Of a DNA stretch of 64,000 nt, positions 1 through 64,000 are shown one piece after another. Both the position numbers and the translations under genes were made by a program. Every line of letters begins with the position of its first letter. Position 1 is the stretch's first letter. The notes beneath the pieces are model-generated. The model was given only the letters and a program-made list of their open reading frames with translations, searched no databases and was not told the origin of the DNA. This DNA comes from Emcibacteraceae bacterium (lineage in GTDB: Bacteria; Pseudomonadota; Alphaproteobacteria; Sphingomonadales; Emcibacteraceae), in NCBI GenBank assembly GCA_021774795.1, contig JAJFIR010000012.1, forward strand, positions 62,001-126,000, written 5' to 3'.

Positions 1-2720
1 GATATAAGCTTTTTGCTGCGCTTGCCTTTGCCAAGAAAAATAATATCGACCGTGTGGTCTGGGATAGCAGCAAGCCGCGTTTCGGCATTATCACCAGCGG
101 CAAAACTTACGGCGATGTGCGCCAAGCACTTTATGAACTGGGTATTGATGAGGCTATGGCAGAGAAAATCGGGTTGCGTTTGTTTAAGGTTGGCATGCCT
201 TGGCCGCTTGAGCCAGAAGGAATGCGGAATTTTTGCGAAGGGCTAGATGAAATTCTAATTGTTGAAGAAAAACGCGAACTGATTGAAAATCAACTTAAGC
301 AGCAGCTCTTTAACTGGCACGCCGATAAGCGCCCGGTGGTGGTTGGAAAATACGATGAAAAAGGAAAATGGTTGCTGCCGCCGGAAAATGAACTTTCCGT
401 CGGGCTGATCACCCACGTGATCGCCGATCGGATTTCGCATTTTTATAATAGTGAAATGGTTGATTTCGCGCGAAATTACTTTAATCGCCGTGAAAAAATG
501 CAAGCTGAGTATCAATCACCCTTGGTGCGCAGTCCTTATTTTTGCTCTGGTTGTCCCCATAATAGCTCAACCAAAGTGCCGGAAGGAAGTCGCGCAACCG
601 CAGGCATCGGTTGCCATATTATGGCTCTCTGGATGGACCGCAGCACCGATACATTCACACAAATGGGCGGTGAGGGTGTGCCTTGGATCGGGCAAGCACC
701 ATTTACCGATGAAAAACATATATTTACAAACCTCGGCGACGGCACATACCAGCATTCAGGCATTCTCGCGATCCGTGCCAGCATCGCCGCTAAAGTGAAT
801 ATTACTTATAAAATTTTATATAACGACGCGGTGGCGATGACCGGCGGCCAGCCGGTTGAAGGTGGCCTTACGGTTGAAATGATCGCCCAGCAGCTTCGCG
901 GTGAAGGCATTCAGAAAATCTGGATTCTCACCGAAGATTTGGATCGTTATAATTCACGCGGTGCCATTCCCGCCGATATTCCAATACTTTACCGTGATCA
1001 GTTGGAAGCAACCCAACTTCAAGCGCGTGAAGTTGAAGGATGTTCGGTCATTATTTTCGACCAGACCTGCGCCGCAGAAAAACGCCGCCGCCGCAAGCGC
1101 GGCACGTTGCCCGATCCCGACAAGCGCGTGTTCATCAATGATGCGGTTTGTGAAGGGTGCGGTGATTGTTCGGTTAAATCAAACTGTGTATCGGTGGAGC
1201 CACTTGAAACCGAATATGGCCGCAAACGCACCATCAACCAATCAAGCTGTAATAAAGACTTTAGTTGTGTAAATGGCTTTTGCCCTTCATTTGTTAGCGT
1301 TATTGGTGGCTCGCTTAAAAAACCAAAAGTCACTGGCCTTGATGAATTGGTCGCGGATATTCCTTTGCCGCAAATTGATGAAGTTGAAACCGAATATAAT
1401 ATTCTGGTTACAGGGGTTGGTGGAACTGGTGTTCTGACAATTGGTGGTATTCTCGGAATGGCTGCGCATATTGATGGTCTTGCCAGTAATCTGCTTGATA
1501 TGACGGGCCTTGCGCAAAAGGGAGGCGCAGTGCTTAGTCATGTGCGGCTTGGTAAAGACATCGAAATTCTTCGCACACCCCACATCATGACCGGATGTTC
1601 GGATCTGCTCATCGCCTGTGATCTCGTGGTGGCAGCAAGTCCAAGTGCGATTGAATGTGTCAGAAGTGACCGGACAAAATCGATTGTAAACGGTCATAAT
1701 TCGCCGGTTTCTGCTTTTGTTGAAAATAATCAAATCGATTTTCAGCAGGAAAATTTAAAACGTTCCATAGAAGCACACACTTTGGATGGCGACCGCCATT
1801 ATGTAGAAGCCACAGAGCTTGCGACAATTTTGCTGGGTGACGGCATAGCAACAAACATGTTTATGATGGGTTACGCCTGGCAAAAAGGTTTTATTCCGCT
1901 TTCATTTAATGCCATTGACCGCGCCATAGAGCTTAATGGAGTAGCCATTGAAGCCAACAAAAAAACTTTTGCCTGCGGAAGGTTAGCAGCGCACGATATG
2001 AATAAACTAGAGGAATTTGTGAAGCCATATTTGATGGCCGCAGATCAAGATGACATTTCCCAAAATGTAGAAGAAATAGTCGCGAAGCGTGCGCAAATGC
2101 TTAACGACTATCAGGATATTGAATATAGCGAGGGTTACTCGGACATGCTTGATCTCGTAAAGTCGATAGAGGTGTTAAAGTTCTCAAAAACAGGTGCCAT
2201 ATATGAAGCAGTAGCGAAAAGTTATTATAAATTAATGGCTTATAAGGATGAATATGAAGTGGCGCGCCTTTATACAAACGGTGAATTTAAAAAGAAGCTG
2301 GAAGCACAGTTTGAAGGAAACTTTAAATTAAAATTTCATATGGCCCCGCCGATATTTGAAAAAAAAGACAAAGTAACCGGAGAAATCCATAAAAGAGAAT
2401 TTGGCCCCTGGATGATGGGCGCATTAAAACTTGTAGCGAAATTTAAATTCTTACGTGGGAGTGTGTTTGATATTTTTGGTTACTCAACCGAACGTAAGAT
2501 GGAAAGAGAATTGATCAAGGAGTATGAAAATTTAGTTCATTTAACCCTCGACAAATTAAATAAAGATAATTACCTGTTGTGTCTTGAAATTTTAGAGCTG
2601 CCATTATCCTATAAAGGGTATGGTCATGTAAAAGAAAGAAATATAAAGCTTACCAAACTTAAGCAAGAAAAGTTGATGGAAAAGCTTAATCATAAACAAG
2701 ATATAAAACAGGCCTCCTAA
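1..2720 (+). CDS. Indolepyruvate ferredoxin oxidoreductase-family protein, fused alpha/gamma type (5' end outside window)
   Basis: The reading frame is open from the first bases, so the N-terminus lies outside the window; about 905 residues are visible of a family usually near 1150-1200. It should oxidatively decarboxylate aryl or branched 2-oxo acids to acyl-CoA, passing electrons to ferredoxin. A thiamine-pyrophosphate site (GDGTYQHSG) is encoded near base 740. A cysteine cluster (CEGCGDC) lies near 1150 with further cysteines near 1245-1285, as for an Fe-S cluster. The motif GVGGTGVLTIGG near 1415 starts the gamma-type domain, and a long C-terminal domain follows. A leucine-type dehydrogenase follows 32 bp downstream, which fits supply of 2-oxo acids. 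The family is clear; the substrate is inferred. Confidence 0.9.
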   Translation, partial: YKLFAALAFAKKNNIDRVVWDSSKPRFGIITSGKTYGDVRQALYELGIDEAMAEKIGLRLFKVGMPWPLEPEGMRNFCEGLDEILIVEEKRELIENQLKQQLFNWHADKRPVVVGKYDEKGKWLLPPENELSVGLITHVIADRISHFYNSEMVDFARNYFNRREKMQAEYQSPLVRSPYFCSGCPHNSSTKVPEGSRATAGIGCHIMALWMDRSTDTFTQMGGEGVPWIGQAPFTDEKHIFTNLGDGTYQHSGILAIRASIAAKVNITYKILYNDAVAMTGGQPVEGGLTVEMIAQQLRGEGIQKIWILTEDLDRYNSRGAIPADIPILYRDQLEATQLQAREVEGCSVIIFDQTCAAEKRRRRKRGTLPDPDKRVFINDAVCEGCGDCSVKSNCVSVEPLETEYGRKRTINQSSCNKDFSCVNGFCPSFVSVIGGSLKKPKVTGLDELVADIPLPQIDEVETEYNILVTGVGGTGVLTIGGILGMAAHIDGLASNLLDMTGLAQKGGAVLSHVRLGKDIEILRTPHIMTGCSDLLIACDLVVAASPSAIECVRSDRTKSIVNGHNSPVSAFVENNQIDFQQENLKRSIEAHTLDGDRHYVEATELATILLGDGIATNMFMMGYAWQKGFIPLSFNAIDRAIELNGVAIEANKKTFACGRLAAHDMNKLEEFVKPYLMAADQDDISQNVEEIVAKRAQMLNDYQDIEYSEGYSDMLDLVKSIEVLKFSKTGAIYEAVAKSYYKLMAYKDEYEVARLYTNGEFKKKLEAQFEGNFKLKFHMAPPIFEKKDKVTGEIHKREFGPWMMGALKLVAKFKFLRGSVFDIFGYSTERKMERELIKEYENLVHLTLDKLNKDNYLLCLEILELPLSYKGYGHVKERNIKLTKLKQEKLMEKLNHKQDIKQAS

Positions 2721-2752
2721 ATTAAAGAGTACGCCACATAAGAGTAAGATTA

Positions 2753-3796
2753 ATGATCGATAAGAATCAATTCCGGGGGCATGAGCAACTTGCCTATTTT
2801 CATGATAAGAAAAGCGGACTAAAAGCTTTTATTGCGGTTCATAATACGTCACTCGGCCCTTCGGCGGGTGGTTGTCGCATGTGGCCTTATGATAATGAAA
2901 TAGACGCACTAAATGATGCCCTGCGTCTTTCGCGTGGCATGAGCTATAAAAACGCGATGGCAGGATTACCGCTTGGCGGGGGTAAAGCGGTAATTATTGG
3001 CAATTCAAAAACCGATAAATCAGAGGAGCTTTTTAAAGCGCTCGGCAGAGCAATAAATAGCTTAAACGGTGCCTATATTACCGCGGAAGATGTCGGCATG
3101 TGCGAAGAAGATATGATGATAATCGCCACCGAAACGAAACATGTTGCGGGCCTTCCTCACGGTGATCATGCAAGTGGTGATCCGTCCCCCTTTACAGCGA
3201 AAGGCATCTATAACGGTATCAAGGCGGCAGTAAAATATAAATTGGGAAGGGACACATTAGAGGGATTAACTGTTGCAGTTCAGGGTGTTGGTCACGTAGG
3301 AAGATATCTTTGCGAACATTTGCACGGTGACGGTGCCCGGGTGCTTGTTAGTGATATTGTTCAGGAAAATCTTGACTATGCTGTGGAGCATTTTGGGGCG
3401 ACTATCGTGCCAACAGATAAGATTTTATCCGTGGAAGCGGACGTGTTATCGCCGTGCGCGCTTGGGGCAATTATAAATAATGATACAATTGCCGATTTAA
3501 ACGCGCCGATCATTGCCGGTGGTGCCAATAATCAATTAGCGAATGATAGCCACGGCGTTCGGTTAATGGACCGTGGTATTTTATTCGCCCCGGATTATGT
3601 CATTAATGCTGGCGGTATTATCAACGTATGCGGTGAAGCGGTGGGTGATTATGATGTGAATTGGGTGAATGAAAAAGTTGAAAATATTTATAATACCCTT
3701 ATCCACATTTTTGAAAGATCAGATGCAGAGCATCGCCCGACAAATATTGTCGCCGATGAAATGGCAGAAGAAATTATCAAAAACGTCAAAGCATAA
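2753..3796 (+). CDS. Leu/Phe/Val dehydrogenase (Glu/Leu/Phe/Val dehydrogenase family)
   Basis: NAD-dependent oxidative deamination of branched-chain or aromatic amino acids to 2-oxo acids. The 347-residue length matches leucine dehydrogenases rather than the longer glutamate dehydrogenases. Residues 71-80 (GLPLGGGKAV) carry the conserved glycine-rich substrate loop with Lys78, and Lys66 is the second conserved lysine. The dinucleotide-binding loop GVGHVG is at residues 178-183. The gene follows the 2-oxoacid ferredoxin oxidoreductase on the same strand with a 32-bp gap, so deamination and oxidative decarboxylation are probably coupled. Leucine versus phenylalanine preference cannot be read from the sequence. 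Confidence 0.9.
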   Translation: MIDKNQFRGHEQLAYFHDKKSGLKAFIAVHNTSLGPSAGGCRMWPYDNEIDALNDALRLSRGMSYKNAMAGLPLGGGKAVIIGNSKTDKSEELFKALGRAINSLNGAYITAEDVGMCEEDMMIIATETKHVAGLPHGDHASGDPSPFTAKGIYNGIKAAVKYKLGRDTLEGLTVAVQGVGHVGRYLCEHLHGDGARVLVSDIVQENLDYAVEHFGATIVPTDKILSVEADVLSPCALGAIINNDTIADLNAPIIAGGANNQLANDSHGVRLMDRGILFAPDYVINAGGIINVCGEAVGDYDVNWVNEKVENIYNTLIHIFERSDAEHRPTNIVADEMAEEIIKNVKA

Positions 3797-3802
3797 ATCA
3801 AT

Positions 3803-4666
3803 TTAGCTTCTAATCTGATTAAGAATAGTCTGAAAAAGCGGACTATTTTTATTATTTAGCTCCAGAATTATATCAAAATGATTAAAGACAGGCATGTCCA
3901 AGTAGGCTGTTTTAATACCATTTTCAGTGCAGGCATTCATATATTCTTCCGTTTGGCGGTGAAATTCTGCTGTCTCGTTTTCGCCGACAGTGAATGCGAT
4001 CGGGCAGGCATTGGTTGGTAAATGATGTAGCGGGCTTAATTTTATAGCGTCTTCAACTGTCATATGAAGCGCATCATTAACGGTGGTGGACACAATCGGT
4101 TCTAAGTCATAGACGCCGCTGATCGCCATCGCGCCTTTTATAGGGCATTTATCATATCCGTAATTCTGCCAGTTCATGCTGAGCACTTCTGCCAGTAAGT
4201 GGCCACCAGCGGAATGGCCGGAAATGGTTATATTATTTTTATCACCGTTAAATTTATCAGCATTTTTTAATATGGATATAATACCACGCCTGGTTTGATC
4301 AACGATTTCAAATAGGCTAGCTTGCGGGGCCAACGTATAATCGAACGCGATAAAAATAACGTTATGGTCCAGAAAAATCGGAGCACAAAAACAATTTTCG
4401 TCCTTTGACAGTTCCTGCCAATATCCGCCGTGAATAAACACATGAACCGGAAATGGACCATCGCCTTTTGGTGCAAAAACATCCATATGCGAACGCGCTT
4501 CCGGACCGTATTTTACATTTGCTGTAAGGTTGCCCCTCAGATCAGCACGGACTTTGGCGCTATCTGCGGCATATTGATCAATATAGACCATAATATCGTC
4601 AATGCAGCTGCTTGGGTTATATTCGCGTTCCAGCGTTTGCGCGTTCATGTGGTGATATGGTTTCAA
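3803..4666 (-). CDS. Alpha/beta hydrolase, probable kynurenine formamidase
   Basis: This 287-residue alpha/beta hydrolase has the oxyanion-hole motif HGGYW at residues 79-83 and a nucleophile elbow GHSAGG with Ser152. A late NHF motif near residue 263 probably supplies the catalytic histidine. This is the pattern of AFMID-type arylformamidases and related esterases. The gene is divergent from kynureninase, with 115 bp between the starts. That supports hydrolysis of N-formylkynurenine to kynurenine in tryptophan breakdown. It ends 6 bp from the convergent dehydrogenase gene. No tryptophan 2,3-dioxygenase gene is visible. Another carboxylesterase activity is possible. Confidence 0.75.
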   Translation of the reverse strand: MKPYHHMNAQTLEREYNPSSCIDDIMVYIDQYAADSAKVRADLRGNLTANVKYGPEARSHMDVFAPKGDGPFPVHVFIHGGYWQELSKDENCFCAPIFLDHNVIFIAFDYTLAPQASLFEIVDQTRRGIISILKNADKFNGDKNNITISGHSAGGHLLAEVLSMNWQNYGYDKCPIKGAMAISGVYDLEPIVSTTVNDALHMTVEDAIKLSPLHHLPTNACPIAFTVGENETAEFHRQTEEYMNACTENGIKTAYLDMPVFNHFDIILELNNKNSPLFQTILNQIRS

Positions 4667-4781
4667 GTTGAATTCCGATATAATTAAAACGTTATAATAA
4701 AGTGTATATTTTTACATGGCAGAATTAAATGATCAATGATAGTCTGCGGGCAAATCGAAAATTATTGAAAGTATAGATACA

Positions 4782-6020
4782 ATGACACTGACCCGCGAAG
4801 ACTTTGTTGCTCTTGATGAACAAGATGTACTGGCACCATTTGCCGATGATTTTAGCCTTCCAGAAGGAATGATTTATCTGGACGGAAACAGCCTCGGCGC
4901 GATGCCAAAAGTGGCGATGGCGCGTGCAAAACAGGTTATCGAAAATGAGTGGGGCGTGGACCTTGTTAAAAGCTGGAACAAAGCGGGTTGGTTTAATATC
5001 GTTGAAAAGCTGGGTGACAAAGTAGCAACCCTCATTGGCGCAAAAAAAGGCGAAGTGATTTATTGCGATTCTACCGGACTTAATGTTTATAAACTCGTCG
5101 CTGTGGGCCTTGATATTCGTTCGGACCGAAAGAAAATTGTCATGGAAGGCAGTAACTTTCCAACCGATAATTATATGGTTCAAGGCTTGGTTAAACAGCT
5201 TGATAAAGGTCATGAAATTGTCTTCGCTGAAGGCTCAGATATCCTTGCATCAATCACAGAAGATGTTGCAGTCGTTTGCTTGACGCATGTTCATTATAAA
5301 ACAGGGTTCCTTCATAATATGAAAGAAATCACTGCGAAGGCGCATGATGTTGGCGCCTTGGTGGTATGGGATTTATGCCATAGCGCCGGAGCGTTACCCG
5401 TAGATTTAAACGGTTGTAATGTAGATATGGCAGTTGGTTGTTCCTATAAATATTTGAACGGTGGGCCAGGCTCACAAGCGTTTGTTTTTGTTGCTGAGCG
5501 CCACCACGGCAAAGCGGCACAACCATTAACAGGATGGTGGGGACATGCGGAACCTTTTGGTTTTGAAAGAAACTATCGCCCCCGAAAAGATATTCGTCAG
5601 TTTAGTACGGGGACAGAGCCGGTTGTCGCTCTTTCAATGATGGAGATAGGACTTGATATATTTATGCGTGCTGACATGAATGAAATTAGGAAGAAATCCC
5701 TTAAACAAACTGATTTATTTATTCAACTTATTGAAGAAAGATTGGATGGACATGGCTTTAGCCTTGCGACACCTAAAGACCATGATAGTCGTGGTAGCCA
5801 AGTCTCCATTCATTGCGAAAACGGATTTGCCATTATGCAGGCTTTGATTGCGGATAATGTAATCGGTGATTTCAGAGCGCCCGATATCATGCGTTTTGGT
5901 TTTACGCCTTTATATGTTTCTTACGTTAATGTTTGGCAAGCCGTTGAAAGTTTGAAAAATATTATGGAAACCGCGGCATGGAAACGCGACGAATTTAATC
6001 AAAAAAATGCGGTAACATAG
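4782..6020 (+). CDS. kynU: Kynureninase
   Basis: PLP-dependent cleavage of kynurenine to anthranilate and alanine. The 412-residue length is normal for the family. The cofactor lysine is Lys223 in SYKYLNGGPGS, and Asp197 in WDLCHSAGA should pair with the pyridine nitrogen. The start is the ATG at 4782 and no strong ribosome binding site precedes it. It is transcribed away from the putative kynurenine formamidase, so the pair probably shares a divergent promoter region at 4667-4781. Confidence 0.93.
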   Translation: MTLTREDFVALDEQDVLAPFADDFSLPEGMIYLDGNSLGAMPKVAMARAKQVIENEWGVDLVKSWNKAGWFNIVEKLGDKVATLIGAKKGEVIYCDSTGLNVYKLVAVGLDIRSDRKKIVMEGSNFPTDNYMVQGLVKQLDKGHEIVFAEGSDILASITEDVAVVCLTHVHYKTGFLHNMKEITAKAHDVGALVVWDLCHSAGALPVDLNGCNVDMAVGCSYKYLNGGPGSQAFVFVAERHHGKAAQPLTGWWGHAEPFGFERNYRPRKDIRQFSTGTEPVVALSMMEIGLDIFMRADMNEIRKKSLKQTDLFIQLIEERLDGHGFSLATPKDHDSRGSQVSIHCENGFAIMQALIADNVIGDFRAPDIMRFGFTPLYVSYVNVWQAVESLKNIMETAAWKRDEFNQKNAVT

Positions 6021-6089
6021 ATTTCTTTTAATAGAGATCATAAATGTGCTAGCATGCCTCAAATAATCATAAAACTATGGAGAGAATCT

Positions 6090-7769
6090 ATGTATAAGGG
6101 TATCATGTCAGGGATAATATTACTACTATTACAAATAAGCATATCAAACGCACAAATCTTTGATCCAGCAGCATTAAATGTTGATCCGAAGACGGCGACA
6201 GGGCCTATGTCGCCGAAACTGAGCGGTCTGGGAGACAGTCATTTTGAAGTGACAACATCCAGTGCCGAATCGCAATTTTTCTTTGATCAGGGCCTCAAGC
6301 TCGTTGTCGGATTTAATCATTCAGAAGCCATGCGATCCTTTAAGGAAGCGGCAAGACTGGATCCAGACAATGCTATGGCTTATTGGGGGTGGGCACTGAC
6401 GCTTGGCCGTAATCTAAATCTGCCGATGATGGGTAATGTCTATGAGCAGGCCTATGATGCGATCCAGCGTGCTGTCGCCCTGAAGGATCAGGTCACTGAG
6501 CGCGAGCGCGATTATATCGAGGCTCTGGCCACAAGATATACTGATGATCTTACGTTGGGACGAGATAAATTCGATATAGCATATATGCATGCGATGGATG
6601 CATTGATGCAAAAATATCCCGATGACCTTGATGCAGCGGTTTTATGGGTCTCGTCTGCGATGAATAATCAGCCATGGGATTACTGGAATGAGGACGGAAC
6701 ACCGAAAGGCAACACCGAGAGAATAATTTCTGTTATTGATGATGTTATTGCCAGAAAACCCGATCATGCAGCTGCACTTCATTATCATATCCATGTGACT
6801 GAATCGAAACGGCCGGAGCTTTCTGAAGCGAGCGCAGATGCGCTAGCACCAACAATGCCGGGCGCAGGACATCTGGTTCATATGCCTTCACACATATTTA
6901 TCCGCCTTGGCAGGTACCAGGACGCCTATGATACCAATGTTCATGCGGTTAGCGTTGATGAAGATTATATCATTCAAAGTGAAGCGCAGGGTATCTATCC
7001 ACTTATGTATTACCCCCATAATGTTCATTTCCTTTCGTGGTCATCCATGTTCACGGGACGTAGTGAACTTTCCATTGAAGCCGCTTTCAAAGCCAAAGCT
7101 CTTTTGGAAACCGGTGTTCGTAAAACATCGTGGGGTATGGGCGAAAATTTTCGCGTACAGCCGATTTTTGTGTTGGTTCGTTTCGGTAAATGGCAACAAA
7201 TGCTTGAAATGGAAAAACCATTTGTGAAAGCCCAGTATTTAACCGGTATGTGGCACTATGGCCGCAGCATGGCTTATATGAATACTGGTAACATGGCTGC
7301 TGCGAAAGAAGAACTGGCAAAACTTAATGAAATTGTCGTCAAATTTGAAGATGGTGAACCCGGTTATAGCGAAGGTGGGGCACTGACCAACGGTATCAAT
7401 CTTCAAATCGCTTCTGCCCTTGTCACCGGTCAGATGGCATCGATGGAAGGTGAATTTGAAAAAGCGATTTATCATTTGGGGTCCGCTACCCGCCTTGAAG
7501 ATAGTCATGTCTATACAGAGCCGGCATCATGGAACTTCCCCACGCGCCATATTTTAGGGGCTATATTACTGGAAGCGGGCAAACCGAGAGAGGCTGAAGT
7601 TGTTTATTGGCAGGATCTTGCCCATAATCCCAATAATGCCTACTCATTCTATGGTTTGTATCAAAGCCTTGCTGCGCAAGGTAAAGACACGCAGGCTGCC
7701 GAATATCTGGCAAAATATGAAGAAGAGTGGAAAGATTCAGACGTCAAGCTGACCAGCTCCCGCTTTTGA
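6090..7769 (+). CDS. Secreted TPR-repeat protein, first of two tandem paralogues
   Basis: A protein of 559 residues with an N-terminal signal peptide (hydrophobic core LLLLQISIS, cleavage after SNA). The chosen ATG at 6090 has GGAG seven bases upstream; an in-frame ATG 36 bases earlier lacks this. Tetratricopeptide-like helical repeats start early (a unit around AMRSFKEAARLDP) and recur near the C-terminus. The centre holds a histidine-rich block, HYHIHVTE followed by GHLVHMPSHIF, that is shared with the next gene. The pair is separated by 24 bp. The family is widespread but to my knowledge has no assigned function. The clustered histidines could bind metal; that is inference. Confidence 0.85.
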   Translation: MYKGIMSGIILLLLQISISNAQIFDPAALNVDPKTATGPMSPKLSGLGDSHFEVTTSSAESQFFFDQGLKLVVGFNHSEAMRSFKEAARLDPDNAMAYWGWALTLGRNLNLPMMGNVYEQAYDAIQRAVALKDQVTERERDYIEALATRYTDDLTLGRDKFDIAYMHAMDALMQKYPDDLDAAVLWVSSAMNNQPWDYWNEDGTPKGNTERIISVIDDVIARKPDHAAALHYHIHVTESKRPELSEASADALAPTMPGAGHLVHMPSHIFIRLGRYQDAYDTNVHAVSVDEDYIIQSEAQGIYPLMYYPHNVHFLSWSSMFTGRSELSIEAAFKAKALLETGVRKTSWGMGENFRVQPIFVLVRFGKWQQMLEMEKPFVKAQYLTGMWHYGRSMAYMNTGNMAAAKEELAKLNEIVVKFEDGEPGYSEGGALTNGINLQIASALVTGQMASMEGEFEKAIYHLGSATRLEDSHVYTEPASWNFPTRHILGAILLEAGKPREAEVVYWQDLAHNPNNAYSFYGLYQSLAAQGKDTQAAEYLAKYEEEWKDSDVKLTSSRF

Positions 7770-7793
7770 TATCTAACATATAGGAGTGTTATC

Positions 7794-9467
7794 ATGTTAA
7801 AAAAAATCGTGGCAGGCGCAATCTGCTTATCATTCATCTCAGCAGGCGCGCTTGCACAAGTCTTTGACCCAACAGCACTTAATGCTGATCCTAAAACCGC
7901 AACCGGACCGCTTTCACCAAAGCTCGAAGGTCTTGGAAATTACAGTTTTGCGGTAAGCACAACTAACGCGGAATCACAGTATTTCTTTGATCAGGGCTTC
8001 CGACTTGTTGTTGCATTTAATCACTCAGAGGCGATGCGATCATTTAAAGAAGCCATAAGATTAGACCCAGGTAATGCCATGGCTTATTGGGGTTGGGCGT
8101 TGACTTTAGGCCGGAACTTAAACCTACCTATGCTTGTTAATTCAATGGAACAAGCCAACTATGCCATCGGCATGGCCGTATCATTGAAGGACCAGGTCAG
8201 TGAAAAAGAAGCTGATTATATTGATGCGCTTGCTGCGCGTTACAGCACCGATTTGTCTATCGCCCGCGAAGTGCTTGACGAAGCATACGCCGTGGCCATG
8301 GAAAAATTAATGCATAAATATCCCGATGATCCTGATGCAGCGGTTTTATTTGCCGGTGCCGCGATGAACACTCAGCCATGGGATTACTGGAACGCCGACG
8401 GCACACCAAAAGGCAGAACCGAGCAAATTATCGCTGCGCTGGATAATGTGATTGCAAGTCATCCTGACCATGCGGCGGCGAGGCACTATCATATTCATAT
8501 CGCCGAATCCATGCGCCCGGAAATTGCGGAGGAAAGTGCGGATGCGCTTGCGCCGCTTTTACCGGGATCAGGTCATTTGGTTCATATGCCTTCACACATA
8601 TTTATGCGTGTTGGCCGGTATCACGACGCTTACGATACCAATATCGTAGCCGCCGCTGTCGATGAAGAATATATTGCGCAATGCAATGCGCAAGGGCTTT
8701 ATCCCTTGGCTTACTATCCTCATAATCTCCATTTTCTTGCGTGGTCATCCATGTATACAGGACGCAGTCAAGAATCGCTCGACGCAGCAAAAAAAGTTCA
8801 ATCCCGCGTAGAAGCAGGTTCAAGAACAAATACGTGGGGTCTTAACGAAACCTTCAGATCACAGCCCGTTTTCGTATTAACGCGCTTCGGTAAATGGGAT
8901 GAGTTATTAGAACTTCCGAAACCGTTTATGCGCGCTCAATTTATGACGGGTATTTGGCATTATGGCAGAAGTCTTGCTTACTTGAATACTGGCCGCATGG
9001 CAGAAGCTGAACAAGAGCTCTCTAATCTGTCTATGCTTGTCAATAAACTTAACGAAGGTCAACCGGGTTATAAAAACTTTGAAGATGCGGGTGGTTTACT
9101 GAGCATAGCGGAACAAGTGGTGCGCGGTGAAATGGAAGCAAAAAAAGGTAATTATGATACGGCATTGTTCCACCTTGGTCGTGCTGTGCGCATGGAAGAT
9201 AGCCTCGCTTACAATGAACCACCATCATGGTATTTTCCTACCCGTCATATTCTTGGGGCAATATTACTCGACGCCGGACGTCCCGTAGAAGCGGAAGTGG
9301 TTTATTGGGAAGATTTGAAACATAACCCGGAAAATGCCTATTCGCTTTATGGCATGTATCAAAGCCTTGCTGCGCAGGGGAAAGATGACCAGGCCGCAGG
9401 ATTTATAGCACGTTATGAAGCCATGTGGGCGAATTCTGATGTTAAGCTCGCCAGTTCCCGGTATTAA
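7794..9467 (+). CDS. Secreted TPR-repeat protein, second of two tandem paralogues
   Basis: A 557-residue paralogue of the preceding gene, collinear with it from the mature N-terminus (both begin QxFDP) to an almost identical C-terminal motif (NSDVKLASSRY here). The signal peptide has a classic ALA-Q cleavage site near residue 22, and a good AGGAG precedes the ATG. It keeps the central histidine block HYHIHIAE and GHLVHMPSHIF. By eye the paralogues share well over half of their residues, so this is a tandem duplication that has been kept. The queuosine-transporter gene follows 6 bp later. Confidence 0.87.
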   Translation: MLKKIVAGAICLSFISAGALAQVFDPTALNADPKTATGPLSPKLEGLGNYSFAVSTTNAESQYFFDQGFRLVVAFNHSEAMRSFKEAIRLDPGNAMAYWGWALTLGRNLNLPMLVNSMEQANYAIGMAVSLKDQVSEKEADYIDALAARYSTDLSIAREVLDEAYAVAMEKLMHKYPDDPDAAVLFAGAAMNTQPWDYWNADGTPKGRTEQIIAALDNVIASHPDHAAARHYHIHIAESMRPEIAEESADALAPLLPGSGHLVHMPSHIFMRVGRYHDAYDTNIVAAAVDEEYIAQCNAQGLYPLAYYPHNLHFLAWSSMYTGRSQESLDAAKKVQSRVEAGSRTNTWGLNETFRSQPVFVLTRFGKWDELLELPKPFMRAQFMTGIWHYGRSLAYLNTGRMAEAEQELSNLSMLVNKLNEGQPGYKNFEDAGGLLSIAEQVVRGEMEAKKGNYDTALFHLGRAVRMEDSLAYNEPPSWYFPTRHILGAILLDAGRPVEAEVVYWEDLKHNPENAYSLYGMYQSLAAQGKDDQAAGFIARYEAMWANSDVKLASSRY

Positions 9468-9472
9468 GATAT

Positions 9473-10177
9473 TTGAATAACGGAAAACGCCAATTTAAAT
9501 ATTATGATCTGATGATGGCCGCCTTTGTGGTGATCCTCGTCTGTTCAAATATAATTGGTCCTGCAAAACTTGCTACCGTCGAAATTGGTGATATGAATTT
9601 CATTTATGGGGCAGGGGTTTTGTTTTTTCCTCTGTCCTATGTTTTTGGAGACGTGCTAACCGAAGTGTATGGTTATGCACGCGCCAGAAAAGTGATCTGG
9701 GTAGGCTTCGTCGGATTGTTTTTTGCATCAATCATGAGTTACATCATTGTCACTTTACCTCCCGCTCCCGGTTGGGAAGGACAAGAAGCATATACACTAA
9801 TTTTTGGCCAAGTTCCTCGCATAGTTCTTGCGTCACTAATTGCTTTTTTTACCGGTGAAATGATCAATGCATATGTCATGGCCCGAATGAAAATCTGGAC
9901 GCGCGGCAAACATTTATGGACCCGCACTATTGGCTCGACCGTCGTAGGCCAGGGAGCGGACAGTTTAATTTTCTATCCAGTCGCCTTTTTTGGTATCTGG
10001 GAAAATGATGTGTTGCTTACCGTGATGGGTTCCAATTTTCTGATTAAAGTTTCGTGGGAAGCTACTTTAACACCGGTGACCTATAAATTGGTTAGTGTTC
10101 TTAAAAAAGCTGAAGATGTTGATATATTTGACGATAATACGAACTTTTCGCCCTTTAAAATAAACGCTGATTCGTAA
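9473..10177 (+). CDS. Queuosine precursor transporter (YhhQ/VUT family)
   Basis: A membrane protein of about 234 residues with several hydrophobic segments and the family pattern LFFPLSYVFGDVLTEVYGYARAR in its first third. YhhQ-family proteins take up pre-Q0 or pre-Q1 for queuosine tRNA modification. The open frame starts at a TTG 6 bp after the previous stop with little ribosome-binding signal, so the true start could be a nearby downstream codon. It runs on from the TPR genes and converges on the PLP-enzyme gene at its 3' end. Confidence 0.85.
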   Translation: MNNGKRQFKYYDLMMAAFVVILVCSNIIGPAKLATVEIGDMNFIYGAGVLFFPLSYVFGDVLTEVYGYARARKVIWVGFVGLFFASIMSYIIVTLPPAPGWEGQEAYTLIFGQVPRIVLASLIAFFTGEMINAYVMARMKIWTRGKHLWTRTIGSTVVGQGADSLIFYPVAFFGIWENDVLLTVMGSNFLIKVSWEATLTPVTYKLVSVLKKAEDVDIFDDNTNFSPFKINADS

Positions 10178-10183
10178 GTGTGT

Positions 10184-11368
10184 TTAGTTCAGTGCTTGAT
10201 CTATATCTGCTACGATATCGTTTATATCCTCTATTCCTACGGACATTCTTATCATTCCCGGCGTTATGTTAAGATCGCGAATTTCACTGTCCGAAAGACG
10301 GGCTTTAAACATAACGGCGGGTTGTATGACTAACGTATCAACGCCGCCCAAACTTGCAGCGTTTTGACAAATATTGAGATTTTTCAGGAAACTTTTACCG
10401 GCGTCATATCCACCGGGAATATCAAAAGCTAACATGCCACCAAATCCGGTCATCTGGCTTTTGGCTAAATCATGTTGTGGGTGCGACGACAATCCCGGAT
10501 AGTAAACTTTTCCAATTTTTGAGTGCTGCTCTAGGAATGATGCAACTTTCAAGGCATTTGAATTATGTTCCATAATCCTTAGTTTTAAAGTTCTTATTCC
10601 TCTTAGAGCCAGCCAAGAATTAAACGGTGCGGCAACCGGGCCGAGATCCATGCTTGCGTCCCATATTTGTCGCAGTAATGCCTCGGTACCTGCTACGCTT
10701 CCTGCAAGCAGGTCATGATGACCACTAATATATTTACTGGCACTATGAACCACCAAATCAATCCCAGAATTTAATGGTGTCTGGTTTATAGGTGTCGCAA
10801 ATGTATTGTCACAAATGGTAATAATATTATGCGATTTAGCTAGCATTGAAACCAGTTTAAGGTCTGTTAAACTCATCAACGGATTGACGGGAGTTTCCAC
10901 CAAAATTATTTTGGTTTTTGGTGTTACGGCTTTTTCGAATTCTTTCAAGGATTGCTGATCAACCAATGTAACGTCGACACCGAATCGTGGCAGAAATTTA
11001 CTCAGGAAACTAGCAGAGGCACTATATTGGTTTTTTTGGGCAATCATATGATCGCCACTTTTAACCAACGCCAAAATAGTGGTTGTTATAGCTCCCATAC
11101 CAGAAGCAAACATCATGGCTTTCTCTGCCCCCTCGAGTTCGGCAATAATTTTGGCAATACGTGAAGATGTCTGTGTGCCATGTCTTGCGTAAAACATATC
11201 GTTAAACGGCTCCTGAGCTTTAAAAGCGAAATCATCAGCATTCTCGGTCAAATAAGTCACGGATTGATGTATAGGTGGTGAAACTGAAGTATCTTTTTCC
11301 ACATCGTGGTCCGTATGGAGAGCTACTGTCGCCTGTTTTAAGCTTGATGGTAGATTTCTGTGTAACAT
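10184..11368 (-). CDS. Cys/Met metabolism PLP-dependent enzyme (cystathionine gamma-synthase/lyase-like)
   Basis: A trans-sulfuration family enzyme, 394 residues from the ATG at 11368, which has GAGG six bases upstream. An ATG 12 bases earlier has no such signal. The PLP lysine is Lys212 in HSASKYISGHHD, and Asp187 in CDNTFATP contacts the cofactor. The usual Y-x-R-x-x-NPT segment reads YARHGTQTSSR, so the PLP-phosphate contact from the neighbouring subunit departs from canonical cystathionine gamma-synthases. The reaction (cystathionine beta- or gamma-cleavage, or methionine gamma-lyase) cannot be decided. It is divergent from an AraC-type regulator that may control it. Confidence 0.82.
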   Translation of the reverse strand: MLHRNLPSSLKQATVALHTDHDVEKDTSVSPPIHQSVTYLTENADDFAFKAQEPFNDMFYARHGTQTSSRIAKIIAELEGAEKAMMFASGMGAITTTILALVKSGDHMIAQKNQYSASASFLSKFLPRFGVDVTLVDQQSLKEFEKAVTPKTKIILVETPVNPLMSLTDLKLVSMLAKSHNIITICDNTFATPINQTPLNSGIDLVVHSASKYISGHHDLLAGSVAGTEALLRQIWDASMDLGPVAAPFNSWLALRGIRTLKLRIMEHNSNALKVASFLEQHSKIGKVYYPGLSSHPQHDLAKSQMTGFGGMLAFDIPGGYDAGKSFLKNLNICQNAASLGGVDTLVIQPAVMFKARLSDSEIRDLNITPGMIRMSVGIEDINDIVADIDQALN

Positions 11369-11471
11369 TTTGATCCTCATTATTTGTTCTATTTCACTAT
11401 AATAGGTCGATATTAGGGAGTAATATAGATATAAAGAAATAAGTTATCGATCTAAGGACATTAGGGTAAAA

Positions 11472-12200
11472 ATGATACGGTTTAAAGAACTTGACTATAT
11501 TGCGGGTGAAATATTACCGGTTCACGAGCATGAAGAAGGGCAGGTGCTTTTTGCGCGAGCAGGAATCATGGAGGTAAAAGCGGACCGTCAACTAATTATT
11601 GTTCCATCATCAAGGTTGGTTTGGGTGCCACCCGGAGTGGGGCACAGCATTCGCTTTCGAACGGATACTAAAATGCGTACTGCGTTTATTGATCCCAATG
11701 TACTGGATAATACGTTTGAGCGGATAAGTATTTTTCAGGCTTCGGGCCTTTTTCGCGAAATTATCATAAAGATTGTGGAAGATAATTTCTGCGAAAAGGA
11801 TTATAAAAATCTACTGGAAAGTGTACTTATTAAAGAATTATCTTCGCTAAGAAGTGAGCCATTCTCCATAAAACTTCCAATTGATGTAAGGGCACGACGA
11901 GTAGCAGATGCATTATTGACAGACCCGTCCAATTCAGCCAAGATTGATGAATGGGCAGACCTCGCCGCCTGTAGTGCGAAGACATTGAGTCGTCTTTTTG
12001 TGAAAGAGACAGGTCTTTCATTTCAGTTGTGGCGCAGGCATCTTAGATTGCTACTTATTCATGAGCTTCTTGAAAAAGGCACCTCCATAACGACTGCTGC
12101 CCATGCAGTAGGCTTTTCGACCTCGAGTGCGTTGACAGAGGCACACACTCAAACATTCGGATTTCCGCCTTCCAAATTACTGAAGAAAACCAGTCTTTGA
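11472..12200 (+). CDS. AraC-family transcriptional regulator with N-terminal cupin
   Basis: A 242-residue protein. The first ~80 residues form a cupin-like sensor, with the HEHEEGQ metal/ligand-type motif and PPGVGHSIRF. The last ~100 residues hold the two helix-turn-helix units of AraC/XylS proteins (WADLAACSAKTLSRLF and the second helix region near VGFSTSSALTEA). It is divergent from the trans-sulfuration-type enzyme, with about 100 bp between starts, so regulation of that gene is the simplest idea. A TTAGGG lies shortly before the ATG. The effector is unknown. Confidence 0.87.
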   Translation: MIRFKELDYIAGEILPVHEHEEGQVLFARAGIMEVKADRQLIIVPSSRLVWVPPGVGHSIRFRTDTKMRTAFIDPNVLDNTFERISIFQASGLFREIIIKIVEDNFCEKDYKNLLESVLIKELSSLRSEPFSIKLPIDVRARRVADALLTDPSNSAKIDEWADLAACSAKTLSRLFVKETGLSFQLWRRHLRLLLIHELLEKGTSITTAAHAVGFSTSSALTEAHTQTFGFPPSKLLKKTSL

Positions 12201-12207
12201 TATAATT

Positions 12208-12978
12208 TTATACGTTAAGTTCGCACCAGATTGGTGTGTGATCCGAAGGGCGTTCTTTGCCGCGCGGGGTGCGGTCGATGTCACATTTTATGAGTTTGTC
12301 GGCCGCAGTGGGACTAAGAAGAAGATGATCAATTCTGACACCGTTGTCTTTGTTCCATGCGCCGGCCTGATAATCCCAATAAGTGTAATTTCTGCCGCTA
12401 GGATGGAACACCCGTAATGCATCAGTCAAACCCAAATTAAGTAAGCTATAATATCGGTCAATGCTTTCCGGTTGGCATAAAGCGTCGTCGATGAAACGGC
12501 TCATGTCGTAACAATCTTCATCTTTCGGACAAACGTTATAGTCGCCGCCTAAAACAAAATCTTCTTCTTGGTGTAGAAGTTCTTTCGCTCGTTCTATCAA
12601 TCTATCCATCCAAGCAATTTTATAATCAAATTTGGGACCCGGAACCGGATTTCCGTTTGGCAGATATAATCCACCAACTCGAACCTTACTAACCGTGGCT
12701 TCGATATATCTTGCCTGTTCATCACTATCATCACCAGGAAGTCCGATCATCAGGTCTTCAATAGGGTACTTGGATAAAATGGCAACGCCATTATATGATT
12801 TCTGGCCGTGCGTTGCTATGTTATAGCCGAGATCTTCTATTTCTTCCCTTGGAAAATTCTCATCAATGCATTTAAGTTCCTGAAGGACAGCCACATCGGG
12901 TTTGAATTCGCTAAGCCATTCCGTAACTCGGGGAAGCCTGGCTTTGATCGAGTTTACGTTCCAGGAAGCAATTTTCAT
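12208..12978 (-). CDS. xthA: Exodeoxyribonuclease III
   Basis: AP endonuclease and 3'-5' exonuclease of base-excision repair. The 256-residue length is typical. All family motifs are present: SWNVNSI at the N-terminus, LQELKC with the metal-binding glutamate, GGDYNVCP, and the C-terminal RIDHLLLS and SDHTPIW blocks containing the catalytic Asp-His. It lies 6 bp downstream of the end of erpA on the same strand, so the two are probably co-transcribed, and it converges with the AraC gene. Confidence 0.95.
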   Translation of the reverse strand: MKIASWNVNSIKARLPRVTEWLSEFKPDVAVLQELKCIDENFPREEIEDLGYNIATHGQKSYNGVAILSKYPIEDLMIGLPGDDSDEQARYIEATVSKVRVGGLYLPNGNPVPGPKFDYKIAWMDRLIERAKELLHQEEDFVLGGDYNVCPKDEDCYDMSRFIDDALCQPESIDRYYSLLNLGLTDALRVFHPSGRNYTYWDYQAGAWNKDNGVRIDHLLLSPTAADKLIKCDIDRTPRGKERPSDHTPIWCELNV

Positions 12979-12984
12979 TTAATA

Positions 12985-13326
12985 TTATACCGCGAATGAT
13001 GAACCACAACCGCATGACGCCGTTGCATTAGGGTTTTTTACAACAAACATGGAGCCGGCAAGCTCTTCCGTGAAGTCAACTTCAGAACCCATAAGATACA
13101 TAATGGAAAGACCGTCTACAACCATGGTTGCACCGTCTCGTTCAACAACAAGATCATCATCTTTCGACTCTTCAACAAGGGCAAAATCATACTGAAAACC
13201 AGAGCAGCCACCACCATTTATGGTGATACGAAACTTAAGGTTTTGGTTGCCTTTACTTTCAACTAACGTGTTAATGCGTTTGGCGGCATTAGCACTTAAA
13301 CTAACGGGGGTATCATTACTGGTCAT
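12985..13326 (-). CDS. erpA: Iron-sulfur cluster insertion protein, A-type (ErpA/IscA-like)
   Basis: A-type Fe-S carrier of 113 residues from the ATG at 13326, which has GAGG six bases upstream; a TTG four codons earlier is less likely. The three cluster cysteines fit the family spacing: one in GGGCSGFQY (residue 41) and two in CGCGSSF (105 and 107). It should pass [Fe-S] clusters to apo-proteins in the cytoplasm. It is divergent from the dGTPase-like gene and upstream of xthA. ErpA is favoured by its length and the C-terminal GSSFAV; IscA is the alternative. Confidence 0.9.
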   Translation of the reverse strand: MTSNDTPVSLSANAAKRINTLVESKGNQNLKFRITINGGGCSGFQYDFALVEESKDDDLVVERDGATMVVDGLSIMYLMGSEVDFTEELAGSMFVVKNPNATASCGCGSSFAV

Positions 13327-13463
13327 TTCGAGCCTCAATATTCACTTCCTACGAAGATGCATAATATATGTAAGTTAAATGTATCATTTGTCAATACCAA
13401 TAGAAAATGCTTATGATATAAAATATTAGAATAACTTATCATTAAAATAATGCGATTTTATTA

Positions 13464-14663
13464 ATGTCAGATTTTAAAATTTTTAAACCCAACCCAATTT
13501 ATGCTCCATATGCCCTGATAACAGAAAAATCAAGGGGACGTCTGTATGACGAAATTGGAACCAATACCCGGTCAGATTATCAGCGGGACCGTGACCGAAT
13601 TATCCATTCTGGCGCGTTTAGGCGTCTTAAACATAAAACACAGGTTTTTGTTCATCATGTTGGTGATTATTACCGTACCAGATTAACTCATTCCATTGAA
13701 GTGGCTCAAATCGCACGCAGCATATCTCGTGCACTTGGTTTAAACGAAGATGTGACGGAGGCACTCGCTTTAGCGCATGATTTTGGTCACACGCCATTTG
13801 GCCACGCGGGAGAGGAAGCACTTGATGAGGCCATGACGCCATATAATGGTTTTGACCATAATGCGCAGTCCCTTCGCGTTGTTACAAAGCTTGAAAATAG
13901 ATACGCAGGTTTTTCAGGCCTTAATTTAACGTGGGATACATTGGAAGGTCTGGCAAAACATAACGGTCCGCTTTGCAAAAAAGGCGAACAGAACACTGTT
14001 CACGTTAATTTCAAAGAATATAACGATCAACATGATTTAGAGCTTCATACCTACGCCAGTGCGGAGGCACAAGTGGCTGCAATCGCAGATGATATTGCCT
14101 ATAATAGCCATGACGTAGCTGACGGTGTTAAAGCGGGTCTGATCTCTATCGAGCAACTACAAACAGTGCCACTCGTTAACGAAAATATAAAGCTAGTTAG
14201 GGATAAATATCGTAAATTGGATGATGGGCGCGAACTTCACGAAATCATCCGTAGGCTAATCGGTCAAATGATCAATGATGTTATCGCGATGAGTTACAAC
14301 AATTTGAACAACTTACAACCTGAAACGGTCAATGATATACGGATGGCGGGTAAAATGACCATTTGTTTCTCTGAAAATATGAGAAATCAAGATAAAACGT
14401 TGAAAAAGTTTCTGATGAAGAATATGTATCGTCATTATAAAGTAAACCGCATGTCCAGTAAGGCAAGACGAGTGACAAGAGAGCTCTTTAATTTATACCT
14501 GTCTGAGACTGATTGTTTACCGACTGAGTGGCAGGAAGCTCTTGAAGGCGCTACGGAAATAGAAAAAGCCAGATTAGTGGCGGATTTTATAGCCGGAATG
14601 ACGGATCGGTTTGCGTTGCTAGAACATAAAAGATTATTTGATACATCCACATTTGAATTATGA
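13464..14663 (+). CDS. dgt: Deoxyguanosinetriphosphate triphosphohydrolase-like protein
   Basis: An HD-domain nucleotide triphosphohydrolase of 399 residues, the short form usual in alphaproteobacteria. Metal-binding residues are visible: H76 in RLTHSIEV, and H105-D106 in [24 protein letters not shown] contains the later aspartate. It would hydrolyse dNTPs to deoxynucleoside and tripolyphosphate, controlling dNTP pools. Its stop overlaps the argS start by 4 bases (ATGA), indicating translational coupling. Confidence 0.93.
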
Positions 14664-16411
14664 ATATTTTTAAAGACTTCCAAAAAAACGTTAAAGAGAT
14701 CATTTTATCTTTAAGCAACGAAGGCAAGCTTCCAAAAAATCTGGATCTAAAAAACGTCACCGCAGAGGCACCGCGTGACATTAACCACGGCGATATAGCG
14801 ACCAATGCCGCAATGGTTCTTGTCAAACAAGCGAAAATGAAACCACGCGATATTGCCGAATTAATTACTTGCGGGCTTCGTGACATTGATATTGTTGATA
14901 ATGTTGAAATAGCTGGCCCCGGGTTTATTAATATCCGCCTTCGGCCATCTTTCATACAGTCGCAAGTTAAATCCATTCTAAACCAAGGCTTTGATTATGG
15001 TCGAAGTACCCTCGGCGATGGCGAAAAAGTAAATGTCGAATATGTATCAGTGAACCCCACGGGGCCGCTTCATGTGGGGCATTGCCGTGGTGCCGTATTT
15101 GGTGATGCTTTGAGTACGCTGCTTGATCACGTGGGATATGATGTAACCCGCGAATATTATATTAATGATGCGGGCGGCCAAATCGATGTTCTCGCCCGGT
15201 CAACATATTTAAGATATCTTGAAGCTATCGGTGAAACCGTTGATGAAATTCCAGAAGGGCTTTATCCTGGTGAATATTTGATCCCGGTTGGTAAAGCATT
15301 GGCCGATAAGGTGGGTGATAAATATAGAGGACTGCCGGAAAGCGAGTGGTTATATGAGGTTCGCTCATTTGCTACCGATGCGATGATGGATCTTATTCGT
15401 GAAGATTTGAACACGCTCGATATTCAACATGACGTGTTTTTCTCTGAATTAAGTCTCCATGAAAATGGCGGAATTCAAAAAGGTTTAGAGCAGCTAGAAG
15501 AAAAAGGCTTGATTTATACGGGAGTACTTGAGCCGCCAAAAGGAAAGCTTCCGGATGACTGGGAAGAACGCCCACAAACACTATTTAAATCAACGGATTT
15601 TGGTGATGATGTTGACCGCGCTCTTAAGAAATCTGATGGTGCATGGACATATTTTGCGGCTGATGTAGCCTATCACAGTAATAAAGTTGAGCGTGGGTTT
15701 AATACACTCATTGATGTATGGGGCGCAGATCACGGCGGTTATGTAAAACGTGTGCAATCTGTTGTTACGGCACTTACGGATGGCAAAGCTGAACTTGACG
15801 TAAGACTGTGTCAAATGGTCAAGCTTCTCAGAGACGGAAGTCCTGTTAAGATGTCAAAACGATCTGGTAATTTCATAACGTTAAGGGATATCGTCGACGA
15901 AGTGGGTAAAGATGTGGTGCGATTTATTATGCTTACCCGTAAAAATGATGCCTCACTCGATTTTGATTTTGCGCGTGTTACCGAACAATCAAAAGATAAT
16001 CCCGTATTTTATGTGCAATATGGCCATGCGCGTGTTTTCTCCGTGGTCAGAAAAGCCACTGAAGCTTTCAATGGATTGGATGTATCAGAACAGTCACTTA
16101 TGAAGGCGAATTTGGAATTGCTCACAGATGAAAGCGAACTTAACCTGATCAAAGCGATGGTTAATTGGCCGCGCATCGTCGAAGGGGCGGCGTTAGCCCA
16201 TGAACCGCACCGGATTTCGTACTATTTGTTCGATTTAGCATCTGAGTTTCACGCATTATGGAATAAAGGTAATGACAGGGTTGATCTGAGATTTATTATT
16301 GATAATAATAAAGAAATTACGCTTGCCCGATTAGCCATGATAACTGCGTTTTCAAAAATCATAGCGTCTGGTCTGAATATATTGGGTGTTGAGCCGTTAA
16401 ATGAAATGTAA
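14660..16411 (+). CDS. argS: Arginyl-tRNA synthetase
   Basis: Class I synthetase of 583 residues. It has the N-terminal Arg-tRNA-binding additional domain, the HIGH-type motif HVGH at residues 138-141 within [13 protein letters not shown], the KMSK-type motif KMSKRSG near residue 397, and an anticodon-binding DALR-type C-terminus. The start overlaps the dgt stop. A SPOR-domain gene follows after 24 bp, the usual alphaproteobacterial order. Confidence 0.97.
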
Positions 16412-16435
16412 AAATCCGCAAAAGAGGTTGCTGAA

Positions 16436-17158
16436 GTGACGAAAAAGAGTGTTGATGAAGAATCGTGGCTGCGACCGCTACCAAAAGAGTTTGCCAATAG
16501 CGGAATGTCCTCCAGGCGCCGGATGATATTCGCATCAATAATTTTTGTCGTTCTTGCTGGGTTCAGTGTTTTGATATGGCTAAGCTACACTTCGGAGAGT
16601 GATGATATGGGACCTGTTCCCGTGATTAGGGCTGATAATTCGGTGATCAAGGAAAAACCGAATGAACCGGGGGGAAAGGAAATCTTATATCAAGATAAAG
16701 AAGTATTTGACCGGGTTGATAATTTGAAGAAAGATGAAGAAAGTATCCTCGCTCCCAGCTCAGAAATACCGCTAAAAAGACCGGTAGCCGAATTACCAAT
16801 TGTAGAAGAACCACTCGCTGTAGAGGAAGAAACTCCCGCTGCGGTGGCAGAACAACCAGCACCAAAACCCGTATCAATACTGGACCTTACGCCAGCGGCG
16901 GCACCAGTTGGTACGTTTATGGTTCAGATTGGCGCATTCGCTGAAAAAAATAAGGCTGAAGCATTTTGGACATCAGTAAAAACAAAAAATAACGCCGTTA
17001 TGGCGCGTTTGAACCCCAGTTATATGCATCTTGACCAAGGTGCGAAAGGGTCAATTTATCGTGTACGCGGCGGGATGATTGGAACCAGAAAAGCTGCTGA
17101 TGACATATGTGCAGCGTTAAAAAGCAATAATCAAAACTGCATTGTGGTGACAAATTGA
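16436..17158 (+). CDS. SPOR-domain membrane protein
   Basis: A 240-residue protein starting at GTG, preceded by GAGG. A short cytoplasmic N-terminus leads into one transmembrane helix at about residues 28-50. A Pro/Glu-rich linker of about 100 residues follows, then a SPOR domain at about 160-238 (from GTFMVQIGAF to the C-terminus). SPOR domains bind denuded septal peptidoglycan, so a role in division or cell-wall remodelling is likely. It sits between argS and nagZ, with nagZ starting one base after its stop. Confidence 0.88.
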   Translation: MTKKSVDEESWLRPLPKEFANSGMSSRRRMIFASIIFVVLAGFSVLIWLSYTSESDDMGPVPVIRADNSVIKEKPNEPGGKEILYQDKEVFDRVDNLKKDEESILAPSSEIPLKRPVAELPIVEEPLAVEEETPAAVAEQPAPKPVSILDLTPAAAPVGTFMVQIGAFAEKNKAEAFWTSVKTKNNAVMARLNPSYMHLDQGAKGSIYRVRGGMIGTRKAADDICAALKSNNQNCIVVTN

Positions 17159-17159
17159 T

Positions 17160-18173
17160 ATGTATCATCCCGTAATCACCGACGTTGAAGGTCTTTCTAT
17201 GAATGAGGAGGAGAGAGCTTTATTTAAAGAGCTTAAACCCTTCGGTTTTATACTTTTTCAGCGCAACTGCGATACACCAGAACAGGTTAAGACATTGACA
17301 GATGAAATGAGGGATGTTGTCGGAAATGATGATGTTCCAATTTTAATTGACCAGGAAGGTGGACGTGTTGCGAGACTTCAACCACCTTCCTGGAAAAAAT
17401 ATCCCAGTGCAGGTGTTTATTCCAGATTATATGAAAATGACCCAAGCCTGGCTAAAGCGGCGGTGCAGGTCCATGCCAGTTTAATGGCTTCTGAACTTGT
17501 AAAAATTGGTGTCAATGTGGATTGTTATCCAGTAGCCGACTTGTTTTATGATGGTATGAGCCAAGTCGTCGGAGACAGATCATATGGGGCAACACCCAGT
17601 AAAGTAGCGGTTCTTGCGCGCGCCGCGTCAGAAGGAATGTTATCGGGTGGTGTTACGCCGATAATAAAACATATGCCCGGTCATGGGCGCGCCAGTGTCG
17701 ATAGTCATAAAGAACTGCCGGTAGTTGATACGCCCATAGCGGAGCTCCGGGAAACCGACTTTGCGCCCTTTAAAAGTTTGAATGATTTACCCTGTGCAAT
17801 GACGGCACACGTTATTTATAGTCAAATCGATAGCGAAAAATGTGCAACCATATCACCAAAAATTATCAAGGAAATTATACGCGGCGAGATTGATTTCCAG
17901 GGTGTGCTATTTTCTGATGATCTGGGAATGAAAGCGTTATCAGAATCTCCGGTTCAAAATGCTCTTGATGCCCTTACCGCGGGGTGCGATCTCGCTTCCA
18001 ATTGTAATGGATCACTAGAAGAGCGCCGAGCTGTGCTTGAAGCAACTGCACACCTTATTTTAAGCGAAGAAAATAGACTTTCTGAATTTTTCAGGAAAAA
18101 GCGAGCCGCAAGAGCGATGGATCACGATGAACTTTATGAATGGTTGATGGATGTTGTTGAAAATTACGTATAA
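17160..18173 (+). CDS. nagZ: Beta-N-acetylhexosaminidase
   Basis: Glycoside hydrolase family 3 enzyme of 337 residues that removes GlcNAc from anhydromuropeptides during cytoplasmic cell-wall recycling. The family signature KHMPGHGRASVDSH contains the catalytic His-Asp dyad. DQEGGRVARLQ is the substrate-binding motif and LFSDDLGMKA holds the nucleophile aspartate. There is no signal peptide, as expected for NagZ. It starts one base after the SPOR gene. Confidence 0.95.
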   Translation: MYHPVITDVEGLSMNEEERALFKELKPFGFILFQRNCDTPEQVKTLTDEMRDVVGNDDVPILIDQEGGRVARLQPPSWKKYPSAGVYSRLYENDPSLAKAAVQVHASLMASELVKIGVNVDCYPVADLFYDGMSQVVGDRSYGATPSKVAVLARAASEGMLSGGVTPIIKHMPGHGRASVDSHKELPVVDTPIAELRETDFAPFKSLNDLPCAMTAHVIYSQIDSEKCATISPKIIKEIIRGEIDFQGVLFSDDLGMKALSESPVQNALDALTAGCDLASNCNGSLEERRAVLEATAHLILSEENRLSEFFRKKRAARAMDHDELYEWLMDVVENYV

Positions 18174-18184
18174 AAAGGACCTCT

Positions 18185-18865
18185 ATGTCTGATTTAATTT
18201 TAACCATTTCTGTATGGACCCTTCCGCTATTATTAGCGATAACCTTGCACGAAGCCGCCCATGCGTGGGTGGCTTGGAAGCTTGGTGATAACACCGCAAA
18301 AGGATTGGGTAGAGTTAGTTTTAACCCTCTGGTGCACATTGATCCGTTTGGAACAGTCTTATTGCCGCTATTGTTGTTGATATCTCAATCAGGATTTATG
18401 TTTGGTTATGCCAAACCGGTCCCGGTTAATTTTAGCAGACTATGCAACCCTAGAATTGACATGGTTTGGGTGGCAATTGCGGGGCCGGCGACAAATATTT
18501 TACTTCTTATCGCGGCGGCTATTTTATTAAATATACTGGGAATAATACCGGCATTTGCGCGGGAGTGGTTTGGCCAAAACTTGATTAACATGATTATGAT
18601 AAATGCCATTCTCGCAGTTTTCAATATGTTACCTATCCCGCCGCTTGATGGTGGACGTGTTGCGGTTGGTATTTTACCGGATATATTATCCAGACCACTC
18701 GCCAGACTTGAACGTTATGGTATGTTGATAATTATCATCTTAATTTTTATTATTCCGATGGCCGGAAGATATATTGGTATTAATTTAAACGTCTTTCAGT
18801 ATATCATCTTTCCGCCGGTTGAGATTATATTGGAATTTGCAAACAAAATAGCGACTATGTTCTAA
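18185..18865 (+). CDS. Site-2 protease family (M50) intramembrane metalloprotease
   Basis: A multi-spanning membrane protein of 226 residues with the zinc motif HEAAH in the first transmembrane segment and the third ligand in PPLDGGRV near residue 157. It resembles the short M50 proteins without a PDZ domain that often sit between nagZ and scpA in alphaproteobacteria. AAGGA precedes the ATG and scpA begins one base after the stop. The substrate is unknown. Confidence 0.9.
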   Translation: MSDLILTISVWTLPLLLAITLHEAAHAWVAWKLGDNTAKGLGRVSFNPLVHIDPFGTVLLPLLLLISQSGFMFGYAKPVPVNFSRLCNPRIDMVWVAIAGPATNILLLIAAAILLNILGIIPAFAREWFGQNLINMIMINAILAVFNMLPIPPLDGGRVAVGILPDILSRPLARLERYGMLIIIILIFIIPMAGRYIGINLNVFQYIIFPPVEIILEFANKIATMF

Positions 18866-18866
18866 G

Positions 18867-19691
18867 ATGAGCGATACTATAGACAATAATATTGATGAAT
18901 TTGAAATGCCCGATCCTAGATTATCCGCAAACGGTGATCTGGAGGAAGGGGAACGTCTTATCGTTGATATTGTAGGGTTTGAGGGGCCGCTGGATGTCTT
19001 GTTGGCATTGTCACGTACTCAAAAAGTCGACTTGAAGCAAATTTCAATTCTTGAACTCGTAAAACAATATCTCGAATTTGTTAATCAAGCACGTGAACTT
19101 CGGTTGGAATTAGCCGCCGACTATTTGGTAATGGCCGCTTGGCTGGCCTATTTAAAATCACGGTTATTGCTTCCCGAAGAAGAAAATGAAGATGATATCT
19201 CTGCTGAGGAGCTTGCGGCGCGTTTAACATATCAACTTCAGAGATTAGGCGCTATTCGCGAACGCGCGGCTATTTTAATGTCCCGTAATCAGATGGGCCG
19301 TGACATGTTTGCAAGAGGGGCACCGGAATCCGTGATTATCACCCGGCATCACACTTATGAATTAAGCATTTATGAATTATTAAAATGTTATGCAGAGCAT
19401 AAGACAAGAGAAGCGGTAGCGGATATTCGATTTCATAAAAGAAATGTATATACTTTAGATCAAGCTATAAAACGACTTTCAGATATGATCGGCTATGCGC
19501 TGGATTGGACAAGCCTAGAGCAATTTCTGCCCGAAGGCCTGGATGATGAAAATTTGGTAAAATCTACCAAGGCCAGTATGTTTACGGCAACTTTGGAACT
19601 TGCTAAAATGGGAAAAGCCGAATTAACGCAAAAGCAAACATTTGGCCCATTATTTATTCGGGGTCGCAATCAAGAGGAAGAAAATGGATAA
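18867..19691 (+). CDS. scpA: Segregation and condensation protein A
   Basis: Kleisin subunit of the SMC-ScpAB condensin, 274 residues. The N-terminal FEGPLDVLLALSR block is diagnostic, and a winged-helix C-terminus follows. It acts on the nucleoid in chromosome compaction and segregation. The 3' end overlaps scpB by 8 bases, and the scpB ribosome binding site lies inside its last codons. Confidence 0.95.
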   Translation: MSDTIDNNIDEFEMPDPRLSANGDLEEGERLIVDIVGFEGPLDVLLALSRTQKVDLKQISILELVKQYLEFVNQARELRLELAADYLVMAAWLAYLKSRLLLPEEENEDDISAEELAARLTYQLQRLGAIRERAAILMSRNQMGRDMFARGAPESVIITRHHTYELSIYELLKCYAEHKTREAVADIRFHKRNVYTLDQAIKRLSDMIGYALDWTSLEQFLPEGLDDENLVKSTKASMFTATLELAKMGKAELTQKQTFGPLFIRGRNQEEENG

Positions 19692-20316
19692 TCAGGAACA
19701 ACTTAGAATTTGTGAAGCGCTATTATTTGCGTCTGACAGGCCATTATCTTCGATCGCGCTGGCGGAGCAACTTGTGGAAGGCAGTGATGTTGGCGCGATT
19801 CTGTCAGAATTACAGGATAAATATTCGGCCAGCGGAGTAAATTTGGTGGAAGTCGCCGGAAAATGGATGTTTCAAACCGCTTCCGATCTTGCTTTTTTAC
19901 TGCGAAAAGAAGAAGAAAAAGAAAGAAAACTATCAAGAGCCGCGGTGGAAACATTGGCTATTATCGCCTATCATCAGCCTGTAACGCGCGCGGAAATTGA
20001 AGAAATAAGAGGTGTCGGCTTAAGTAAAGGAACTTTAGATGTGCTTCTGGAAGCCACTTGGGTCCGGCCGGTGGGGAGGCGCAGAACGCCAGGCAGGCCT
20101 ATGACTTACGGTACTTCTGAAGAATTTCTTGTACACTTTGGATTAAATAGTGTAAAAGATTTACCAGGTGTTGCAGAGCTTAAAGCTACAGGTTTTCTTG
20201 ATAATGTGAACACATCGAGATTAAACCTTTTAGACGATGTAAAACCTAACGAAGAGCAACCCGACCTGCCGATGGATGATGATGAAAGCAGTTCTGAGGA
20301 GCAGGTAATCTCTTAA
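19684..20316 (+). CDS. scpB: Segregation and condensation protein B
   Basis: Winged-helix partner of ScpA, 210 residues from the ATG at 19684. GAGGAAG lies just upstream of that codon; a longer in-frame start at 19642 would add 14 unconserved residues. Family motifs include ICEALLFAS, VETLAIIAYHQPVTRAEIE and GRPMTYGTSEEFL. The C-terminal tail is acidic. The overlap with scpA indicates translational coupling. Confidence 0.95.
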   Translation: MDNQEQLRICEALLFASDRPLSSIALAEQLVEGSDVGAILSELQDKYSASGVNLVEVAGKWMFQTASDLAFLLRKEEEKERKLSRAAVETLAIIAYHQPVTRAEIEEIRGVGLSKGTLDVLLEATWVRPVGRRRTPGRPMTYGTSEEFLVHFGLNSVKDLPGVAELKATGFLDNVNTSRLNLLDDVKPNEEQPDLPMDDDESSSEEQVIS

Positions 20317-20418
20317 AAATAAAATATTTCTATTGATTTCCTGCCAAAGATCGTTGATCTTCTGCGTGAAAAATACCTCTGTGTGAATAGAGGAAAAATG
20401 AATTTTAGGAGAATGAAT

Positions 20419-20652
20419 ATGTCACCTAGTTTGATACAAATAGTCATCGTTGTAGTCTTACTAATCTTATTATTTGGCCGTGGTAAAATCTCAGGTCTTA
20501 TGGGCGACGTAGCCCAGGGAATCAAGAGCTTCAAAAAAGGTATCGCAGAAGACGAACCTGCGCCAGCCGCTGAAGAGCCCAAAATAATAGAACAAAAAGC
20601 CGATCCTGTTGTCGCTGAAGAGAAAAAAGAAACTTCTGAAAAAGCAGAATAA
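20419..20652 (+). CDS. tatA: Twin-arginine translocase subunit TatA
   Basis: A small Tat pore-forming subunit of 77 residues. One N-terminal transmembrane helix ([15 protein letters not shown]) is followed by the FGRGKI hinge and an amphipathic helix ([13 protein letters not shown]), then a charged tail. The start at 20419 is chosen because TAGGAG lies seven bases upstream; ATGs at 20383 and 20413 are positioned worse. It opens tatABC, with tatB 40 bp downstream. Confidence 0.94.
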
Positions 20653-20692
20653 GCTCGCTACGAAATTCATAAAACTTTAGGTCAAATAATAA

Positions 20693-21211
20693 ATGTTTGA
20701 TATCGGTGCACCAGAACTATTTATCGTTGCCGTCCTTGCCATCATTGTAGTGGGTCCAAAGGACCTGCCTAAACTCATTCGTTCTGTAATGGGTATGGTC
20801 AAAAAAGTGCGTGAAATGGGTGGCGAGTTCCAGGCCGGGGTTAAAAAAATGGCCGATGAAGTTGAGCTGGATGCGGTAACACGTAAGCTCAACGAAGCCG
20901 CTAATATTTCACTTGATGAAAAACCGGAAGTAGATCCTAAAGCGGAATTTTCAGATTATGATGAATTTGATTACGACGATTATGATTATGATAATAAAGC
21001 GGTTGCCAAACCGGAAAATAAAGAAAAATCAGTTGATATTGATAAATCTGAAGCGGGTGCTGAGGATAGTAAAGAATTGACCGAAGAAAGCCCCGATATT
21101 ATTGCTGATGAAATCGAGAAAGATGAAGTTAGCGAAAAAAGCATTGTGGCCGAAGAAGCGGCTGTAGAAGAGAATGTCGAAACATCTGAAGAACCGGTAA
21201 AGAGTAAATAA
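20693..21211 (+). CDS. tatB: Twin-arginine translocase subunit TatB
   Basis: A 172-residue TatB. The N-terminus MFDIGAPELFIVAVLAIIV is a TatB-type membrane helix with the family Glu in the first segment. GPKDLPKLIRSVM and an amphipathic helix follow. The C-terminal half is extremely acidic (Asp/Glu/Tyr-rich), a feature of the variable tail. It forms the signal-peptide receptor with TatC, which starts one base after its stop. Confidence 0.94.
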   Translation: MFDIGAPELFIVAVLAIIVVGPKDLPKLIRSVMGMVKKVREMGGEFQAGVKKMADEVELDAVTRKLNEAANISLDEKPEVDPKAEFSDYDEFDYDDYDYDNKAVAKPENKEKSVDIDKSEAGAEDSKELTEESPDIIADEIEKDEVSEKSIVAEEAAVEENVETSEEPVKSK

Positions 21212-21212
21212 G

Positions 21213-22031
21213 ATGAGCGATCAGGTAAATGAAGACGACGAAGTAATCGAAGAAAGTTCAGCACCTTTGCTTGATCATTTGATCGAACTTCGCAGTCGAC
21301 TTATTTGGTGCGTGGTTTATATCATCGTTGCTTTTGCAGTTTGTTTTTATTTTGCCGATGCCGTCTATAACTTTCTAGCGCAACCCTTTGTTGATGTAGC
21401 AGTAGCAAACGGCAAAGAGCCGACAATGATTTTCACGGGACTTCAAGACAAATTTTTTGTTAATATTAGGCTCAGTTTCTATGTAGCACTATGTGTAACT
21501 TTTCCGATGTTAGCGATGCAAATATGGAAATTTGTCGCGCCAGGTCTTTATAATAACGAAAGAAAAGCATTTTTACCTTTTCTTCTCGCCACACCGATAT
21601 TATTCACACTCGGTGCTGCCATGGCATATTATATTGTAATCCCGCGTGCCTGGGGCTTTTTTATGTCCTTTGAAGTGGGTGTTGCAACCGAAGTTGCAGG
21701 TGCATTAAAAGATCAGGCATCTTTGCAAATCCAGTCTCTACCGGCAGTGAAAGAATATTTAGGTTTGACAATCTTATTGATGTTTGCGTTTGCCTTAAGT
21801 TTTCAATTGCCTGTTTTACTGTTGTTGCTGGCGCGGGTTGGATTTGTTACTGCGGACGGACTTGCCAAAAAAAGAAAATATTCGATTGTCGGTGCATTTG
21901 TATTTGCCATGTTTATGACACCACCTGATCCTTTAAGTCAGGTATTATTGGCGCTGCCCATTATCGCTCTTTATGAGATATCTATTATTTTGATCCGATT
22001 AACGACGAAGAAGCAAGAAGAAGATGTTTGA
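21213..22031 (+). CDS. tatC: Twin-arginine translocase subunit TatC
   Basis: A six-helix Tat receptor of 272 residues. Motifs include [12 protein letters not shown] in the first cytoplasmic region, [17 protein letters not shown], and [15 protein letters not shown] near the end. It recognises twin-arginine signal peptides; a molybdenum hydroxylase with such a signal is encoded near the end of this window. The stop overlaps serS by 8 bases. Confidence 0.96.
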
Positions 22032-23298
22032 TATTAAAGCCATTAGGGAGAACCCTGAATATTTTGATAAGGGGTTGGCGCGCCGCGGACTAGAGTCAAA
22101 ATCTGCCTCTTTGCTTGCAATTGATAGCGAACTTCGTGAAAAACAAACAGAACTTCAAAGTTGTCAGTCGAAGCGCAATGAAGCCTCAAAGGCCATTGGT
22201 ATTGCAAAATCAAAAGGTGAAGATGCGGGTGATCTCATCAATGAAGTTGGTGTGCTTAAAGAGCGTATGACAAAACTCGAAGATGATGTGCGCGCATTAA
22301 CCGAAAACTTGAACAGTGAACTAGCACGGATCGACAATATACCTGATGATGATGTTCCAGATGGTTTGAGTGAAGACGATAATTTGGAAATACGTAAATG
22401 GGGCGAAATTCCAGAGTTTAATTTTGAGCCAAAACAACATTTTGATATAGGCGAAAATTTGGACCAGATGGATTTCGAGGGGGCAGCAAAAATGTCCGGA
22501 GCGCGGTTTGTTATTTTGCGCTCAGATTTAGCAAAACTTGAACGTGCTCTCGCTTCCTTTATGTTGACTATGCATACAACTGAATTTAAATATGAAGAAG
22601 TATCCGTGCCGCTGCTCGTGCGTGATCAGGCATTGTTTGGCACCAGCCAATTGCCAAAATTTGAAGACGATCTATTTAAGACAACTTCAGGTCATTATTT
22701 AATACCCACCGGCGAAGTTCCCTTAACCAATTTGGTGCGCGAAAGCATAGTTGAAGAAGCAGAGTTACCTATGCGTTTTACCACTCTTAGCAGTTGTTAC
22801 CGTTCAGAAGCGGGATCAGCAGGCCGTGATACGCGCGGCATGATCCGGCTTCATCAATTTCAGAAAGTTGAAATGGTCAGTATTACGACACCTGAACAAT
22901 CAAGTGATGAGCTCGAACGTATGACCGGTATCGCGGAAGAAGTTTTGAAACGTCTAAAACTGCCTTACCGCGCCGTTATGCTTTGCACCGGCGATATGGC
23001 CTTTGCCGCTCATAAAACGTATGATTTGGAAGTTTGGTTGCCGGGTCAAAATATGTACCGTGAAATATCAAGTTGTTCTAATACTGGCGATTTTCAAGCC
23101 CGGCGTATGAGAAGTCGATATCGTCCAACCGATGATAAGAAAACACGGTTTGTCCATACTTTAAATGGATCAGGTCTTGCCGTTGGTAGAACACTTGTCG
23201 CGGTCCTTGAAAATTATCAGCAAAAAGATGGCTCCGTTATCATTCCGGAAGTTTTACGCCCTTATATGGGAGGTCAAGAGGTCATAACCGCCTCTTAA
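22024..23298 (+). CDS. serS: Seryl-tRNA synthetase
   Basis: Class II synthetase of 424 residues. An N-terminal antiparallel coiled coil (about residues 30-100) contacts the tRNA long arm. The catalytic core holds motif 2 (FRSEAG-like region [15 protein letters not shown], then RLHQFQKVE) and motif 3 near [16 protein letters not shown]. It is translationally coupled to tatC by an 8-base overlap, and pcm follows 16 bp downstream. A surE gene, often found between serS and pcm, is absent. Confidence 0.97.
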
Positions 23299-23314
23299 TC
23301 ATCATTAGAAATCA

Positions 23315-23962
23315 ATGAATAGTAATTTAACAGTAAAAAAAAACCAACTCATCGATCAATTGAAAGCTCAAGGGATCACCGATGAAAAAGTTCTTAATAT
23401 TATTTCGGAAATTCCGCGGGAAGATTTTATTGCCGGCTACTTACGGCAACAAGCCTATGAAAATGCGGCCCTGCCCATTGAAAGCGGACAAACCATAAGT
23501 CAGCCTTTCGTTGTCGCCTATATGACGCAGGAACTTCAGATTGATGATAAATGTAAAGTGCTCGAAATTGGCACCGGTTCCGGTTATCAATCGGTGGTTT
23601 TGTCAAAATTATGTAAGCGGCTCTTTACCATTGAGCGCCATATGCCGCTTTACAAAGTGGCAGAAGAAATTTTCAAGAAATATCGCCTTTTTAATATTAC
23701 CACACTTTTTGGCAATGGAATGAAAGGCTGGAAAGAGCAGCAACCGTTTGACCGGATTATGGTAACGGCGGCGGGGGCCGAAATTCCCGATGAACTTCTT
23801 TATCAATTAAAAGATGGTGGCATTATGATTATGCCTGTCGGTAGCCAGGAAGAAGCTCAACATATAGTGCGGGTCACCCGTCACGGTGATGATTTTACCG
23901 TTAAAACGCTATTACCGGTAAAATTCGTTCCCCTGCTATCAGGTATTGTGCACTCCTCCTAA
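23315..23962 (+). CDS. pcm: Protein-L-isoaspartate O-methyltransferase
   Basis: A SAM-dependent repair enzyme of 215 residues that methylates isoaspartyl residues in aged proteins. The region PIESGQTISQPFVVAYMTQ and the SAM loop EIGTGSGYQS are diagnostic. The C-terminal part (LLPVKFVPL) is also typical. It is followed at once by an NlpD-like gene, the conserved pcm-nlpD order. Confidence 0.95.
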   Translation: MNSNLTVKKNQLIDQLKAQGITDEKVLNIISEIPREDFIAGYLRQQAYENAALPIESGQTISQPFVVAYMTQELQIDDKCKVLEIGTGSGYQSVVLSKLCKRLFTIERHMPLYKVAEEIFKKYRLFNITTLFGNGMKGWKEQQPFDRIMVTAAGAEIPDELLYQLKDGGIMIMPVGSQEEAQHIVRVTRHGDDFTVKTLLPVKFVPLLSGIVHSS

Positions 23963-23981
23963 TGCCTGCTATAAATTCGCT

Positions 23982-24944
23982 ATGATGGTTTTGCTAAAAG
24001 AACGTGGTGTAAATTGTTGTCTGCTATTTTTTGCGGCAGTATTAATTACTGGATGCTCTTTAGGTTATGACAACGAGGGTCCGTTTCCTTATTCTCATGT
24101 AAATAAAAAGCCACCCGCCCCTCAACCGACGCGAACGGCGAGCCGCAATGTTTCTTCTTCTCCGCTGGCATCGCCCAGAACCAAACCTTCTGCGCCAGTA
24201 GTGACAAACGCATCTGCACCAACACGCGCAAAAACCACCCGAATAACCGTTAGAAAAGGGGACACTGTTTACGCAGTATCGCGCCGCCATGATGCGTCGG
24301 TGCGCTCAATTATAAATTTGAATAAGTTACGGCCCCCGTATCTACTCAAGGCAGGTCAATGGTTAAATGTACCGATTGGTTCGACGTATATCGTGAAAAA
24401 AGGTGACACCGTTTATGGGGTTTCACGCGCAAATGGCATATTGATGAACGAACTGGTTAGAATGAACGGCATTCGTCAACCTTATGCGTTAAAAGTAGGC
24501 CAAAGCTTGAAAATACCAACGACTACCGTCAAACATGTTGCAATTGCCCCGCCACCAAAAGTCAGCGGTAAAGGTTTTATGTGGCCGGTAAGGGGTAGTG
24601 TTCTGTCCAATTATGGCCCGAAACAAGCCGGCTACCACAACGACGGGGTTAATATATCCGCGGCACGCGGCACGTCTGTTTTTGCCTCCGAAAGTGGCGT
24701 GGTGGTTCATGCCAGCAACAAATTAAAAGGGTATGGCAATCTCATTTTAATAAAACACCAAAATGGCTGGGTAACGGCTTATGCTCATAATGATAAGTTG
24801 TTGGTTCAAAAGGGCCAGCAGGTAACGCGGGGGCAAGTTGTGGCACAGGTCGGTCAAACGGGCCGGGTAACGCGCCCACAACTTCATTTCGAAATGCGCA
24901 AAGGCTCCCGTACCGTTAACCCGACGCTTTACCTTAAAAGCTGA
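23982..24944 (+). CDS. nlpD: NlpD-like lipoprotein with two LysM repeats and a degenerate LytM domain
   Basis: About 320 residues from the ATG at 23982; an upstream ATG at 23946 would overlap pcm. A lipobox (LITGC) marks an outer-membrane lipoprotein. Two LysM domains bind peptidoglycan, each starting with a KGDTVY motif. The C-terminal LytM/M23 fold matches NlpD (GYGNLILIKH, AYAHND, LHFEMR). The zinc ligands look lost: the HxGxD position reads N-D-G-V-N and HxH reads Q-L-H. This is the state of amidase activators such as NlpD rather than active endopeptidases, so a role in daughter-cell separation is likely. Confidence 0.87.
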   Translation: MMVLLKERGVNCCLLFFAAVLITGCSLGYDNEGPFPYSHVNKKPPAPQPTRTASRNVSSSPLASPRTKPSAPVVTNASAPTRAKTTRITVRKGDTVYAVSRRHDASVRSIINLNKLRPPYLLKAGQWLNVPIGSTYIVKKGDTVYGVSRANGILMNELVRMNGIRQPYALKVGQSLKIPTTTVKHVAIAPPPKVSGKGFMWPVRGSVLSNYGPKQAGYHNDGVNISAARGTSVFASESGVVVHASNKLKGYGNLILIKHQNGWVTAYAHNDKLLVQKGQQVTRGQVVAQVGQTGRVTRPQLHFEMRKGSRTVNPTLYLKS

Positions 24945-25151
24945 TTTGGTAGTGCTGCGAAACTCAGTATGTTAATGATATAATTCACTGCGGTTCCGAA
25001 TGTCCGTTATCGACAGCGACCACTTGAGATCACCACCCAAAGCGAGCGTCAGAAGGTGTAGGTCTAAAAAACCTGTGTTGGATTATGGTCGTGTTTTTAA
25101 CTATTTATACGTTGGCGTTTTTGTCACTTTGGTTTGGAATGGTATTTACTG

Positions 25152-25420
25152 CTTTTTAATTCTCGCTAATTCCGAGGTCGATCAAAAGCTTTTGAAAAAT
25201 AAAGTCCGTTCAAGAACATTTTATCTGCCCCGTAAAAATAGGCTCTAAAATTTGGGTTGTCGGAAAATAAAATAACCGACCCTTGTCCCATTCTTTGTGC
25301 GATGGCCATGGCTTTTCCGGCTAGTCGCGCCTGATTATCCTCACTGGCAAAACCGGAAGCCAACGAATTTTCCGGAATGGGTACAATAGTCGCGTACGGA
25401 TTTTTTGGTGGCTTAAAAGC
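25152..25420. repeat. Direct repeat, left copy (M14 peptidase 3' segment)
   Basis: These 269 bases align without gaps to 27739-28007, with about 25 mismatches counted by hand (roughly 91% identity). They carry the last ~84 codons of the M14 peptidase gene on the minus strand plus a few bases beyond its stop. The offset between copies is constant at 2587 bases. Confidence 0.93.
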
Positions 25421-25480
25421 GCGACCAATATCCCAAAGACTATCGCCTTCTTTCCAGCGATCCCACATTATTTTCTCCAT
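25166..25480 (-). pseudogene. Chimeric remnant: IS30-type transposase N-terminus fused to duplicated M14 peptidase C-terminus
   Basis: The frame encodes 104 residues. Residues 22-104 copy the C-terminus of the M14 peptidase encoded at 27753-30317 (for example NQARLAGKAMAIAQRMGQGS is shared). Residues 1-21 are unrelated to the peptidase. Their pattern W-D-R-W-K-x-G-x-S-L-x-x-I-G-R-A-F resembles the first helix-turn-helix of IS30-family transposases. The join lies at about 25415-25420, where both parents share a GCTTTT-like microhomology. There is no peptidase active site and no transposase catalytic core, so it should be non-functional. The transposase assignment rests on a short motif only. 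Confidence 0.75.
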
Positions 25481-25500
25481 GTAAAATTTGATGCGATAAA

Positions 25501-27336
25501 TTATCCCATCGGCCCGAATATCAATGCCTTGTCACCAACGTCCATAAGATTACAGCTTTTAGTGAAACTACTGTGATCAACCGGGATGATAAATTTTAGA
25601 ATGGGTTCTTCCGGAAGTGGTGCAATCTTTAACCATCGGTACGGCAAATCCAGTTCTGTTACCTTTGGGTCAATTAATTCAAGAATAGCAGAATTACCAT
25701 TTTGGTTTTTAAATGCTGCCGGTTTTTCAAAGGTCAGTTCAATGGAACTTTGATCAATTACTTTTCTTTCAAGCAGTTTGACTATTCTTTCATCCGCTAT
25801 TTTGTCATTCGGATAGTCAGACCATTTTTCGTCCTCGTTCATCCTAAGTGCCGATAAAAATCCACCGAGTATAGCGCCAGTAAATCCACCGCCGGGAAAG
25901 GCCCATGCAGAGGCAAAATATAAGTTAGGAATAAGGAAATTATCTCTTAACCTGTTGAAGCCTGATTGCTTGGGTGTTTGCGCGAATCCGTAGACAGCTC
26001 CATTTGGATTAAGAGTAAATCGTTGAATGGTTTTAGGCGTAGAAACTTCAAAATACTCTATTTTTTCGCGTATTCCAGGAAATTGATTTTCCAGACGCTG
26101 CAATAAAACTTCAGCCACTTTTTCCTTCTTGGAATTATAAGCATCCTTACTGAGGTCTTTCCAGTCTTTAAGATAATCAACACTGCAAATCGCGCCAACG
26201 GTTTTGCCGGGAGGAGCCAACTGAGCGTCCACTTTAGCATAATCGACAAAAACAAAACTGCGTTTGGACCAATCACCTTGATTATTTGGGAGCATATCCT
26301 TGAGTGATTTTACATCCTCACCCATCATGCAAGTGGAGTAGTGATTGACACCGACAGATGTTAAATCAGACTTGAATCCTAAATATATGCATAATAACGA
26401 GCAGGCATTCTCATAGGGTGCTATCTTATTTTTCAAACTATTGGCATACGGTTCTTCAAGCATAGCAGGCACTAATGGAATGGCACAGTTGGCAATAACA
26501 TTGTCACAATCCACCGTCATCGGATTTAATTCTGAGTTGTAGCTATCTATATATGTAACACCGGTCGCATGATTATTTTTGCTGTTGATTTTCAGGGCTT
26601 TCTTTCCCAGTAAAACAGTCCCACCATTCTTTTCTATAAAGGATGCCAGATAGTCTGACAATTTTTGGGATCCACCCGTAACGAAATGGCCACCACCGCC
26701 AATAAAGCCGGATTGAGCCATACTGAAATAAAACATCGACATGCTATATGGGTTGTCCCCCCAGTAACCGAGATGTGCGGCCAGATCCAATTTCAGCTGT
26801 TCATTTGAAATATTTTTATCAAACCATTCACCTGCGCTGTGTCGCGAGGCTTCGACAATGTTTGGGTATAAAAGCGGCATAAATGGTAGAAATAGAATTT
26901 TTTTCCATTTTCCCCCGGGTAATTTGGTCATTTCCGCCCTAACTCCGGAAATAAGCTTCAAATACCGGGTTATCCCTTTTTCTTCTTCAGGATATTTATT
27001 CGTCAGAGCTTTTTTTACCTGCTCGAATCCATAGGGGAATACAAGCTCATGATTTTTGGAAACGAGATGATATAGTTCTGGGGCTTGCGTAAACTGAACG
27101 TTCTTGTCTACTTCCAGTAATTTGAACAAAGCTACTTTTCCATCCATATCATCAAGCCCGTCCATTTCGTGGAGCCCTACTTCAATGATGAAATCACCGC
27201 GTTTAAATGTCGTTGCACATCCGCCCGGTTTGTGATGTTGCTCTAGCAAGAGCACTTTTTTTCCAAACTTAGAAAGTGTGGCTCCGGCGACCAAGCCACC
27301 AAGCCCTCCACCGATAATAATTGTGTTGTATTTCAT
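25501..27336 (-). CDS. Phytoene desaturase/retinol saturase-like FAD oxidoreductase with a truncated C-terminal reductase-like segment
   Basis: 611 residues from the ATG at 27336, with AAGGA eight bases upstream; a TTG six codons earlier is less likely. The N-terminus has the FAD-binding dinucleotide fold IIIGGGLGGLVAGATL and then HHKPGGCATT. The C-terminal FAD motif lies around FASAWAFPGGGFTGAILGG. The class resembles CrtI/RetSat-type desaturases and saturases. After residue ~510 an extra segment resembles the FAD-binding barrel of ferredoxin-NADP reductases (VGDKALIFGPMG), but the protein stops right after GPMG, without the NAD domain. Twenty bases later begins the IS30-like fragment, so 3' truncation by rearrangement is likely. 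The substrate is unknown. Confidence 0.75.
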   Translation of the reverse strand: MKYNTIIIGGGLGGLVAGATLSKFGKKVLLLEQHHKPGGCATTFKRGDFIIEVGLHEMDGLDDMDGKVALFKLLEVDKNVQFTQAPELYHLVSKNHELVFPYGFEQVKKALTNKYPEEEKGITRYLKLISGVRAEMTKLPGGKWKKILFLPFMPLLYPNIVEASRHSAGEWFDKNISNEQLKLDLAAHLGYWGDNPYSMSMFYFSMAQSGFIGGGGHFVTGGSQKLSDYLASFIEKNGGTVLLGKKALKINSKNNHATGVTYIDSYNSELNPMTVDCDNVIANCAIPLVPAMLEEPYANSLKNKIAPYENACSLLCIYLGFKSDLTSVGVNHYSTCMMGEDVKSLKDMLPNNQGDWSKRSFVFVDYAKVDAQLAPPGKTVGAICSVDYLKDWKDLSKDAYNSKKEKVAEVLLQRLENQFPGIREKIEYFEVSTPKTIQRFTLNPNGAVYGFAQTPKQSGFNRLRDNFLIPNLYFASAWAFPGGGFTGAILGGFLSALRMNEDEKWSDYPNDKIADERIVKLLERKVIDQSSIELTFEKPAAFKNQNGNSAILELIDPKVTELDLPYRWLKIAPLPEEPILKFIIPVDHSSFTKSCNLMDVGDKALIFGPMG

Positions 27337-27752
27337 ATTAATTGTCCTTTCCAATTTATTTTAAATCTAATCGGGATACAGTCATTTGGGCACATAACAA
27401 AAAAACTAATCAAATGCAAAAGCATTTATTTTCAATAGGTTAAGTGAATTTTGATTCTCTTAGAGTGAAGAAAATTGAAGGTATTGACACGCAACTTAAC
27501 AAAGCCAATTTTCTCACGAGTAGAGAAAGGTTTATAAATCGTATTTTAGAATTTTTTTATCGATTTTGCGTTGACCGAAATCAATTAATGAAAAGATCGG
27601 TGATAAATTTTTGACTTAGATTACCTAGTCAATCAAAGTGATCATAATACCAGCAGAAAGATTTAACCAATGTGTTGCGTGACCGATTGAAATGACCGTC
27701 GGAAGCAGTCAGAAAGAAAGAATGTCAATTGGTTGCTCCTTTTTAATTCTCG
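27337..27752. other. Intergenic region between FAD oxidoreductase and M14 peptidase genes
   Basis: About 400 AT-rich bases upstream of the minus-strand oxidoreductase and downstream of the M14 peptidase. The last 14 bases belong to the right copy of the 269-bp repeat. The remainder should hold the oxidoreductase promoter. I see no convincing gene, hairpin terminator or insertion-sequence end. Confidence 0.6.
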
Positions 27753-28007
27753 CTAGCTCCGTGGTTGATCAAAAGCTTTTGAAAAATAAAGTCCGTTCAA
27801 GAACATTTTATTTGCCCCGTAAAAATAGGCTCTAAAATTTGGATTGTCGGAAAATAAAATAACCGACCCTTGCCCCATTCTTTGCGCGATGGCCATGGCT
27901 TTTCCGGCTAGTCTCGCCTGATTATCCGCACTGGCAAAACCGGCAGCCAACGAATTTTCGGGAATAGCAACGACTGTTGCATAGGGGTTCTTCGGTGGCT
28001 CAAAAGC
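27739..28007. repeat. Direct repeat, right copy (M14 peptidase 3' end)
   Basis: This is the source or sister copy of 25152-25420, lying at the true 3' end of the M14 gene. Together the copies flank the FAD oxidoreductase gene, so recombination between them could delete about 2.6 kb. Confidence 0.93.
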
Positions 28008-30317
28008 AATTAACGTATCGCGGTGCGTATGAACTTCGCGGTTAACATAGCCAAAGCCGATGGGATGGGAAATATCAAGGTCACCTTTCATGATTGCGCC
28101 GCCAATTATATTTTCAACTTCGTTGGGAATCTTACTGGCGTAGTCTTGTCGGTCCAGTGGGAATTCTTCTTTTTCATCTTTGATATCCAAAAGAATTTCA
28201 CCGGCCCATTTTGCGCCCTGACGGTGAGCGATGACAGTTCCGCCCCGCCGAACCCACGCTGATAGCTTTCGTTTTAATTCTTCGTCTTTGGCATTATATT
28301 GCCCGCCGACAAAAATAATGTGGGTGTAATCGGTGATGTCCAAAGTGTTTAAACTACTTTTGTCATAAAGGGTTACCGGAATTCTCATCCTATAATCCAA
28401 TAAGTGCCATACTTCCCCGGCGTCATAGGCACGGGTTCCTTCGCCAACCATCAGAAGTATTTTCGGTTTGGTTATTGGCTTGAAATTATTGCTGCCTAAA
28501 TCCATACCTGCGGTTGGTGTCCGTCCGCTGCCGACTGCGTGAATTTTTATGCCGTCTTCACGAGCGATAGTTTCTAATGTTTTTGTTAGGTCTCCGTGAT
28601 GTTCGCCGCCTTGCCAGCCGACAGGGATCATAATAGTGCCTGCGGCCATATCAATGGTTCCGTCTGGTGCGTTAATGCTAAATGGTTTGGTGGCTACTTT
28701 TGGCAGCACCCCAATTTGCAAAAGGCGGTTTAATGCCCTTGGTGCATAATATTCGTTCCATTCAAAAAGATAAGCAACGGTTGCTTCTTCGGGGGCGGAT
28801 TTGGACGGGAATATGGGTTTTACTAGATCACCTGCACTTGATAATTCCCGTGAGCCTACGGGCGCGTAATCCATACCGAAGGTGAGCGGCATTGTAAAGC
28901 CGGACACATCATAAAATGTATTGTTGTCAAACGTTGTTATTTTTTCAAAAATTCCTTTAATCAACGTATATTGCTGTTGACTTGTTTTTACCAGATAACT
29001 CTCACCCGCTTTATAGGTTTTGCTGTCAACAGTTGTGTCTCTATCGATAATATTAACGTCAATCTGGTGCCTGTTTAAAAGATCAAGAAAATGATAAGCG
29101 CGGGCGTTATCCTTGGGTGCAGCAAATATATACCCTTTAACAGTGTCGTTTGACGCAAATTCAATGGCATTGCGGTAAAAGCGTTTTTGATAATCAAGAA
29201 GTCTTGGGCGCAATTCAAGCCCGGCACGAACAATGGAAAGGCTCATATTCAAGTATGTTCTGACATTATCGCGAAACGACAAAACGCCGTGTACCGTGTC
29301 GATTTCGCCCAGTGTTCTTGCTTGTTCAAACAATAGTCCGATGCCGGCATTCAGATGCGGGTATGTAGCACCCTTGCCGATGTAAAAATTATCATACCCT
29401 TCTTCGCTGAAATATAACCTCGCTTCGCTATCCATAAACTGACGGGGGCGATCTGTAACTTCTTCCAGTAGCTGCATTGATTCTTCAGGAATAAACGGAA
29501 ACGTCCTTTTCGGCGCGCCGGGCGGAATATAGAAAGTGCTATTCGTTCCCATTTCATGATGGTCGGTGCTGATATTCGGTTTCCACTCATGAAATTTCTT
29601 AACCCAGCCTTGCGGTCCGGGCTGCTGTTGCAGCAACCATTGGCGATTAAGATCGAACCAATAGTGGTTTGTGCGGCCGCCCGGCCAAAAAGTATTGTGA
29701 TTTCGCCCGTTAGGGTCGGTGACGGGTACGTTCGATCCATGCATGTGGTTCCACGCGGACTGCCGGCTGTTACCATCCGGATTAAAAATGGCAATAAGTA
29801 GTATAACGCTGTTTTTAAGCGTTTCATCCATATAGTCGCTTTGCGCAGCAGCCAGGTAATACGCTACCGCTATGGAGCTGTCAGTGGAGCTAACCTCGGC
29901 ACCGTGAACGCCGTAATTTAACCAAGTGACCACCGGCATGTCCTCTTGAACCGTTTGATCTGAATTTGGGTCGCTTAATGCAACATGCGCCGCTTTTATT
30001 TCATCAATGCGTGCGATATTTTCAGGGGAGCTGATGGTCAGCATTAATATATCGCGACCTTCATGTGTCTTGGCGATTGTTTCCACATTAACGCGGTCCG
30101 AAAGCTCAGCGACCGTTCGCATATATTTAAGCAGTAGATCATGGCGCGTCACGCGGTGCCCAAGCGGGTGCCCTATGATTGTTTCGGGTTTTGGAATAGC
30201 TTCATTGTAGCTAACATTATCGGGATAAAAGCTTTTATTTCTTTTTGATTGTGCGTTAGATGCATGCGGCACAATTATTAAAATTATGCATGTTAAGAGC
30301 AGGTTGAAGTGTTTCAT
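27753..30317 (-). CDS. Secreted M14 zinc carboxypeptidase-like protein
   Basis: 854 residues from the ATG at 30317, which places a clean signal peptide (core LLLTCIILIIVP, cleavage near SNA-Q) at the very N-terminus; the frame is open six codons further up. The zinc motif HxxE is in NYGVHGAEVSSTDS. A later histidine lies in STDHHEMGTN and a candidate catalytic glutamate in LLFEQARTLGE. The long C-terminal half carries a glutamine-amidotransferase-like region (HIIFVGGQYNAKDEE), as in the ~850-residue M14 proteins of marine bacteria. It should act on peptides in the periplasm. Its 3' end is duplicated at 25152-25420. Confidence 0.88.
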   Translation of the reverse strand: MKHFNLLLTCIILIIVPHASNAQSKRNKSFYPDNVSYNEAIPKPETIIGHPLGHRVTRHDLLLKYMRTVAELSDRVNVETIAKTHEGRDILMLTISSPENIARIDEIKAAHVALSDPNSDQTVQEDMPVVTWLNYGVHGAEVSSTDSSIAVAYYLAAAQSDYMDETLKNSVILLIAIFNPDGNSRQSAWNHMHGSNVPVTDPNGRNHNTFWPGGRTNHYWFDLNRQWLLQQQPGPQGWVKKFHEWKPNISTDHHEMGTNSTFYIPPGAPKRTFPFIPEESMQLLEEVTDRPRQFMDSEARLYFSEEGYDNFYIGKGATYPHLNAGIGLLFEQARTLGEIDTVHGVLSFRDNVRTYLNMSLSIVRAGLELRPRLLDYQKRFYRNAIEFASNDTVKGYIFAAPKDNARAYHFLDLLNRHQIDVNIIDRDTTVDSKTYKAGESYLVKTSQQQYTLIKGIFEKITTFDNNTFYDVSGFTMPLTFGMDYAPVGSRELSSAGDLVKPIFPSKSAPEEATVAYLFEWNEYYAPRALNRLLQIGVLPKVATKPFSINAPDGTIDMAAGTIMIPVGWQGGEHHGDLTKTLETIAREDGIKIHAVGSGRTPTAGMDLGSNNFKPITKPKILLMVGEGTRAYDAGEVWHLLDYRMRIPVTLYDKSSLNTLDITDYTHIIFVGGQYNAKDEELKRKLSAWVRRGGTVIAHRQGAKWAGEILLDIKDEKEEFPLDRQDYASKIPNEVENIIGGAIMKGDLDISHPIGFGYVNREVHTHRDTLIAFEPPKNPYATVVAIPENSLAAGFASADNQARLAGKAMAIAQRMGQGSVILFSDNPNFRAYFYGANKMFLNGLYFSKAFDQPRS

Positions 30318-30413
30318 AAAATATTCCCATCCCATATTATGTCTTTAATGGCTAAATCCTATTCAAAAGATAGCAATCACGCAAGAGGAGCATGAATATA
30401 TGTCAGTCATTTC

Positions 30414-30442
30414 TTTTCACTGTTGGAATTTTGATTTATAAT
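30414..30442 (+). promoter_or_regulatory. Sigma-70-like promoter for the ATP-grasp/AsnB-like cassette
   Basis: A perfect TATAAT at 30437-30442 has TTTTCA (4 of 6 matches to TTGACA) 17 bases upstream. Transcription would start near 30449. AAGGG then precedes the ATG at 30473. Confidence 0.5.
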
Positions 30443-30472
30443 AATCTTGAACTTTTGGCATAAGGGTAAATT

Positions 30473-31453
30473 ATGATAGTTGATATTTCCGATATTCGCG
30501 TTTTGTTTTTGGGAAACTGTGCCGATCCTAATATGGCTCTTTCAGACGATCCGGAAATAAAAGCAAAACGAAGGTACCAATCAGAAATATATGTGGTTCT
30601 TAGTGAGTTGTGTAAAGAGGTGATTGGTTCAGATGATCCTGAAGATCTCTTTAAGAGAAAAGGAGAGTATGACTTTGTCTTTTCACTTTATAACCGAATG
30701 GGGTTTCGTTCTTGTGAAGTTTTTATTTCGACAATTTGCGAATATTTGAGAGTACCTTATTTGGGGTCTTATCCCGAAGTTCGGGGTATTGCAGAAAATA
30801 AGAAACTGTTTAAATTTGTCGCGACTTCTTGCGGAATTCCGGCGCCACAAAGCGCAGCATTTTACCGAAATGAAAAAATAATTAAACCGGATAATTTAAC
30901 TGCGCCTTATTTTGTAAAACCAATGAAAGGAGCTAATTCGGAGTGGATAGACGATAATTCTTACTGCCTGGACTGGGAATCTGCTGCAAAGCAGATAGAA
31001 TTTCTTCATTCCAACGGTATAGCAGTCTTAGTAGAGGAATTTGCAGAAGGTATAAATTTAACCGTCCCCGTGCTGGGTGGAAAAGGACCAAAAATGCTCG
31101 GAGTTGTGGAAGTATTTACTGAGCAAGCTAATGGATTACGAACAACTCACGAGAAGCTTCAAGAATATTGTGATTTGACATATAAATTATGCGATAAACA
31201 AGTGGTTGTAAACGCTATTGAAAAACACGCCTTATTAATACAGGACGCTTTAAAGCCCTTAGATTATTTTCAGATCGACTATCGTTACAATCCTTCAAAC
31301 GACCAATTGTTTATTTTGGAAATTAATATATGCTGCCATATAGCGTCATTTGGAAGCTTCGGGTTTGCTGCTCAAAAAAGTGGTATATCGCACAAAAATT
31401 TAGTCCGCACTATTTTGCAAACAAGTATGGAGAGACAAGGTTTGATATCTTGA
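30473..31453 (+). CDS. ATP-grasp ligase (D-Ala-D-Ala ligase-like)
   Basis: A 326-residue ATP-grasp enzyme. Around residue 110 lies NKKLFKFVATSCGIPAP, the typical entry to the ATP-grasp fold. PYFVKPMKGANSEW contains the nucleotide-binding lysine, VEEFAEGINLTVPV the hinge and glycine loop, and DYFQIDYR then FILEINICC the magnesium-binding Asp and Glu/Asn. The layout is that of D-alanine-D-alanine ligase relatives that join a carboxylate to an amine through an acyl phosphate. Three asparagine-synthase-like genes follow, the first two bases after its stop. The gene is AT-rich compared with its neighbours. The substrate is unknown. Confidence 0.85.
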   Translation: MIVDISDIRVLFLGNCADPNMALSDDPEIKAKRRYQSEIYVVLSELCKEVIGSDDPEDLFKRKGEYDFVFSLYNRMGFRSCEVFISTICEYLRVPYLGSYPEVRGIAENKKLFKFVATSCGIPAPQSAAFYRNEKIIKPDNLTAPYFVKPMKGANSEWIDDNSYCLDWESAAKQIEFLHSNGIAVLVEEFAEGINLTVPVLGGKGPKMLGVVEVFTEQANGLRTTHEKLQEYCDLTYKLCDKQVVVNAIEKHALLIQDALKPLDYFQIDYRYNPSNDQLFILEINICCHIASFGSFGFAAQKSGISHKNLVRTILQTSMERQGLIS

Positions 31454-31454
31454 T

Positions 31455-33188
31455 ATGGGAGAACATATAAAGATTAATTTTGATGTTCTTGATGAATATT
31501 TTGAAAAAAAATGCGGGGGTAAAGAATATTTTTTAGGTGGATGGTCGGTAGATCCGATTAATCTTTCGATGAATAATTTATCGGATAATATACAGATAGA
31601 ACATGGAAAGAACTGGTTTGTGCTGCGTAATGGTGCAGATGTTGTGGATGGACTAATCTTTCCAAAAGAGAATATAGAAGACCCGGAAGCTATCGTATTT
31701 AGAGGATATCTTGCACAGGCTTCTATTCATACCTATTCTCCCGCAGAAAAAATTAAAAAATATTACTCGAAAGACATGCTCAGACGTCACAATGGTATTT
31801 TTAGTGCGGTAAAGATTTCTGAAGAAGGGAAAAAAATTGAGCTGCTCACGGACATTCTTGGAATTGGCCCCTTATATTATAGAAAGGTGGGAACTCTTGT
31901 TCTCTTTTCGTCGTCCCCCGGACTTTTGAGCCTAAAAGATGATGAGCCGGATATGATGTCCTGGTTTTTGCGCATAAGGACAGAATATATACCCGGTAGG
32001 AAATCATTAATAAAAAATGTTGAAGTTGTGCCCGAAGCGAGTGTCATGACATTCTCGGATCAGGGCCAGGTAATTCAAAAATGGTATGATTATAATAATT
32101 TTCCGAGAGGAAACGAAGAAGCATCGGAGCGTTCAGTTGATCTTTCTGAAGAACATTTTATTGTTGCAATGAAAAGATGCCAGGAAATACAATTTCATAA
32201 GACATTTTTACCGCTGTCAAGTGGTTATGATAGTAAAAGAATTCTGGCTCATTTGATGAAGAATGAGACGGAGTTTGAAGCATTCACCGTACAAGCACCT
32301 GAAAAAACAGGAGAGGATATCGACGCTGTTTGTGTGCGGAAAATTGTTGAAGATTTTGAAATTAAACATCACATGTTTAATTTTCCGTCACCCGAAGATT
32401 GGCATAAAAATAATGTTCAAAGAATATTTAGTGTTGACGGTCATTGCCAATTTCACACTTGGTCGGTACCAGTTTTCAACTATTATGGTAGTCAGAACGG
32501 GTGTTTCTACGACGGATTAGGAGGGGACACTTTTAATTTTATGGGTTGGATTTTTCGAAATCATGTGGAAAAAGAAATCCCTACCGCATTTCCAAAGTTT
32601 TTGAGGAAAAATCGATTTCCGTCGTATCATTCAATTGCTACAAAATTGAGAGATATGAAATCCAGGCAACCTAAGGGAAAAAACCAAAGTATACTGACTT
32701 TCGCTTTGTGGCAGACCAGGAAAAGTACCAGTTTGTGGATACAACAACAAGCGAGGCCCGGACATATTATATTATGCCCCTATCTCGATTTGGATTATGT
32801 CGAGACCATGATGCGATTTTCTGTTGAAGATAATGTAGAGGGCAGACCGCAGAAAGCCATACTTTATAAATATTGGCCAAAACTGGCTCAATATCCTGGT
32901 ACCAGAGAACGCCCTGAACATGTTGTAGATATCAGTGATCTGGAAAAAGAAAATGATCGTTTAGCCACTAAAAAACTATTAGGTCTTTCATTTACGGTTA
33001 AAACTGATAAATATCATTATCAACATATTTTAACCTTTTTTGCGAATATTCTGCTGCTCGTATCACAATACTTTAATGTTCCAGGAGTAAGGTCAGAATG
33101 GTGGATAAAACAAGTTTCAGAGCTTGTTTTTTGGTGGCAATCTCGCCCAATTGTTATTGAGTTGAGAGATGTTAAAAATAAAAAATGA
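31455..33188 (+). CDS. Asparagine synthase-like protein, copy 1
   Basis: A 577-residue protein of the asparagine-synthetase fold. The N-terminal half resembles a class II glutamine amidotransferase (HNGIFSAV at 112-119, ILGIGPLYY near 134) but lacks the nucleophilic Cys at position 2, where Gly is found. The C-terminal half has the pyrophosphate loop SSGYDS at 255-260 and the GLGGD motif at 354-358. It should therefore adenylate a carboxylate but cannot draw ammonia from glutamine. A hydrophobic helix (TFFANILLLVSQYF) and a Trp-rich end (WWIKQ...FWWQSRP) follow. It starts one base after the ATP-grasp gene's stop and is the first of three collinear paralogues. Confidence 0.85.
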   Translation: MGEHIKINFDVLDEYFEKKCGGKEYFLGGWSVDPINLSMNNLSDNIQIEHGKNWFVLRNGADVVDGLIFPKENIEDPEAIVFRGYLAQASIHTYSPAEKIKKYYSKDMLRRHNGIFSAVKISEEGKKIELLTDILGIGPLYYRKVGTLVLFSSSPGLLSLKDDEPDMMSWFLRIRTEYIPGRKSLIKNVEVVPEASVMTFSDQGQVIQKWYDYNNFPRGNEEASERSVDLSEEHFIVAMKRCQEIQFHKTFLPLSSGYDSKRILAHLMKNETEFEAFTVQAPEKTGEDIDAVCVRKIVEDFEIKHHMFNFPSPEDWHKNNVQRIFSVDGHCQFHTWSVPVFNYYGSQNGCFYDGLGGDTFNFMGWIFRNHVEKEIPTAFPKFLRKNRFPSYHSIATKLRDMKSRQPKGKNQSILTFALWQTRKSTSLWIQQQARPGHIILCPYLDLDYVETMMRFSVEDNVEGRPQKAILYKYWPKLAQYPGTRERPEHVVDISDLEKENDRLATKKLLGLSFTVKTDKYHYQHILTFFANILLLVSQYFNVPGVRSEWWIKQVSELVFWWQSRPIVIELRDVKNKK

Positions 33189-33221
33189 ATGTAAAATTAT
33201 AGATTGGGGAATATTAGATTA

Positions 33222-34946
33222 ATGGGCAAATTGATCAGAATTAATAGCGATGTATTAAATCAATATATTGAAGAAAAATGTGGGGGGAAAGAGTACTTCT
33301 TAGGGTGTTGGTCCCCAGATGATATATCCGTTAAGACAGGTGACATGCCAGACAATATCCAAATGGAAAAAGCGAATAATTGGTTTGTCCTAAGAAATGG
33401 AGCTGATAAAACGGATGGAATTATTTTTCCTAAGAAAAATGAAACTGATCCAGAGGTTGTCGTTTTTAGAGGGTATCTAGCAGATGCAGGAATTCATTCC
33501 TATTCACCCGCTAAGGACATAAGACAGTTTTGGTCTGGTAAGTTAAACAGAAGATACAACGGAATATTCAGCGCAGTAACGATAGAAGAAGGCGGTGGAA
33601 AGTTAAATATTATTACTGATATATTTGGGATTGGGCCAGTTTTTATACGTAAAATTGGTAAAATGATTTTCTTTTCTTCCGCTCCCGGTTTATTAGCGAT
33701 GAATAGTGATAAGCCAAACAAAATGTCTTGGATAATGCGTATCCTTGAAGGAAGTATCCCGGGGAATGAGTCATTGATCGATAGCGTAGATATGGTTGAT
33801 CCCGCAAGTATTATGTCCTTTACGAGCGACGGGTCTACAATTGAAAAATGGTATAATCATGAAAATTTCCCTAAAGGTGAAGAGCATTTTAATAGTGACA
33901 CGATAGAACTTTCCGAGAAGAGTTTTGCCGAAGCGATGAAGCGATGTTCAAATATCAATTACGGCAAAACGATTTTACCCCTATCAAGTGGTTATGACAG
34001 TCGACGTATTTTTGCGCACCTTGATAAAAGCAGTAGAAAATTTGAAACATGCTCGGTCCAAATGCCTGAAAAAAATGGATCCGATATAGATGCCCTCGTG
34101 GGGAAACAGATTGCGTCAGATTATAATATTCCACACACCACACTATTTATGCCTGATCAGTTTGAATGGTTCAAAATGAATACACAAAAAATCTATTCAT
34201 TTGACGGTCAAAGCCATTCACATACATGGAGCGTTTTGATGTTTAATCATTATAATGGCCAGGCGGGTTGTTTTTATGATGGAATATGTGGTGATAATTT
34301 TGCAGTTAGAGCATTCGATTTTGATGAATTAACGATTGATAAGAAACCTTCTAGCGGTCCGAATTTTTTGAAGAAATGTTTGTTTCCAACTTACGAACAA
34401 ATATCGCACGTGTATGATGAATTATATTTGGTTGAGCAATACGGTAAAAATAGGTCAGTTCTAACATTTATTTTGTGGGTAACGCGTAAAGGCACAAGCA
34501 TATGGGCGCAGCAACAAGCGCGACCGGGGCAAATATTTTTATGCCCTTATCTAGATATCGAACATATTGAATTGATGTTGAAATTTATTCTGAGAGATGA
34601 TGAAGATTACCTTTCTCAGAAAGCAATACTAGACAAAAAATGGCCAAAACTGGCATCCTATAATAGTAAATACGATTTAATAAAAACCGATTCTGTTATT
34701 GGTCCACAGCGGGCTCTCAATGAAAACTACGCTAACAAAATGACATTAATTAACAGTTATAAAGCAAAAAGTAATAACTTTCACTATAGTATGATATTAA
34801 GTTTGCCAGCGAGATGTTTATTATTTTGCTCAATGTATAGTCGGTTGGTAGCGCAAAAAATTGAATGGTGGTCTGAGGAATTAGCAGAGGTGATGTTATG
34901 GTGGCAGACAAAACCTCAAGTAATTGATGTGAAAAAAAATAAATAA
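33222..34946 (+). CDS. Asparagine synthase-like protein, copy 2
   Basis: 574 residues from the ATG at 33222, which aligns its N-terminus (MGKLIRIN...) one-to-one with copy 1; the frame opens at a TTG 18 bases earlier. About half of its residues match copy 1 by eye. The PP-loop is again SSGYDS. The GGD motif is altered to GICGD, so its adenylation site differs from the sister copies. Position 2 is Gly, so glutaminase function is not expected. The C-terminal hydrophobic helix and WW...LWWQTKP motif are conserved. The substrate is unknown. Confidence 0.83.
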   Translation: MGKLIRINSDVLNQYIEEKCGGKEYFLGCWSPDDISVKTGDMPDNIQMEKANNWFVLRNGADKTDGIIFPKKNETDPEVVVFRGYLADAGIHSYSPAKDIRQFWSGKLNRRYNGIFSAVTIEEGGGKLNIITDIFGIGPVFIRKIGKMIFFSSAPGLLAMNSDKPNKMSWIMRILEGSIPGNESLIDSVDMVDPASIMSFTSDGSTIEKWYNHENFPKGEEHFNSDTIELSEKSFAEAMKRCSNINYGKTILPLSSGYDSRRIFAHLDKSSRKFETCSVQMPEKNGSDIDALVGKQIASDYNIPHTTLFMPDQFEWFKMNTQKIYSFDGQSHSHTWSVLMFNHYNGQAGCFYDGICGDNFAVRAFDFDELTIDKKPSSGPNFLKKCLFPTYEQISHVYDELYLVEQYGKNRSVLTFILWVTRKGTSIWAQQQARPGQIFLCPYLDIEHIELMLKFILRDDEDYLSQKAILDKKWPKLASYNSKYDLIKTDSVIGPQRALNENYANKMTLINSYKAKSNNFHYSMILSLPARCLLFCSMYSRLVAQKIEWWSEELAEVMLWWQTKPQVIDVKKNK

Positions 34947-34989
34947 ATAACCAAGTTGGTTTTTTGCGATAGAGGGAAGCAAATTAACG

Positions 34990-36720
34990 ATGGCGGTAAC
35001 TGTAAACTTAAATATTGATATTCTGGATAACTACATAGAAAATAAATGCGGTGGTAAGGAATATTTTCTGGGTTGCTGGTCTCCAAATGGATTGAACTTT
35101 ACATCCAATAGTGTACCGGATCATATTCAAGTAGAGAACAAAAAAAATTGGTTTGTTCTGCGTAACGGTGCGGATAAAACGAATGGTTTAATACATAAAT
35201 CTAATGAAGTGGATGAACCTCAAGTTGTTGTGTTTAGGGGATATCTGGTAGACGAAAATATCCATTCTTATTCTTCTTCCAGTCGTGTGAGGCACTACTG
35301 GTCTAATAATTTATTGAAGCGGCATAACGGAATTTTCAGTGCAATTATAATTGGTGAAAATGGCCATCAACTGGATATCGTAACAGATATTTTTGGGATC
35401 AACCCATTATTCTACCGTAAAGTTGGAGATCTGATATTTTTTTCATCGGCCCCGGGATTGCTTGCCATGAGTGGCGATAGTCCGGATACGGCCGCGTGGG
35501 TTCTAAATGCGGTTTTAGGTTATATCCCGGGTAACAGTTCTTTGACAAAAGAAATTAAAATGGCTGATCCCGCGTCGGTTACACGGTTTACAATTGAACA
35601 AATGGAATCCATCCAATGGCATAAAGACGAAGAATTCCCCGTGGGTGACAAAGATGTGAATGAATTAGCACTGAAATTATCCCATCAATACTTAGAAAGC
35701 GCGATCAATAAATGTATTAAAATGCAGCACGGAAAAACGGTTATTCCTTTATCAGGTGGGCATGACAGTAGACGCTTGTTTGCGCATGTCGTTGATAGTG
35801 CTACTGCATTTGAAACATGTACAGTGCGCATGACGACCGCGACTGGCGAAGATCTCGACCTGTTCTACGGAATTAAAATAGCGCGTGATTATAATATTGA
35901 CCATGTGGCCATTGAATTACCTAACAAAGTGGAATGGAAAGATAATGACATACAGAGAATTTATTCCATGGACGGTCAAAGTCTGGTTCATACCTGGTCG
36001 GTATCTATGTTTAAACATTATTCTAACGAGGAAATTAGCCTATATGATGGCATGGGCGGCGATGTGTTTGGCTTTCATGGTTTAATAGTTAATGACGATA
36101 AAGATATTAAGCTTCCAATAGCTATGCCTAAACAGCTTAAACGAGACGCGTTTCCTTCAGACGAACACATTTCGCAACAAATAATTGCGCTCAAAAATAG
36201 TCACGCTCCAGGCCCCAATCACGGCATGCTTGTTTTTCTCGAAGGACAATCTAGAAAATCAACCTGTTTATGGGCGCAACAGCAGACGAGACCAGGTCAA
36301 CTCACTATTTATCCTTATCTTGAATTGGACTATGTAGAGCTTATGCTCCAGTATTCCTATAAAGAAAAAACATACGAAAGAAACCAGCTTAATATTATGA
36401 AAAAATATTGGCCTAAATTGGCTTCATACCCGTCCAGTAGAAACATTCCGGAAGGTGCAAAAAAAATTAATCATATTTATAGAGTTAATAATCGCTATGC
36501 AATGAAACAATTACTTAAAGAAAGCTATAGTCGCAATTCAAGTGAATTTCACTTCAAGTCATTTTTAACCTGGTCAGCCAGAATTCTTTTATATTGTTCG
36601 CAATTTAGTAACTATATCGAAGTAAAAACAAAATGGTGGTCACGCCCAATAACGGAACTTGTTTTTTGGTGGCAATCGCGACCATTTATCGTTGAAGTGC
36701 AAAACGAAGAAAAAGAATAA
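34990..36720 (+). CDS. Asparagine synthase-like protein, copy 3
   Basis: 576 residues, collinear with the two upstream paralogues from KCGGKEYFLG near the N-terminus to the Trp-rich C-terminus (KWWSRP...FWWQSRP). Its PP-loop SGGHDS is closest to the canonical SGGxDS, and its second motif is GMGGD, so it is the most likely fully active copy. Position 2 is Ala rather than the nucleophilic Cys. A possible membrane-contacting helix (TWSARILLYCSQF) precedes the end. A flippase gene follows 49 bp downstream. Confidence 0.85.
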   Translation: MAVTVNLNIDILDNYIENKCGGKEYFLGCWSPNGLNFTSNSVPDHIQVENKKNWFVLRNGADKTNGLIHKSNEVDEPQVVVFRGYLVDENIHSYSSSSRVRHYWSNNLLKRHNGIFSAIIIGENGHQLDIVTDIFGINPLFYRKVGDLIFFSSAPGLLAMSGDSPDTAAWVLNAVLGYIPGNSSLTKEIKMADPASVTRFTIEQMESIQWHKDEEFPVGDKDVNELALKLSHQYLESAINKCIKMQHGKTVIPLSGGHDSRRLFAHVVDSATAFETCTVRMTTATGEDLDLFYGIKIARDYNIDHVAIELPNKVEWKDNDIQRIYSMDGQSLVHTWSVSMFKHYSNEEISLYDGMGGDVFGFHGLIVNDDKDIKLPIAMPKQLKRDAFPSDEHISQQIIALKNSHAPGPNHGMLVFLEGQSRKSTCLWAQQQTRPGQLTIYPYLELDYVELMLQYSYKEKTYERNQLNIMKKYWPKLASYPSSRNIPEGAKKINHIYRVNNRYAMKQLLKESYSRNSSEFHFKSFLTWSARILLYCSQFSNYIEVKTKWWSRPITELVFWWQSRPFIVEVQNEEKE

Positions 36721-36769
36721 ATTATAAAGCAGTATATTTTACTAATAATATTTAATCAGAAAAAATAAA

Positions 36770-38251
36770 ATGACAGTTGATAATCCTAAGGCAGGAAAAA
36801 CTTTTTTTATAAATAGCGTGTGGGCCATAGCAACGAGGATGTCTATCCGGTTTCTTGGTGTGATCAGTATTATTATACTCGCCCGATTACTTTCTCCAGA
36901 TGATTTCGGGATCGTCGCTAAAGCCGTAATGATCCAATCCTTTCTGGAACTGGTGTCGTCACTTGGCCTTGAAACAGCATTAATCACAGATCAAAAAGCT
37001 GGCAAAGAACATTATAATACGGTTTGGACATTGCAAATTCTAAGAGGAATGTTAATTGGCCTTGTTCTTGCCGCGTTAGCGGGACCAGCTGCGGTATATT
37101 TTCATGAACCTGAACTAACCATTATTATTTACGCCTACGCAGCGATTTCCTTTTTTGGCGGATTTTATAATATCGGCGTAGTTGATTTTAGGAAACATCT
37201 AGAATTTAATCGGGATTTTCGATATAATTTATATAAGAAAGTGATTGCCTTTGCGACGACCATCACCATCGCGTTTATTTGGCAAACTTACTGGGCCTTA
37301 GTCGCCGGTGTGGCGGCCGCCATGCTGACGACAATTATTTCAAGCTTTATAATGTCATCATACCGGCCAAAATTAACTTTACTCAAATGGCGCGATCTAT
37401 TTCATTTTTCCAAATGGATGATGATCCATGAAATTATGGCGTCCCTGGCGTATCAAGTTGATTCATTTATATTAGCTCGATTTTCAACGGCTAACATATT
37501 GGGCGTTTATGTTGTCTCAAGCGAACTTGCACACACGCCAACCTCCGAACTCGCAATGTCTGTCTCCCGTGCGGCATCACCTTCACTCGCAAAGTTTAAT
37601 GATAACCTTGTAAAACTTAAGGATCTTTACCAAAAATCACTGGCATTAATGGTTTTAATTGCTGTACCGGCTGGTGTGGGAATTAGTGTTTTATCGCAAG
37701 AGCTGGTAAACCTGTTTCTAGGGGCTAAATGGCAAGAGGCGGTTCCACTGATTGAAATTATGGCTATTTACGGTATCTTTACATTGTTTACTGCAAATTC
37801 AATTTCTGCACTAATTTCGGCAGGTAGGATCAACATTCTTGCCTACTTGTCAACAACGCGGATAATACTCAGAACGAGTGCATTAGTGATTGGTTTTATG
37901 ATTAATGGTGTGATGGGTATGGTCATTGCGGCGTTATGTGCCGTAATCTTATATGTATTTATCTCATTGAGTATGCAGCAATATTATAAAATATTTCATT
38001 TTGTGGATTTGTTCGTTTTAAGTTGGAGAAGCCTTGTGTCAGCTGTGGTAATGTATTTTGGACTAATTTCTTTCAAATCATATTTATACTCTTCATTTGA
38101 ACTTGGCGATATTCTTAATACGGCAGCGATAGTGCTTGCCGGGGGACTGATTTATGGATGCTGCTTATTATTACTATGGCAGTTTTGCCGAAGGTGCGAA
38201 GGACCAGAAAATGATATCATTCAATTTATATTAAAAAGGGGAAATGCTTAA
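36770..38251 (+). CDS. Wzx/MATE-type oligosaccharide (lipopolysaccharide) flippase
   Basis: A polytopic membrane protein of 493 residues with about 12-14 hydrophobic segments. Its N-terminus has the family pattern ILARLLSPDDFGIVAKA, typical of polysaccharide exporters of the MOP superfamily (WzxC-like). Such proteins flip lipid-linked glycans or precursors to the outer leaflet. No glycosyltransferase is nearby, so its cargo here may be what the upstream ATP-grasp and AsnB-like enzymes make or modify. The dehydratase gene begins 3 bases after its stop. Confidence 0.88.
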   Translation: MTVDNPKAGKTFFINSVWAIATRMSIRFLGVISIIILARLLSPDDFGIVAKAVMIQSFLELVSSLGLETALITDQKAGKEHYNTVWTLQILRGMLIGLVLAALAGPAAVYFHEPELTIIIYAYAAISFFGGFYNIGVVDFRKHLEFNRDFRYNLYKKVIAFATTITIAFIWQTYWALVAGVAAAMLTTIISSFIMSSYRPKLTLLKWRDLFHFSKWMMIHEIMASLAYQVDSFILARFSTANILGVYVVSSELAHTPTSELAMSVSRAASPSLAKFNDNLVKLKDLYQKSLALMVLIAVPAGVGISVLSQELVNLFLGAKWQEAVPLIEIMAIYGIFTLFTANSISALISAGRINILAYLSTTRIILRTSALVIGFMINGVMGMVIAALCAVILYVFISLSMQQYYKIFHFVDLFVLSWRSLVSAVVMYFGLISFKSYLYSSFELGDILNTAAIVLAGGLIYGCCLLLLWQFCRRCEGPENDIIQFILKRGNA

Positions 38252-38254
38252 AAT

Positions 38255-39235
38255 ATGGATAAAAAGTTACCTGAATTCGAAGATGTCGTCTCAGCATCGA
38301 ATAGAATATCCGGTCTCGCCGTTAAGACACCCTTGTTAAAATGTGAACAATTATCAGATGATTTGTCCGCGCAAATTTATGTAAAAGCGGAATGTTTGCA
38401 GCGCGTTGGCGCGTTTAAATTTCGCGGTGCTTATAATCGGCTTTCACGGTTAACGGATGAAGAAAAAAAAAGGGGCGTTGTGGCTTATTCATCGGGCAAC
38501 CATGCTCAGGGAGTGGCGTTATCGGCCAAGTTGCTGGGTATCTATGCCGTGATCGTTATGCCGAGAGACTCGCCGAAGTTGAAACTTAAGAATACTAGAG
38601 ATTATGGTGCAGAGGTCATAACATATGACAGGGAAACAGAAAGCCGTGAAGAAATTGCCGATCAAATTTCACGTGATAAAGGCTGCATCGTTGTTCCTTC
38701 ATTCGAGGATTTTTATATAATTTCAGGGCAGGGAACTGTCGGACTAGAGGCGGTTAAGCAAGCAAAGGAAAAAGATATTGAACTTGACCTATTTATGACA
38801 CCGGTCGGGGGTGGCGGGTTAATTTCCGGCTGTTCTCTTGCGGTTAAAGAATTAAGTCCGTCCACCGAGATTTATGGTGTGGAACCGGACGGATTTAACG
38901 ACGTGCAGCGTTCGTTGGAAAGCGGTAAAATTGAGAGCAACTCAAATGCGTCAGGTTCAATATGTGACGCTATTTTAACGGTTCATCCGGAGCAAATGAC
39001 CTATACGATAATGAGCAATAATCTCACTGGAATATTAACGGTCACCGATGAAGAAGTCCTCGTCGCAATGAAATATGTATGGGAAAAATTAAAACTGGTT
39101 GTTGAACCGGGAGCATCTGTGGCTTTCGCCGCTATTCTACACGGTAAGATAAATGTAAAAGACAAAAATGTTTGTGTAGTTCTAAGCGGTGGAAACGTAG
39201 ATGAAGGCACGTTCAAAAAAGCATTGGATTGTTAG
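38255..39235 (+). CDS. Threonine/serine dehydratase (catabolic type, no ACT domain)
   Basis: Fold type II PLP enzyme of 326 residues. The PLP lysine is in GAFKFRGAYN and the phosphate loop is GGGGLISG. The length and lack of a C-terminal regulatory domain match TdcB, serine racemase and 3-hydroxyaspartate dehydratase relatives rather than IlvA. Products would be 2-oxobutyrate or pyruvate plus ammonia, or D-serine if it racemises. It lies 3 bases from the flippase stop, and the carbonic anhydrase gene starts one base after its own stop. It may therefore belong to the upstream cassette, or the coupling may be chance. Confidence 0.85.
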   Translation: MDKKLPEFEDVVSASNRISGLAVKTPLLKCEQLSDDLSAQIYVKAECLQRVGAFKFRGAYNRLSRLTDEEKKRGVVAYSSGNHAQGVALSAKLLGIYAVIVMPRDSPKLKLKNTRDYGAEVITYDRETESREEIADQISRDKGCIVVPSFEDFYIISGQGTVGLEAVKQAKEKDIELDLFMTPVGGGGLISGCSLAVKELSPSTEIYGVEPDGFNDVQRSLESGKIESNSNASGSICDAILTVHPEQMTYTIMSNNLTGILTVTDEEVLVAMKYVWEKLKLVVEPGASVAFAAILHGKINVKDKNVCVVLSGGNVDEGTFKKALDC

Positions 39236-39236
39236 T

Positions 39237-39794
39237 ATGGAACAGAGAATAGGTAGATTAGCACCGGGGGGCGGTATGTTATATCCACATAACGGATTGT
39301 GGCCTGATATTGCTGATGATTGCTTTATTGCGCCAGGCGCGCGTATCATTGGGGATGTGAAACTTGGTGCAGGCAGTAGTATTTGGTTTAACTGTGTCCT
39401 TCGGGGTGACGTTGGTAAAATTGTAATTGGCCGAAACACAAATATTCAGGACGGTAGTGTTGTTCATGTTGATAGCGGTGGCTTCGATACGACCATCGGC
39501 GACAATGTATTAATTGGCCACATGGCTATGATCCACGGCACGACTATTAAAAATGGGGGTTGCGTGGGGCTTGATGCAACGACAATGGATGGATGCGTTA
39601 TTAACGAGCAAGGTATGCTGGCTGCCGGGTCATTGCTTAGTCCGAATAAAACTATTGGAAGTAGACAGTTATGGATGGGTAGACCTGCTAAGTTTACGCG
39701 AGACTTAGATTCTGAAACGATTAATTCGTTTGCTAAGTTTACACAAAAATATGCTAATCTTGCACAAAATTATTTGGCGAAATATTCATCTTAA
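39237..39794 (+). CDS. Gamma-class carbonic anhydrase family protein
   Basis: 185 residues from the ATG at 39237, directly after the upstream stop; a longer frame reaching into the previous gene is not needed. The left-handed beta-helix hexapeptide repeats are clear, with zinc-ligand histidines in DGSVVHVDS, IGHMAMIHGT. It belongs to the YrdA/PaaY-like trimeric group. Carbonic anhydrase activity is not guaranteed in this group. Confidence 0.9.
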   Translation: MEQRIGRLAPGGGMLYPHNGLWPDIADDCFIAPGARIIGDVKLGAGSSIWFNCVLRGDVGKIVIGRNTNIQDGSVVHVDSGGFDTTIGDNVLIGHMAMIHGTTIKNGGCVGLDATTMDGCVINEQGMLAAGSLLSPNKTIGSRQLWMGRPAKFTRDLDSETINSFAKFTQKYANLAQNYLAKYSS

Positions 39795-39872
39795 GAATTC
39801 TCATTGCTTTAAATACCAATCTCTTTAAAATCATCCGAAACAGATAATACATAATATTGTTGGGAGCTATTA

Positions 39873-41270
39873 ATGGAAGCCATGTTGGCATCGATTGCAG
39901 ATAAGCTATACGAAATTGTGTGGCAGATCATTATGCCGTCGCTGTTGCTGGGAACCGGTGTATATTTAACAATTGGCTTAAAATTTATGCCCATTAGAAG
40001 ACTTAAAGCCGGGTTTAAAATTCTTTTTAGTAAAAAATCCAACACTCATACCGAAGCGAATGACGGCATTACGCCAATGCAATCTCTTATGACGGCACTA
40101 TCCGGTACGATCGGTGCGGGAAATATCATTGGGGTTGCTTCCGCTATCCTTATTGGTGGACCGGGTGCGATATTCTGGATGTGGATGACGGCACTTTGCG
40201 GAATGGCGACAAAATATGCTGAAGCGTTAATGGCCATTAAATACCGGACGCGAAGTGAAGAAGGTTTTCTCATTGGTGGTCCGATGTATTACATTAAAAT
40301 TGGGTTACATAAAAAGTGGTGGTTTTTGGGTACTGCCTATGCAGTGATGATGGTGATTGCCGGACTTGCAACAGGGCATATGGTGCAAGCAAATGCAATA
40401 GCGGTCGTATTTGAAGAAAATTTTGGTATTGGCCGGCTGGTCAGCGGAATTCTACTTTCAGTTTTGGTTTTTATTGTCATTATTGGTGGATTAAAATCGA
40501 TCGCAAGAATGGCTGAAATAACGGTGCCGACGATGACGGTTCTGTATCTAATTTGCGGAACAATTATTCTTATACTGAACATCGATGCGATACCAACCGC
40601 GTTTATGCTAATCTTTGACGGTGCTTTTACCGGTACTGCTGCGGTAGGTGGATTTGCTGGCGCAGGAATAGCCGCGGCCATTCAGCAGGGTGTTTCTCGG
40701 GGACTTTATTCAAACGAAGCTGGCACTGGAAGTGCTGCGATAGCCCATGCCTCTTCAGAAAATGCAGATCCCATAATGCAAGGCGAAATAGCCATGTTGG
40801 GTACCGTAATTGATACAATTATCGTTTGCACCTTTACTTCACTAATCATTTTAACGGTGCAAATTGATGTTGGTGGTATTGTCCAAAGTACCTGGATGTT
40901 TGGTGACGATGGAAATCAGGGTGCGGTATTAACTTCACAAGCTTTTGCCGCTGCCTTACCGGGCGGCGGATATGTTGTAATTATTGGTCAAATTATTTTT
41001 TCATTCACAACCATAATCGCCTGGAGCCTATATGTTGAAAGGGCAGGCGTATTTCTAAGTAATGAAAAATATAAAATGATTTTTAGGATTTCGAGCGTTG
41101 CACTGGTATTTGCAGGTTGTGTCGGGGAATTTGCAACCATCTGGGCCTTCGGCCTTGCCACTTTAGGTATTTTGGCTGCACCGAATTTGGTGGCATTACT
41201 GATAAAAAGCAAAGAAATATTTACGATGACTAATGAAGCGCATCAGGCACGACTTGAACATGAAAAATAA
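39873..41270 (+). CDS. Alanine/glycine:cation symporter (AGCS family)
   Basis: A membrane transporter of 465 residues. Family signatures are SGTIGAGNIIGVASAI and SRGLYSNEAGTGSAAIAHA. It should import alanine or glycine with Na+ (or H+). GGAG precedes the start. A second sodium-dependent transporter follows 35 bp downstream, and an alanine-type aminotransferase lies beyond it. Confidence 0.93.
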   Translation: MEAMLASIADKLYEIVWQIIMPSLLLGTGVYLTIGLKFMPIRRLKAGFKILFSKKSNTHTEANDGITPMQSLMTALSGTIGAGNIIGVASAILIGGPGAIFWMWMTALCGMATKYAEALMAIKYRTRSEEGFLIGGPMYYIKIGLHKKWWFLGTAYAVMMVIAGLATGHMVQANAIAVVFEENFGIGRLVSGILLSVLVFIVIIGGLKSIARMAEITVPTMTVLYLICGTIILILNIDAIPTAFMLIFDGAFTGTAAVGGFAGAGIAAAIQQGVSRGLYSNEAGTGSAAIAHASSENADPIMQGEIAMLGTVIDTIIVCTFTSLIILTVQIDVGGIVQSTWMFGDDGNQGAVLTSQAFAAALPGGGYVVIIGQIIFSFTTIIAWSLYVERAGVFLSNEKYKMIFRISSVALVFAGCVGEFATIWAFGLATLGILAAPNLVALLIKSKEIFTMTNEAHQARLEHEK

Positions 41271-41305
41271 AATACAGAGTAAAATTTAAAAAAGGGAAAA
41301 ACAAT

Positions 41306-42694
41306 ATGACAGTTAGCACAAACCATGAAATGACCAACCACTGGAAATCGCGAACAGGTTTTCTTTTCGCGGCAGTTGGTGGAGCTGTTGGCCTTGGGAA
41401 TATCTGGAGGTTTCCGTTTGAAGCGGGGCAAAATGGTGGAGCTGCCTTTGTTATCATTTATGTTGCCTTTGTTATCATTATCGGCTTTCCACTGTTAAGT
41501 GCAGAAACAATGCTTGGCAGATACGGTAAGCAAGGCGCGATCACTAACTTTGGTCATGTAGCAAAAATGGAAGGCAAGACACAAAACTGGAAATATATTG
41601 GTTGGTTTATTGCGTCTTCATCCTTTATTTTATGTTCATATTATAGTGTGATCGCGGGCACTACCGCTGCATATTCATATGAAGCAATGATGGGAAGTTT
41701 TTCGGCAATTACACCCGACGGTGCTGTAGAATTATACGCCAGTTATTCAGAAAACCCATTAAAATTAACCCTTTGGCATGCCATGTTCATGGGGGCCTGC
41801 GCTATTGTTATGTCGCGCCAACTTAATGACGGGATAGAAAAACTCACTTCAATTGCGATGCCTATATTTTTCTTGCTACTCATTTCATTGATAATTATGG
41901 CAGCAGTAATAGGTGATTTTGCGGCCGGTGCGGCCTTCTTGTTTGAGCCGGATTTTTCAAAAGTATCGGTGGGAATGGTGATCAGTGCCTTGGGACAGGC
42001 CTTTTTCTCTATCGGCGTGGCTTTGGGTATTATGCTGACCTTTGGCGCTTACTTGCCCGAAGATACATCAATCATCAAATCTGCGTTTATAATTTGTATT
42101 GCTGATACGTTAGTAGCGGTTCTAGCTGGTCTTTCCATATTTCCAATCGTATTCGGATTTGGAATGGAACCCAATGTTGGTTCAGCACTTGTATTTAACA
42201 CTATGACTGTGGCCTTCGGCCAACTTGAATATGGTGCGGTTCTGGCTGCCGGGTTTTTCGCCTTGCTCGCGATTGCCGGGTTTACAACACTCCTCGCTTT
42301 GATGGAACAAATGGTCAGTTATCTTAATAAATTTTATGACATTAAACGATCAAAAGCGGCACTCATGGTCACAGGAAGCGTTTTTGCTGTTGGAATGCTA
42401 TCCGTGTTTTCGACAAATGTTTTATCGTCCGTTACGATTTCCGGAATGAATTTAATTGACAGTTTTGATTGGTGGATTAATAAAGTTGGCCTGCCTCTTG
42501 GTGGCTTGTTTACGGCAATTTTTGTGGGATGGATCATAAAAAAGAGCAATGCCATTGCGGCATTTGGACCCAATGAAAAACAGGTGGAAATAGTATATTT
42601 CCTTATCCGTTATTTCTGTCCTGTGGCAATTTTGATCGTCTTTGTTTCACAATTTTGGGATACGATTAGATTGTATCTCTCTTCAATATTTTAA
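41306..42694 (+). CDS. Sodium:neurotransmitter symporter family transporter
   Basis: A LeuT-fold transporter of 462 residues. The N-terminal GAVGLGNIWRFPF unwound helix motif holds the sodium and substrate site. The first extramembrane loop follows ETMLGRYGK. It should import an amino acid with sodium. It probably shares a transcript with the AGCS gene upstream, and a hairpin terminator follows its stop. Confidence 0.93.
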   Translation: MTVSTNHEMTNHWKSRTGFLFAAVGGAVGLGNIWRFPFEAGQNGGAAFVIIYVAFVIIIGFPLLSAETMLGRYGKQGAITNFGHVAKMEGKTQNWKYIGWFIASSSFILCSYYSVIAGTTAAYSYEAMMGSFSAITPDGAVELYASYSENPLKLTLWHAMFMGACAIVMSRQLNDGIEKLTSIAMPIFFLLLISLIIMAAVIGDFAAGAAFLFEPDFSKVSVGMVISALGQAFFSIGVALGIMLTFGAYLPEDTSIIKSAFIICIADTLVAVLAGLSIFPIVFGFGMEPNVGSALVFNTMTVAFGQLEYGAVLAAGFFALLAIAGFTTLLALMEQMVSYLNKFYDIKRSKAALMVTGSVFAVGMLSVFSTNVLSSVTISGMNLIDSFDWWINKVGLPLGGLFTAIFVGWIIKKSNAIAAFGPNEKQVEIVYFLIRYFCPVAILIVFVSQFWDTIRLYLSSIF

Positions 42695-42723
42695 AAACTA
42701 GAATATAATCTTTTTATTTACAT

Positions 42724-42754
42724 GCAGAATCCTGTTTTCCAAGCAGGATTTTGC
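42724..42754 (+). terminator. Hairpin terminator after the symporter genes
   Basis: An 11-bp stem (GCAGAATCCTG against CAGGATTTTGC, with one G-U pair) closes a 9-base loop, followed by a T-containing tail. It lies 30 bases after the symporter stop and before the aminotransferase gene. The T-run is weak. Confidence 0.55.
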
Positions 42755-42795
42755 TGTTATTAGAGGTTGGAAAATATGCCGTGTTAATATAATTG

Positions 42796-44025
42796 ATGGA
42801 CAAGAAGATGAATTCTGAATTTTACAGAATAAAAAGATTACCTCCTTACGTATTTGCTGAAGTGAACGCCATGAAAGCAAAAGCGCGAGCGGCAGGTGAC
42901 GATATCATCGATTTCGGAATGGGAAACCCTGACTTAATGCCACCGCAACATGTGATGGACAAAGTTACAGAAACCATGAAAGATCCAAAAGCGCATCGTT
43001 ATTCGGTATCCAAAGGTATTCACGGTTTGCGTAAAGCGATGGCTGCTTATTATGAAAGACGATTTAATGTAAGCTTGGATCCTGAAAGTGAAGTTATCGC
43101 GACACTTGGGTCAAAAGAGGGGCTTGCTAATCTGGCTCAAGCCATCACAGCACCTGGTGATGTGATACTTGTTCCTAACCCTAGTTATCCTATCCATCAT
43201 TTTGGATTTATCATTGCGGGAGCAACCATACGTCATTTGCCGACAACTAAAGATCATGATTTTATGGAAATTCTGTCTCAAGCCGTTAAGCATAGTGTAC
43301 CTAAGCCGCTAGCGCTCGTGATCAATTATCCGTCAAATCCAACTGCGGAGGTCGTTGACCTTGATTTTTATAAGGAAGTAGTAGCCTTCTGCAAAAAGCA
43401 TGAAATTTTCATACTTTCTGATTTGGCCTATGCAGAAATTTATTTTAATAATACGCCGCCGCCCTCTATCCTTGAGGTGAATGGCGCCCGCGATATTGCA
43501 GTTGAATTTACATCAATGAGCAAAACCTATTCAATGGCGGGCTGGCGCATTGGTTTTGCCGTAGGTAATAAGGATTTAATCGCCGCCTTAACGCGTATGA
43601 AATCATATGTGGATTATGGTGCCTTCACACCTGTACAAGTCGCGGCGACCGCGGCACTGAACGGACCGCAGGATTGTATTGATTACGCGCGTGATACTTA
43701 TAAACGCCGCCGCGATGTTCTTGTAGAGGGGATGGCAGGTTCAGGATGGGAAATTCCATCGCCGGAGGCAACCATGTTTGCCTGGGTGCCACTTCCTGAT
43801 GCTTGGGAAAATATTGGTTCTATGGAATTTTCGAAACAACTTATAGAACATGCTAAAGTGGCTGTTGCGCCCGGCATCGGCTTCGGTGAATATGGTGATG
43901 GTTTTGTCAGGATAGCACTTGTCGAGAATGAGCAACGTATCAGACAAGCTGTGCGAAATATGAAGCAATTTATGACAAAGAATGAAGAATATTTAGATCA
44001 ATCAATAAAAAGAGTGGGTAGTTAA
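42796..44025 (+). CDS. alaC: Alanine-type aminotransferase (AlaC-like, class I/II)
   Basis: Fold type I PLP aminotransferase of about 409 residues. The N-terminus (RIKRLPPYVFAEVN, then DFGMGNPD) is that of the AlaC/LL-diaminopimelate aminotransferase-like group found before hom in alphaproteobacteria. The cofactor lysine is in SMSKTYSMAGWRIGF. Start choice is uncertain: ATGs at 42796 and 42808 are both possible, and homologues fit the shorter form. The homoserine dehydrogenase gene begins 3 bases after the stop. It should interconvert pyruvate and alanine, or a related pair. Confidence 0.87.
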   Translation: MDKKMNSEFYRIKRLPPYVFAEVNAMKAKARAAGDDIIDFGMGNPDLMPPQHVMDKVTETMKDPKAHRYSVSKGIHGLRKAMAAYYERRFNVSLDPESEVIATLGSKEGLANLAQAITAPGDVILVPNPSYPIHHFGFIIAGATIRHLPTTKDHDFMEILSQAVKHSVPKPLALVINYPSNPTAEVVDLDFYKEVVAFCKKHEIFILSDLAYAEIYFNNTPPPSILEVNGARDIAVEFTSMSKTYSMAGWRIGFAVGNKDLIAALTRMKSYVDYGAFTPVQVAATAALNGPQDCIDYARDTYKRRRDVLVEGMAGSGWEIPSPEATMFAWVPLPDAWENIGSMEFSKQLIEHAKVAVAPGIGFGEYGDGFVRIALVENEQRIRQAVRNMKQFMTKNEEYLDQSIKRVGS

Positions 44026-44028
44026 ATT

Positions 44029-45321
44029 TTGAATAAACCTTTAAAAGTCGCTATTGCGGGCCTTGGTAGTGTCGGTGTTGGTGTTGTGAAAGTATTGGAA
44101 CAACATAAAAAACTGATCGGTGAACGAGCGGGACGTAAGATAGAGATTACCCATGTTTCAGCCAGAAACCGTGATACTGAGCGAGGCATTGATTTATCAA
44201 ATTATCAATGGGTTGATAACGCGCTTGAGATGGCTGGTCTTGAAGGGGTGGATATTGTTGTCGAGCTGATTGGTGGCGAAGAAGGTATCGCTTACGAACT
44301 TGCAAAAAGTACGTTAAAGAATTCTAAATCATTGGTTACCGCGAATAAAGCGATGGTCGCCCATCACGGTGCTATTTTGGCTGATTTAGCCCAAAATAAT
44401 AACGTTGTCCTGCGATTTGAAGCGGCGGTAGCAGGTGGAATACCGATTATCAAAGCCATCGGCGAAGGGCTAGCCGCAAACGAACTTAATCTCGTTTACG
44501 GTATCATGAACGGTACGACAAATTACATGTTAAGCCAGATGGAAGCTACCGGTCGAAGTTATGATGAAATCTTGGCGGAAACAGAAGCTTTAGGCTATTT
44601 GGAAGCGGACCCCGCTTTGGATTTAGACGGAATTGACGCCGCTCATAAGCTGGCAATTTTAAGCAGCGTTGCTTTTGGTACCAAAACTGATTTTGATAGC
44701 GTTTATATTGAAGGCATACGAGAAATCGAAACCGTTGACATTAAGTATGGTAAGGAACTTGGCTACCGAATTAAATTGCTTGGCATCACTAAATTTGAAG
44801 ATGGCAATCTATCGCAGCGTGTTCATCCGGTGATGATCGACAGAAAACTGCCCATAGCGGGTGTGATGGATGGTTTTAATGCGCTGGCGGTAGACGGCGA
44901 CTTTATTGGCCGGACATTTTATCAAGGCCGCGGTGCCGGAGAAGGGCCGACGGCCTCCGCCGTTGTCGCCGACTTAATTGATATAGCCCGCGGGCATTCA
45001 GGTCCGGCGTTCTTTAAGCCGGCTTCAAGCCTTGTTTCAGCCAGCCCTGTACCAATAACCCAGAGAAAAGGCGTTTATTATGTGCGACTTCATGTTTTGG
45101 ATGAAGCAGGCGTGATTGCAGATATTACGACAGGACTTAAAAATGCTAATGTTTCTGTTGAAACCATGCTTCAAAAAGGCACCGAGCGCGATGGCACTGT
45201 TTACGTGGTTATGATTACCCATGAAACCAGAGAAACCGCGATGAAAGATGCACTTAACCGTATCAATGAACTACCGAGTGTGATAGAAAAACCTTTGTTT
45301 ATAAGAATTGAAAAATTGTAA
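44029..45321 (+). CDS. hom: Homoserine dehydrogenase
   Basis: NAD(P)-dependent reduction of aspartate semialdehyde to homoserine in threonine and methionine synthesis. The 430-residue protein starts at TTG. The nucleotide motif GLGSVGVGVV is at the N-terminus, and the catalytic-domain motif GGIPIIKAIGEGLAAN is present. A C-terminal ACT domain (about residues 350-430, from YYVRLHVLDEAGV) suggests feedback control. It lies in the conserved alaC-hom-glpX-recJ order. Confidence 0.95.
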   Translation: MNKPLKVAIAGLGSVGVGVVKVLEQHKKLIGERAGRKIEITHVSARNRDTERGIDLSNYQWVDNALEMAGLEGVDIVVELIGGEEGIAYELAKSTLKNSKSLVTANKAMVAHHGAILADLAQNNNVVLRFEAAVAGGIPIIKAIGEGLAANELNLVYGIMNGTTNYMLSQMEATGRSYDEILAETEALGYLEADPALDLDGIDAAHKLAILSSVAFGTKTDFDSVYIEGIREIETVDIKYGKELGYRIKLLGITKFEDGNLSQRVHPVMIDRKLPIAGVMDGFNALAVDGDFIGRTFYQGRGAGEGPTASAVVADLIDIARGHSGPAFFKPASSLVSASPVPITQRKGVYYVRLHVLDEAGVIADITTGLKNANVSVETMLQKGTERDGTVYVVMITHETRETAMKDALNRINELPSVIEKPLFIRIEKL

Positions 45322-45368
45322 AATTAAGATATATTCAGGTTTGAATAATAAAAAAATAGGAATAAATT

Positions 45369-46346
45369 ATGGCTGTTAATTCGACTTTAGATCGTATTTT
45401 TGTACTAGAGCTCGTGCGTGTCACAGAAGCAGCGGCAATTGCTGCGGCGAAGCTTGTTGGAATGGGGGACGAAAAAGCGGCGGATGCCGCCGCAGTTGAT
45501 TCCATGCGTAACGAACTAAACGAGCTTCATATTAAAGGAAGAATTGTTATTGGTGAGGGGGAACGCGATGAAGCCCCTATGCTTTACATTGGTGAAGAGG
45601 TTGGAACAGGCGAAGGTCCTGAAATTGATATCGCCCTTGATCCGCTGGAAGGAACAACCATTGCCGCCAAAGCCATGCAAAATTCGCTTGCGGTTGTAGC
45701 ACTTGCTGAAAAGGGTAACCTTCTTAATGCACCGGATGTGTATATGGATAAAATAGCAGTTGGTCCCGGGCTTCCTCTTGGTGTAGTGGACCTTGATAAA
45801 TCAGTTGAAGATAATGTCAAAGCGGTCGCAGATGCAAAAGGCCGCCTTGTTAGTGATATGCTTGTATGTGTACTTGACCGACCACGGCACGGCGATCTTA
45901 TTGAAAAAATTCGCTCCACTGGTGCCCGTGTTAAGCTTATTGGTGACGGTGATGTCGCAGGCGTTATTGATACCACCGACCCGGATACTTCCGTTGATTT
46001 ATATATGGGGTCCGGCGGCGCACCGGAAGGCGTGCTGGCGGCAGCCGCTCTGCGTTGCACTGGCGGTCAAATTCAAGGACGTCTTACATTCCGTAACGAC
46101 ACCGAACGTGCTCGCGCTCATAAATGGGGGATTGAAGACCTTGACCGTAAATATTCGACGGAAGAAATGGCAAGCGGCGATGTAATATTCGCGGCGACCG
46201 GTGTCACGGACGGCACACTTCTTCGCGGTGTCCATAGCACAATTGACGGGAAAGGCTACACGACTGATACGGTTGTGATGCGTTCCGCGTCAAAAACAGT
46301 GCGCCGCATTAAAACAGAGCATAATCGCGCTATTAAACAAGCATAA
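45369..46346 (+). CDS. glpX: Class II fructose-1,6-bisphosphatase
   Basis: A gluconeogenic phosphatase of 325 residues. The lithium-sensitive-phosphatase-type metal motifs GEGERDEAPML and DPLEGTT are present, as are YMGSGGAPEGVLAAAALRC and the hydrolase core. It sits between hom and recJ, separated from recJ by 5 bases. Confidence 0.95.
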   Translation: MAVNSTLDRIFVLELVRVTEAAAIAAAKLVGMGDEKAADAAAVDSMRNELNELHIKGRIVIGEGERDEAPMLYIGEEVGTGEGPEIDIALDPLEGTTIAAKAMQNSLAVVALAEKGNLLNAPDVYMDKIAVGPGLPLGVVDLDKSVEDNVKAVADAKGRLVSDMLVCVLDRPRHGDLIEKIRSTGARVKLIGDGDVAGVIDTTDPDTSVDLYMGSGGAPEGVLAAAALRCTGGQIQGRLTFRNDTERARAHKWGIEDLDRKYSTEEMASGDVIFAATGVTDGTLLRGVHSTIDGKGYTTDTVVMRSASKTVRRIKTEHNRAIKQA

Positions 46347-46351
46347 AATTA

Positions 46352-48160
46352 ATGGATACAGATATTAACCCTACGGCCAATCATGACGTCATATTGGCTG
46401 TAGAAAAATCTGTGACGGGTCGAATGTGGGTCGCGAGACCCGCAGAACACCGTATTGTTCAAGCCATATCGCAAAACCACTCTCTGCCGGAAATCGTTGC
46501 CCGTGTTGTGGCGGGGCGGGGCATTGGCATTGATGATGCCGCGATATTCTTAAACCCCACATTAAAGGAAACACTACCCGATCCTTCCCATTTTAAGGAT
46601 ATGGATAAGGCTTGCTCGCGCGTTGCCGACGCCATTGTGACGGGTGAAAAGGTAGCAGTATTTGGTGATTATGATGTTGACGGGGCGACATCATCGGCCA
46701 TTTTCAAGCTGTTTTTTAAAAGCATAGGTCAGGACATCACTGCATATATTCCGGACCGTATGCGCGAAGGATATGGTCCCAATACCAAAGCACTTCTGGA
46801 GCTAAAAGCAGCTGGTCATAGCTTGGCAATAACCGTTGATTGCGGCATCGTGTCGTTTGACCCCATTGCGGCTGCAACCGATGCTGGCCTTGATATTATT
46901 GTGGTTGATCATCATCAGGCGGAAGCAAAACTACCTGATGCGGTCGCAGTGGTAAACCCAAACCGTGTCGACGAAGAGCCAGGATATGGTCAGCTCGCGG
47001 CGATCGGCGTAAGCTTCATTACGGTCGTTGGTATTAATCGCGAGCTTAGAAAACGAAGTTGGTACCAAGAACAGGATATTGCTGAACCGGGCCTGCTGAA
47101 CTGGCTTGACCTTGTTGCCTTGGGGACCATTTGCGATATGGTGCCACTTACCGGCATTAACAGGGCAATGGTTACTCAAGGTCTTAAAATCATGGCGATG
47201 CGAAAAAATATTGGCCTTAAAGCGTTAAGCGATGTTGCTTCAATTAATGAACCACCAGGCACCTACCACGCCGGATTTTTGCTGGGCCCAAGGGTTAATG
47301 CAGGCGGGCGGGTTGGCCGATCTGAAGCGGGAACCATACTGCTTAGCACCGATGACGAACAGGAAGCCAGCCGGATATCACAGGAATTAAATACTTATAA
47401 TGCTGAACGCAAAACCATTGAAGCGATGGTACTTGAAGACGCTATGGGTCAGGTCAGCAATAAAATTGGTGTTGGCGGAATTGTACCGCCGGTCATTATC
47501 GCATCCAACGTTGGTTGGCACCCGGGTGTTATCGGCATAGCGGCGGGCCGCTTGAAAGAGCATTTTAATCGTCCTACAATTGTGATTGCTATCGACGAAA
47601 ATGGTGATGCCAAGGGATCCGGAAGATCAATAATGGGTGTTGATTTGGGTGCCGCAATTACCGCCGCGCGCCAATCGGAAATATTAACCGCTGGCGGCGG
47701 TCATGCAATGGCCGCAGGACTTAGTATGCGCCAGGAAAATATTAAAAATTTAGGCAATTTTCTAAACGAACGCCTTAAAAACAAAGTTGATGATGCGATT
47801 ACGACGCTGTCACTTAAACTGGACGGCGTCTTAAATTTATCAGCGGTGAACGCGGCACTGGTTGATGATTTGGATAAGGTAGGGCCATACGGGCAGGGCA
47901 ACGCACAACCGCGTTTTGCCTTTTCTAATGTATTGCTCACCTATGTTGATATCGTTGGCAAGGACCATGTAAAATGCACCTTAAAAAGCGGGGACGGCAG
48001 TACGGTGAAAGCCATGGCGTTTCGGTCTGCGGATAAGCCGCTTGGCCAATTGCTGATAGAATCCCGCGGTAAAAATATTAAGATCGCCGGAACCATCCGA
48101 AACAATCATTGGAACGGACGCACGACTGCCGAAATTTTCATCGATGACGCGTGCGCTTAA
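46352..48160 (+). CDS. recJ: Single-stranded-DNA-specific exonuclease RecJ
   Basis: A DHH-family 5'-3' exonuclease of 602 residues used in recombination and mismatch repair. Motif I is FGDYDVDGATSS, the DHH motif is VVDHHQAE, and the DHHA1 GGGHAMAAG motif lies near residue 450. The OB-like C-terminal region is complete. It ends the alaC-hom-glpX-recJ cluster, with tRNA-Glu downstream. Confidence 0.95.
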   Translation: MDTDINPTANHDVILAVEKSVTGRMWVARPAEHRIVQAISQNHSLPEIVARVVAGRGIGIDDAAIFLNPTLKETLPDPSHFKDMDKACSRVADAIVTGEKVAVFGDYDVDGATSSAIFKLFFKSIGQDITAYIPDRMREGYGPNTKALLELKAAGHSLAITVDCGIVSFDPIAAATDAGLDIIVVDHHQAEAKLPDAVAVVNPNRVDEEPGYGQLAAIGVSFITVVGINRELRKRSWYQEQDIAEPGLLNWLDLVALGTICDMVPLTGINRAMVTQGLKIMAMRKNIGLKALSDVASINEPPGTYHAGFLLGPRVNAGGRVGRSEAGTILLSTDDEQEASRISQELNTYNAERKTIEAMVLEDAMGQVSNKIGVGGIVPPVIIASNVGWHPGVIGIAAGRLKEHFNRPTIVIAIDENGDAKGSGRSIMGVDLGAAITAARQSEILTAGGGHAMAAGLSMRQENIKNLGNFLNERLKNKVDDAITTLSLKLDGVLNLSAVNAALVDDLDKVGPYGQGNAQPRFAFSNVLLTYVDIVGKDHVKCTLKSGDGSTVKAMAFRSADKPLGQLLIESRGKNIKIAGTIRNNHWNGRTTAEIFIDDACA

Positions 48161-48234
48161 AGGCATGAGTGTCGCCAATGGGCTGTGCTTAATGGCTTAT
48201 TTTAAAAAAGATTTACCCATAACCAAAAAAGCTA

Positions 48235-48263
48235 TTGACCCGTGGCACCGGAACGGTTAGAAA
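48235..48263 (+). promoter_or_regulatory. Promoter of tRNA-Glu
   Basis: TTGACC at 48235-48240 and TAGAAA at 48258-48263 are 17 bases apart. Transcription would start about ten bases before the tRNA 5' end. Confidence 0.55.
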
Positions 48264-48281
48264 CCACCCACCGACAAAGAC

Positions 48282-48356
48282 GGCCCCTTCGTCTAGCGGT
48301 TAGGACGCGGCCCTTTCACGGCTGAAACACGGGTTCGATTCCCGTAGGGGTCACCA
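48282..48356 (+). tRNA. tRNA-Glu (anticodon TTC)
   Basis: A 75-base tRNA with an encoded CCA. The acceptor stem GGCCCCT pairs with AGGGGTC (one G-U). The anticodon stem CGGCC/GGCTG holds the loop CTTTCAC with anticodon TTC, and the T-arm contains GGTTCGATTCC. It lies at the left edge of the oxalate gene cluster, a position often used by integrating elements, but no integrase was found. Confidence 0.97.
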
Positions 48357-48565
48357 GTCGTTTTTTATCCTACTGATATCATTTACCTTTTCTCGTTTTA
48401 CCCCTTACCTCGGTAACAGGTGCGGGAATAGGACTATTAAATTCGTTCTGTAAACGCTTGATTGACGTCCTCAGTCCCATCTTGATGCTGGTCCGTTTTT
48501 CTGTGTATCTATCGGTCTCTATACTTACCGGCAGAGCCGCGCACGCTTGCCTTGATCACGACAAC

Positions 48566-48607
48566 ATTTCTCGGGAAGTTAAAACCGATTTAACGGGCGC
48601 ATACCAA
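48566..48607 (+). repeat. Imperfect 42-bp repeat, left copy
   Basis: It matches 59473-59514 at 34 of 42 positions without gaps, same orientation; the core is AAACCGATTTANCGGG. The two copies bracket the oxalate cluster. The mismatch pattern does not favour third codon positions in either coding direction, so it is probably a non-coding site. Confidence 0.6.
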
Positions 48608-48654
48608 CTTCAAATGTTTCAATATCCTTTATCCACTTCCAATAAATAATTATG

Positions 48655-48688
48655 TTGACCATCCCGAAGTTGGGTGTATGGTATACCA
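48655..48688 (+). promoter_or_regulatory. Promoter and candidate GntR operator of the oxalate cluster
   Basis: TTGACC at 48655-48660 is followed 18 bases later by TGGTAT. The latter is part of a perfect 10-bp palindrome, TGGTATACCA (48679-48688), extendable with small mismatches. FadR/VanR-type GntR proteins bind short palindromes of this style. Overlap with the -10 region would make a bound protein a repressor. It lies 64 bases before the GntR start. Confidence 0.5.
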
Positions 48689-48752
48689 CATAATTAACTT
48701 CAGGTTCTACTTATGAAGTCTGTTGAAGTGATAAATGCATGCGGAGAAACAG

Positions 48753-49469
48753 ATGTCGATCAGCGATAAGCTAAGTCCGGTGGCGGTGAATTTTACGCTA
48801 AAAGACCATACTTACAACGTGCTTCGCAAGGCCATCCTTGAAATGAATATCTACCATCCTGATACAGATTTGCGCTTGGATGAACGAACGCTTGCCGAAA
48901 ATCTTGCTATTTCACGTACGCCAATCAGAGAAGCACTTGCGCGATTGGCGCAAGATGGATTGGTAGAGATAATTCCGCGCAAAGGGGTGTTCGTTCATCG
49001 CAAGTCTCGTGATGAAATTCTTGAGATGGTCGTCGTGTGGGCGGCCTTGGAAAGTATGGCCGCGCGGCTCGCTACCGAAAATGCATCTGACGATGACCTT
49101 CGTGCTTTGCGTAAGTTTGCGATGAAGAATAGTATGAACGCCATGAGTGCTGAAATCGAGGAATACTCTGATGCCAATATTAAGTTTCACCAAAATATCT
49201 TGGCACTTTCCGGGTGTAAGGCACTTGGCAAAATGGCGGAGGGGTTGTTTGCGCATATGTATGCGGTACGTCGCCGCGCCATGGGAGAGGGTGACCGCGT
49301 TACTAAATCGGTCGCGGACCATATGGAAATAATTGATGCACTAGAGGCGAGAGACGCGGATTTGTCGGCCATGCGGGTCAGAGAACATACCATGAGGTTG
49401 CATGATCATATCCGCAAAACATGGACGAGATTGGAAAATTTAAGCTCTGCCAAAACAGAAACTATTTAA
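48753..49469 (+). CDS. GntR-family (FadR subfamily) transcriptional regulator
   Basis: 238 residues from the ATG at 48753, which has GGAG eight bases upstream; the frame opens six codons earlier. The N-terminal winged helix is clear (DERTLAENLAISRTPIREAL, then DGLVEIIPRKGVFV). The C-terminal all-helical FCD ligand domain contains Asp/His positions for metal and carboxylate binding (DANIKFHQNI). It lies 28 bp upstream of oxc on the same strand, so it probably regulates the oxalate genes and itself. Oxalate or a CoA thioester is a plausible effector. Confidence 0.9.
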   Translation: MSISDKLSPVAVNFTLKDHTYNVLRKAILEMNIYHPDTDLRLDERTLAENLAISRTPIREALARLAQDGLVEIIPRKGVFVHRKSRDEILEMVVVWAALESMAARLATENASDDDLRALRKFAMKNSMNAMSAEIEEYSDANIKFHQNILALSGCKALGKMAEGLFAHMYAVRRRAMGEGDRVTKSVADHMEIIDALEARDADLSAMRVREHTMRLHDHIRKTWTRLENLSSAKTETI

Positions 49470-49497
49470 TTTTAATTGACGAAGACGGAACGTAAAC

Positions 49498-51264
49498 ATG
49501 AATAATTCTAATAAAGGCGAAAACACAAAGGGAAGTATTGTGAATGATGGCGATGAACGGGACTTAACAGATGGGTTTCATCTCATTATTGACGCTCTGA
49601 AGCTTAATGACCTTAATACCATATATGGCGTGCCCGGTATCCCGATTACGGATTTGGGCCGCTATGCGCAGGGTGCCGGTATTCGTGTTATCTCTTTTCG
49701 TCACGAACAGAACGCCGGTAACGCCGCCGCCATCGCAGGCTTTTTAACTAAAAAACCTGGCGTCTGTCTTACGGTTTCTGCACCGGGGTTTCTCAATGGG
49801 CTAACCGCGCTTGCCCATGCGACAACCAACTGTTGGCCAATGATTTTGATCAGCGGTTCATCGGAACGTGAAGTTGTGGACCTAATGCAGGGTGATTATG
49901 AAGAGATGGACCAATTGGCCATCGCCAAACCACTTTGTAAAGCTGCGTACCGTGTGCTGCATGCCGAAGACATCGGGATTGCTGTAGCGCGGGCAATTCG
50001 TGCAGCAGTTTCCGGTAGACCGGGTGGTGTCTATCTTGATTTACCTGCCAAACTGCTTGGCCAGACTGTTTTTGAGGATATCGGTGCTAAGTCTCTTATA
50101 AAGGTGATTGATCCTGCACCTGCTCAGATACCAGCCCCCAATGCAGTAAAGCGTGCGCTGGATGTGTTGAAAACCGCAAAAAAACCATTGATTATTCTTG
50201 GTAAAGGCGCAGCATATGCGCAAGCAGATGAGCAAGTGCGTAACTTTGTTGAAAAAAGTGGTTGTCCCTATCTGCCGATGAGTATGGCTAAAGGATTATT
50301 GCCTGACACACACCCACAATCTGCTGGTGCGGCACGGTCATTGGTTCTGAAAGAAGCGGATGTCGTGGTTATGGTTGGCGCGCGTATAAACTGGTTGTTA
50401 TCGCACGGCAAAGGTAAACAATGGGGGGAGCCGTATACTAAAAAATTTATCCAGATCGATATCGAGCCTAAAGAAATGGACAGCAATGTGAAAATTGCCG
50501 CACCTGTTGTCGGCGATATTGGCTCATGCCTGTCAGCCATGCTTGACGGAATGGACAACGACTGGGCAGCACCGCCACCGGACTGGATTGATGCGACCAA
50601 TACTAAAAAAGAGACTAACCTGGCGCGAATGGCGTCAACATTGCAAAACAACAATACGCCAATGGATTATCACGGGGCACTTGGCGCATTGCGGACGATT
50701 ATTAAGGAACGTCCTGACGCAATTCTAGTGAACGAGGGAGCAAACACACTTGATTTTGCCCGCAGCATTATCGACATGTACCAACCACGAAAACGTCTTG
50801 ACGTTGGCACATGGGGTGTTATGGGGATTGGTATGGGAAGTGCCATTGCGGCCGCGATAGAAACAAGCAAACCAGTGCTTGCCATAGAAGGCGACAGCGC
50901 TTTTGGATTTTCCGGCATGGAGGTTGAAACAATCTGTCGTTACAATCTTCCAATTTGTATCGTTGTGTTTAATAACAACGGTATATATCGGGGTACCGAT
51001 GAAAATCCTTCTGGTGGTTCTGATGCCGCTACAACAACATTTGTCAAAAACAGCCGTTACGATATGATGATGCAGGCTTTCGGCGGTGTTGGTGTAAATG
51101 CAACTGACCCCGATGAACTCAAGCGTGCAGTGAATGAAGCAATGGATTGTGGCAAACCGACTCTTATCAACGCGGTGATTGATCCTGCCGCCGGAAAAGA
51201 AAGCGGTAATATCGGAAGCTTGAATCCGCAAAGTGTTGTTGCTAAAGAGAAGCAAAAAAAATAA
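49498..51264 (+). CDS. oxc: Oxalyl-CoA decarboxylase
   Basis: ThDP enzyme of 588 residues that decarboxylates oxalyl-CoA to formyl-CoA and CO2. It follows the Oxalobacter enzyme closely from [13 protein letters not shown] onward. Glu70 in FRHEQNAG activates the cofactor. Tyr134-Glu135 in [10 protein letters not shown] are the active-site pair, and GDSAFGF through [11 protein letters not shown] is the ThDP/Mg motif. The YEEMDQ block separates it from 2-hydroxyacyl-CoA lyases. An extra N-terminal ~20 residues are hydrophilic. frc follows after 24 bp. Confidence 0.95.
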
Positions 51265-51288
51265 CCTTTCAATAATTAGGAACATAGA

Positions 51289-52548
51289 ATGAAAGCTCTT
51301 GATGGTATAAAAATTCTCGATTTCACCCACGTTCAATCCGGGCCGACATGCACGCAATTACTTGCGTGGTTTGGCGCAGATGTGATCAAGGTTGAACGCC
51401 CCGGTGTTGGCGATGCCACACGTAAACAACTTGTTGATGTGCCGGGTGCGGATAGTCTTTATTTCACCATGCTTAATCATAATAAAAGATCAATTGAGTT
51501 AAATTCCAAAAATGAGACTGGCAAAGAAGTTCTAACCCGGATGATCGAAGAATGTGATGTGTTGGTCGAAAATTTTGCACCGGGTGCTTTGGACCGAATG
51601 GGGTTTGGCTGGGAACGTATTCAGGAAATCAACCCGCGCATCATCATGGCTTCAATTAAAGGGTTCGGCCCGGGTGAATATGAAGACTGTAAAGTTTATG
51701 AAAATATAGCCCAATGTGCGGGAGGTTCTGCCTCGACAACAGGGTTTCGTGATGGCCCACCTTTGGTGACCGGAGCACAAATTGGCGACTCCGGAACCGG
51801 GTTGCATTTGTGCCTTGGTATCGTTACGGCATTGTTCCAACGTGAAAAATCAGGACGTGGTCAGAAAGTTACGTCAGCAATGCAGGATTCTGTTTTGAAC
51901 CTTGCGCGCGTAAAACTTCGTGACCAACAACGCCTGGCAAGTGGTCCTTTGGACGAATATTCGCAGTACGGCGAAGGCATCCCGTTTGGTGACGCGACGC
52001 CGCGTGCTGGCAATGACAGCGGTGGCGGCCAACCTGGCCGGATTTTGAAATGTAAAGGTTGGGAACAAGACCCGAACGCCTATACATATTTTATTATGCA
52101 GGCTGCAGTTTGGGATAAAGTGTGTGACGTAATCGGTGAACCGGATTGGAAAACAGCTGAAGGGTATGCCAAGCCACCAGAGCGTTTGGATAAACTTAAT
52201 CAGATATTTGACCGAATTGAACAATGGACCATGACCAAAAGCAAATTTGAAGTGATGGACATTTGTAATCCTGTTAATATTCCTGTAGGTCCAATTTTAT
52301 CAATGAAGGAAATATCGGAAGACCAGGGTCTATTTGCCACAGGTACACTTGTAAATGTACCTCATCCTGAACGCGGTGAATATATCTCAGTCGGATGTCC
52401 TGTTAAACTATCAGATAGTTCTGTAGAAGTGGAACGTTCACCGTTACTAGGCGAACATACAAGGGAAGTTTTAGAAGAAGTGCTCGGCTATTCAGGTGAT
52501 GAATTGGACCGCGTTATCGCTTCCGGTGCCGTTGGAGAGGTCAGCTAA
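51289..52548 (+). CDS. frc: Formyl-CoA:oxalate CoA-transferase
   Basis: Class III CoA-transferase of 419 residues that moves CoA from formyl-CoA to oxalate, releasing formate and regenerating oxalyl-CoA. The sequence tracks the Oxalobacter Frc ([41 protein letters not shown]). The catalytic aspartate is Asp167 in [10 protein letters not shown] glycine-rich loop, [10 protein letters not shown], is also kept. The stop overlaps the next start (TAATG), so the next gene is translationally coupled. Confidence 0.95.
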
Positions 52549-53465
52549 TGCGTATAATTGTTATGGGGCAACAGGCATTTGGAAAAGATGTTCTGCAAAC
52601 ATTGCTCGACACAGGCACCGATGAAGTGGTGGCCGTATATTGTGAGCCGGATAAAGAAGGTAAGCCCGTTGATCCAATCAAGGAGCTTGCACTGGAGAAA
52701 GGCTTGCCCGTGCATCAACCTTCCGATTTCAATGATCAACAAACATTATCTACATTGGCTTCTTTTGATGCTGATTTAATGGTGATGGCTTTCGTGAATG
52801 TATTTGTGCCTCAAGCAGCGCGGGACACACCTAAACTAGGCTCGATCTGTTTCCACCCAAGTTTGCTGCCAAAGTACCGCGGCCCATCGGCTGTGAATTG
52901 GCCAATTATAATGGGCGATACGAAATCCGGGTTTAGCTGGTTCTATCCCTCTGATGGTTTGGATGAAGGCGACAGCCTCATGCAATGGGAATGCTCTATT
53001 GATCCTGATGATACGGTGATTAACCTTTATTTCAAGAAAATCTACCTTTCTGCTGTAAGTTCAGTGCTCGAAGTCTGCGATTTGTTTCGTTCTGGAAATC
53101 CACCACGGATCGTGGCAGATGAAGCCAATGCAAGCTATGAGCGCCGCTGTACAAAAAAGCATGCGCATATTGATTGGAACAAACCTGTAGGTCAAGTTTA
53201 CAATCTTATTCGCGGTACAAACCCGGCGCCGGGGGCATGGACGACACTTAATGGTGTTGAAGTGAGCGTATATGACAGTCAGCGTGTTGATGGTGACGGT
53301 ATATCTGGACGTGTAGTGGCAATTTCAGAAGACGGTGTTACAGTACAGTGTATCGGCGGGCGTATTCTGTTGAAAAGAGTTAAACCGGGTGAAGGTACAA
53401 AACAACCTGCAGCCGAGTGGGCTGCCGCGATTGGATTAAACGTAAAAGATAACATAGGAAACTGA
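52548..53465 (+). CDS. Formyltransferase-fold protein like the hydrolase domain of 10-formyl-THF dehydrogenase
   Basis: A 305-residue protein matching the N-terminal hydrolase domain of 10-formyltetrahydrofolate dehydrogenase (ALDH1L) better than methionyl-tRNA formyltransferase: [36 protein letters not shown], then an Fmt C-terminal-type domain with IDWNKP and [11 protein letters not shown]. Catalytic His103 and Asp142 are intact. The aldehyde-dehydrogenase half is absent. Known relatives split or transfer the formyl group of 10-formyl-THF. Its place between frc and fhs suggests work on formyl-CoA- or formate-derived one-carbon units. Hydrolase, formyl-CoA:THF transferase and other formyl transfer are all possible. 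Confidence 0.8.
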
Positions 53466-53470
53466 GAACT

Positions 53471-55147
53471 ATGACATATAAAACTGACATTGAAATTGCA
53501 CGCGAAGCTAACAAAATGCCTATTCAAGAAATAGGCGCGAAGCTTGGCATTCCTTCCGACGATCTATTGCCGTTTGGCCATGATAAGGCAAAAGTGTCGG
53601 CTGAGTTTATTAAGGATCAAATAGGCAAAAAGGATGGTAAACTGATTTTGGTTACTGCAATCAACCCCACACCAGCGGGTGAGGGCAAAACGACAACAAC
53701 TGTCGGCCTTGGTGACGGTTTGAATTTCATGGGGAAAAAAGCGGCTATCTGTATTCGCGAGGCTTCCTTAGGCCCTTGTTTTGGAATGAAAGGCGGGGCG
53801 GCCGGTGGCGGTTATGCGCAAGTTGTGCCAATGGATGACATGAACCTGCACTTTACGGGTGACTTCCACGCGATCACGTCGGCGCACAGTCTTTTGTCCG
53901 CAATGATCGACAATCATATCTATTGGGGTAACGCTTTAAAAATCGACCAACGTCGCGTAGTCTGGCGCCGAGTGGTTGATATGAATGACCGTGCTTTGCG
54001 CGATATCGTGACCTCTTTGGGCGGTGTTGCGAATGGATTCCCACGTCAATCCGGCTTTGACATCACTGTGGCCTCTGAAGTTATGGCAATCCTCTGTCTG
54101 TCTAATGATCTTGATGATTTACAAAAACGTTTGGGCGATATCATTGTTGCCTATACACGCGACCGCGAACCTATTTATTGTCGCGATATTAAAGCTGACG
54201 GTGCAATGACCGTATTATTGCAACAAGCAATGCAACCAAATTTAGTTCAAACACTGGAAAATAACCCTGCATTTGTGCATGGCGGTCCGTTTGCGAATAT
54301 TGCGCACGGCTGTAACTCCGTAGTTGCGACGAAGACCGCTTTGAAACTTGCTGATTATGTTGTGACGGAAGCGGGATTTGGTGCTGATTTGGGTGCTGAG
54401 AAATTTATGAACATTAAGTGCCGTAAGGCTGGAATTTCCCCTTCCGTTGTTGTGTGTGTCGCCACTATTCGGGCGATGAAGATGAACGGTGGTGTTGCAA
54501 AAGCGGACCTTGGTCCAGAAAATGTCGAAGCGGTTAAAGCAGGATGTTCAAATCTTGGACGTCACATTGAAAATCTGAAAAGCTTTGGCGTTCCTGTTGT
54601 TGTTGCGATCAATCACTTTGTCACGGACACAGATGCTGAAGTTCAGACTGTGAAAGATTATGTAGAAACTCAAGGCTCAGAAGCTATTTTATCTCAGCAT
54701 TGGGAATTCGGATCAAAAGGGTCTGCTGAGTTGGCAAAACGTGTCGCTGAAATTGCGGACGCAGATATGGCAAATTTTGCGCCTATTTACCCTGACGATA
54801 TGCCATTGATGGAGAAAATTGAAACGATCGCAAAACGTATTTACCGTGCAGACGAAGTGTTGGCCGATAAGAAAATCCGAAATCAACTGCTTCAGTGGGA
54901 AGAACAGGGCTATGGTAATTTACCGGTTTGTATGGCAAAAACACAGTATAGTTTCAGCACAGACCCTAACTTACGCGGTGCGCCAACAGGGCATTCACTT
55001 CCAGTCCGTGAAGTGCGCTTGAGCGCAGGTGCTGGCTTCATTGTCGCCATCTGCGGTGAGATTATGACAATGCCGGGCCTACCGCGTGTCCCAAGTGCGG
55101 AAGCGATAATGATTAATGATGAAGGCCAAATCGACGGGCTTTTTTAA
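53471..55147 (+). CDS. fhs: Formate-tetrahydrofolate ligase
   Basis: ATP-dependent formation of 10-formyl-THF from formate, 558 residues as usual. The P-loop is [35 protein letters not shown] and [12 protein letters not shown] are family signatures, as is [15 protein letters not shown]. It lies 5 bp after the formyltransferase-like gene, with GGAAAC-type spacing before the ATG. In this operon it would capture formate from oxalate for C1 metabolism. Confidence 0.97.
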
Positions 55148-55160
55148 GAAATGATAGGAC

Positions 55161-55278
55161 AATGCGAATATTTTTAGTAACAATATGCACAGTTGGCAAA
55201 GGCGATATTGTAATTTCGCGTGAAGCAGCTTTATAATAAATAAAACGTAAAACATTCGCGTTACAAAATATTCGCATT
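55161..55278. promoter_or_regulatory. Inverted-repeat region upstream of the TctCBA transporter
   Basis: A perfect 14-bp inverted repeat, AATGCGAATATTTT at 55161-55174 and its complement at 55265-55278, encloses about 90 bases. Both arms continue into GTAAC after a small offset. A related sequence (GCGATATTGTAA) lies between them near 55202. The arms may be paired operator sites; a very small mobile element is less likely. The tctC ribosome binding site follows. Confidence 0.5.
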
Positions 55279-55307
55279 AAATTATAATCAATCCAAGGGA
55301 GGATGGC

Positions 55308-56282
55308 ATGACTTTTACGAAACAACTATTTATAGGCCTCGTAGGCGCAATTATGGTGACTGGAACGATGTCATCTGTTGCGGTGGCATTTGAACCAGAC
55401 AAGCCGATAGAATTTATTATTATGGCTGGTAAAGGTGGTGGTGCCGACAAAATGGCCCGTTTGATGCAAGCAATTGTTGAAAAAGAAAATCTTTCAAGTC
55501 GTCCACTGTTTCCTACGAATAAATCAGGTGGTTCAGGTGCGGAGGCTTTGATTTCTGCAAAGAATGCAAGTGATCCGGATCACACAATTATGGTGACCCT
55601 GAATTCATTTTTCACTACACCGTTGCGACAACCCGGTCTTCAAATAGATAATACAACGTTTGCGCCAATCGGTCGCATGGCTGAAGATTCGTTCCTTTTG
55701 TGGGTTCATAAAGACAGTGGCATCACCACTTTCGAGCAATATTTGGAAACAGCGAAAGCCGATGGCACTAAATGGGTTATGGGCGGAACTGGTAGAGCCG
55801 GTGAAGATAATATCATTACGAACTACCTGAATAACGAGTTTGGCCTTTCAATGAAATACATCCCCTATCAAGGTGGTGGAGAGGTTGCTAAACAAGTTGC
55901 GGGTAAGCAACTTAACTCTTCAGTGAACAATCCCTCTGAAGCTCTTGGTTTTTACGAAAGTGGCGACTTGATTCCATTGGTCGCTTTTACTGATGAACGT
56001 TTGCCTTTGTTCCCTGATGTGCCAACACTTAAGGAATTAGGCAATGACTTTAGCTATTTTATGCAGCGTGCTGTTGTGGGAGCCCCGGGGATGTCTGACG
56101 ATGCGTTAGTTTATTACACCGACCTGTTTACCAAAGTATATGCATCGGCTGATTGGCAAGAGTACAAAACTAAACAGTCTCTAATGGGCGATTTTATGAG
56201 CGGTGCTCCATTAAAAGAGTATTGGAATGCACAGAATGCTCGCCATACGGTTATTTTAAGGGCATCCGGCGATATTAAGTAA
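55308..56282 (+). CDS. Tripartite tricarboxylate transporter substrate-binding protein (TctC family)
   Basis: A periplasmic solute receptor of 324 residues with a signal peptide cleaved near VAVA-FEP. The mature start FEPDKPIEFIIMAGKGGGADK and the region PYQGGGEVAKQVAGKQ are family signatures for carboxylate-binding pockets. GGGAGG precedes the ATG. Membrane partners TctB and TctA follow. Because it closes the oxalate operon, oxalate or a related small carboxylate is the likely ligand; this is inference. Confidence 0.9.
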   Translation: MTFTKQLFIGLVGAIMVTGTMSSVAVAFEPDKPIEFIIMAGKGGGADKMARLMQAIVEKENLSSRPLFPTNKSGGSGAEALISAKNASDPDHTIMVTLNSFFTTPLRQPGLQIDNTTFAPIGRMAEDSFLLWVHKDSGITTFEQYLETAKADGTKWVMGGTGRAGEDNIITNYLNNEFGLSMKYIPYQGGGEVAKQVAGKQLNSSVNNPSEALGFYESGDLIPLVAFTDERLPLFPDVPTLKELGNDFSYFMQRAVVGAPGMSDDALVYYTDLFTKVYASADWQEYKTKQSLMGDFMSGAPLKEYWNAQNARHTVILRASGDIK

Positions 56283-56317
56283 TAGGTTAATAATGATAAG
56301 TATGAGGTAATTTCAAA

Positions 56318-56848
56318 ATGCGTAAAGCAGAAATAGTAACAGCGGTTATTTTAGGAATTCTCTCACTTTGCATAATGTGGAAAAGCGGCGAGGCCCCGTC
56401 TTGGGACCCAAGTGTCGCCCGGTTTGACAATATTGGTTTGATAGAAGGCGAAGGACCTGGTAGTGGATTTTGGCCTTTCTGGTTATCATTCATAATGTTC
56501 CTTTGTTGTATTTGGATTGGAATAAACTGGTTTCGCGGGACATCGACACCGTCTCAGTCTAATGAACCGTTTCTCGACGCACATGGCCAGCGTATGCTCA
56601 TGGTTGTGGGTGGCGGATTGATAGGGTTTTTGATTGTGATTTATGTTTTGGGGTTTTACGGCGCAATTCCACTCTTCTTAATTTACTACATGCGTTTTTT
56701 AGGCGGCCATACCTGGAAGCTGACAACCACAATATCTGTGGGTATGACTGTATTTTGTTTTTTCTTTTTCGACATTGCGATGCGTATCGTCTTACCCAAA
56801 GGATATCTGGAACCGCTGTTCATCCCGCTATACGAAATTTTCTTGTGA
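56318..56848 (+). CDS. Tripartite tricarboxylate transporter small membrane subunit (TctB family)
   Basis: A 176-residue membrane protein with four hydrophobic segments, including FWPFWLSFIMFLCCIWIG and LIGFLIVIYVLGFYG. The GPGSGFWPFW motif is typical of TctB. It lies between the receptor and the large subunit, 35 bp after tctC. Confidence 0.88.
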   Translation: MRKAEIVTAVILGILSLCIMWKSGEAPSWDPSVARFDNIGLIEGEGPGSGFWPFWLSFIMFLCCIWIGINWFRGTSTPSQSNEPFLDAHGQRMLMVVGGGLIGFLIVIYVLGFYGAIPLFLIYYMRFLGGHTWKLTTTISVGMTVFCFFFFDIAMRIVLPKGYLEPLFIPLYEIFL

Positions 56849-56897
56849 TCTCGCACTATTTGAATCTAGGATACCTACTTAGTAAAAGGACTCCGAA

Positions 56898-58421
56898 ATG
56901 GATATATTAATATCATTATTAGACGGCATCATGGTTGCCCTTCAGCCTATAAACTTGGGGTTAGCGGTCCTTGGCGTTGTTGTCGGGTTATTTGTAGGCG
57001 CGATGCCAGGTTTGGGGTCAGTTAATGGTGTCGCTATCCTGTTGCCATTTACGTTTGTTATTCAAAGCATCACGGGTGGTGCTACGTCACCAATGATTTT
57101 CCTGGCCGCAATTTACTATGGCGCAATGTATGGTGGGGCGATTTCGTCTATTACCCTTGGGATACCCGGGGCGTCAACTGCGGTCTCAACAACATTTGAC
57201 GGACGACCGATGGCCTTATCGGGTAGAGCTCACATAGCATTAGTGGCTGCAGCGCTTGCATCATTTGTTGGTGGAACTATCGCAAATGTTATGTTTACGG
57301 GCTTCGCGCCATTGCTGGCTGCGGTCGCGCTGTCTTTTGGTGATCCGGAAGTGTTCGCGCTTATGTTGATGGCATTTGCAACTTTTATCGGATTGGGCGG
57401 TGATGATATTCCCAAAACTATTTTCTCGATCTGTATCGGTCTTGTTTTGGCAACTGTTGGTTTTGATATAGTATCTGGCGAACCACGCTTGATTTTCTTC
57501 GACATCACTGGTTTCAGTCATGGCATCCGCTTTCTGGTCCTTGCGATCGGCGTCTACGGTATTGGTGAAATGTTGTGGACCATTAATACAAATCGTCACG
57601 GTACGTCGATGACGCAAGTCGATGTTAGCGCACGCAGCATTATTGAAGCTATCAAAGAATTTCGCCATGCCAAGCGGGGGACATTGATTGGATCATTTCT
57701 GGGATTTTTTGTAGGTATTCTGCCAGCGGCAGGTGCAACACCGGGAGCGTTGATGGCATACGGGGTTGCCAAATTAACATCAAAAGACCAAAGTTCCTTT
57801 GGTAAAGGAAACGTTAATGGGATAGCGGCACCCGAAGCAGCAAACAATTCTGCTTCTACTGGTGCAATGTTACCGATGATGACTTTGGGTATTCCCGGCT
57901 CCCCTACCACGGCCGTTTTACTAGCCGGTATGGTGATCTGGGGATTACAGCCCGGACCGCTTTTATTTACCAATCAGCCTGACTTTGTATGGCCTTTGAT
58001 TGGTTCGTTCTATGTCTCTAACGTAATAGCCGTTTTAGTTAATCTTGCGTTTATACCGGTATTCCTATGGATGTTGCGCATGCCGTTCACTATCCTGGCA
58101 CCGATGATTTTCGTACTGTCATTAGTTGGTACATATGCAGCCTACCTGGATATGTTCGATGTGTCGTTGATGGTTTTGGTAGGTATCGCTGCGTTCTTCT
58201 TAAGAATACTTGATTATCCGGTGGCACCGGCGGTTCTTGCAATTGTGCTTGGGCCGATTGCAGAACCAAAATTACGTCAATCTTTGTTGTTTTCGGACGG
58301 TGATTTTTCCATCTTCTTTACGCGGCCTATAGCCGGTCCAATTACGATGATTGCGTTGATCTTGATTTTCTTGCCGCTGATAAAATTCGTCAAGAATAAG
58401 ATAACTGCGAAAAAAACATAA
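56898..58421 (+). CDS. Tripartite tricarboxylate transporter large membrane subunit (TctA family)
   Basis: A permease of 507 residues with about 12 membrane segments. Two TctA signatures are present: GAMPGLGSVNGVAILLPF near the N-terminus, and AAPEAANNSASTGAMLP followed by TLGIPGSPTTAVLL in the middle. It would move the TctC-bound carboxylate using an ion gradient. A hairpin terminator follows its stop. Confidence 0.93.
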   Translation: MDILISLLDGIMVALQPINLGLAVLGVVVGLFVGAMPGLGSVNGVAILLPFTFVIQSITGGATSPMIFLAAIYYGAMYGGAISSITLGIPGASTAVSTTFDGRPMALSGRAHIALVAAALASFVGGTIANVMFTGFAPLLAAVALSFGDPEVFALMLMAFATFIGLGGDDIPKTIFSICIGLVLATVGFDIVSGEPRLIFFDITGFSHGIRFLVLAIGVYGIGEMLWTINTNRHGTSMTQVDVSARSIIEAIKEFRHAKRGTLIGSFLGFFVGILPAAGATPGALMAYGVAKLTSKDQSSFGKGNVNGIAAPEAANNSASTGAMLPMMTLGIPGSPTTAVLLAGMVIWGLQPGPLLFTNQPDFVWPLIGSFYVSNVIAVLVNLAFIPVFLWMLRMPFTILAPMIFVLSLVGTYAAYLDMFDVSLMVLVGIAAFFLRILDYPVAPAVLAIVLGPIAEPKLRQSLLFSDGDFSIFFTRPIAGPITMIALILIFLPLIKFVKNKITAKKT

Positions 58422-58450
58422 TAGATTAGATCATAATCTAAGTAATTTTT
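58422..58450 (+). terminator. Hairpin terminator after tctA
   Basis: A perfect 7-bp stem (TAGATTA/TAATCTA) with a 5-base loop starts right after the tctA stop. Five T residues follow at 58446-58450. The stem is AT-rich. It separates tctA from the convergent quinone oxidoreductase gene. Confidence 0.55.
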
Positions 58451-58455
58451 CGCCT

Positions 58456-59442
58456 TTAAATTGGAGACAGCAGAATTTTCCCGCGGTGCTTGGCCGCTTC
58501 CATCATCGAATGGGCTTCGCTTGCCTGCTCAAAAGGAAACACCTTGTGCGTCTGTGCAAATAGTTTCTTTTGTTCAAACATTGGCCAGACAATTTTTAGA
58601 AGATCTCGGGCAACAGCACTTTTGAAACTTTCTGGTCTCGACCGCAACGTGGAGCCGGTATACATCAATCGTTTCAGCATAATTGGCATCAAATTTATCT
58701 CAACTTTTGATCCTGCGTTAAAGGCAAGTTGTACAATACGGGCGTCAACACTCGCGGCCTTAATATTGCGCGCAATATAATCTCCGCCAATGATATCTAA
58801 TATGAGATTAGCTCCGCCGTCTTTGCGGACGACATCAACAAAATCTTCTTTGTTGAAATTAATGCTGCGCTCGGCCCCCAGGTCTTTAACATAGTCGCAA
58901 TCATCTGCGTTGGCACATGTGGTGTATATACGCATCCCTAACTGATTGCCAAGCTGAATTGCGGTCGAGCCGATACCGCCTGCGCCGCCATGAACCAGAA
59001 GCAAATCGTTCGCAGTTATGGTTTGTTCGAAAAATAAATTACTCCATACTGTGAAGTAAGTTTCGCATAGGCCAGCGGCATCTATATCTGAAACATGTGC
59101 CGGAACAGGCAGGCAATGCGTTGCATCAACAGCAACATATTCAGCATAACCGCCCCCATTTGTTAATGCACACAGGTGATCACCAACGGTCCAGTTTGAA
59201 ACATCGCTGCCCACGGCGGCGACGTCTCCCGATACTTCCAGTCCCAGTAAATCTGACGCTCCTTTTGGCGGGGGATAATGCCCGCGACGCTGCACCAAAT
59301 CCGGGCCATTAACGCCGGCAGCGACGACGCGGATCAAGACTTCTGTACTGCGTAGTTCGGGTAGGTCCCGTATGCCAACCTCCAGGACATCAGCTTGCCC
59401 GAACTCGCGCAACTCTATAGTCTTCATCTTACTGGGCAACAT
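58456..59442 (-). CDS. Zinc-type alcohol dehydrogenase-like quinone oxidoreductase (PIG3/Qor family)
   Basis: A medium-chain reductase of 328 residues. It lacks the structural-zinc cysteine cluster, as in Qor/PIG3 proteins. The NADPH fold has VHGGAGGIGSTAIQL, and the N-terminal RRGHYPPPKGASDLLGLEVSG is PIG3-like. AAGGAG lies seven bases before the ATG at 59442. It should reduce quinones or enoyl substrates with NADPH. It is convergent with tctA, so it need not belong to the oxalate operon. Confidence 0.9.
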   Translation of the reverse strand: MLPSKMKTIELREFGQADVLEVGIRDLPELRSTEVLIRVVAAGVNGPDLVQRRGHYPPPKGASDLLGLEVSGDVAAVGSDVSNWTVGDHLCALTNGGGYAEYVAVDATHCLPVPAHVSDIDAAGLCETYFTVWSNLFFEQTITANDLLLVHGGAGGIGSTAIQLGNQLGMRIYTTCANADDCDYVKDLGAERSINFNKEDFVDVVRKDGGANLILDIIGGDYIARNIKAASVDARIVQLAFNAGSKVEINLMPIMLKRLMYTGSTLRSRPESFKSAVARDLLKIVWPMFEQKKLFAQTHKVFPFEQASEAHSMMEAAKHRGKILLSPI

Positions 59443-59472
59443 GCTTAATCTCCTTTAGGGTTTTGCGGCATG

Positions 59473-59514
59473 ATTTCTCCGGAATGTGAAACCGATTTAG
59501 CGGGTGTATTCCAA
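59473..59514 (+). repeat. Imperfect 42-bp repeat, right copy
   Basis: The partner of 48566-48607 in the same orientation, 34 of 42 bases identical. It lies 31-72 bases upstream of the quinone oxidoreductase start, so it may be a regulatory site shared with the GntR promoter region, or a boundary mark of an inserted segment. Confidence 0.6.
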
Positions 59515-59681
59515 TAACCGGAAAAATCATAAGGTTTTATTTGACAAGTTTTGATCGAAAATGCATTTATCTTTAATCCTCTTTCCAATTGGTTTGCTCG
59601 CTATATGGATAAAAAAGCAGGGACAAACGATTATTCTTGAATTAAAGTCGATTGAAAAATAGCCATTTTTCTTAAGGTGCC

Positions 59682-60860
59682 TCAGGTTATAATATCTGTC
59701 AGTACTTCAATGAATTTATCCAACTCTTCTTCATCATTAAAATAATGGACTGATGCACGAATAAGGTCGGGAAGTTTATTTTTTGTGGCATCAATCAAGG
59801 TGCCATCCGGTGATGATAAGCTGGTGTTTATACCACGCTGCTGCAATTTTGCGATAATATCCGAAGAATTTTGGCCTTCGACAGAGAAGGTAATGATGCC
59901 GCATTGCTGCTTACTCAATATATGCATCGATACGCTATTAATGCGGCTTAGTTTATCTCGTAAATAATCTGCAAGCTCAACAACGCACGTGTGGATGTTT
60001 TCAATACCCACATCGAGTGCGTACTCAACCGCAGCACCAAGGCCGAGCTTTGCGGCGTAATTGGTTTCCCAATTTTCAAATCGTTTGGCATCATCCTGCA
60101 ACTTATACTCGGTGGCACTTGTCCATAAAGCGGAATGAAGGTCAATTATCGGCGGATGCAGGTCTTTGATTACAGACTTTCTAACATATACAAAGCCCAC
60201 ACCGCGCGGGCCGCGAAGATATTTGCGGCTGGTTGCCGATAATATATCACATTTGATTTCTTCAACATCAAGCGGGATTTGACCGGCAGACTGACAAGCA
60301 TCCACAAGAAACAGGATATCATTTTTACGCGCGATGTTGCCGATCGCCGAAACCGGGTTCACAAGCCCGCTATTGGTTGGCACGTGGGTCACCGAAATAA
60401 GTTTTACATCATTATCGATCATTTCTTTTAGCTGTGTTAAGGATAATTCACCGTCATCGCCGGTTGGCACAACATCGACTATTACGCCTTTGGTTTTGGC
60501 CACATGAAGATACGCCAGATAATTTGAGGCATATTCCGCTTCAACTGTTAAAATCCGGTCACCTTTTTTAAAATCAATAGCGTAAAATGCCATCGCCCAC
60601 CCAACAGTAGCATTTTCAACAATGGCTATTTCGGAATCATCCGCGTTAATAAGTTTCGCCACCGAAGCATATACATCGGCGATCTTATCAGCCATTTTTG
60701 CCATTGCTTCATAACCGCCGATATTCGCTTCTAAATTGATGTGATTCACTTGTGCGTCTATCACGCTTTGCGGCATAAGCGACGAGCCCGCATTATTTAA
60801 ATGAATAATATTTTTCTTACCCGGCGTGTCGTCATAAATTCTTTTCTTATCAATTAACAT
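59682..60860 (-). CDS. Aminotransferase class V family PLP enzyme
   Basis: Fold type I PLP protein of 392 residues of the cysteine desulfurase/isopenicillin N epimerase-like superfamily. The cofactor lysine is in SATSRKYLRGPRGVGF and the aspartate in LVDACQSAGQ. HVPTNSGLVNP and the early HLNNAGSSLMP are also typical. No cysteine-containing IscS/SufS loop is seen, so desulfurase activity is doubtful. The role is unknown. It is divergent from the exported amidase, with about 115 bp between starts. Confidence 0.82.
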   Translation of the reverse strand: MLIDKKRIYDDTPGKKNIIHLNNAGSSLMPQSVIDAQVNHINLEANIGGYEAMAKMADKIADVYASVAKLINADDSEIAIVENATVGWAMAFYAIDFKKGDRILTVEAEYASNYLAYLHVAKTKGVIVDVVPTGDDGELSLTQLKEMIDNDVKLISVTHVPTNSGLVNPVSAIGNIARKNDILFLVDACQSAGQIPLDVEEIKCDILSATSRKYLRGPRGVGFVYVRKSVIKDLHPPIIDLHSALWTSATEYKLQDDAKRFENWETNYAAKLGLGAAVEYALDVGIENIHTCVVELADYLRDKLSRINSVSMHILSKQQCGIITFSVEGQNSSDIIAKLQQRGINTSLSSPDGTLIDATKNKLPDLIRASVHYFNDEEELDKFIEVLTDIIT

Positions 60861-60975
60861 TGTTTGATGCTTTCTTTTTTAAAAAATTATTCACTATAGA
60901 ACATAAAAATACTACTTTCTCAATTCAAATATATACGTTAGCATGCATAAATATATTAAAAAAGGAGACCTTAAT

Positions 60976-62568
60976 TTGTATAAGTATTTTCTTGTAATTA
61001 TCGTTTATTTATTCGGCACTATACCGGTATTAAGTCAGGCAAAAAACCAGAATTTTAAATTTGTAGAAGCCACCATCTCTGATGTTCAAATGGCGATAAA
61101 GTCCGGCAGTATAACGTGCCATGAAATTGTATCCGGATATCTTGACCGTATAAGCGTGTTTGACCAGGAAACAAAATTAAACGCGATCACAGTTGTTAAC
61201 CGAAACGCGCTTGGCAAAGCCGATGAAATTGATGAAGCTATAAAAAATGGTGGAGAACTTGGTCCGTTATTTTGTGCGCCCATTCTCATCAAGGATAATT
61301 ATGATACTCATGATTTGCCGACCACTGGCGGATCAATAGCTCTTAAAAACAGCTATCCACCGGATGATGCGTTTATGGTTCGTAAATTGCGCGAGGCAGG
61401 CGCCATCGTTGTAGCCAAGACCAATATGGCAGAATGGGCCTTTAGCCCGCGTCAAACTAAAAGTTCTTCATTTGGTGTTACGGCAAACGCGTATGATTTA
61501 TCACGTGTTCCAGCGGGCTCAAGCGGCGGGACCGCTTCCGGCACGGCAGCAAGTTTTGGGGTAGCAGGTATGGGATCTGATACAGGTAACAGCATTCGAG
61601 GACCGTCATCGCATCTGGCATTATTCGGTATTCGCTCTACGCTCGGCCTTACCAGTCGAGACGGAATTATACCACTTGCCTTTGATCGCGATATAGCCGG
61701 ACCAATGACCAGAACCGTTCGTGACGGCGCGCTGATTTTTAATGTGGTCGCAGGATATGACCCTGCCGACTCGATGACAGAGCTTGGCAAAGGAAAACGG
61801 AAAAAAGACTATACGGAGTATTTAAAGGAAGATGCACTTAAAGGAAAGCGGATTGGCGTATTGCGCTCTCTGGTATTTACCGAAGACGCGGATCCGGAGA
61901 TAACTGCTTTGTTTATGAAGGCTGTCGATGACTTAAAGAACGCGGGAGCGATAATTGTTGATCCGTTCGAAATAGCGAATTTGGAAGAACATAGAAATGC
62001 TCCTAATTTTTGTCGGCGTTTTCGCTATGATATGCATGAATATCTTAAAAGCCTGGGAAAAGATGCACCCATAAAGGACGTGATGGAGGTTTATGAAAGC
62101 GGGCAATATTCCGCTTATGTCAAAGACGGGCTTGAAAATTTTGGTGCGTCCCCTCTTGATGTTCACCCCAATAACCAAGAACCACCCTGTATGGAATTTC
62201 CAAACCATGCCGGGCGTAACGCGTTTAAAGCGGATGTGGAAGCTTCTATGGATAAATTTAATGTTGATGCGGTGATTTATCCGTCATGGACTAATCCGCC
62301 TGCCGCGTTGCTGCGGGCTGATGCTGATTATAAGGGTGATAATAGCCAAATTGTTGCGCCTGCAACAGGTCTTCCAGCTGTAACTGTTCCAATGGGTTAT
62401 TCACATGGAAACTTACCCGCGGGTCTCCAAATTCTTGGCCGCGCATATTCAGAAGATATATTATTCGCCGTTGCATACGCATATGAACAAGCCACCAAAC
62501 ATAGAAAACCACCAAGACGTTTTCCCGAAATTGATAAAGTTACGAAATTTGCCGAATTATTAGAATAA
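60976..62568 (+). CDS. Exported amidase (amidase signature family)
   Basis: About 530 residues from a TTG at 60976, chosen because AAGGAG lies eight to nine bases upstream and the signal peptide (core YFLVIIVYLFGT, cleavage near SQA) then begins at the N-terminus; an ATG 33 bases earlier would add a charged extension. The catalytic Lys is in CAPILIKDNYDT, the cis-Ser in GSSGGTASG and the nucleophile Ser in GSDTGNSIRGPSS. It would hydrolyse amides in the periplasm. The natural substrate is unknown. Confidence 0.87.
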   Translation: MYKYFLVIIVYLFGTIPVLSQAKNQNFKFVEATISDVQMAIKSGSITCHEIVSGYLDRISVFDQETKLNAITVVNRNALGKADEIDEAIKNGGELGPLFCAPILIKDNYDTHDLPTTGGSIALKNSYPPDDAFMVRKLREAGAIVVAKTNMAEWAFSPRQTKSSSFGVTANAYDLSRVPAGSSGGTASGTAASFGVAGMGSDTGNSIRGPSSHLALFGIRSTLGLTSRDGIIPLAFDRDIAGPMTRTVRDGALIFNVVAGYDPADSMTELGKGKRKKDYTEYLKEDALKGKRIGVLRSLVFTEDADPEITALFMKAVDDLKNAGAIIVDPFEIANLEEHRNAPNFCRRFRYDMHEYLKSLGKDAPIKDVMEVYESGQYSAYVKDGLENFGASPLDVHPNNQEPPCMEFPNHAGRNAFKADVEASMDKFNVDAVIYPSWTNPPAALLRADADYKGDNSQIVAPATGLPAVTVPMGYSHGNLPAGLQILGRAYSEDILFAVAYAYEQATKHRKPPRRFPEIDKVTKFAELLE

Positions 62569-62760
62569 ATTTGGAAGCAGAATTGAAATAGTCAGACAAG
62601 CAAGTGCTCGACCAACAGAAGTTGATAAGAATAGTGACCCGGTCGATAAAGGTTTAAATTTTCCCTGTTGTCGCTTTAACATAAGTTTCACTTCCTTTTT
62701 GTTATTACATGTTATATTATATCATTAATTATTAAATAAAATACGCAGTAAGGGGTTATA

Positions 62761-63225
62761 ATGGTAAAATTCACGGTCAATGGCAAAGAACACACTTTTA
62801 ATGGCGATGAAGAAATGCCGCTTCTTTGGTATTTGCGCGACGACGCAAAATTAACGGGCACAAAATTTGGATGCGGTATCGCGCAATGTGGCGCGTGCAC
62901 AGTTCATATTAGTGGGGAGGCTCAGCGATCTTGTTCAATACCCATGGCATCTATTGAAGGTGAAGAAATAACAACGATAGAAGGCCTTGGTGACGCTGAT
63001 CGCCTTCACGCGGTTCAACGTGCCTGGATCGAAGAAGATGTCGCCCAGTGTGGGTTTTGTCAGTCCGGCCAAATCATGGCTGTGGCCTCATTTTTAAAAG
63101 ACTACCCTAATCCGACAGAAGAAGATATTGATGAAAACCACACAAATCTTTGCCGCTGTGCAAGTTACGCGCGTATGCGAAAAGCCATCCATCGGGCAGC
63201 GACATATTTAAGAGAGGAGATGTAA
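62761..63225 (+). CDS. Molybdenum hydroxylase [2Fe-2S] subunit (isoquinoline 1-oxidoreductase alpha-like)
   Basis: The small electron-transfer subunit of xanthine oxidase-family hydroxylases, 154 residues. A plant-ferredoxin-type cluster motif (CGIAQCGACTVH, then CS at the fourth position) is followed by the second helical cluster domain (CGFCQSGQIM and CRCASYARMRKAI). TAAGGGG precedes the ATG. The molybdopterin subunit begins one base after its stop. Confidence 0.92.
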   Translation: MVKFTVNGKEHTFNGDEEMPLLWYLRDDAKLTGTKFGCGIAQCGACTVHISGEAQRSCSIPMASIEGEEITTIEGLGDADRLHAVQRAWIEEDVAQCGFCQSGQIMAVASFLKDYPNPTEEDIDENHTNLCRCASYARMRKAIHRAATYLREEM

Positions 63226-63226
63226 A

Positions 63227-64000
63227 ATGACTAAGCTTAACAGAAGACATTTTCTGCAAGTTTCCGCCGCAGCCGGTGCGCTTGTTATTTCATCACCGAA
63301 ACTTAGTTTTGCGCAAAATATGGATGAAGGCCGATACCGTAACCTTGATGCGAATCTGGGTTTTTATCTAAAAATTGATGAGGATAACTCTATTACAATC
63401 GGTTATTCCGTGCCGGATGATGGTACCGGTGTGAGCACAGCCCTTCCGATGTTGGTCGCGGAGGAGCTTGATGTAGATTTTGAAAAAGTTAAAGTTGATA
63501 AACTTCCCCCACTTTATAAAAAAAATGATGATCGAAACGGCGGAGACCCATATATAACTGATACGTATAAAGGTAACCCGATCCACCAATCAACGGGTGG
63601 AAGCCAAGCCATTCGCCGTTCATATAATATGCTACGTCAGGCCGGTGCGGAAGCAAGGGCACTTCTTATGAAGGCGGCATCAGATCAACTTGGCGTGCCG
63701 GTAAGCGATCTTTCTACGGATAAAGGAAATGTTATTAACGGTTCAAATCGCCTGAGTTATGGATCACTTGCCCAAAAAGCGGCGATGGTCATGCTTGATT
63801 TTGAACCAAAACTAAAAGAACCGCATGAGCACAAAATTATCGGAACAGACCAACCGCAAAAAGTCGCTAAAGATGTTGCACTTGGGGCGCAAAAATACTG
63901 TATGGATATGGAACTTCCCGGTATGCTTAATGCTGTTATTGCGCGGTGCCCCTATATTGACGGGCTGGTCAAATCATATGATGATACTAAGGCACTTGAA
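63227..64000 (+). CDS. Molybdenum hydroxylase molybdopterin-binding subunit (isoquinoline 1-oxidoreductase beta-like), 3' end outside window
   Basis: 258 codons are visible before the window ends. The N-terminus MTKLNRRHFLQVSAAAGA is a twin-arginine signal, so the holoenzyme should be exported folded by the TatABC system encoded at 20.4-22.0 kb, carrying the 2Fe-2S subunit with it. GFYLKIDEDNSITIGYS, the TALPMLVAEELDVD segment and TGGSQAIRRSYNMLRQAG match the IorB group. GAGGAG lies just upstream of the ATG. The substrate (an N-heterocycle or aldehyde) is unknown. Confidence 0.9.
   Translation, partial: MTKLNRRHFLQVSAAAGALVISSPKLSFAQNMDEGRYRNLDANLGFYLKIDEDNSITIGYSVPDDGTGVSTALPMLVAEELDVDFEKVKVDKLPPLYKKNDDRNGGDPYITDTYKGNPIHQSTGGSQAIRRSYNMLRQAGAEARALLMKAASDQLGVPVSDLSTDKGNVINGSNRLSYGSLAQKAAMVMLDFEPKLKEPHEHKIIGTDQPQKVAKDVALGAQKYCMDMELPGMLNAVIARCPYIDGLVKSYDDTKALE

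What the first reader, a model, noticed from the sequence alone, without database searches (positions are those of the whole stretch)
30473..38251. Uncharacterised cassette: ATP-grasp ligase, three tandem AsnB-like enzymes and a flippase
Seen: one ATP-grasp gene, three collinear asparagine-synthase-like paralogues and a Wzx-type flippase, all on one strand in an AT-rich block behind a single promoter-like site. Known: both enzyme types activate carboxylates with ATP to make amide-type bonds, and MOP-superfamily flippases move lipid-linked precursors. No glycosyltransferase, RiPP precursor or lasso-peptide partner gene is present. Inference: the cassette builds or amidates a membrane-linked small molecule or surface polymer that the flippase exports. 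I do not recognise this arrangement as a described pathway.
Basis: partly seen in the sequence, partly recalled or inferred. Interest (0 to 1): 0.75.

Follow-up and report, generated by a model that had tools for sequence, protein, structure and literature searches.

The report
Modular amide-ligase and flippase cassette
An alphaproteobacterium carries an optional block of five genes that look able to join acids to amines using ATP and to move a product across the membrane; its three central enzymes belong to a strongly diverged family seen so far only in this genus, and what they make is unknown.

Summary
Five intact, tightly packed + strand genes (30473-38251) encode a D-Ala-D-Ala-ligase-like ATP-grasp enzyme, three AsnB-like paralogues (43-48% identical) and a Wzx-like flippase. 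They are the five lowest-GC of 50 longer ORFs in the window. Comparison changes the picture. Among genomes searched, the five-gene set occurs only here; it combines parts found separately in a sister genome: ATP-grasp+AsnB (beside an MBOAT gene) and AsnB+AsnB+flippase. It fills a site that is empty in three sister genomes and holds one or two AsnB-like genes in three others. The AsnB-like family was found only in this genus (5 of 13 genomes, 12 genes). The close flippase subfamily is in exactly the same five genomes. A confident model (pLDDT 85) has the full AsnB/beta-lactam-synthetase fold; the glutaminase half is probably dead, while the ATP-pyrophosphatase loop is kept. Best reading: ammonia-independent amide ligases that build or decorate something the flippase exports, in an optional, swappable island. 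Substrate and product are not shown. A soluble peptide product (tabtoxin-like enzyme pair) or an unrelated gene mosaic remain open. Lasso-peptide synthesis is unlikely. New variant of a known kind; interest 0.42.

The parts
30336..30472 (+). Upstream intergenic stretch between the divergent M14 peptidase gene and the cassette; promoter-like TTTTCA-17-TATAAT at 30414-30442
   Evidence: the number of such sites in the region is about that in shuffles; by eye the M14-proximal part is alike in G008 and G009 (stretches printed)
30473..31453 (+). ATP-grasp ligase of the D-Ala-D-Ala-ligase superfamily, 326 aa
   Evidence: Pfam PF07478 47.8 bits; aligned to solved Ddl/Van ligases with the Asp and the Glu-x-Asn kept; 54% identical homologue beside an AsnB-like gene in G008:C86
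31455..33188 (+). AsnB-like protein 1, 577 aa
   Evidence: AlphaFold model pLDDT 85.2, pTM 0.89; full-length match to TsnB9, AsnB and beta-lactam synthetase
33222..34946 (+). AsnB-like protein 2 (ORF also open from TTG at 33204), 574 aa
   Evidence: 48% identical to protein 1; in the tree groups with G010:C9 gene a, support only 60
34990..36720 (+). AsnB-like protein 3, 576 aa
   Evidence: 43% identical to protein 1; groups with G010:C9 gene b, 54% identity, support 100
36770..38251 (+). MOP-superfamily flippase (Wzx/TuaB-like), 493 aa
   Evidence: PF13440 230 bits; close relatives (39-50%) only in the five AsnB-positive genomes of the genus
27753..30335 (-). Left boundary: divergent M14-type zinc carboxypeptidase gene, not part of the cassette
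   Evidence: PF00246; next to the BhcB-like gene without a cassette in G005, G006 and G012
38255..39235 (+). Right boundary: PLP-dependent ammonia-lyase-like gene (closest NCBIfam threo-3-hydroxy-L-aspartate ammonia-lyase, below cut-off), start of a run of genes shared by the genus, 3 bp after the flippase
   Evidence: found in 12 of 13 genus genomes, the missing one being 53% complete

Best explanation
The cassette is an optional, swappable module for making amide (peptide-type) bonds on a molecule that is then moved across the inner membrane. The ATP-grasp enzyme activates a carboxylate as an acyl phosphate and joins it to an amine. Each AsnB-like enzyme adenylates a carboxylate in its C-terminal ATP-pyrophosphatase half and couples it directly to an amine, not to glutamine-derived ammonia, because its N-terminal glutaminase half has lost the catalytic set-up (as in beta-lactam synthetase). 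The three copies have diverged to handle different substrates or successive steps. The Wzx-like flippase exports the product, most likely a lipid-linked glycan or small envelope precursor carrying amide-linked groups. Shown here: gene content, fold, degenerate glutaminase motifs, kept PP-loop, modular re-use, co-occurrence of AsnB family and flippase subfamily. Inferred: catalysis, direct amine coupling, lipid-linked substrate, export.
For: Fold: AlphaFold model of AsnB1 pLDDT 85.2; whole-length matches TsnB9 Z 23.7, E. coli AsnB Z 22.2, beta-lactam synthetase Z 21.2. Dead glutaminase: in the structural alignment 23 residues precede the residue that pairs with residue 1 (the catalytic Cys, recalled) of E. 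coli AsnB and of most PurF and GlmS rows, and that residue 24 is Glu in 12 of 12 family members; the Asn-Gly of the glutamine site (NGE in EcAsnB) is Arg/Lys-Gly. PP-loop S/T-x-G-x-D-S kept, second Asp (D358) invariant in 12 of 12. Flippase link: AsnB-AsnB-flippase also at G008:C7, flippase 50% identical against 39-43% for the other close relatives; close flippases in 5 of 5 AsnB-positive and 0 of 8 AsnB-negative genus genomes, Fisher p 0.0008, and the five are not a clade in a BhcB+gamma-CA tree. ATP-grasp link: at G008:C86 ATP-grasp, AsnB, an MBOAT gene (nearest NCBIfam model DltB, 117 bits, cut-off 375) and a fourth membrane-type gene follow one another. In G008, G009 and G010 an unlinked close flippase sits beside a CapA/PGA_cap protein.
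Against: The five-gene set was seen in one genome only; 6 of 8 AsnB-like loci lack the flippase and 6 of 8 lack the ATP-grasp gene. AsnB-like genes stand without either in G009:C20, G008:C87, G010:C9, G004:C393 and G000:C25. The Lys of E. coli AsnB (K449, number and role recalled), also present in the relatives shown in the alignment, has no conserved counterpart in the family, so activity could be altered or lost. Invariant Cys20 could in principle become an N-terminal Cys by cleavage. No glycosyltransferase is in the block. Wzy_C polymerase/ligase genes are in 5 of 5 AsnB-positive but also in 3 of 8 AsnB-negative genomes. The CapA neighbour was not found in G004, and G000 has only a distant match. 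The MBOAT gene is missing in G000 and present in AsnB-negative G006. The sample is 13 genomes, most of them draft, one 53% complete.
Confidence: 0.42

Rival explanations
1. A small secreted peptide-like metabolite: the ATP-grasp enzyme and an AsnB-like enzyme together make a modified dipeptide or lactam, like TblF and TblS in tabtoxin, and the MOP protein exports it as a soluble compound.
For: The same enzyme pair (D-Ala-D-Ala-ligase-like and beta-lactam-synthetase/AsnB-like) with an exporter is described for tabtoxin (PMC3927611, passages). The model matches beta-lactam and carbapenam synthetases along its whole length. The pair recurs at G008:C86.
Against: No oxidase, dioxygenase, thioesterase or other tailoring gene in the block; the exporter is of the polysaccharide-flippase family PF13440; three AsnB copies are not needed for one lactam; the other pair sits with an MBOAT gene.
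Confidence: 0.2
2. No joint pathway: the site between the M14 peptidase and the BhcB-like gene is an insertion hot spot where an amplifying AsnB-like family and other accessory genes pile up, and the ATP-grasp and flippase genes are neighbours by chance.
For: Four different contents of the site among seven genomes examined: empty in three, one AsnB-like gene in two, two in one, five genes in the window; AsnB-like genes often stand without the other two; the whole five-gene set is seen once; lowest GC in the window.
Against: The ATP-grasp-AsnB and AsnB-flippase adjacencies each recur at other loci in G008, same strand and order; tight spacing of 1-49 bp; flippase subfamily and AsnB family share their distribution.
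Confidence: 0.25
3. RiPP or lasso-like peptide maturation: the AsnB-like enzymes cyclise or amidate a ribosomal peptide.
For: Lasso cyclases belong to the asparagine synthetase family (PMC13060819, a preprint, passages; their dead glutaminase is recalled). The CapA-like neighbour of the unlinked flippase is nearest to the lasso epimerase MslH in NCBIfam (1.7e-18, 66 bits against a cut-off of 700); a short AsnB-like gene in the same operon in G006, G008 and G009 has a lasso cyclase as nearest model (G009 copy tested, 62.9 bits against 525).
Against: Lasso B protease PF13471: 0 of 13 genus genomes (this search also matched only 2 of 14 control genomes). No convincing small conserved ORF in the 21 stretches beside AsnB-like genes that were compared. 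The family itself is not nearest to lasso cyclases.
Confidence: 0.06
4. Glutamine-dependent amidation of a surface glycan (uronamide formation), with Cys20 freed by removal of 19 residues.
For: Cys20-Gly is invariant in 12 of 12 and a sequence alignment places it at Cys1 of AsnB; envelope amidotransferases of the AsnB family are known (recalled).
Against: The structural alignment puts residue 24, not 20, at Cys1; the glutamine-site NGE motif is lost; it would need a 19-residue propeptide.
Confidence: 0.07

Closest known systems
TsnB9 hydroxyamidotransferase (7ylz), AsnB family
   Same: Whole two-domain fold, best structural match (Z 23.7, rmsd 3.6, 486 aligned) and the only PDB sequence match of the family profile at E up to 1 (E 0.0029)
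   Different: 12% identity; the family has 23 residues before the position of the N-terminal nucleophile and a Glu at that position
Beta-lactam synthetase / carbapenam synthetase (1m1z, 1q15)
   Same: AsnB fold in which the glutaminase half no longer serves (recalled); Z 19.6-21.2; the alignment to beta-lactam synthetase starts at its residue 9 or 10, so it too has a lead
   Different: About 11-15% identity; the conserved Lys after the active site is not recognisable in the family; no clavam or carbapenem partner genes in the block
Tabtoxin enzymes TblS + TblF
   Same: AsnB/beta-lactam-synthetase-like plus D-Ala-D-Ala-ligase-like enzymes plus an exporter (PMC3927611 passages)
   Different: Three AsnB copies, polysaccharide-type flippase, none of the other tabtoxin genes in the block
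N-acetylglutaminylglutamine amide (NAGGN) enzymes (TIGR03104 amidotransferase with its ATP-grasp partner)
   Same: Best NCBIfam match of all three AsnB-like proteins (43.7-50.3 bits)
   Different: Cut-off is 570.1 bits; ATP-grasp here is Ddl-like, not the GNAT-ATP-grasp fusion (fusion recalled)
Wzx/WzxC/TuaB flippases
   Same: PF13440 230 bits; PRK10459 159.9 bits
   Different: Below the equivalog cut-offs (273 for PRK10459, 580 for TuaB); no glycosyltransferase or polymerase in the block

Membership tests
Asparagine synthetase B (glutamine-hydrolysing) | NCBIfam TIGR01536 score over cut-off 267.1 | tested here: not met
   41.1, 31.8 and 39.1 bits
Asparagine synthetase B (glutamine-hydrolysing) | N-terminal catalytic Cys after the initiator Met and Asn-Gly glutamine site | tested here: not met
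   Residue 2 is Gly/Gly/Ala in the three window copies; 23 residues precede the Cys1 position, which is Glu; NGE replaced by R/K-G-Y. Cleavage to expose Cys20 is not excluded
Asparagine synthetase B (glutamine-hydrolysing) | Two-domain AsnB fold with PP-loop SGGxDS and second Mg-binding Asp (roles recalled) | tested here: met
   Z 22.2 to 1ct9; S/T-x-G-x-D-S and invariant D358
Beta-lactam synthetase | AsnB fold with inactive glutaminase | tested here: met
   (inactivity inferred from motifs, not assayed)
Beta-lactam synthetase | Catalytic Lys and Tyr-Glu dyad of the synthetase site | tested here: inconclusive
   No conserved Lys at the position of the EcAsnB/relatives Lys; dyad not mapped
Lasso peptide synthetase | Partner leader protease PF13471 | tested here: not met
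   0 of 13 genus genomes; the control search matched 2 of 14
Lasso peptide synthetase | Precursor peptide gene beside the cyclase | tested here: inconclusive
   21 stretches compared, no convincing conserved small ORF; divergent precursors could be missed
D-alanine--D-alanine ligase superfamily | PF07478 over gathering score; metal-binding Asp and Glu-x-Asn | tested here: met
   47.8 against 24; D269, E283, N285 aligned to solved Ddl/Van ligases
D-alanine--D-alanine ligase (true Ddl) | TIGR01205 over 245.65 bits | tested here: not met
   56.9 bits
MOP/Wzx flippase | PF13440 over gathering score | tested here: met
   230.1 against 23
MOP/Wzx flippase | Adjacent glycan assembly genes (glycosyltransferases, Wzy) | tested here: not met
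   None within 30473-38251; Wzy_C occurs elsewhere in the genome and in 8 of 13 genus genomes
N-acetylglutaminylglutamine amide synthesis | TIGR03104 over 570.1 bits | tested here: not met
   46.7, 43.7, 50.3 bits

The most novel reading that the evidence does not exclude
A genus-specific family of ammonia-independent AsnB-like ligases that attach amino compounds to a flippase-exported, lipid-linked envelope molecule, multiplied and diversified copy by copy like a surface-variation system, with interchangeable membrane partners (flippase, MBOAT pair, CapA).
Probability: 0.27. Interest if true: 0.65.

Novelty: new variant of a known kind. Interest (0 to 1): 0.42.

Why it matters
AsnB-fold enzymes that have lost the glutaminase do unusual amide chemistry (beta-lactams, lasso rings; recalled). 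A family seen, as far as sampled, in one genus, present in one to four strongly diverged copies and tied to membrane transport genes, would be a new reservoir of such chemistry. It would also give a direct test of whether this fold can make intermolecular amide bonds on envelope precursors. It is a tractable gene set: five genes, one strand, clean empty sites in sister genomes.

Tried and rejected
Lasso/RiPP maturation: PF13471 absent from 13 of 13 genus genomes. Reading frames of 18 or more residues in 21 stretches beside AsnB-like genes were compared; four weak cross-locus matches came out, the best at E 7e-4 between G008 and G009, at the upstream end of the M14 gene; none looks like a precursor peptide.

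Plasmid or viral carriage: AsnB3 has no match at E <= 1e-8 in 72,556 plasmid records; in viral contigs 28 stretches matched a pattern of the A2 alignment but none encoded a relative. The ATP-grasp protein has only distant plasmid matches (22.9-27.9% identity, 15 records). In the two looked at the listed neighbours held no AsnB-like gene, but the plasmid gene table is incomplete.

Wider family search: class sample 1 of 385 genomes (the window's own) at E <= 1e-20; phylum sample 6 of 398 at E <= 1e-15, own plus five partial matches of 58-63 bits over about 205-284 of 576 positions, which I read as ordinary AsnB. Limits: these samples score at most three candidates per genome as printed, and for that reason they list only three of the four copies of the window's own genome (the C25 copy is not listed), so a member in a genome rich in AsnB genes could be missed. 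The single-protein scan of genome contigs found no relative; with the alignment it found 6 loci, all on contigs whose lengths match contigs of G004, G008, G009 and G010; it depends on short peptide patterns.

MBOAT as a fixed partner: the MBOAT gene (62-79% identical) is in G004, G006, G008, G009 and G010, with a second gene behind it, but beside AsnB only in G008; it is absent from G000 and present in AsnB-negative G006. The name DltD/AlgJ-like for the second gene is my reading: its only Pfam hint is DUF1574 below cut-off (18.8 against 29.1). Kept as a hint only.

Wzy_C as a co-travelling gene: 5 of 5 AsnB-positive and 3 of 8 AsnB-negative genomes, not decisive.

ATP-grasp structure model: pLDDT 45, not used.

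Literature: no paper in the held library met the term combinations searched for AsnB-like, ATP-grasp and flippase; these searches are narrow and do not show that nothing is in print. The listings (Emcibacteraceae or gene cluster; Emcibacteraceae, Emcibacterales) showed nothing on this cassette; those papers were not opened.
Full report
What is there. Searches confirm five intact + strand genes. One base separates the ATP-grasp stop (31453) from the AsnB1 start (31455); the later gaps are 33, 43 and 49 bp. The flippase stop (38251) is 3 bp before the next gene (38255), so the block runs without a break into a row of amino-acid metabolism genes: ammonia-lyase-like, gamma-carbonic-anhydrase-like, AgcS, sodium-dependent transporter, LL-diaminopimelate aminotransferase type. 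The five genes have the lowest GC of 50 ORFs of at least 150 aa.

Host. The window is part of a 3.9 Mb genome in 58 contigs. The records of one sister genome are titled Emcibacteraceae bacterium and others Alphaproteobacteria bacterium, so this is an alphaproteobacterium, probably of that family; the genus name was not determined. The cassette lies in a 132.8 kb contig whose flanking genes are collinear with sister genomes, so contamination is unlikely to explain it.

Insertion site. In G012, G005 and G006 (AsnB-negative) the M14 peptidase gene and the BhcB-like gene are neighbours with 58, 158 and 203 bp between the ORFs found. In G008:C87 and G009:C20 one AsnB-like gene lies there, in G010:C9 two AsnB-like genes lie before the BhcB-like gene (there without an M14 gene in the stretch read), and in the window 7.9 kb with five genes. 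Seven of the 12 genomes with a BhcB-like gene were examined at this site; four are occupied.

Modules. Eight loci with 12 AsnB-like genes were found in 5 of 13 genus genomes: G000:C4 (3 genes) and C25 (1), G004:C393 (1), G008:C87 (1), C86 (1) and C7 (2), G009:C20 (1), G010:C9 (2). G008:C86 has ATP-grasp, AsnB, MBOAT and a further gene whose only Pfam hint is DUF1574 below cut-off. G008:C7 has AsnB, AsnB and flippase, lying between homologues of window genes 9473-10177 and 12208-12978, with two more ORFs there that have no match in the window. Of the eight loci, only the window has both the ATP-grasp gene and the flippase. Contigs G004:C393 (5.8 kb) and G008:C86 (16 kb) are short, and the C25 copy lies 2.4 kb from a contig end, so absences there are weak. 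In the tree AsnB3 pairs with G010 gene b (support 100). AsnB2 pairs with G010 gene a with support of only 60, and by identity AsnB2 is nearer to AsnB1 (48% against 46%). The two G008:C7 genes are a local duplication (66% identity, support 100), and the C25, G004 and G009 copies form a group (100). The other inner nodes have support 36-77.

Distribution. The family was seen in no other genus: in the 47 other relatives of family or order the best match is partial, E 1e-9; 1 of 385 class genomes, its own; only partial matches of 58-63 bits in 5 of 398 phylum genomes besides its own. The last two searches score few candidates per genome and list only three of the four copies of the own genome, so they are not exhaustive. 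The flippase relatives at 39-50% identity are in exactly the same five genus genomes (G000, G004, G008, G009, G010); the next best flippases in the genus are 23-26% identical. Fisher exact p is 0.0008 for 13 genomes and 0.0013 for the 12 that are at least 90% complete. This ignores phylogeny, but the five are not a clade in a tree of two operon proteins from 12 genomes. Those proteins lie beside the insertion site, so that tree is not independent of local exchange.

AsnB-like proteins. The model of AsnB1 (11-sequence alignment) has pLDDT 85.2 and pTM 0.89. Foldseek and VIA-align find TsnB9, AsnB, beta-lactam and carbapenam synthetases along the full length, far above the next group (PurF, Z about 12). 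For E. coli AsnB and most PurF and GlmS rows the alignment begins with model residue 24 on chain residue 1, the catalytic Cys of those enzymes (its role is recalled); some rows begin at chain residue 2. Residue 24 is Glu in all 12 family members. A sequence alignment instead puts invariant Cys20 at Cys1; on either reading the Cys is not N-terminal as translated, and the NGE glutamine-site motif is gone. The synthetase half keeps the PP-loop and the second Asp. The Lys present in E. coli AsnB and in the relatives shown has no conserved counterpart, which counts against assuming standard catalysis.

ATP-grasp protein. It is clearly a Ddl-superfamily member with Asp269, Glu283 and Asn285 at metal-binding positions (roles recalled), but it fails the Ddl family cut-off and has a different loop after Glu-x-Asn. 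Its model was poor. Homologues of about 30% identity in G016, G041, G053 and G056 have a conserved gene beside them in G016, G041 and G056; in G053 a gene of the same kind lies in the fetched stretch. Two of these genes were tested and match the MobA-like NTP transferase family. That looks like a different system.

Mechanism. The most economical reading is two kinds of ATP-dependent amide ligase feeding a flippase. The flippase link rests on recurrence at G008:C7 and on the shared distribution. The envelope link is supported, weakly, by the MBOAT partner in G008 and by the CapA-like neighbour of the unlinked flippase in G008, G009 and G010, a neighbour that was not found in G004. CapA-family proteins occur in poly-gamma-glutamate and some lasso peptide clusters (PMC9266682, passages). 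Nothing here shows a substrate.

Comparison with the known. The nearest described gene combination that I found is TblS/TblF of tabtoxin (PMC3927611, passages). The arrangement with three AsnB copies and a polysaccharide-type flippase was not found in the narrow text searches done. I therefore rate it a new variant of a known kind: known folds and enzyme classes, with a family so far seen in one genus and a modular arrangement.

Noticed in passing
L033:11736-13241, L029:11699-13207, L035:999-2519: A second, shorter AsnB-like family (about 500 aa; the G009 copy is nearest to the NCBIfam lasso cyclase model, 2e-17, below cut-off) sits in the same operon between the gamma-CA-like and AgcS genes in G009, G008 and G006, but not in the window.
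   Followed up: partly
L086:6249-8854, L087:760-3365, L088:6688-9373: In G009, G008 and G010 a close flippase relative lies beside a CapA/PGA_cap protein with weak likeness to the lasso epimerase MslH.
   Followed up: partly
L030:10368-12808: MBOAT plus a second gene (read as DltD/AlgJ-like, weakly supported) next to AsnB and ATP-grasp in G008; the pair also occurs without them in G004, G006, G009 and G010.
   Followed up: yes
window 38251-38255: The flippase ends 3 bp before the BhcB-like gene, so the inserted cassette may now drive transcription of the shared amino-acid genes downstream.
   Followed up: no
window 25501-27354 compared with L094:8405-9784 and L029:4085-5455: The gene on the far side of the M14 peptidase also varies: an amine-oxidase-like FAD protein in the window, a 459/456-aa protein without a match in the window in G012 and G008. 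Both sides of the M14 gene look variable.
   Followed up: no
L030:3-5108: Two further M14-like peptidase genes (about 27% identical to the window's M14) lie on the same contig as the ATP-grasp-AsnB-MBOAT module of G008.
   Followed up: no
L030:15675-15989: The stretch upstream of the G008 ATP-grasp gene may encode the end of a PEP-CTERM-like protein (read by eye, motif recalled, not tested).
   Followed up: no
L090:7548-9370, L091:8856-10750, L092:7619-9616, L093:10976-11818: Distant ATP-grasp relatives in other genera have a conserved neighbour gene, MobA-like NTP transferase in the two tested.
   Followed up: no
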